From Tychonema litorale BBK16 (lineage in GTDB: Bacteria; Cyanobacteriota; Cyanobacteriia; Cyanobacteriales; Microcoleaceae), in assembly GCF_021648855.1 (NCBI RefSeq), contig NZ_JAKJHX010000052.1, positions 1-26,783 on the forward strand: a stretch of 26,783 nt of DNA, read 5' to 3'. This document shows positions 1 through 26,783 of this stretch, piece by piece. The translations under genes and the position numbers were made by a program. The notes under the pieces are model-generated. The model was not told the DNA's origin. It worked only from the letters and a program-made list of their open reading frames with translations, and made no database searches. Positions within the stretch are counted from its first letter, which is position 1. The number at the start of each line of letters is the position of its first letter.

Positions 1-150
1 GGAAACGGCACTGCCGTCTCCTTTATATCATTCCGGTGCAGCCGGAATTGATATTCCGCTTGCACAAGGTGAATCAGGTAGATTTGTTAAAATCAGATAA
101 GGAACAGCAAAGCATTTTACATTTAATTATGTTGACATACCGAACCCCGT
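1..150. repeat. Intergenic end with dispersed palindromic repeat
   Basis: No gene is seen here. Bases 1-21 are a near-palindrome (ACGGCA-C-TGCCGT core) of the same family as the ACGGCAGTGCCGT units at 26635-26783, so both ends of the window carry it. A second small palindrome, TTCCGG-tgca-CCGGAA-like, follows at about 31-47. The rest is AT-rich spacer downstream of the leftward small membrane gene. I see no convincing terminator. Confidence 0.6.
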
Positions 151-399
151 TCATCTGCGGTTCAAACTCCTGATTTTTTGCCAAAGATAGCGCGGATTCA
201 AATAACGCCGATATTTTGTAACTACTTCTTTGCCCAATAAAATCACACTCAGCCAAAAACAAACTTCGGCTATAATAGCTAAAATTATATCTATTGCTGT
301 TTTTTGGGAAATGGCGATCGGCAAAAATGGCACAATCAACAAAATTGCCACCCAAGGTAAAAAAGAGACAACAAATAAAAATAAACCTATTTTCTGCAT
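151..399 (-). CDS. Small two-helix membrane protein (transporter-suffix-like)
   Basis: An 82-residue protein with two hydrophobic segments (about residues 5-28 and 36-56) and a basic tail rich in Arg, Lys and Tyr (RYRRYLNPRYLW). The arrangement SFLPW...PFLP...AEV.FW...GKEVV.KYR resembles the small cyanobacterial and bacterial proteins annotated as transporter suffix domain-containing proteins; that assignment is from memory of the family. It starts at ATG 40 bp downstream of the permease stop on the same strand, so the two may be co-transcribed. No clear Shine-Dalgarno precedes it. The function is unknown; it is probably an inner-membrane protein. A longer reading in another frame (74-355) looks like a shadow. 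Confidence 0.7.
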   Translation of the reverse strand: MQKIGLFLFVVSFLPWVAILLIVPFLPIAISQKTAIDIILAIIAEVCFWLSVILLGKEVVTKYRRYLNPRYLWQKIRSLNRR

Positions 400-439
400 A
401 GCTTCAGATTATGCTCGCATCTCAAACTTAATATCAAAC

Positions 440-1258
440 TCAATTCTTAATCCCCGTTGCTGCAATACCTCGAATAAACTGTCGTTGACCTGCCAAAAAC
501 AGCAACACTACCGGGAGAGTTCCAATTACCACGGCGGCCATCAACAATGGCCAACTGCTAGTAAACTGCTCCTGAAACTCAGCCAAAGCTAACTGTACCG
601 TCCGTAACTCAGGCCTTGTCGTAAACACCAGTGGCTTAAACAAATCGTTCCACTCGCCGATAAACGTAAACAAAAATAGTGTCACCAAAGCAGGGCGCGC
701 CAAAGGCAACATCACCTGCCACAAAACCTGCCAGCGGTTAGCCCCATCTAGCATTGCAGCCTCTTCTAACTCGATCGGAATTGTCATGAAATATTGACGC
801 AGTAGAAAAATCCCAAAACCGTTCGCAGCCGTTGGCAAGATTAGTGCCCCGTAAGTATTGAGCAAATGACCCCACTTCAAAACTAAGAAAATGGGAATTA
901 CCAAAAGCTGAAACGGAATTACCAGTGTTGCCAAAACTCCGAGTATTAGGGCTTGCCGCCCTCGAAACTTCAGCCGGGCTAAGGCATAGCCGGCTAAAGC
1001 GGAAGTTATGACCTGAAAACCAGTTACTGCGATCGCCACTAGAGTAGAATTAAGAAATGCCAACAAAAAATTGCCCCTCTGCCAAGCCTCCTGATAGTTC
1101 GCAAGTGTCAACCCTGTGCCCTTGGCACCGACGCTATCTGGCGATAAGGAAACCAAAAATACAGTAGCCAATGGTAGCAGTACCAGGACTGCCCCCACCA
1201 GCAAGAAAATAAAACTCAACAGTTCCAGCGCCCTAGACCTATCAAAAGATTTGCCCAT
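440..1258 (-). CDS. Carbohydrate ABC transporter permease, MalG-type
   Basis: A 272-residue inner-membrane permease of the binding-protein-dependent sugar transporter family. Six hydrophobic segments are visible: the N-terminal helix at about 13-37, then around 72-95, 106-127, 138-155, 185-205 and 240-262. The EAA loop that docks on the ATPase is clear (LEEAAMLDGANRWQVLWQVM, residues about 161-180, followed by LPLARPAL). The length is normal for MalG/UgpE-type subunits. The usual partners (solute-binding protein, MalF-type permease, ATPase) are not next to it: upstream lies the divergent ado gene and downstream only a small membrane protein. It therefore probably works with subunits encoded elsewhere, as is common in cyanobacteria. 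The substrate cannot be read from sequence; sugars or glycerol-phosphate-like compounds are the family norm. Confidence 0.93.
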   Translation of the reverse strand: MGKSFDRSRALELLSFIFLLVGAVLVLLPLATVFLVSLSPDSVGAKGTGLTLANYQEAWQRGNFLLAFLNSTLVAIAVTGFQVITSALAGYALARLKFRGRQALILGVLATLVIPFQLLVIPIFLVLKWGHLLNTYGALILPTAANGFGIFLLRQYFMTIPIELEEAAMLDGANRWQVLWQVMLPLARPALVTLFLFTFIGEWNDLFKPLVFTTRPELRTVQLALAEFQEQFTSSWPLLMAAVVIGTLPVVLLFLAGQRQFIRGIAATGIKN

Positions 1259-1420
1259 AAACTTGTGAATTAATCTAAAATAATAACCTTAGTGAGGCTC
1301 TCAAACCCGATCTCCTCCCAGATTCGCACACAACCGTGAATTTTTAGTCGAAAATAGGTAAAGTGTACTGTCACTGACCCCAATTTTAAAGGGCTGTCCA
1401 AACATCCTAACAAGGTTATT

Positions 1421-1426
1421 GAGGAG
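1421..1426 (+). promoter_or_regulatory. Ribosome binding site of ado
   Basis: GAGGAG lies 12 nt before the ado ATG. The spacing is longer than usual, but it is the only strong Shine-Dalgarno in the lipid block. Confidence 0.5.
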
Positions 1427-1438
1427 AATACACATCAT

Positions 1439-2131
1439 ATGCCACAACTTGAGGCTATCCAAGCAATTGACTTTCAAACCGAAACTTACAAAGATGCTTA
1501 CAGCCGAATCAATGCCATTGTGATTGAAGGCGAACAAGAAGCTCATGACAATTACCTGACGCTGGCCCAAATGTTGGCTGACAAGAAGGAAGAGTTAATC
1601 GGTTTGTCCAAGATGGAGAACCGCCACATGAAGGGCTTCCAAGCTTGTGGTCGTAATCTCAAAGTCACGCCGGACATGGTATTTGCCAAGGAGTTCTTTT
1701 CTGAACTGCATGAGAATTTCCAAAAGGCATCTGCCGAAGGTAAGGTTGTAACTTGCTTGCTGATTCAATCGCTGATTATTGAGTGTTTTGCGATCGCAGC
1801 CTACAACATTTACATCCCCGTCGCCGACGACTTTGCCCGCAAAATCACTGAAGGCGTAGTCAAAGAAGAATATATGCACCTGAATTTTGGTGAAGTCTGG
1901 CTGAATGCTCACTTTGAAGAATCCAAAGCTGAACTCGAAGTCGCCAACCGCCAAAACTTGCCTATCATCTGGAGACTGCTAAACTCTGTCGCAGATGATG
2001 CTAACGTTTTGGGGATGGAAAAAGAGGCTTTAATTGAAGACTTTATGATTGCCTACGGTGAAGCCCTAGGCAACATTGGTTTTAGCAACCGTGACATCAT
2101 GCGGATGTCAGCACAAGGCCTCGCAGCCTAA
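1439..2131 (+). CDS. ado: Aldehyde deformylating oxygenase
   Basis: A 230-residue ferritin-like di-iron enzyme that converts fatty aldehydes to C(n-1) alkanes plus formate, the last step of cyanobacterial alkane synthesis. All six iron ligands of the family are at the expected positions: E32, E60 and H63 (MENRHMKGF), E115 (IIECFA), E144 and H147 (EEYMH). The conserved Cys is C70. The length matches characterised ADOs (about 231). The start is ATG with GAGGAG upstream. The next gene is aar, which makes its aldehyde substrate; the pair separated by a few hundred bp is the normal cyanobacterial arrangement. It is soluble or peripherally membrane-associated and needs ferredoxin-type reductant. 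The 247-bp gap to aar holds repeats, so the two genes may have separate promoters. Confidence 0.98.
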
Positions 2132-2378
2132 TTAATTGGGAAATCAGGAATGGGATAAAATTTTAAAATTAATTTTTTTAAATTTTCCCTTCTTCTTCCT
2201 TCTTCCTTCTTCCTTACAAGGTCTCGCACCCCAATCAAGTTGGAAATAAAGAACGGGAACTCAATTAAAAAATTTTAATTTTCCCTTCTAACTTCTGACA
2301 ACTGACAACTGACAGTTGACAACTGACAACTGTCAACTGACTTCTTTCTTCTTTCTTCTTCCTTTATTTGACAACTTA
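2132..2378 (+). repeat. ado-aar spacer with polypyrimidine tracts and heptamer repeats
   Basis: This gap holds a CTTCTT-type polypyrimidine tract at about 2187-2216 and a second one at about 2341-2365. Between them, at about 2294-2341, is a run of (T)GACAACT / TGACAGT units that includes inverted copies (ACAGTTGAC against GACAACTGT) and can fold on itself. The units belong to the same GTTGACT family found after aar and after ilvB. The aar start codon follows directly after the second pyrimidine tract, with no purine-rich ribosome site visible. Confidence 0.75.
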
Positions 2379-3401
2379 ATGTTTGGTTTAATCGGTCACT
2401 TAACCAGCTTAGAGCACGCCCAATCGGTAGCTAACGAGCTGGGCTATCCAGAATATGCCGATCAAGGTCTCGATTTTTGGTGCAGCGCACCGCCCCAAAT
2501 AGTCGATCACATTACGGTAACAAGCATCACTGGGCAAAAAATAGAAGGCCGCTATGTCGAGTCCTGTTTTCTGCCAGAAATGCTAGCTACTCGCCGGATT
2601 AAAGCAGCCACTCGCAAAATTATTAATGCGATGGCGCACGCTCAAAAGCATGGGATTAATATCACAGCTTTGGGTGGCTTTTCTTCGATCATTTTTGAGA
2701 CTTTCAACTTGCAGCAAATTAAGCAAATTCGCAATCTCAAGTTGGAGTTTGAGCGATTCACTACTGGCAATACTCATACGGCTTACATCCTCTGTCGCCA
2801 AGTAGAACAAGCTGCCCCCAAATTGGGGATTGAATTGTCAAAGGCTACTGTAGCTGTTTGTGGTGCTACTGGCGATATCGGCAGTGCTGTGTGTCGCTGG
2901 CTTAATGCCAAAACTAATGTAGCAGAATTGTTGCTAATTGCCCGTGATAAGGAACGTTTGCAAGATTTGCAAACTGAACTGGGGCGAGGCAAAATTATGG
3001 GCTTGGAAGAGGCTCTGCCCCAAGCTGATATTGTCGTCTGGGTAGCGAGTATGCCAAAGGGGGTAGAAATTGACCCATCTACATTGAAGCAACCTTGTTT
3101 GCTGATTGATGGTGGCTATCCGAAAAATCTGGCAACTCAGGTTCAGCATCCCGAAATCTACGTGCTCAATGGTGGCATTGTGGAACATTCCCTCGATATT
3201 GAGTGGAAAATCATGAAGATTGTCAATATGGATGTACCGGGTAGACAGTTGTTTGCTTGTTTTGCTGAGTCAATGCTGCTGGAATTTGAAAAGTTGTATA
3301 CCAATTTTTCTTGGGGACGGAATCAAATTACGGTGGAAAAGATGGAGCAAATTGGTGAGATTTCCGTTAAACACGGTTTTCGACCTTTGATGTCATTCTG
3401 A
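2379..3401 (+). CDS. aar: Long-chain acyl-[acyl-carrier-protein] reductase
   Basis: It reduces acyl-ACP to fatty aldehyde with NADPH, supplying ADO. Read from ATG 2379 it is 340 residues, the normal family length, and starts [15 protein letters not shown]. With this start the Rossmann nucleotide motif GATGDIG falls at 162-168 and the catalytic cysteine at C294 (RQLFACFAE), the same number as in Synechococcus elongatus AAR. The frame is open upstream to 2316, but those 21 codons are translated pyrimidine and heptamer repeats and are rejected as coding. Upstream is ado; downstream, after a GTTGACT repeat, is accA. It acts in the cytosol and forms an acyl-thioester intermediate on Cys294. Confidence 0.97.
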
Positions 3402-3406
3402 TCGTG

Positions 3407-3467
3407 ATAGTTAACGGTTGACTGTTGACAGTTAACTGTTGACTGTTGACTGTTGACTGTTGGCTGT
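3407..3467 (+). repeat. GTTGACT/GTTAACT heptamer array
   Basis: About eight tandem or near-tandem 7-bp units (GTTGACT with GTTAACT, GTTGACA and GTTAACG variants) directly after the aar stop. It is the same family as 2294-2341 and 15528-15585 and a short tandemly repeated repetitive sequence of the type known from cyanobacteria. It occupies the space where an aar terminator or accA promoter would be expected. Confidence 0.85.
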
Positions 3468-3538
3468 ATTGAAAACTCTGATCCCATTCTTTTGGTAGGA
3501 TCGACAAAACCTGACAAAACCTTATAGAAATTTTCAGC

Positions 3539-4519
3539 GTGCCAAACCCCGATCGCAAACCACTACTCTTAGATTTTGAAAAGCCCCTCGCAGAACTCGA
3601 AGGGCGAATTCATCAGATTCGCCAACTTGCCGAAGAGAACGGTGTTGATGTTTCTGACGAAATTCGTAAACTCGAAGCACGTTCAGCCCAACTGCGACAA
3701 GAAATTTTTGGCAGCCTCTCGCCCATGCAGAGGCTGCAACTGGCCCGTCACCCGCGCCGCCCCAGTACACTAGATTATGTTCAGGCAATTAGCGATGAGT
3801 GGATCGAGCTTCACGGCGATCGGCGTGGCACTGACGATCCGGCCCTCGTTGGTGGAATTGCCCGCATAGACGGGCGTCCTACAGTGATTATTGGTCATCA
3901 AAAAGGCCGCGACACTAAGGATAATATTGCCCGCAACTTCGGAATGGCCGCTCCAGGTGGCTACCGTAAGGCTCTACGTTTGATGGAACACGCCGATCGC
4001 TTCGGAATGCCAATTTTCACGTTTATCGACACTCCGGGGGCTTGGGCGGGCTTAGAAGCAGAGCAGTTTGGACAAGGAGAGGCGATCGCCTGCAACCTCC
4101 GAGAAATGTTTCGCCTCGATGTTCCCGTGATTTGTACCGTCATCGGCGAAGGCGGTTCTGGTGGCGCTTTGGGCATTGGTGTAGGCGAACGATTGTTGAT
4201 GCTGGAGCATTCTGTCTACACCGTTGCTACCCCCGAAGCTTGCGCCGCTATCCTCTGGAAAGACGCTGGGAAAGCTAACTTAGCCGCAGAAGCTCTGAAA
4301 ATTACTTCTTGGGATTTGAAAAACCTGGGCGTTCTGGATCAAATAGTACCAGAACCAGTTGGTGGCGCTCACTCCAACCCCCTCAAGGCTGCGTCCATGC
4401 TCAAAAAAGCTTTGTTGGAAAATTTAGCAGAACTGAGTGCGCTCACCAGCCAGCAGCGCCGCCAAATGCGGTATCAAAAGTTTCGCGACATTGGTGTATT
4501 CACAGAAATTTCGGCTTGA
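3539..4519 (+). CDS. accA: Acetyl-CoA carboxylase carboxyltransferase, alpha subunit
   Basis: A 326-residue alpha subunit of the carboxyltransferase that transfers CO2 from carboxy-biotin to acetyl-CoA to give malonyl-CoA, acting with AccD. It starts at GTG (GTG CCA AAC CCC), which gives the usual cyanobacterial N-terminus followed by [13 protein letters not shown]. An N-terminal helical region (1-60) precedes the crotonase-like fold. Family blocks are visible: [41 protein letters not shown], and the glycine-rich oxyanion region [12 protein letters not shown] at about residues 203-214. No AccD partner is in the window. Its position after ado-aar is a recurring cyanobacterial synteny and makes metabolic sense, since both consume or feed the acyl-ACP pool. 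There is no strong ribosome site. Confidence 0.97.
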
Positions 4520-4578
4520 GGCGATCGATTCAGAGTTACCAATTCCAACTGATAATTCTGCGAAGCAGTCAGCAGTGT

Positions 4579-4584
4579 TATAAT
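4579..4584 (+). promoter_or_regulatory. Candidate -10 box for the SDR gene
   Basis: A perfect TATAAT lies 104 bp before the SDR start codon in the accA-SDR gap. No good -35 is found at 16-18 bp. A 5-bp hairpin CAGGT-gac-ACCTG follows at 4589-4601. This is suggestive only. Confidence 0.3.
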
Positions 4585-4688
4585 TTTTCAGGTGACACCT
4601 GCTTAACAGTTCTTAATGTTTATCTCAGAAATAACTGTTCTCATGGGCTCTTTCAAAAACTGAGTTTCCCCCATACCGAGTTTTTTTT

Positions 4689-5414
4689 ATGAACTATCCG
4701 ACAACAAAGCAGGCTCTGATTACCGGAGCGAGCAGCGGTATTGGGAAAGCGACGGCTCTAGCATTTGCAAAAGCCGGTATAAACCTGGCTTTAGTGAGTC
4801 GAGAGTCGGAAAACTTAACAGCCGTTGCCGCCGCAGCTAGAGCGGTCGGGGTAAAAGCCGAAGCTTATCCGTTAGACTTGTCGAAAATTGAGGAAGTGCA
4901 AAGTGGCATCAGCGCGATCGCAGCTCAATTTGGCCCAATAGATATCCTCGTCAATAGTGCAGGGATGGGCTACACTGGCCCTTTGACGGAAACCCCTCTA
5001 GCCGACTGGCAGAGAGTTTTAGACCTAAATCTGACTAGCGTCTGGCAGTGTATTGAAGGAATTTTGCCGGGAATGCGCGATCGCAAATCTGGAATCATCA
5101 TCAACGTTTCCTCCATCGCAGGTAGCCAAGTCTTCCTAAATTGGGGACTCTACTGCGTCAGCAAATTCGGTCTCATGGCTTTGTCTAAGGCTGTAGCGAC
5201 AGAAGAACGGGCTCGCGGAATTCGCGTAACAGCCATCTGTCCAGGTTCTGTCAACACTCCCATGTGGGACACAGAAACCGTCCAAGCCGACTTCGATCGC
5301 ACTGCCATGTTAACCCCAGAAATCGTCGCCGAATCAATTCTGCACGCAGTTCAGTTGCCAGCAAGTGCAGTAATTGAAGAAATTACCCTCATGTCCAACG
5401 CTGGAGTTTTGTGA
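4689..5414 (+). CDS. Short-chain dehydrogenase/reductase (SDR) family oxidoreductase
   Basis: A 241-residue classical SDR. The cofactor loop TGASSGIG is at residues 12-19, followed by D63, the NSAG variant of NNAG at 89-92, N114, catalytic S142 (VSSIAGS), and Y155 with K159 (YCVSK). After the catalytic motif comes the conserved PGSVNTPMW. R38 at the end of the second strand suggests a preference for NADP(H), by family rule. It resembles the 3-oxoacyl-ACP reductase/clavulanate-dehydrogenase-like SDRs found beside accA in cyanobacteria, but the substrate cannot be stated. Its place after ado-aar-accA invites a link to acyl or aldehyde metabolism, which is inference. The start ATG follows a T-run and lacks a Shine-Dalgarno. 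Confidence 0.93.
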   Translation: MNYPTTKQALITGASSGIGKATALAFAKAGINLALVSRESENLTAVAAAARAVGVKAEAYPLDLSKIEEVQSGISAIAAQFGPIDILVNSAGMGYTGPLTETPLADWQRVLDLNLTSVWQCIEGILPGMRDRKSGIIINVSSIAGSQVFLNWGLYCVSKFGLMALSKAVATEERARGIRVTAICPGSVNTPMWDTETVQADFDRTAMLTPEIVAESILHAVQLPASAVIEEITLMSNAGVL

Positions 5415-5526
5415 ACTTGAGATTTGAGAATGCTGGGTTTTTCTCAGACTTCAACAATCTTTGAAACTCCATCCCCCAATCCAAAATCTAAAATCTAAAA
5501 TCAATTAATCTTCACACCAATTTCTT

Positions 5527-6261
5527 ATGACAATTGCATCAAACAACGGTTCCACAGGCTCGAACTCTCTCTCGACGGACAGCATGAAACTTTTAGAAAC
5601 CGCAGACAAAAACCTACCATCCATCACCACCAGACCAGACCGCAATTCCTCGAACGGTCATGAATCTAACGTGCCCATAACCACAGAAGTAGGTCACGAG
5701 GAAATGATGGAAGCAGTGCGGACGATGCTGCTAGGAATCGGAGAAAACCCGGAACGCGAAGGATTGCTCAAAACCCCGAAGCGGGTAGCAGAAGCAATGC
5801 GATTCCTCACCAGCGGCTACAGTCAATCTCTAGAAGAACTCCTTAACGGCGCTATCTTTGACGAAGGTCATAACGAGATGGTGTTGGTGCGAGACATCAG
5901 CGTATTCAGTATGTGCGAACACCATATGCTGCCATTTATGGGACGAATTCATGTCGCTTACATCCCCAATCAAAAAGTAGTGGGACTGAGTAAATTAGCC
6001 CGAATTGTCGAGATGTACAGCCGACGGTTGCAGGTGCAGGAACGTTTGACTCGGCAAGTTGCTGAAGCAGTTCAGACAATATTGGAACCGAGGGGAGTTG
6101 CTGTGGTAATGGAAGCTAGTCATATGTGTATGACGATGCGGGGCGTGCAAAAACCAGGTTCTTGGACGGTGACAAGTGCGATGTTGGGAGTGTTTCAAGA
6201 GGAACAAAAAACTCGCGAGGAATTCCTGAATTTGATCCGCCATCAACCGGCATTCTTTTAG
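5527..6261 (+). CDS. folE: GTP cyclohydrolase I
   Basis: It converts GTP to 7,8-dihydroneopterin triphosphate, the first step toward folate and pterins (cyanobacteria also make glycosylated pterins). The protein is 244 residues: a low-complexity N-terminal extension rich in Ser, Asn and Thr (about 1-50), then the catalytic T-fold. Zinc ligands C130, H133 (CEHH) and C201 ([10 protein letters not shown]) and the substrate-loop Q171 (QERLTRQ) are all present, equivalent to C110, H113 and C181 of the E. coli enzyme. The enzyme is a toroidal decamer in the cytosol. An upstream AATCTAA repeat (about 5474-5503) fills the gap after the SDR gene. The TAG stop codon is the first three bases of a TAGTCAT tandem array. 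Confidence 0.97.
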
Positions 6262-6310
6262 TCATTAGTCATTAGTCATTAGTCATTAGTCATTAGTCAT
6301 TAGTCATTAG
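6259..6310 (+). repeat. TAGTCAT heptamer array, seven copies
   Basis: Seven perfect head-to-tail TAGTCAT units plus a trailing TAG. The first TAG is the folE stop codon, so the array begins inside the gene. Copy number is likely to vary between strains by slippage. Confidence 0.95.
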
Positions 6311-6352
6311 CCAATCACTTTTTGGCTTGTGGCTAGTGACGATCGCATGGGG

Positions 6353-6413
6353 CCCAGAAACCGGGTTTTTTACGGTGCGTAACGAAGTATCTCGTAAAAA
6401 CCCGGTTTCTGGG
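6353..6413. repeat. Dispersed inverted repeat (CCCAGAAACCGGG type)
   Basis: The left arm 6353-6374 (CCCAGAAACCGGGTTTT..) and right arm 6393-6413 are inverted complements over about 21 bp with one base of slip in the T-run, around an 18-nt loop. The arms would form a strong RNA hairpin and may act as a folE terminator. Repeats beginning CCCAGAAACCGGG are, from memory, widespread in Oscillatoriales genomes. The remaining spacer to 6503 holds AATCTAA repeats and no gene. Confidence 0.8.
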
Positions 6414-6503
6414 TCGGCGTAAGTCCCGATCTAAAATCTAAAATCGGATGACGATCGCCCGTTCAGCCCTTAAAATGGACGGGTGACTTATGGCTTGTGA
6501 CTA

Positions 6504-7931
6504 ATGAATCCTATTAAATTCGGTACAGATGGCTGGCGCGGCATTATTGCTGACGATTTTACATTCGATCGCGTGGCGTTAGTAGCTCCCCTAGCAGCAC
6601 AAGTTCTCGGACAAACTGGTGGTAATAATGCAACTAGCGGCACTGTAATCGTCGGTTACGATCGCCGATTTCTGGCTGAAGAATTTGCCCTCGCAGCAGC
6701 TAAGGCAGTCCAGAGCGCCGGATTTGACGTGTTACTGAGCGATTCTTACGCTCCAACTCCAGCTTTTAGTTTAGCTGCGAAACAGTTAAATGCTTTGGGT
6801 GCGATCGTCCTGACTGCCAGCCACAATCCGGGTGCATATTTAGGGTTAAAAGTCAAGGGCGGATTTGGAGGTTCAGTTTCGCCAGAAGTTACTCAACAGA
6901 TAGAGGCAAAACTCGAAAATCCAGCACCAATTTCAGCAATTCCTGGCAAATTGGAGAGTTTCAATCCTTGGCCTGCTTATTGTAAAACGCTGCGGGCAAT
7001 GGTGGATATTGATGCGATTAAAAATGCGATCGCCTCTAAGAAAATTACCGTATTTGTAGATGTAATGCACGGTGCGGCCGCCGGAGGATTGGCACAAATT
7101 TTAGAAGTTCCGGTGCACGAAGTCAATAGCGATCGCGATCCGTTGTTTGGTGGCGGTGCACCCGAACCTTTGCCGCGCTACCTGTCGCAGTTGTTTCGGG
7201 TAATGCGAACTCACCAGCGAAAAAGCTCTGGTTTGTCGATCGGGTTTGTGTTTGACGGAGATAGCGATCGCATTGCAGCGGTTGACTCCCAAGGCAATTT
7301 CCTTAGTTCACAAATCCTAGTTCCTATCTTAATTGAACATTTAGCAAAACGGCGCGGGTTTACCGGGGAAGTGATTAAAACCGTCAGCGGTTCTGACATT
7401 ATGCCCAAAATTGCCAAGTTGTATGACTTGCCTTTATTTGAAACGCCGATCGGTTACAAGTATATTGCCGATCGAATGTTAACCACCCAAGTCTTAGTCG
7501 GCGGCGAAGAATCGGGCGGAATCGGCTACGGTACGCACATTCCCGAAAGAGATGCTTTGCTGTCGGCGCTGTATTTGTTAGAAGCCGTTGTCAAATCCGG
7601 CGAAGATTTGAGCGACATCTATAGCCGACTGCAAACAGAAACTAACTTTACTTCAGCTTACGACAGAATCGACTTGCACTTAGCAAATATGGACGAACGT
7701 TCCCGCTTGCTGAAGCTGTTGGAAAATCAACCTTTAACAGAAATCGCCGGCAAAGCAGTTGTAGATTGCAACAAAGTTGACGGATACAAATTCCGTTTGG
7801 CTGACGGAAGTTGGCTGTTAATTCGGTTTAGCGGAACTGAACCAGTTTTGCGGTTGTATTCCGAAGCAGCGACTTTGAAAGAAGTGATGCAAAACTTGAA
7901 TTGGGCAAAGAGTTGGGCGCATAAAGGTTAA
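6504..7931 (+). CDS. Phosphoglucomutase/phosphomannomutase family protein
   Basis: A 475-residue alpha-D-phosphohexomutase that interconverts hexose-1-phosphate and hexose-6-phosphate through a phosphoserine enzyme. The four functional loops are intact: TASHNPG with catalytic S106, metal loop DGDSDR (251-256), sugar-specificity loop GGEESGG (333-339), and phosphate loop RFSGTEP (441-447). The N-terminus MNPIKFGTDGWRGIIADDF is typical of the family. The GGEESGG loop fits glucose/mannose rather than glucosamine substrates, and the protein is longer than typical GlmM. Cyanobacteria usually carry two such proteins, a main Pgm and this kind of second paralogue; which one is the major enzyme cannot be decided here. 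Likely monocistronic, given the repeats on both sides. Confidence 0.93.
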   Translation: MNPIKFGTDGWRGIIADDFTFDRVALVAPLAAQVLGQTGGNNATSGTVIVGYDRRFLAEEFALAAAKAVQSAGFDVLLSDSYAPTPAFSLAAKQLNALGAIVLTASHNPGAYLGLKVKGGFGGSVSPEVTQQIEAKLENPAPISAIPGKLESFNPWPAYCKTLRAMVDIDAIKNAIASKKITVFVDVMHGAAAGGLAQILEVPVHEVNSDRDPLFGGGAPEPLPRYLSQLFRVMRTHQRKSSGLSIGFVFDGDSDRIAAVDSQGNFLSSQILVPILIEHLAKRRGFTGEVIKTVSGSDIMPKIAKLYDLPLFETPIGYKYIADRMLTTQVLVGGEESGGIGYGTHIPERDALLSALYLLEAVVKSGEDLSDIYSRLQTETNFTSAYDRIDLHLANMDERSRLLKLLENQPLTEIAGKAVVDCNKVDGYKFRLADGSWLLIRFSGTEPVLRLYSEAATLKEVMQNLNWAKSWAHKG

Positions 7932-7950
7932 TTTATTTAACCACAGGTGA

Positions 7951-7969
7951 CACGGGCGAGACGCCCGTG
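7951..7969. terminator. Hairpin after the mutase gene (dispersed repeat)
   Basis: A perfect 8-bp stem CACGGGCG / CGCCCGTG with a 3-nt loop, 20 bp after the stop codon. There is no T-run, so it may be a repeated palindrome acting as a processing or weak termination signal rather than a true intrinsic terminator. Confidence 0.5.
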
Positions 7970-8004
7970 CCACATTTGAATTATCTAAAAAGCTCGTTTG
8001 TAGT

Positions 8005-8020
8005 AAGAACTTTAGTCCTT
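8005..8020. repeat. Short palindromic repeat AAGAACTTTAGTCCTT
   Basis: A near-palindrome (AAG.ACT-tt-AGTCCTT) within GTTTGTAGTAAGAACTTTAG, 8 bp before the metallophosphatase ATG. From memory, this GTAGTAAGGACTTTAGTCCTT type is a common cyanobacterial dispersed repeat. It could pair around the translation start region. Confidence 0.5.
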
Positions 8021-8028
8021 GTTCAACA

Positions 8029-8718
8029 ATGATTACAAACAAAAACTTCAATATTATCGGTGTAATCGGCGATATCCACGCTGAAGAACAATTGTTGGAG
8101 AAAACCGTAGCTTTTCTGAACTCCCAAAATGTTGATAATATCCTTTGTGTCGGGGATCTTGTTGATGGTTCAGGTGACGCTAATCAATGCTGTAATATAT
8201 TGAAACGCGAAGAAATTCTGGTCGTTTTAGGAAATCACGATCGATGGTTATTAAAAAATGAAATGCGAAGTCTAAAAGAGGCTACACAGCCAGATTCCCT
8301 TTCGGTTATTTCGCAGTCGTTTTTAAGCTCTCTCCCTTCAACTATTGAATTTCCAACACCTGATGGTCTAGCACTCTTATGTCACGGCCTTGGGGAAAAT
8401 GATATGGCTCGACTAACTCCTGGTGATTATGGGTATGCCATTGAAGTAAACATAGATATCCAAAACTTAATTCGAGGGCGAAAATACAGATATGTCATCA
8501 ATGGTCATACACATTACAAGATGGTTCGACACTTTGGTAACTTAACTATTATAAACGCGGGAACGTTAAAGCAGGAGCATGAGCCTGGTTTTTTAGTCAT
8601 TAATTTTGTTCAACAATTTGTACAATTCTACAAGTTTTTGGTAGATTCTGCGATCGAAGAAGCAGAAAGAGTTAGTTTAACAGCGCTAAGTTGCGATCGG
8701 GGCGGGTTGACGAGATAA
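8029..8718 (+). CDS. Calcineurin-like metallophosphoesterase
   Basis: A 229-residue cytosolic phosphoesterase with the full dinuclear metal signature: GDIH (D15, H17), GDLVDG (D43), GNHD (N69, H70, D71), H119 (LLCHG) and GHTH (H160, H162). The fold is close to the YfcE/MJ0936-type small phosphodiesterases, some of which hydrolyse cyclic or bis-nucleotides. The family is too broad to name a substrate. The C-terminal tail (about 200-229) extends past the core. The start ATG follows a palindromic repeat with no Shine-Dalgarno. The downstream gap to 8856 holds a polypyrimidine stretch and no gene. Confidence 0.9.
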   Translation: MITNKNFNIIGVIGDIHAEEQLLEKTVAFLNSQNVDNILCVGDLVDGSGDANQCCNILKREEILVVLGNHDRWLLKNEMRSLKEATQPDSLSVISQSFLSSLPSTIEFPTPDGLALLCHGLGENDMARLTPGDYGYAIEVNIDIQNLIRGRKYRYVINGHTHYKMVRHFGNLTIINAGTLKQEHEPGFLVINFVQQFVQFYKFLVDSAIEEAERVSLTALSCDRGGLTR

Positions 8719-8855
8719 TTAGTTTGAGACATAGATTGTTGGTAAATCCCACCCCTACAAATATTGATGGTTATTTAACCAGACTTGAATTACCTCTCCC
8801 TTCTCTTTCTCTGTGTCCTCTATGTCCTCTGTGGTTGATATAAAAATTAATTGAC

Positions 8856-9965
8856 TTAGCTATCGCCAGTCTTATCATGCTTAGATGATTCAGGCTTTCC
8901 TGCTAATGGTAACAATTCCGAACCATCTGCATTCATCACATAAAGCCTGACTTCGGGATATGAGTCAGGAATAAATGCAACTTTTTTACCATCAGGCGAC
9001 CATGTAAAAAAACGAATTTTTGGTTTTAACTTAGTCAAATTTGAACCGTTGGAATTTATCACACAAATAAACCATTCTTCGCTACCATCTGGCTGAGATT
9101 TTGAGGGACAGCTAAAGGCAATTCGCTTACCGTCAGCCAACCACACAGCGCTAGCCCCATCGGCTATTTTTTGAGGTTTTCCTGAACCGTCAGCCTTCGC
9201 AAGCCAAACTTGACTAATCGTTTCGCTGCGTTTAGCATCGCCTGTATAGATGCCGCGAGTGTAGACAATTTGTTTGCCGTTGGGAGACCAAGAAGGTGCA
9301 TAATCTTCACTGGTTGATGAAATCTGAATTCTATTTGTTCCGTTGACATTAATCAATTCTAGTTTATTGCTTTTAAAAGCAATCTTTTTGCCATCTGGCG
9401 ACCAAATAGGCGAGTTATTAGTAATTGACTCACCTTTGTTATTTCCCAAATCAACTAACTTTATTAAACTGCTACCATCTGAGTTAATTACATAAATCTT
9501 TCCTTCTCCTTCAAAGGCAATTCGATTGCTGCTGCGCGACCATTGTGGATTTTTTGCCCAGCCAATATCTCTGGTGATTTGCGTGAGTTTAAAACCTTCC
9601 GAATTGATTGCGTAGAGGCTACCGCAGCAATTTTCGGTTTCTTTTTGCTGCTTAAAGTTGCGACTTGAATAGAAGACAATCCGCCGACTGTCAGGCGACC
9701 AAGCTGGATCGATATCCATTTCTGGATCGTCGGTAAGTCTAGTCAATCCTTTACCGTTGACGTTGACTTTATAGATTTCCCAATTCATAAACGGTTGTTC
9801 ATTTTTTCCGTGGGTTGCTAGAAAAGCAATTTGCTTGCTATCTGGGGACCAGACTGGTGGGCCCATAACCTCATAGGCTGCATATTCATCTCCTATTGCA
9901 CAGCTATGGACGGACGCAAATGCAATTAGAAAAAAAGCGAAAAGGTAGATTTTAGAAAGGCGCAT
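8856..9965 (-). CDS. Exported TolB-like PD40 beta-propeller protein
   Basis: A 369-residue protein with an N-terminal signal (basic MRLSK, then a hydrophobic core to about residue 22, SCA near the end). Seven PD40/WD40-like units follow, each with the W/P-S-P-D-G/S-K-x-I-A-F pattern: PPVWSPDSKQIAF, PAWSPDSRRIVF, PQWSRSSNRIAF, PIWSPDGKKIAF, PSWSPNGKQIVY, AVWLADGKRIAF and FTWSPDGKKVAF. Seven units make a complete propeller, like the C-terminal domain of TolB but without TolB's N-terminal domain. The likely location is the periplasm or outside; VHSC is a poor lipobox, so lipidation is doubtful. No enzymatic residues are evident, and binding or scaffolding is the usual role. It is divergent from the next gene across a region with a 20-bp palindrome. 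Confidence 0.85.
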   Translation of the reverse strand: MRLSKIYLFAFFLIAFASVHSCAIGDEYAAYEVMGPPVWSPDSKQIAFLATHGKNEQPFMNWEIYKVNVNGKGLTRLTDDPEMDIDPAWSPDSRRIVFYSSRNFKQQKETENCCGSLYAINSEGFKLTQITRDIGWAKNPQWSRSSNRIAFEGEGKIYVINSDGSSLIKLVDLGNNKGESITNNSPIWSPDGKKIAFKSNKLELINVNGTNRIQISSTSEDYAPSWSPNGKQIVYTRGIYTGDAKRSETISQVWLAKADGSGKPQKIADGASAVWLADGKRIAFSCPSKSQPDGSEEWFICVINSNGSNLTKLKPKIRFFTWSPDGKKVAFIPDSYPEVRLYVMNADGSELLPLAGKPESSKHDKTGDS

Positions 9966-10028
9966 AAATTATTTTAATCGCAATAATTTTTATGCTATAA
10001 TTTAAGCTTGAGATATATAATTTGACTG

Positions 10029-10048
10029 TGACAGTCGATCGACTGTCA
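10029..10048. promoter_or_regulatory. Perfect 20-bp palindrome in a divergent promoter region
   Basis: TGACAGTCGATCGACTGTCA is its own reverse complement. A third half-site (GACTGT at 10024-10029) precedes it, so GACTGT-g-ACAGTC and ACAGTC-gatc-GACTGT overlap. It lies between two divergent genes (starts at 9965 and 10086), the usual place for an operator of a dimeric regulator. No known regulator consensus is claimed. Confidence 0.5.
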
Positions 10049-10085
10049 TCTCTGGCGATCGCAATTAATTTGGAGACCCAAAAAG

Positions 10086-10694
10086 ATGGCATACAGCGAT
10101 TTCAGCCTTGCGAGAGTTAAAAACGATTTTGGTTTAACTTTGGATGAGACGCGCGATTTATTTGCCATTACAACGCCTGTTGCACCGTCGGAAATTTTAA
10201 CAACTACTTTAAATGATTACGTGCCTTTAGCAATTGCTATTTCCACAGAAAAGGCTCGATCGGAGTTTTTAATTGCTCCGATTTTAGCAGAAGCTAGGCG
10301 GTTGTTAAACAAGCGAATTTCGCTGTTTTCCGGTAAGGATTTTACAGTCGATCCAGCTAGGGGATTGGAAGGATTTTGCGATTATATTATTAGCGGTTCT
10401 CAGGAACAATTGTTTGTCAGTGCTCCTGTTGTGACTATCTTTGAAGCGAAAAAAGAAGATATTATTGGCGGGTTGGGGCAATGCGCGGCGGCTATGGTGG
10501 CTGCTGAATGCCTTAATCAAAATCAAGGTACTGAGGTCGATCGCCTTTACGGTGCTGTGACAACGGGTACTAACTGGAAGTTCTTGATTTTAGAAGGAAC
10601 TACTCTGTTTATCGATCCGACAGAATACTATATCAACCAGGTTGATAAGATTTTGGGAATTTTGCTGCAACCATTTTCCCAAAATGTGAGTTAA
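10086..10694 (+). CDS. Predicted PD-(D/E)XK-fold protein of unknown function
   Basis: A 202-residue protein, no signal or membrane segment. The central part fits a PD-(D/E)XK nuclease core: E60 in an N-terminal helix (EKARSEFLIAPILAEARRLL), D99 in a strand (LEGFCDYII), then P114 and E120-x-K122 in the next strand (PVVTIFEAKKED), followed by the helix GLGQCAAAMVAAE with Q132. The C-terminal half (LYGAVTTGTNWKFLILE) resembles strands seen after the core in restriction-endonuclease-like proteins. Similar stand-alone proteins are, from memory, common and unnamed in cyanobacteria. No methylase or other restriction partner is adjacent, so a restriction role is not supported. rdgB starts 27 bp downstream (18 bp if the upstream ATG is used) and may be co-transcribed. 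TGGAGACCC upstream provides a possible ribosome site. Confidence 0.7.
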   Translation: MAYSDFSLARVKNDFGLTLDETRDLFAITTPVAPSEILTTTLNDYVPLAIAISTEKARSEFLIAPILAEARRLLNKRISLFSGKDFTVDPARGLEGFCDYIISGSQEQLFVSAPVVTIFEAKKEDIIGGLGQCAAAMVAAECLNQNQGTEVDRLYGAVTTGTNWKFLILEGTTLFIDPTEYYINQVDKILGILLQPFSQNVS

Positions 10695-10721
10695 TGTCTA
10701 TACAAAGTTTTAATGGAAATT

Positions 10722-11306
10722 ATGACCGATCGCAAATTACTCATTGTCGCCACCAGCAATCCCGGCAAAGTTAAGGAAATGCAGGTTTATCTTCAGGATT
10801 TAGGATGGGAGTTGCAACTGAAACCGCCAGAGTTGGAAATAGAGGAAACTGGAGAGACTTTTATTGCTAATGCTTGTTTGAAGGCTTCGGAAATTGCTAA
10901 AGCAACTGGGGAATGGTCGATCGCAGATGATTCTGGTTTAATGGTAGATGCACTCGATGGTCAACCGGGAATTTATTCGGCGCGCTACGGAAAAACCGAT
11001 GCTGACAGAATTTCTCGAATGCTGACAGAATTGGAAGGCGAAAAAAACCGAGAAGCACAATTTGTGTGTGCGATCGCGATCGCCCGTCCAGACGGTACAA
11101 TTGCCCTGCAAGTAGAAGGAATTTGCCGGGGTGAAATCCTGCACACTCCCCGTGGTACGGGAGGTTTCGGATATGATCCCATTTTCTACGTGCCCGCACA
11201 GCAACAGACTTTTGCAGAAATGACACCCGAAATTAAGCGATCGCACTCCCACCGCGGCCAAGCATTCCAGTCTCTCTTACCACAAATGGAAAAAATTGTC
11301 AAGTAA
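10722..11306 (+). CDS. rdgB: RdgB/HAM1 family non-canonical purine NTP pyrophosphatase
   Basis: It hydrolyses dITP, ITP and XTP to monophosphates and pyrophosphate, keeping deaminated purines out of DNA and RNA. Motifs in order: ATSNPGKVKEM (substrate loop), EETGETFIANACLKA, the metal-binding ADDSGLMVDAL, PGIYSARYG, GFGYDPIFYVP and the C-terminal SHRGQAFQ. The ATG at 10722 gives MTDRKLLIVATSNPGK (194 residues) and has GGA five bases upstream; an earlier in-frame ATG at 10713 would add three residues and lacks a ribosome site. It follows the predicted nuclease-fold gene closely on the same strand. It converges on glnB, with a CCCCATG/CCCCATT repeat in between. Confidence 0.95.
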   Translation: MTDRKLLIVATSNPGKVKEMQVYLQDLGWELQLKPPELEIEETGETFIANACLKASEIAKATGEWSIADDSGLMVDALDGQPGIYSARYGKTDADRISRMLTELEGEKNREAQFVCAIAIARPDGTIALQVEGICRGEILHTPRGTGGFGYDPIFYVPAQQQTFAEMTPEIKRSHSHRGQAFQSLLPQMEKIVK

Positions 11307-11343
11307 AGGGAGAGGGGGAGACGGGGAGAGAGCAGGATACTGA

Positions 11344-11412
11344 TGCCCCATGCCCCATGCCCCATGCCCCATGCCCCATTCCCCATTCCCCATTCCCCAT
11401 TCCCCATTCCCA
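11344..11412. repeat. CCCCATG/CCCCATT heptamer array between convergent genes
   Basis: About four to five CCCCATG units, then four or five CCCCATT units, ending 5 bp from the glnB stop. This is the classic cyanobacterial short tandem repeat. It fills the space where terminators of both rdgB and glnB would lie; no separate hairpin-plus-T-run is visible. Confidence 0.95.
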
Positions 11413-11417
11413 ATTTC

Positions 11418-11774
<357 letters not shown>

Positions 11775-12124
11775 TTACTTCTTTGTTTAGCACTTAATCA
11801 GGGTCATCGCATCGCCAACAAGGAGTTTTTTTGTATGCGATGACTACTCAAAAATATAATATCACCATTGATCGGTCAGCAGAATTCAGCAGACTTCAGC
11901 CAACAGCCCCCATCCCAGTCTGCTAACATAGTCCTGGAGACGCTATCGACCTATCGACGCTTTTCCTGAAGCTGGAGATTCTTCGCTTTGAATGACAAAA
12001 TCAGCTCTTCTAATCCTTGGTAAACCTAGATATTCCGGCTACTGCTTTAAAGCCTAAAATTTTCTATGTCAAATTTGTACATATTCTTGAAAACTATAAT
12101 TAGGCGGTCAGTTAAACTATTTCT
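11775..12124. promoter_or_regulatory. Divergent glnB / MFS intergenic region with inverted repeat
   Basis: A 350-bp gene-free stretch. A 10-bp perfect inverted repeat GTCATCGCAT (11803-11812) / ATGCGATGAC (11835-11844) with a 22-nt loop lies 47-88 bp upstream of the glnB TTG. It could be a hairpin in the 5' leader or an operator. GTA-N9-TAC at 11833-11847 is one base too long for the NtcA consensus (GTA-N8-TAC). A CTATCGAC direct repeat sits near 11942-11957. Nothing else is recognised; the MFS start has no Shine-Dalgarno. Confidence 0.5.
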
Positions 12125-13411
12125 ATGCACCCAGCTAGCCCTCCCCCTGACCGCAACGGGCTTGATGCCCTATTCAGAAACCGCGCCTTCCTCGCCTTGT
12201 GGACTGGCCAGTTATTGGCCCAAGTGGCAGATAAGATTTTTTATGTATTGCTGATTATCCTCCTGAAAACTGGTGATTATACAGTAGGGCAGAATTTTCA
12301 AAATTCCATGTTATCAGCGGTGATGATTGCCTACACGGTGCCTGCGATCGTTTTTGGTTCAGTAGCAGGTATCGCCGTAGATCGGTTTTCCAAGAAGCAA
12401 ATGCTGATTGGCTGTAACCTGATTCGTGCTCTATTAATTTTCGCGATGCCGTTTTTGCCCAAAGCTTTTGTAGTTTTGCTAGTAATTACGTTTTTGGTTT
12501 CTACTGTAACGCAATTTTTTGCTCCCGCAGAAGCAGCCGCCATTCCGCTGGCGGTGGGGCGAGAGGGATTGATGTCCGCCAATGCTCTATTTGCGTCGTC
12601 TACGATGGGTGGGATTATTGTCGGTATGACGATCGGCGAACCGCTGTTTAGTTGGATCAAACACAGCTATGGAGGAGGTTCACGAGAGTTTTTGCTGGCG
12701 GGATTGTATGTGGTCTCGGCTGTTTTGATTTATGCTATGCGGATCAAGGAAAGTCGTGTCGGTAGTAATGGAAAAAACATCCATCCTTGGCAAGATTTCA
12801 AAGAAGGTTTGCGCTATTTGAAGCGAAATCGCCTGGTGAGTAATGCGATGGTACAGTTGACGATTTTGTATTCGGTGTTTGCTGCGCTTCAGGTGCTGGC
12901 GATCGCACTTTCGGGCAAAATAGGTCTCAAGGAAACTCAATTTGGCTTTTTGCTGGCTGCTGCGGGAATCGGTATGGTTTTTGGTGCAGCGTTTTTGGGA
13001 CATTGGGGCGATCGCGTGCACCACAAACCTTTACCATTAATTGGTTTCGTAATGATGGGTTTTGTGTTAGGAATGTTTGCCTTTACCAGACAGTTATGGT
13101 TGGGATTTAGTTTAAGCGCTTTGTTCGGTTTCGGCGCTTCCCTGATTAACGGCCCGATGCAAGCCTTGATTCAAGAGCAAACTCCAGAATCCATGCGAGG
13201 AAAAGTCTTTGGGTTTGAAAACAATGCGATTAATATTGCCCTCAGTCTACCTTTGGCAATTACTGGCCCGCTGACGGATGCTGTCAGTAAAGCTGTGGGT
13301 TCCGATGACCTCGGTTTGCGGATCGTGTTGCTGAGTTTGGGTTTTTTAGTCCCAGTTATGGGGCTGGCAGCTTGGCGGCATACCCGAAATGTTTTACAGG
13401 ATGTGGTTTGA
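12125..13411 (+). CDS. MFS transporter, drug/metabolite exporter type
   Basis: A 428-residue integral membrane protein with about 12 hydrophobic segments. The MFS motif A loop is visible in both halves: GSVAGIAVDRFSKKQMLIG between helices 2 and 3, and GHWGDRVHHKPLPLIG in the second half. Overall it looks like the EntS/MefA-like exporters (H+ antiporters with a large single chain). NGPMQALIQEQTPESMRGKVFG, typical of this subgroup, is present (about residues 340-360). The substrate is unknown. It starts at ATG 12125; the short N-terminal cytoplasmic stretch MHPASPPPDRNGLDALFRN precedes helix 1. Followed by a heptamer-type repeat, then ilvB on the same strand. Confidence 0.9.
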   Translation: MHPASPPPDRNGLDALFRNRAFLALWTGQLLAQVADKIFYVLLIILLKTGDYTVGQNFQNSMLSAVMIAYTVPAIVFGSVAGIAVDRFSKKQMLIGCNLIRALLIFAMPFLPKAFVVLLVITFLVSTVTQFFAPAEAAAIPLAVGREGLMSANALFASSTMGGIIVGMTIGEPLFSWIKHSYGGGSREFLLAGLYVVSAVLIYAMRIKESRVGSNGKNIHPWQDFKEGLRYLKRNRLVSNAMVQLTILYSVFAALQVLAIALSGKIGLKETQFGFLLAAAGIGMVFGAAFLGHWGDRVHHKPLPLIGFVMMGFVLGMFAFTRQLWLGFSLSALFGFGASLINGPMQALIQEQTPESMRGKVFGFENNAINIALSLPLAITGPLTDAVSKAVGSDDLGLRIVLLSLGFLVPVMGLAAWRHTRNVLQDVV

Positions 13412-13693
13412 AGTATTGGGAATGGGGAATGGGGCATTGGGCATCGGCCATCGGGTATCGGGCATCGGCCATAGCTGACTAAGAATTTCTTGATGGTACA
13501 AGCCACCGGATTCATGGGTTGAAATCAATCCAAAATCTAAAATCTAAAAGCTAAAATCAAATGATTTTTTTGAGAGCTGCTATATTGCGGCATCATCTAA
13601 TAACAGGTGTATTGCCTGCTTCAAATTCAGTTAAAAAAGTAGTAAAATTAAAGTTTTAACTTTAAATTGTCGTTAACTTAAGGATGGAAATTT
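13412..13693 (+). promoter_or_regulatory. ilvB upstream region with repeats
   Basis: A 282-bp gap. 13417-13472 is a degenerate GGGAATG/GGGCATC/GGCCATC heptamer array. An AATCTAA-type repeat follows at about 13534-13560. TTAAAGT-ttta-ACTTTAA is a small AT palindrome at about 13649-13666. AAGGA at 13680-13684, 9 nt before the GTG, is a good ribosome site and decides the ilvB start. Confidence 0.6.
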
Positions 13694-15529
13694 GTGCAAC
13701 TAAAAACTAAAGTAGCGGTAAAGCGTGCAACTGGTGCCTTTGCTCTGATTGATAGCTTGAGACGACATGGTGTCAAGCATATTTTTGGTTATCCCGGCGG
13801 TGCAATTCTGCCACTTTACGATGAACTCTACCGCGCTGAAGCCGAGGGCGGCCTCAAACATATTCTGGTGCGCCACGAGCAAGGTGCTGCTCACGCTGCT
13901 GATGGATATGCCCGCGCTACCGGACAAGTAGGGGTGTGTTTCGCGACTTCGGGCCCAGGCGCAACTAACTTGGTGACGGGGATTGCGACGGCTCACATGG
14001 ATTCGATCCCGATGGTAATTATTACCGGTCAAGTGGCTCGTCCGGCGATCGGCACTGATGCCTTTCAAGAAACAGATATCTACGGCATCACACTGCCAAT
14101 TGTCAAGCATTCCTATGTAGTGCGCGATCCGAGAGATATGGCAAAAATTGTCGCCGAGGCTTTCCACATCGCCAGTACAGGACGTCCTGGGCCTGTGTTG
14201 GTTGATGTGCCCAAGGATGTAGGTTTGGAGGAATTTGACTATCTACCGGTGGAACCTGGAGCAGTCAGAATTCCGGGCTATCGGCCGACGGTGAAGGGAA
14301 ATCCCCGCCAAATTAATCAAGCGATTCATTTGCTCAAGGAAGCTCAGCGTCCTTTATTGTATGTGGGTGGTGGCGCGATCGCGGCTGCGGCCCATGATGA
14401 AATTAAAGAACTAGCGGAAATGTTCCAAATCCCCGTCACGACAACGCTGATGGGCAAAGGTGCCTTTGATGAGAACCATCCTTTGTCAGTGAAAATGCTG
14501 GGGATGCACGGCACTGCTTACGCTAATTTTGCCGTTACTGAGTGCGATTTGTTGATTGCTGTAGGGGCTCGTTTTGACGATCGCGTGACCGGAAAATTAG
14601 ACGAATTTGCCGCCCGCGCCAAGGTGATTCACATCGATATCGACCCCGCTGAAGTCGGCAAAAATCGTGGCCCGGAAGTGCCGATTGTCGGAGATGTCCG
14701 CCAAGTTTTAATTGATTTGCTGCGCCGCTGTCGGGAAATAGGAGTTTCGGGAAATCCAGGACAAACTGCGGCATGGCTACAAAGGATTGATACCTGGAAA
14801 CGCGACTATCCCTTAGTTGTACCTCATTACCCGGAAATTTTGTCTCCCCAAGAGGTGATTTCGGAGTTGGGCATTCAAGCGCCGGATGCTTACTACACCA
14901 CGGATGTCGGTCAACATCAAATGTGGTCGGCTCAATTCTTGAACAACGGGCCTCGGCGCTGGATTTCTAGTGCTGGTTTGGGAACGATGGGTTACGGGCT
15001 ACCGGCGGCGATGGGCGCGAAAATGGCTCTACCCCAGGAGCAAGTTATTTGCATTGCTGGCGATGCTAGCATCCAAATGAATATTCAAGAGCTGGGAACC
15101 CTAGCACAATACGGTATTAATGTCAAGCTAGTAATTGTGAATAATGGCTGGCAGGGCATGGTGCGGCAGTGGCAGCAGGCGTTCTACGGGGAGCGTTATT
15201 CGTCGTCCAATATGACTGTAGGGATGCCGGATTTTGTGATGCTGGCTCAAGCTTATGGCGTTAAGGGGATGCTGGTTTCGGAACCGGGGGAACTGAAAGA
15301 TGCGATCGCCGAAATGCTAGCCCATGACGGCCCGGTGCTGATGGATGCGAAGGTGACGAGGGACGAAAACTGTTATCCGATGGTTGTTCCTGGTAAGAGT
15401 AATGCTCAAATGGTTGGTTTGCCCGATCGCAGTAAATTAGAATCAGCGGAGTTAATTTATTGTCCCAGTTGTGGCGCTAAGAATGTTTCAACCAATAAGT
15501 TTTGTCCTGAGTGTGGGACAAAAGTTTAG
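13694..15529 (+). CDS. ilvB: Acetolactate synthase large subunit with C-terminal zinc ribbon
   Basis: A ThDP- and FAD-dependent enzyme that makes acetolactate or acetohydroxybutyrate, the first common step to Val, Leu and Ile. It has 611 residues from a GTG start preceded by AAGGA. Features: catalytic glutamate E62 ([18 protein letters not shown]), central FAD domain (about 205-350), ThDP/Mg motif from GDAS (456-459) to NN (483-484), and the C-terminal lid with [13 protein letters not shown]. After the normal catalytic end comes a linker and a rubredoxin-like zinc ribbon, C590-x2-C593 ... C604-x2-C607, finishing at residue 611. The ribbon is an addition relative to E. coli and plant enzymes. 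The regulatory subunit ilvN is not in the window. The stop codon abuts a GTTGACA repeat. Confidence 0.96.
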
Positions 15530-15684
15530 TTGACAGTTGACAGTTGACTGTTAACTGTTAACTGTTAACTGTTAACCGTTGACGGTATTGGCAATGCCCA
15601 ATGCCCGATGCCCAATGCCCAATGCCCGATGCCCAATTCCCAATTCCCCATTCCCAATTCCCCATTCCCCATTCCCCATTCCCA
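15528..15684 (+). repeat. Two heptamer arrays between ilvB and the dihydroorotase-like gene
   Basis: 15528-15585 holds GTTGACA/GTTGACT/GTTAACT units starting at the ilvB stop codon. 15594-15684 holds CCCAATG/CCCGATG/CCCCATT units running right up to the next start codon. No promoter or ribosome site is visible outside the repeats, so any signal for the downstream gene lies in or before the arrays. Confidence 0.9.
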
Positions 15685-16971
15685 ATGACTTCTGAACTGC
15701 TGCAAAATGTACGAGTGCTAGATCCAGTATCACAGAGCGATCGCATCGCCGATGTTCTGATTGCTGAAGGCGAGATCAAAGCAGTTGAGGCAAACATTGC
15801 TGAATTTCCCGCTGACACAGAAGTGCGAGATTGTGGCGGACTGATTTTGGGGCCGGGATTGACCGATATGTACAGTCACAGCGGGGAACCAGGTTTTGAG
15901 GATCGGGAAACCCTGCAATCTTTGATGCAGGCTGGGGCTGCTGGGGGTTTTACACGGGTGGCGATTTTGCCAGACACCTCGCCACCTCTTGATAATTTGG
16001 CTGGTTTAGCTTTTTTTCAACAACATATCCGCAATTTATCCCCCTCTCTGCCCCGCTTGTATTTCTGGGGCGCTCTGACAGCGGGCGTTCAAGGGCAACA
16101 CATGGCTGAGTTGGGGGAGTTGGCCTCGTGTCCGATTGTCGGGTTTGCCGATGGTTTACCCCTGGCTAATCCGGCTCTGGCGATGCGTTTGTTGGAATAT
16201 ATTCAGCCTTTGGGTAAGTCGGTGGCTTTGTGGCCGTGCGATCGCGCTTTGGCGGGAAATGGAGTGGCGAGAGAGGGTGCTGTTTCCCTGCGGTTGGGTT
16301 TACCGGGAATTCCGGCGGCTGCGGAGACTTCGGCTTTGGCTGTTTTGCTAGAATTAGTCGCCACTGTGGGAACTCCGGTACACATTATGCGGGTGTCTTG
16401 TGCTCGCAGTGTGGAACTAATTCGAGATGCCAAAGCGCGGGGTTTACCTGTGACTGCGAGTGTGACTTGGATGCACTTGTTGTTAAATGTTGGGGCAATT
16501 TCTGGTAACACAACGGTGTCGTTTCCTTACGATCCGAATTTGCGTTTAGATCCGCCTTTGGGCAATGAGGCTGACCAATTGGCGCTGATTCAAGGGCTGA
16601 AAGATGGGGTGATTGATGCGATCGCGATCGACCACAGCCCTCATACTTATGAGGATAAAACTGTGGCTTTTGCTGATGCTCCACCAGGTGCGATCGGTTT
16701 AGAATTAGCTCTATCTTTACTATGGCAGGGATTAGTAGAAACTGGGAAATTTTCTGCTCTAGAACTGTGGCGAGTTTTGAGTACCTCCCCCGCCATTTGT
16801 CTCGGACAAATCCCTGCCACGGTTGCGTTAGGAGTCTCTGCTGAGCTGATTTTATTCGACCCAAAAATGAGTTGGACTGTTGATGGGCAAAGTCTGAAGT
16901 CGCGATCGGCAAACACACCTTGGTTTGGCAAGAAATTAGCAGGAAAAGTTCTACAAACTTGGACTTGTTAA
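15685..16971 (+). CDS. pyrC: Dihydroorotase-like protein (PyrC', predicted non-catalytic)
   Basis: An amidohydrolase-fold protein of 428 residues from ATG 15685, which starts [14 protein letters not shown]. The frame is open back to 15601, but those 28 codons are translated repeat. It belongs to the class I dihydroorotase family ([41 protein letters not shown]). The metal site is broken: the HxH pair is Y63-x-H65, the usual H-x-E strand reads ALWPCD (about 181-186), the HVS histidine is R236 (IMRVS), and the PHH of the next strand is WMH (262-264). D316 is kept. This pattern matches the inactive PyrC' of Pseudomonas, which supports aspartate transcarbamoylase. No pyrB is in the window. Catalytic loss is my inference. 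Confidence 0.9.
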
Positions 16972-16998
16972 CCAAATCCGATAATCCGAATCAATATA

Positions 16999-18330
16999 TT
17001 ACACAAATTCCGATCGACCTAGGGGTAATCTTACCTGCATTTCCTGACAGCGATCCACATAATTTTGTGCAACCTGATCCAGCGGATTTTGTTGTAGACA
17101 CTCAGAAAATAGTTGTGCAGCTTCTTTCTGTTTACCAACACTATAGTTATATAAACCCTCTAAAAACTTAGGTAAAGTCATTAACTTCCCTTCCTTCACT
17201 TCAGGTTTATCAGCCTCAAATACTTCATGAATAGTCACCAAATCAGCTTTTCCTTTCACTCGAACCCGACCAATATTTCGGATAGCAAAATTGGGGCCAC
17301 CTATTAACTTTAAAAAAGTATTTTGAGTAATTAACATTGACACTCCATAGCTTTTAGTCAGGCTTTCCACCCGCGCAGCTAAATTCACCGCATCCCCAAT
17401 TACCGTACTATCCATCCTATTAGTTGCCCCAACAGTTCCTAGCATCAATGAACCCGTATTAATACCAATCCCAATTTTAATCGGTACATAACCAGCATTA
17501 ATCCGATATTGGTTATAATCATCCAGACTGTACAACATAGAAATTCCGGCTTGGACTGCATCAACTGCACTGTGACCAAACAAAGCCATAATTGCATCCC
17601 CAATATATTTATCAATAAACCCGTGGTTTTCAATAATTCCAGGTTCCATTCGACTCAAATAAGCATTAATAAATTTAAAATTTTCCTGGGGTGTCATTCC
17701 CTCAGAAAGAGCCGTAAAATCCCTAATATCAGAAAACAATATTGACATTTCTTTTTCCACACTGTCGCCCAATTTGACATCACTCAAACTGTCACGGCTT
17801 AGCAGCGAAACAAATTCGTTCGGTACAAACCGCTTAGCAGCTTCGGTTAATTTTGATTGCTGTTCCAGGGCGCATTCTAACTCCTGATTTATTTTCCGAA
17901 GTTCAGTATTTTGTGATGCCAGTTTTTTATCCTGACTGTAGCTGTGAACCGCTTCTGTTACCGTCAATTTCAAATCTTCTGTTTGCCAAGGTTTACCGAT
18001 ATAACGATATAGTTTCGCATTTTTTATGGCATTTCCTACCGCCTCAATTGTGGCCTGACCTGTTAGCATTACTTTGAGAGTTTTAGGAGACAGTTGGTGA
18101 ACTCGCCTCAACAATTCATCTCCTTTCATGTCTGGCATCACATAGTCGGAGATAATTAACGGAATTTCATACCCGGCTTCCATCAATTCAGAAACTAACT
18201 CTAGGGCATCTTCACCTCCTTCGGCAATTTCAATCCGATAAGTATTGCCTAAAGCATCTTTTAATTCAGTTTTGAGACTTTTCAAAACTGTTTTTTCATC
18301 ATCCACGCAAATAATGACTTGTTTAGTCAT
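16999..18330 (-). CDS. Receiver - class III adenylate cyclase
   Basis: A 443-residue response regulator with a cyclase output. The receiver (1-125) is complete: D10-D11, phospho-acceptor D62 (ISDYVMPDMKG), T90 and K113. A helical linker (about 131-170) leads to the class III cyclase domain (about 190-355) with metal aspartates D201 (FSDIRDFT) and D245 (KYIGDAIMALF), base-selecting K241 and T309 (STVIGDAVN), and transition-state N316 and R320 (NLAARVE). The K/T pair predicts ATP, so cAMP. The C-terminal part (about 385-435) has TPR-like helices (YNYSVGKQKEAAQLF). Its ATG overlaps the stop of the upstream receiver gene (ATGA), so translation is probably coupled. Cytosolic; likely phosphorylated by the kinase two genes upstream. 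Confidence 0.95.
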   Translation of the reverse strand: MTKQVIICVDDEKTVLKSLKTELKDALGNTYRIEIAEGGEDALELVSELMEAGYEIPLIISDYVMPDMKGDELLRRVHQLSPKTLKVMLTGQATIEAVGNAIKNAKLYRYIGKPWQTEDLKLTVTEAVHSYSQDKKLASQNTELRKINQELECALEQQSKLTEAAKRFVPNEFVSLLSRDSLSDVKLGDSVEKEMSILFSDIRDFTALSEGMTPQENFKFINAYLSRMEPGIIENHGFIDKYIGDAIMALFGHSAVDAVQAGISMLYSLDDYNQYRINAGYVPIKIGIGINTGSLMLGTVGATNRMDSTVIGDAVNLAARVESLTKSYGVSMLITQNTFLKLIGGPNFAIRNIGRVRVKGKADLVTIHEVFEADKPEVKEGKLMTLPKFLEGLYNYSVGKQKEAAQLFSECLQQNPLDQVAQNYVDRCQEMQVRLPLGRSEFV

Positions 18331-18719
18331 AACGATAAAGCCGTTTTAATGGTTTCGATCAACTCTTCTTCTGACCAAGGTTTGTGCAAACAGCGATGGA
18401 GGTTTGCTTCGTCAAATGCCCTCTGGACTGCATCTTCATCCGCTTGACCAGTCAGCATTATTTTAACAATATTCGGAAATTTTTGATGCACTCTAACTAA
18501 AAACTCATCTCCTTTCATTCCTGGCATCAACCAATCAGAAACAATCAAAATAATCATTGTTTCGTCATCATTAAATTCATCAATTAACTCTAAAGCATCA
18601 GCAGGACTCTCAGCCATTTCATAGGCATATTTATTGCCAAATGCTAATTTTAGTTGGGTTTTGAGACTTTTCAATACCACTTTTTCATCGTCAACGCACA
18701 GGATAATTGGCTTAGACAT
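18327..18719 (-). CDS. Stand-alone response regulator receiver
   Basis: A 130-residue CheY-like receiver with no output domain. D10 and D11, phospho-acceptor D62 (VSDWLMPGMKG), T90 and K113 (HKPWSEEEL) are intact and share the numbering of the receiver fused to the cyclase next door. The N-terminus (CVDDEKVVLKSLKTQLK) is also nearly the same, so the two are recent paralogues. It overlaps the cyclase gene by 4 bp. It probably competes for, or relays, phosphate between the sensor kinase and the cyclase; this is inference from context. Confidence 0.95.
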   Translation of the reverse strand: MSKPIILCVDDEKVVLKSLKTQLKLAFGNKYAYEMAESPADALELIDEFNDDETMIILIVSDWLMPGMKGDEFLVRVHQKFPNIVKIMLTGQADEDAVQRAFDEANLHRCLHKPWSEEELIETIKTALSL

Positions 18720-18772
18720 TTTTTTCCTGTTAGCTATGTATGGTGAATACTCAGTTTATTTATGACATAAAG

Positions 18773-18900
18773 TAAGCTGTTACGCATTTAAAATAGTATT
18801 GTAGGGTGCGTCAGCCCTTTCTCGTTTTCCTTGCCTAGTCAGTGTTCACGAGTGACGCACCCTACAGGCCTCGTTAGTGGTTTAAATGCGTAACAGCTTA
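18773..18900. mobile_element. 128-bp MITE-like nested inverted repeat
   Basis: Perfect 20-bp terminal arms (18773-18792 and 18881-18900, beginning TAAGCTGTTACGCATTTAAA) enclose a second perfect 14-bp inverted pair, TGTAGGGTGCGTCA (18800-18813) and its complement (18853-18866). No open frame and no clear target duplication is visible. It fills the gap between the sensor kinase stop and the receiver start. It would form a cruciform in DNA or a long hairpin in a read-through transcript. Calling it a mobile element is inference from structure. Confidence 0.7.
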
Positions 18901-18957
18901 ATAGAAAAATTGACTCCTTCTATTACTACTGTATCATCAGTTGGTTTTCAGGACTGC

Positions 18958-21735
18958 TTACGAAAGATTTACAGATAAGCAAACCGTAAAAGTGGTTTTC
19001 CCAGGAACAGATTCAACCTCAATTTTACCATGATGTTTTTCAATAATTTTTTTGACAATATCAAGTCCCAAACCCGTACCTTCTCCGGGAGGCTTAGTCG
19101 TGAAAAATGGCTCGAATATTTTGGGCATAATTTCCGCAGGAATTCCCTTCCCACTATCTGTTACCGCGACTTTGATGTAGTTGTCTTCCTGAATAATATC
19201 AATCATCAATCTGCCTTTATTATCCATTGCTTGCAGGGCATTGTGAATTAGATTTGTCCACACCTGATTCAGTTGGTCTACATAGCAGAGTATCGGGTCT
19301 ATTTTTTGGAAATTTCGCAATACTTCAACGCCTTGTTTGATGTTATTTTGATATAGGGTTAGTACAGTTTCTATTCCATCGACTATATCTGATTGAATCA
19401 TCACTTCAGAGGAGTCATAACGGGCATAACTTTTCAGGGCAAAGACGACTTTTGAAGCGCGATCCGTTGCGGTATTAATTGTTTGGGTTCCCCGCTGAAT
19501 TTCTGAGAGTTTGTAAGCCATTTCTAAGATGCGATCATGATCGTCCTTTTGCAGCAAAACCAAAAAGTCGTCGGCTTCGTAAATCCCCATATCTACCAAG
19601 GTGTCGGCAATATCATCAGCATCGTCAATATCTTGGTCTTCCAGTTCGCTAATTAAAGACCGCTTTAGTTTCCTTTCTTCTTTCGCGGTTAAACTCATAT
19701 CTTTTTGCAAAGATGTGTTGAGTAAAATGAAGAATTTTTCAGCTTCGGCAGGAGAAAGTGACTGAAACAGTGAAGGTAGGTTAGAAAGAGTTTGTCCCAA
19801 AAATTTAGTCATATTTCCAGCACTCGATCTAATCGCACCCAAAGGGGTATTTAGTTCGTGGGCTACTCCGGCTACTAATTGTCCTAACGCAGCCATTTTT
19901 TCCGATTGAATTAGTTCATTCTGAGTCGCTTGCAGATAGCCCAGGGTTTTGGAAAGTTCTTGAGTTCTTTCAGTGACTTGAACTTCGAGGGTGTGGTTGT
20001 ATTCCGCTACCAACTTCTCGGCTTCTTTGCGTTGGGTGATATCAGCAAAAGCTGCGATCGCATAACTCACATTTTCTTGATCATCATAGATAGGCGTTCC
20101 CCAAACTTCGATGGGAATCACCCGATCGCCTTTATGGATTTCTAAGTCATCAACATTCACACTTGAGCCTTTAAAAGCACAAAGTATTGGGTCTTTATCT
20201 TGAGGATATATTTCGTTGCTACCAGCCAGATAAACTTGATACTTCTCTCGAATTTCATCAGGACTGATATTATCCACTATACCTTGACCAAGCAAGGATT
20301 TAGCGCGAGAATTAATGTAGTAGGGTTTACCATTAGATTCAGCTACAAAAATCCCGACTGGAACAGCTTCTAAAATTTGGTTAAGTCTGCTTTTACTCTC
20401 AGATAATTCCCCGTTCAAAGCTTGCATTTCGGCAAAGGAAACTTGTAGTTGTTCTGCCATACTCTTAAATGAGTTAGCAAGTTCTCCAACTTCATCATTA
20501 CGGTTAATCTCTACAATATTAACCCACTGACCTTTGGTGATATTCTTTGCAGTTTCATTCAAATACAGAATGGGTTTAGTCACCCATCTAGCCGTGAGTA
20601 CGCCGACAATAATTGCTCCTGTCAAAGCTCCAATACACAACCAAATAGTCGTTTTAGTGTTGGCATTGATTTGTTCCAAAAAGTCTGCTTCTGGAATAAT
20701 TACCACAATCAGCCAATCCAAACCCTTATCATCCTTTAAGGGAGTAACTTGCACGAATTGTAGCTGGCCTTCAATCTTAAAGTTAAGCCCTTGGGTTTGC
20801 TGAATGTTACTGAGATTGCCAAAGCTCTTTTGCAGGTATTTAGTTGTGAGACTAATTACAGGGTTTTGGCTATCGATCGCCTGAATTCTTTCGGTCTCTT
20901 CACCCTTGATTAAATATACTGGATCTTTAGTCGATGTGGTGATTAAAGCGCCCGATCGCTCGACAATAAATGTCTGTCCTGACTTACCAATTTTTAACTT
21001 ACGAAGAAATTCATTGACTTGCGAAAATAATAAGTCTGTGCCAAATACTGCCTGCAACTGTCCCGATGTATCGTATAGTGGTTGCGCTGCTGTAATGCCA
21101 AGTCCTTTGCTAGTAAAGTCTGCGTAAATTTTGCTCCAAGTTGCCGTTTTTGCTTCCGTTGCTGCGACGTACCAGGGACGGACTCGGGGGTCAAATTGAG
21201 GTTTTACTTTAACTAAATTAGTAGGTTCACCTTTGTTGTTAGCAGCATAATAATTCATATTGCCTTCGGTAGACTCGCTTCTTTCTTGCAATAAGAAATC
21301 ACCTTCATTTGTACGTCTTGCGGCAATAAAATCTCCGCCGGGAGTAGCAATATATGTAACGCTTACTGTGTCAAAGGTTTGCAGTTGCTTCCAAAAGTGA
21401 CGCTGGATGCTGGGACTATCTTGCAAGTTGAGGTCGCCCAATTCAAAAGCATTAGCTTTAAACTGATTGAGTTGCTGAGGAAAGGTCATGTATGCTTGAA
21501 CACGCTCAGAGATGCGATCGCTAATTTCTTGTCGCAACTGACTAGCAACTTCATTAACGGCTTGCTGTCCGTTGCGAAATGACAGATAGCCTACAATTCC
21601 CACCGCTGCGAAGATTTGCAAGACGAAGGGAACGATCAGGACTGTTCGCAGATTCAGCACGCGAGCAGTTTTTACGGCTAATTTGCTTACAGAGTTGGTT
21701 TTATCGACAACTTTGAAGATTGATGGTGTAATCAT
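18958..21735 (-). CDS. Transmembrane sensor histidine kinase (Cache-HAMP-PAS)
   Basis: A 925-residue membrane kinase. TM1 is at about 31-53; a periplasmic double Cache-type sensor at about 55-355 ([53 protein letters not shown]); TM2 at about 362-383; HAMP at about 385-437 ([18 protein letters not shown]); PAS/PAC at about 448-572; coiled coil to about 612; H-box H626 ([15 protein letters not shown]); N-box N832 ([10 protein letters not shown]); G1 D860-G864; F-box FEPFFTT; G2 GTGLGL (886-891). Between H-box and N-box the helical domain carries an extra stretch of about 80 residues (655-735), rich in acidic residues. The Cache type often senses small organic ligands; the ligand here is unknown. 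The receiver and receiver-cyclase genes follow on the same strand after a MITE-like element. Confidence 0.95.
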
Positions 21736-21915
21736 GCTGGGAAATACTTGTTTGCGAGGAAATATTATATCATTTCGATTAACTGCACCCTAACAAGTTC
21801 TTAACCAATTATACCAGCCAATTGGCTCATTTTTACTCAAAAGCCCGATCGATTATCCGCTCGATCGGGTTTCTCCTAAGAACTGACGCTAATAGTGTAA
21901 CTTGTCGAGGCGATT
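21736..21915 (-). promoter_or_regulatory. phoX-kinase spacer
   Basis: A 180-bp gap holding the phoX terminator hairpin (listed separately) and the presumed kinase promoter. One isolated 8-mer, CTTAACCA, lies on the plus strand near 21801. It faces away from both leftward genes and has no good 11-bp neighbours, so it is not called as a Pho box. Confidence 0.4.
21844..21869 (-). terminator. Intrinsic terminator of phoX
   Basis: Read leftward, the stem is CCCGATCG / CGATCGGG (8 bp; arms at 21862-21869 and 21844-21851) with a 10-nt loop. It is followed by CTTTTGAG, about 50 bp after the phoX stop. This separates phoX from the kinase gene. Confidence 0.6.
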
Positions 21916-24171
21916 TTATGCGATCGCACCCAAATTCACCCGACGAATTGCCACCACCGCAGGTTTAGGCGGATCATTAGCTTGATTCCCAGGCCAATTA
22001 GAACCTATAGGCACTTTGCGAGTTTGCATAAACTCCTGACCATCAGTAGTTTTCATCGCCAACTCACGGCTCTCAAAAGCCAGATCTTGGCGCGTTCCAT
22101 TCACCTCTCCCGGATGCTGAATTGCCAAAAACAAAGTTGTTTCATCTTCAGTAAAAAACGGCCCAGTAGTTTCGCAATCCATCGGCCCAATTCCAAATAA
22201 GAAAGCCTCCCCCGCCTTCGGGCCAGAAGCAGGCAAAAACCAAATCGCATTGTTACCATATAAACCGCGCAAATTAGATTGGTTAATCGGCTTTCCATCC
22301 TTAGCAATTCGACCCGCAGGAATAGCAGTATTAAGTTTGTCAGAAGACATATCACTCACCATCCAAATATTACCACTCTTGTCAATCATCAAATTATCTG
22401 GATTAGCAAAACCCAACCCACCATCAGCGGGTTCGCCGCCGGTAGCAAACATTTTCCACTGGAAAGTCATTGCAGACGGTTCGTTGCTATTTTCCACCAA
22501 GCGCATAATCCAGCCGTATTCGTAAGCTTTACCATCTTTACCTTGAAAAATCCGCAAATCCGGGCCGCCGTCACTATCGCTTCCAGAACCGGAAGTAAAT
22601 GTGATATAAAGAGAACCATCAGGAGCGATTTCGGTGTCTTCTGGACGAGCAGTGCAAGTAGCGCCCGCAGCACTTGCGGCATAATGAGCATCAATTAAAA
22701 TTGCACCTTGTTTTTCATTCGGAGTGCCTTCATAAAGGTCGCCTAAAGTTTTAAACTTCTGTTTAAAAGAAACGACATCTGCATCTTTGTCAAGTTTAAA
22801 ACTACCGCCTTCAGGACGCTTCGGCAAATTAATGATTCCGCCTGCATGAATGCTGGGCAAATCTGGATTAACAGCGGTGTCAGTCTTGAGTGGAATCCAG
22901 CTACCCGTACCGTCAGGATTAAACTTAGCAGCATAAAGCATTCCGTCTGTCAAGAGTTGGGAATTGGCTTTATTTTTAGGGTCTTTAACTGTATTTTTGC
23001 TGACAAATTTGTAGAGATGTCCGCTGCGCCGATCGCAACCAGAGTAAAATGCTAAAGGTTTGCCCGCTACAACTCGAATTCCGACTGCTTCGTGGCGGTA
23101 TCTTCCCAGCCAAGTATGCTTGGTTCCATAATCATTGGGATTAGCTGGATCTAGTTCGACCATCCAGCCGTATTTGTTCCCCGCTAGACCGAATGCATTA
23201 CCCAAACCGCCAATTTCTTCGGCATCAATGTAGAAGTTTTTCTGACTTGGGTCAAAAGATGTACCGTCTGCAAACACGGGTTCTGGTACAAAATTTTGGG
23301 TGTTTTCTTCAGCACTAAAAACTGTTCCCCAAGGTGTTGTCCCGCCTGCACAGTTACTAAAAGTGCCAATGATTTTGTCACCCAATTTATCGTTATAGCC
23401 TTGACCTTTTTTGTTGAATATGGCTACAGCCGGGCCTGTTGATTTCAAGTAGCGCCCGTCTGTTAAACCGGAAATACCGGTAATTCGGCGATCGGCTTTA
23501 GAATTAGTCCGTTCCCATTTGCCGTCAGGATTGCGGCGAATGGATATGACTCCCATGCCTAAATCAATTAAGGCTTCTTTGAGTACCTCAATAATCATCT
23601 TTTTTGTCGGATCTTTGTCACCTAATGCGAAAGCGTTAATCCCATCTTTTCCAGCGGGTTTAATAGCAGTTGCTAGCTGAGCAAAAGGTAGAGATTTTCC
23701 AATTACTTTTTGATAGGTTTCAATCCAAGGTTTAGCACTAATATATTCAAAGTTGACAGTCAAAAATCCTTCGTTTTTACTGGTTTCAACAAAGGAGAGA
23801 TAGTCATTGTTGTAGCCGAAGCGAGAATCGCCTACCTTGTCTCCCCAAGCAGCTATGATGTCGTAGATAAAGTCTTCGGGAAGTATGAGGTCATCTGCGA
23901 CTTCGTAGGTGCTGTAAGCTTGGACTTGCTGCTGTGAAGATGCGGTACTAATTTGGATTAATTGTCCAGTTTGGGCTACTGCGTTGCTACCTGATAGAGG
24001 CATTGGCCCTTTAATGGGTTTAAAGTTTATGCCTTCAATATTGGCAGATGTATTCGCAGGACTAGCAGGATTTCCGAAGGGCATGAAAGCTTTCTGTTGG
24101 CAAGAATTGAGTCCAACAGTACCAGCACTAGCACCCAAAAACAGTAGGAATTCGCGACGATTGATAGTCAT
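21916..24171 (-). CDS. phoX: PhoX-type alkaline phosphatase
   Basis: A 751-residue exported phosphomonoesterase of the PhoX (DUF839) family, which uses Fe and Ca to release phosphate from organic esters. The Tat signal is clear (R5-R6 in NRREFLLFLG), and LNSC (21-24) at its end is lipobox-like. Core motifs: C274 (SNCAGGTTPWGT, the iron-bridging cysteine position), E288/E289 (SAEEN), RYRHEAVG (357-364), RRSGHLYKF, RPEDTEIAPDG (509-519, with glutamate E511) and PDNLMIDKSGNIWMVSD. Length is normal for the longer bacterial PhoX group. It starts at ATG 24171; no Shine-Dalgarno is visible. A MITE-like element begins 73 bp upstream. I looked for, and did not find, an 11-bp-spaced Pho box at its own promoter. 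Confidence 0.95.
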   Translation of the reverse strand: MTINRREFLLFLGASAGTVGLNSCQQKAFMPFGNPASPANTSANIEGINFKPIKGPMPLSGSNAVAQTGQLIQISTASSQQQVQAYSTYEVADDLILPEDFIYDIIAAWGDKVGDSRFGYNNDYLSFVETSKNEGFLTVNFEYISAKPWIETYQKVIGKSLPFAQLATAIKPAGKDGINAFALGDKDPTKKMIIEVLKEALIDLGMGVISIRRNPDGKWERTNSKADRRITGISGLTDGRYLKSTGPAVAIFNKKGQGYNDKLGDKIIGTFSNCAGGTTPWGTVFSAEENTQNFVPEPVFADGTSFDPSQKNFYIDAEEIGGLGNAFGLAGNKYGWMVELDPANPNDYGTKHTWLGRYRHEAVGIRVVAGKPLAFYSGCDRRSGHLYKFVSKNTVKDPKNKANSQLLTDGMLYAAKFNPDGTGSWIPLKTDTAVNPDLPSIHAGGIINLPKRPEGGSFKLDKDADVVSFKQKFKTLGDLYEGTPNEKQGAILIDAHYAASAAGATCTARPEDTEIAPDGSLYITFTSGSGSDSDGGPDLRIFQGKDGKAYEYGWIMRLVENSNEPSAMTFQWKMFATGGEPADGGLGFANPDNLMIDKSGNIWMVSDMSSDKLNTAIPAGRIAKDGKPINQSNLRGLYGNNAIWFLPASGPKAGEAFLFGIGPMDCETTGPFFTEDETTLFLAIQHPGEVNGTRQDLAFESRELAMKTTDGQEFMQTRKVPIGSNWPGNQANDPPKPAVVAIRRVNLGAIA

Positions 24172-24243
24172 AGGTAAAGCATTGTTTAAGGATGGATTAT
24201 CGACAGATTTGTCACCGAAGTCGAATCATCTGGATACGGCAGT

Positions 24244-24446
24244 GCCCATTGGTGTCAACTTAAGCCTGAAACCCTTGGTATCTCTCGCTTTTACCTGAGT
24301 CCAGATCCCCCTAAATCCCCCTTAAGAAGGGGGACTTTGAGAAGACTCTTGTCCCCCCCTTCTTAAGGGGGGCTAGGGGGGATCTGGCCTTAATCGTTAA
24401 ACAGCAGTCTATCACTGGGTTTGACCTTAAGTTGACACCAATGGGC
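24244..24446. mobile_element. 203-bp nested inverted-repeat (MITE-like) element upstream of phoX
   Basis: Outer arms 24244-24264 (starting GCCCATTGGTGTC) and 24426-24446 are perfect 21-bp inverted repeats, with partly matching bases further in. Nested inside, 24301-24334 and 24349-24387 form a second inverted pair of the CCAGATCCCCCT...CCCCCTTAAGAAGGGGG type, a cyanobacterial dispersed repeat known to me from many genomes. There is no open frame and no clear target-site duplication. It occupies much of the phoX upstream region. Confidence 0.75.
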
Positions 24447-24665
24447 TCTTGGAGTGTCCGAACTATCATGTTTGAGTACAATCGGAATTGATATAACTCG
24501 ATCTAACCCTTTGTCTGATTTCTCATCTTTTTTAACACAATATGACAAATAAGGACACAATTTTTATTGTGTCCCTAAGTTATATTTATTGATTAATAGA
24601 AGCACCCTTTGATTAATTTTAGACTTCACCCGATCCGTATTAGTTTGTATGATTAGTTTTAGACT
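24447..24665. repeat. Spacer between phoX element and regulator, with terminator and 3'-end duplication
   Basis: Together with the MITE-like element this is a 494-bp gene-free stretch (24172-24665). Bases 24553-24574 form a 9-bp hairpin GGACACAAT-tttt-ATTGTGTCC that could end leftward transcription of the regulator (followed leftward by TTATTTGT). At 24611-24634 and 24651-24674 a 24-bp sequence (GATTARTTTTAGACTTCACC..) is repeated 40 bp apart; the second copy covers the regulator's last codons and stop. Confidence 0.65.
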
Positions 24666-25406
24666 TCACCCGAATCGATAGCCAAACCCCCGCACTGTAA
24701 TGATATATTCTGGTTGACTGGGTTCAATTTCTAATTTTTCGCGCAGCCAGCGGATGTGAACGTCCACTGTTTTGCTGTCTCCGATAAAGTCTTGTCCCCA
24801 AATTTTTTCTAGCAACTGATCGCGAGACCAAACTCGGCGCGGATAACTCATGAAAAGTTCTAGTAAGCGAAATTGTTTGGGAGAAAATTTCACTTCTAGA
24901 CTGCGAACCAGCACTCGACATTCTTCAGGAAAAAGAGTGATGCTTTTATATTGCAGCATGACTGGTTGTGGCAACTGACCGAGGCGCTGACGCCGCATTA
25001 GTGCTCGACAGCGAGCGATAAACTCCCGCATTCCAAAGGGCTTGGTTAGGTAGTCGTCGGAACCGGCTTCTAGGTAAAAAGCGCAGTTATTTGCACTTCC
25101 CCTAGCACCGATAATCAAAATAGGTACGGGATTTCCTTGATGTCGTAACATTCGACACAGATCCAAACCGTTAATTGAATCCATAATCATCAAGTTAAAG
25201 GATGAGTCACCGCGATATGATGATCCACCTTGAACGGAAGGAAGAGCGCTGCGCCCGTCGGTAGTAACGACCACCTCATAGCCCTGTTCTTCTAGGGCTA
25301 AAGCTAGCATTTCCCGCAATAGATCTTCAGCTTCTAGTAGTAAGATCCGACCCGCTTTTGCCACGGTAGACCTGGAAGGAGTTTCGCTTAATTCAGCAGA
25401 AAACAT
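24666..25406 (-). CDS. OmpR/PhoB-family response regulator with degenerate receiver
   Basis: A 246-residue regulator. The receiver (about 18-140) keeps D76 (LMIMDSINGLDL) and K122 (DYLTKPFG). The acidic pair is replaced by E25-A26-E27, the loop after D76 is shortened by about three residues (no xxxP), and the usual Thr/Ser is G100 (IIGARG). The winged-helix domain (about 148-246) is intact and PhoB/SphR-like at its end (VDVHIRWLREKLE, then ITVRGFGYRFG). Phosphorylation by the standard route is doubtful, so it may act without phosphate or through another signal. It lies upstream of phoX on the same strand and downstream of a Pho-box-like array. A family name such as SphR or NblR cannot be fixed from sequence alone. 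Confidence 0.9.
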   Translation of the reverse strand: MFSAELSETPSRSTVAKAGRILLLEAEDLLREMLALALEEQGYEVVVTTDGRSALPSVQGGSSYRGDSSFNLMIMDSINGLDLCRMLRHQGNPVPILIIGARGSANNCAFYLEAGSDDYLTKPFGMREFIARCRALMRRQRLGQLPQPVMLQYKSITLFPEECRVLVRSLEVKFSPKQFRLLELFMSYPRRVWSRDQLLEKIWGQDFIGDSKTVDVHIRWLREKLEIEPSQPEYIITVRGFGYRFG

Positions 25407-25494
25407 AGATATCAGTGTTGGAGGTATGTTTGTTTGTGACTGGTGGGAGGTGCCTTGTTCAGTAGCTGAGGCACTCTAGCGCTACGATCGCACT

Positions 25495-25677
25495 TTAGGC
25501 GATCGACATTTCAATGGTTTTACATTCTCTGCCAGTCCATCCAACAGATGCGCGCTCGACCTTTACTATTTGCTCGTACAAGGAATAAAGCCGTAGAGCA
25601 GTTGCCGGAGCCGCGCTGTCTGCCTGCGTCCAGGCATCAGAAGCCTGGTCATTTTTAGGGGTTGGTGTTAATTTCAT
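25495..25677 (-). CDS. Possible small protein, unknown
   Basis: A 60-residue frame from ATG 25677, beginning MKLTPTPKND and ending ECKTIEMSIA. It is Ala- and Thr-rich in the middle and has no membrane segment or known motif. An in-frame GTG at 25716 would add 13 residues, but neither start has a Shine-Dalgarno. In favour: it sits 60 bp downstream of a good leftward -10 with a Pho-box-like array, and 88 bp before the regulator on the same strand. Against: it is short, with no recognised relatives, and a hairpin CCAGGC/GCCTGG (25630-25648) lies inside it. It could instead be a long leader of the regulator mRNA. Confidence 0.4.
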   Translation of the reverse strand: MKLTPTPKNDQASDAWTQADSAAPATALRLYSLYEQIVKVERASVGWTGRECKTIEMSIA

Positions 25678-25736
25678 AAAACATTGCCCGCTGAGAATTG
25701 ACCAGGTAACGCCCACTTTATAGCGAGATGCTCGTA

Positions 25737-25742
25737 ATCATA
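25737..25742 (-). promoter_or_regulatory. Leftward -10 box next to the repeat array
   Basis: TATGAT read leftward, 8 nt beyond the last 8-mer of the array. This spacing fits activator-type promoters where PhoB-like proteins replace the -35 contact. Transcription would start near 25730. Confidence 0.5.
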
Positions 25743-25750
25743 CTCTTAAA

Positions 25751-25791
25751 AGGTTATTAAAAGGTAAAGCTTTGGTAATTAAGTGGTTAAA
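25751..25791 (-). promoter_or_regulatory. Four tandem 11-bp repeats, Pho-box-like
   Basis: Read leftward: TTTAACCA (25784-25791), AATTACCA (25773-25780), CTTTACCT (25762-25769) and AATAACCT (25751-25758), each separated by exactly 3 bp. The ACC cores recur every 11 bp. The first unit fits the cyanobacterial Pho-box 8-mer YTTAAYYW fully, the third 7 of 8. Direct 11-bp repeats are the known binding geometry of PhoB/SphR-type regulators. The site faces the small frame and the OmpR-type regulator; in the other direction lies the creatininase gene. Confidence 0.6.
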
Positions 25792-25887
25792 TTATTAAAA
25801 AAAAGTAATGTAAATGTAAATTTTCTATTTTCTGCAATGGTCGGCTACGATCGAGCTTGTAAGTAAAAAATCTGTAAACTGCCTATA

Positions 25888-26634
25888 ATGTTGCTGCACT
25901 TGAGTACCTGGCCGGAGGTAGAAACTTATCTAGAGAGTTCCCGCGGCATAATTATCCCGATCGGCTCTACGGAACAACACGGGCCCACTGGATTGATCGG
26001 GACTGACGCAATTGCGGCCGAGGCTATAGCCCGTGGGGTCGGCGAAGCTACTAATGCTTTAATCGGCCCGACAATTAATGTGGGGATGGCATTGCACCAC
26101 ACCGGTTTTCCTGGCACTATCAGCCTGAGACCACAAACCATGATTTTGGTGATTAGGGATTATATCACTTCTTTGGCAAAAGCGGGGTTTGTGAAATATT
26201 TCTTTATCAATGGTCATGGTGGGAATATTGCCACGATGAAAGCTGCTTTTTCGGAAACTTATGCACATTTATCGGATTTGAATGTCCCGAATTGCGATCG
26301 AATTCAGTGTCAAATCGGCAATTGGTTTATGTGCGGTTCGGTGTACAAACTAGCCAAAGAATTGTATGGAAACCAAGAAGGTGGACACGCAACACCTAGC
26401 GAAGTCGCCTTAACTCAGTACCTTTATCCAGAATCCATCAAGCAGGCTCCACTTTCGGAGGAAGTTGCTTCCGGCCACAAAATCTACGGTGCCACAGATT
26501 TTCGTCGCCGATTTCCCGATGGCAGAATGGGTTCAAATCCGGCTTTAGCAACTCCTGAACATGGACAGCAATTTTATGAGTTAGCAGTGAAAGAGTTAAC
26601 TAATAATTACTTGGAATTTTTAAGCTCGGATTAA
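25888..26634 (+). CDS. Creatininase family amidohydrolase
   Basis: A 248-residue member of the creatininase/mycofactocin-MftE-like family of metal-dependent amidohydrolases. Metal-site motifs are intact: E29 and H31 in STEQHGP, D40 in GTDA, H110 in NGHGGN, and the glutamate of GGHATPSEVAL (about residue 172). Members hydrolyse creatinine, FAPy pyrimidines or peptide-type C-N bonds, so the reaction cannot be named from sequence. No mycofactocin genes or urea-cycle partners are nearby. Its ATG lies inside a TATAATG string, so no useful promoter can be read at that point, and no Shine-Dalgarno is present. Its stop codon lies at the edge of an 88-bp tandem repeat. Confidence 0.9.
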   Translation: MLLHLSTWPEVETYLESSRGIIIPIGSTEQHGPTGLIGTDAIAAEAIARGVGEATNALIGPTINVGMALHHTGFPGTISLRPQTMILVIRDYITSLAKAGFVKYFFINGHGGNIATMKAAFSETYAHLSDLNVPNCDRIQCQIGNWFMCGSVYKLAKELYGNQEGGHATPSEVALTQYLYPESIKQAPLSEEVASGHKIYGATDFRRRFPDGRMGSNPALATPEHGQQFYELAVKELTNNYLEFLSSD

Positions 26635-26783
26635 GAAATTAGGAGACGGCAGTGCCGTGTCCCTACATGATTATTTTGGGGTAGGGAAACGGCATTGCCG
26701 TGTCCGACTCGGATTAGTCGCCGAAATCAGGAGACGGCAGTGCCGTGTCCCTACATGATTATTTTGGGGTAGGGAAACGGCAT
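26635..26783. repeat. 88-bp tandem repeat, truncated by window end
   Basis: Unit 1 is 26635-26722 and unit 2 starts at 26723 and runs off the window after 61 bp, nearly identical. Each unit carries a pair of palindromes, ACGGCAGTGCCGT and ACGGCATTGCCGT-type, joined by TACATGATTATTTTGGGGTA. The string CTCGGATTA before unit 1, at the end of the creatininase gene, recurs inside unit 1 before unit 2, so the duplication probably included the gene's last codons. The same palindrome family opens the window. Confidence 0.9.

Follow-up and report, generated by a model that had tools for sequence, protein, structure and literature searches.

A Putative Self-Activating sphR Operon in Microcoleaceae-Type Cyanobacteria without SphS and PhoU

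The sphR Locus and Its Pho-Box Array

The DNA stretch analyzed here, hereafter called the window, comprises positions 1 to 26,783 of contig NZ_JAKJHX010000052.1 of Tychonema litorale BBK16 (RefSeq assembly GCF_021648855.1; 26,783 nt). Near its right-hand end it carries on the minus strand, in the order of leftward reading, a four-unit array of the Pho-box type (25751–25791), a predicted −10 element (25737–25742), a small gene, a possible RNA hairpin, the sphR gene for a regulator of the OmpR/PhoB type and the phoX gene for an alkaline phosphatase (21916–24171), with a creatininase gene lying divergently on the other side of the array.

On the plus strand the triplet GGT stands at positions 25752, 25763, 25774 and 25785; with both strands scanned, this is the only place in the window where GGT occurs fourfold with a period of 11 bp, and no other trinucleotide of the plus strand recurs in this way. 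Read on the minus strand from 25791 to 25751, the array consists of TTTAACCA ctt AATTACCA aag CTTTACCT ttt AATAACCT and is followed by the 8 nt TTTAAGAG and then by TATGAT (25742 to 25737). Both the four 8-mers with their exact 3-bp spacers and the leftward hexamer at a distance of 8 nt had been described in the first-pass annotation and are indeed seen in the sequence, the offset being common to the family sequences considered below. The locus thus presents four 8-bp direct repeats with 3-bp spacers at an exact 11-bp period (a Pho box having at least three), placed directly upstream of a −10 element and composed of CTTAACCT-like units, of which unit 2 (AATTACCA) fits the consensus poorly.

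With a weight matrix derived from 11 sites published by Su et al. (2007), which contribute 33 Pho-box units and none of which comes from the loci scored here, the array scores 21.3 bits, and this is the top four-unit match in the window. Resampling of the whole window as first-order Markov sequences never reached this value (0 of 200, maximum 18.8 bits), nor did resampling of the local AT-rich stretch of 160 nt (0 of 2000), in which the maximum of 21.07 bits leaves a narrow margin. Transcription would be expected to start near position 25730. A second apparent array at the phoX start codon (24161–24201, 16.4 bits) was set aside, since it overlaps the start codon; its three-unit score of 17.3 lies inside the range of the window resampling (maximum 18.9). 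No Rfam family matches anywhere in the window at the gathering threshold.

Repeats of other kinds are also present in the window. Two 61-nt direct repeats, 98% identical and 88 nt apart from start to start, occupy positions 26635–26783 together with CGGCAGTGCCGTGTCCCTAC and extend up to the window end, and short tandem repeats starting near 2295, 3410, 6258, 11346, 15529 and 15597 appear as matches with a 14-bp period, partly of the heptamer type.

Elsewhere in the T. litorale genome, an array of the same type precedes a second phoX gene (L190) and another (L193, 1286–1326, 24.4 bits) precedes pstS, which starts at 1363 and is followed by pstC, the latter recognized by eye; the other four of the five PstS-like loci have no strong array, their four-unit scores being at most 13.2 bits. 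A four-unit array of 23.1 bits (L188, G000:C97, 1501–1541) ends about 60 nt upstream of a Crp-type gene (785–1438, minus strand), a regulator that recalls PtrA. Prochlorococcus NATL2A has a crp-sphR-sphS operon according to Su et al. (2007; PMC1906773), whereas the Crp-type gene found here is not linked to sphR. Positions 1488–1528 of L189 (G000:C105), 350 nt before an ArsR-type gene, hold a near-perfect tandem 11-mer, TTTAACTTAAA, which could represent either a Pho box or a simple repeat. The resulting list of regulon members is a weak one, because the strict three-unit pattern gave eight matches genome-wide at five places, one of which is an unrelated simple repeat, against two matches for the reversed control pattern.

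Conservation of the Array and of the Small Gene

For comparison we fetched the best 80 of 124 SphR relatives in named genomes. Split by receiver type, these loci comprise 48 of a Microcoleaceae-type family (L031–L077 and L085), which with the window make 49 family sequences, and 32 outgroup loci; whether sphS adjoins sphR or not splits the 80 loci identically. The family records bear the names Microcoleus, Tychonema, Kamptonema, Okeania, Hydrocoleum, Trichodesmium, Planktothrix, Arthrospira and others, and two of the loci (L046 and L048) are nearly identical at sphR.

The scan of related genomes that had been proposed as a check bears out the array more strongly than the resampling does, for the matrix search locates it upstream of the orthologous regulator gene in all 49 family sequences. 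It lies within 500 nt of sphR in 48 of them (p = 0.0099, the floor of 100 resamplings) and at −533, with a score of 26.8, in the remaining one (L066); its start is 351–408 nt before sphR with the exception of three sequences (467, 483 and 533 nt), and the lowest score in the direction of sphR, the short window of L066 left aside, is 14.3 (L051). The hexamer TANNAT follows 8 nt past the last unit in 48 of the 49 sequences and is replaced by TAATGT in L074, so that TANN(A/G)T is found in all. When the window is compared without gaps with ten distant family loci, identity reaches 0.71 in the array and 0.73 in the −10 element, against 0.35–0.43 in neighboring stretches. Only 3 of the 32 outgroup loci have a match with p < 0.02, namely L108 (on the opposite strand, 21.8 bits), L103 (11.6) and L079 (11.0), and TANNAT at +8 is absent from these three arrays in the outgroup sequence inspected. 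A stricter search for at least three ACC triplets with an 11-bp period had recovered the array in 21 of the 48 fetched family loci and missed 27; the matrix search was substituted for it.

The gene of 60 aa that the first-pass annotation considered possible gains support as a real one. Located at 25495–25677 on the minus strand (MKLTPTPKNDQ...SVGWTGRECKTIEMSIA), it would be the first gene of the predicted transcript, and an ATG open reading frame that spans 48–90 codons and encodes a V(G/R)W motif is present between the −10 element and sphR in the window and in 47 of the 48 fetched family loci (48 of 49 sequences); in Trichodesmium erythraeum (L074) the gene is broken into fragments in different frames. 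Codon-level purifying selection is apparent from Nei-Gojobori dN/dS values of 0.40, 0.40, 0.39 and 0.34 in four groups, together covering 40 of the 49 sequences (the calculation omitted L048, L051, L055, L059, L068, L069, L070, L073 and L074, in which the gene is broken); shifted frames gave pN/pS of 0.74–1.17 and 2.5–5.2 stops per sequence. A profile of 35 sequences of the small protein finds matches in 8 of 9 family genomes and in none of 144 others. Scanning 35 of the 48 intact sequences against Pfam returned no family above the cut-off, and the relatives retrieved by searches with the single sequence and with the 35-sequence alignment have no precomputed Pfam domain and are called hypothetical where named. 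The structure model is a long helix (pLDDT 69).

Just upstream of sphR, compensatory changes provide moderate evidence for an RNA hairpin (25447–25476, minus strand). In an alignment of 21 sequences of the Microcoleus, Tychonema and Kamptonema type it has eight pairs, four of them changed on both sides, and four of five measures lie above nearly all shuffles, the fifth (further pair types) being equaled or exceeded in 474 of 500. Folding of the whole 5′ leader is not clearly above that of shuffled sequences (z = −1.5; 6 of 100 as good).

Degenerate SphR Receiver and Absence of SphS and PhoU

The regulator encoded at 24666–25406 (minus strand) can be identified as the SphR of T. litorale on the basis of Pfam and NCBIfam matches, residue comparison and its similarity to outgroup SphR. 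The SphR of Oscillatoria PCC 10802 (L081), which is encoded in an sphR-sphS operon, finds it as the best match in the genome (61% identity, 333 bits), the second of ten matches having 43% identity and 165 bits; SphR and the adjacent regulator, which had been treated as two proteins, are consequently one. Eight further OmpR-type regulators in the genome show 31–37% identity to it, and those recognized by NCBIfam cut-offs include RpaB, NblR and RppA. Since the window regulator is SphR, a Pho box ahead of its gene would therefore mean autoregulation.

The assignment to the PhoB type holds for the protein family and for the DNA-binding domain (Trans_reg_C), but not for an ordinary receiver, because active-site residues are missing. 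In an alignment of 81 SphR proteins (49 family and 32 outgroup), all 49 family sequences have Gly in place of the Ser at the receiver T-site, 48 of them have lost the second acidic residue of the metal-binding pair (DD2), which L070 retains, and four residues (LMLP) directly past the phospho-acceptor Asp are deleted in all 49. The T-site, DD2 and the residues after the Asp are canonical in all 32 outgroup proteins; the phospho-acceptor Asp itself and the Lys are retained throughout the family. By the definition of Bourret et al. (2025; PMC12632262), a receiver without any one of five residues is a pseudo-receiver, phosphorylation-independent working being no part of the definition; the window SphR is without two of the five, T and one of DD. 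Identity of the family to Oscillatoria is 0.55 in the receiver and 0.82 in the DNA-binding domain, the corresponding values for Nostocales versus Oscillatoria being 0.75 and 0.84, and within the family the receiver has a mean identity of 0.80.

Phylogenetic trees of the DNA-binding domain place the family in one clade with a support of 0.89; it forms a clade also in the tree of full-length SphR, in which the node support is 0.0 as rooted. The AlphaFold model of SphR (mean pLDDT 75, 30 rows) has strands at the position expected for helix 4 and aligns with solved whole regulators at TM values of 0.33–0.49.

Searches with the Oscillatoria SphS (L081:8766–10193) and PhoU (L081:10522–11190) indicate that both proteins are missing from the family. 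A match of SphS grade was found in none of 61 family genomes, including that of T. litorale, which accordingly appears not to encode the cognate kinase of an SphS-SphR system. The kinase search, in which 26 first-look candidates were scored per genome, gave partial matches of 31–36% identity in four family genomes (best 4e-22) and nothing at 1e-20 in the other 57; the four weak matches are taken for other kinases. Outside the family, SphS is found in 143 of 146 genomes with a weakest best match of 9e-78, and the three genomes without it comprise two that are less than 90% complete and one that is 99% complete with a size of 2.2 Mb. PhoU was detected in 0 of 61 family genomes versus 56 of 56 outside. 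The Pfam PhoU model, too, has no match in 58 of 60 family genomes, and the only matches in the other two fall within open frames 583 and 587 aa long, which are presumably Na/phosphate cotransporters. The sphR gene was found in 59 of the 61 family genomes and in all 52 of good quality, the two exceptions being 85% and 81% complete.

Gene order follows the same division. In all 32 outgroup loci sphS directly follows sphR and shares its strand (match start at +0.7 to +1.7 kb), against 0 of 48 family loci, and a PhoU match comes after sphS in 11 of the 32. Outgroup loci of the Oscillatoria type (L079–L082) show the order sphR-sphS-phoU-phoX, phoX being reached at +3.5 to +3.8 kb. Of the 48 family loci, 24 have phoX downstream of sphR, at a distance of +0.8 to +2.6 kb; several contigs end early, but phoX is absent from some loci, for example L036, despite 8.7 kb of coverage. 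The window has phoX, recognized by its Pfam PhoX match, as the next gene downstream of the regulator, in accordance with the first-pass annotation. On the simplest reading of these gene orders, sphS and phoU would have been excised from between sphR and phoX.

Between phoX and sphR, at 24241–24449, the window contains a MITE-like element of nested inverted repeats, with 24-nt arms at 24241 and 24426 (96% identity) and 36-nt arms at 24298 and 24355 (86%); it sits where Oscillatoria-type outgroups have sphS and phoU. Downstream of phoX, positions 16999–21735 encode a Cache-HAMP-PAS histidine kinase, a single-domain response regulator and a response-regulator cyclase. Twelve of the 48 family loci, all of the Microcoleus type, have a close relative of this Cache-domain kinase near sphR.

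A Putative Autoregulatory Loop and Its Alternatives

We regard it as fairly probable that the array is an SphR site, belonging to a self-activating sphR operon kept in a lineage that lost SphS and PhoU, in which SphR, as a pseudo-receiver regulator, probably works without ordinary SphS-dependent phosphorylation. The array would take the place of a −35 element and drive a leftward transcript of the 60-aa gene and sphR. In the simplest arrangement, two SphR dimers placed head to tail would occupy the four direct-repeat units and recruit RNA polymerase at TATGAT, SphR thereby activating its own gene. Autoregulation would have been kept in the lineage comprising the eight genera named above, in which SphS and PhoU were lost, the receiver became a pseudo-receiver and the DNA-binding domain stayed conserved. 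The amount of SphR, as set by the loop, would then be a main control variable. From sequence comparison we infer the binding, its positive sign and the phosphorylation independence of SphR; activation of its own operon by SphR acting as a pseudo-receiver regulator is the most likely interpretation. The phosphate control and autoregulation suggested in the first-pass annotation are thus supported by the presence of the array and of the −10 offset before sphR in 49 of 49 family sequences.

The same data bear on whether the array serves sphR at all. In the window the divergent creatininase gene (25888–26634), which the first-pass annotation had named as the alternative target, begins about 100 bp from the array, and 44 of the 48 family loci have it upstream in divergent orientation (the search in L033 covering 542 nt of upstream DNA), which would suit an array serving this gene, with or without sphR. 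The −10 element at its fixed offset reads towards sphR in all 49 sequences, however, and the array stays 352–370 nt from sphR where creatininase is distant (1.3–1.9 kb from sphR in five Okeania loci and L075); L069, L070 and L071, which have no creatininase match within 3–8 kb of upstream DNA, retain the array as well. The array therefore appears to go with sphR rather than with creatininase, and the small gene and the regulator would be its target, because its place and −10 offset are kept across genera, also without creatininase. That the array serves creatininase, with or without sphR, is accordingly very unlikely, though this gene might be a second target. Equally improbable as the protein bound by the repeats is an OmpR-type regulator other than SphR, for example RpaB or one of the orphan paralogues. 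The genome encodes at least nine regulators of this type, which generally bind direct repeats, but the units and their spacing fit the published SphR matrix and similar arrays stand before phosphate genes. A chance pattern in AT-rich intergenic DNA, to which the local resampling maximum so close to the observed score might have pointed, is refuted by the conservation in 49 of 49 family sequences from at least eight named genera with a fixed −10 offset, and we give it practically no weight.

Two further accounts concern the input to SphR rather than the array. Array and autoregulation may hold while SphR is still phosphorylated on its Asp, by a different histidine kinase or from acetyl phosphate, the receiver changes then tuning it to a new partner; this we consider possible but doubtful. 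Some phosphorylation of SphR is conceivable because the Asp and Lys are kept in 49 of 49 sequences, and the conservation of the receiver within the family, the Cache-domain kinase gene downstream of phoX with its relatives near sphR, and the activation by other regulators suggested by Su et al. (PMC1906773) all point the same way. Normal phosphotransfer is, however, hard to square with a receiver that has lost the T-site Ser, one metal-binding acid and the four residues following the Asp, and the Cache kinase was not found near sphR within the flanks covered in the Okeania, Trichodesmium, Planktothrix and Arthrospira loci. A more speculative scheme, to which we assign a low probability, is a kinase-less switch in which, once SphS and PhoU had been lost, the small protein encoded under the Pho box would bind the pseudo-receiver and set SphR activity by feedback, turning a two-component system into a one-component regulator with a small-protein partner. 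An essential sensor role of the small protein is disfavored because its gene is broken in T. erythraeum L074, and sphR of T. erythraeum responds to phosphate. Under the preferred reading of a self-activating sphR operon, the loop alone cannot sense phosphate and a separate input is needed, which might come from a different kinase that targets the retained Asp, from regulation of the amount or stability of SphR, or from the small protein.

Part of this picture has a precedent in Trichodesmium IMS101, for whose sphR (Tery_2902) Su et al. (2007; PMC1906773) predict Pho boxes and autoregulation and report that sphS is not encoded. The T. litorale locus resembles it in its tandem Pho boxes before sphR, its predicted autoregulation and the absence of sphS. 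To that description of one genome we add the receiver changes, the family-wide loss of sphS and phoU and the small gene, features beyond the portion of Su et al. that deals with this sphR. In the expression results on this gene in PMC6411698, the Tery_2902 transcript is up under phosphate deficiency, returns to the control level within 4 h after resupply and shows co-expression with phoX, phoA and phnD, which are Pho-box genes. Because the sphR transcript of T. erythraeum, whose locus L074 we infer to be Tery_2902, responds to phosphate, a live loop in the family is supported.

The SphS-SphR systems of Synechocystis and Synechococcus share with the present locus the regulator family and the box type (CTTAACCT-like units with 3-bp spacers), but here SphS is missing, the receiver is degenerate and sphR has a Pho box of its own. 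The PhoB-PhoR system of Escherichia coli is similar in the tandem box just upstream of the −10 element and in its autoregulation; unlike it, the T. litorale locus has no kinase, a different box sequence and a small gene ahead of the regulator. ChxR, HP1043, CosR and RitR are atypical response regulators with pseudo-receivers, and family SphR is like the atypical regulators with pseudo-receivers in combining OmpR/PhoB-type output with a receiver that is without active-site residues. It differs from them in that the Asp is kept, canonical sister lineages are available for comparison and the kinase gene is absent. A search of the open-access literature, with subscription papers mostly outside its scope, found no description of a pseudo-receiver SphR or of family-wide SphS loss. 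The loss of SphS and PhoU across the family, tied to a pseudo-receiver SphR, thus appears to be new, as does the predicted operon opening with a conserved small gene.

Phosphate sensing in cyanobacteria is attributed to SphS-SphR. Should the family, to which Trichodesmium, Planktothrix, Microcoleus and Arthrospira belong, manage its Pho response in the absence of SphS and PhoU, it has some other sensor. In addition, a pseudo-receiver regulator can be compared at this locus with its intact sister state, which bears on how pseudo-receivers are activated, a question called open by Bourret et al. (PMC12632262).
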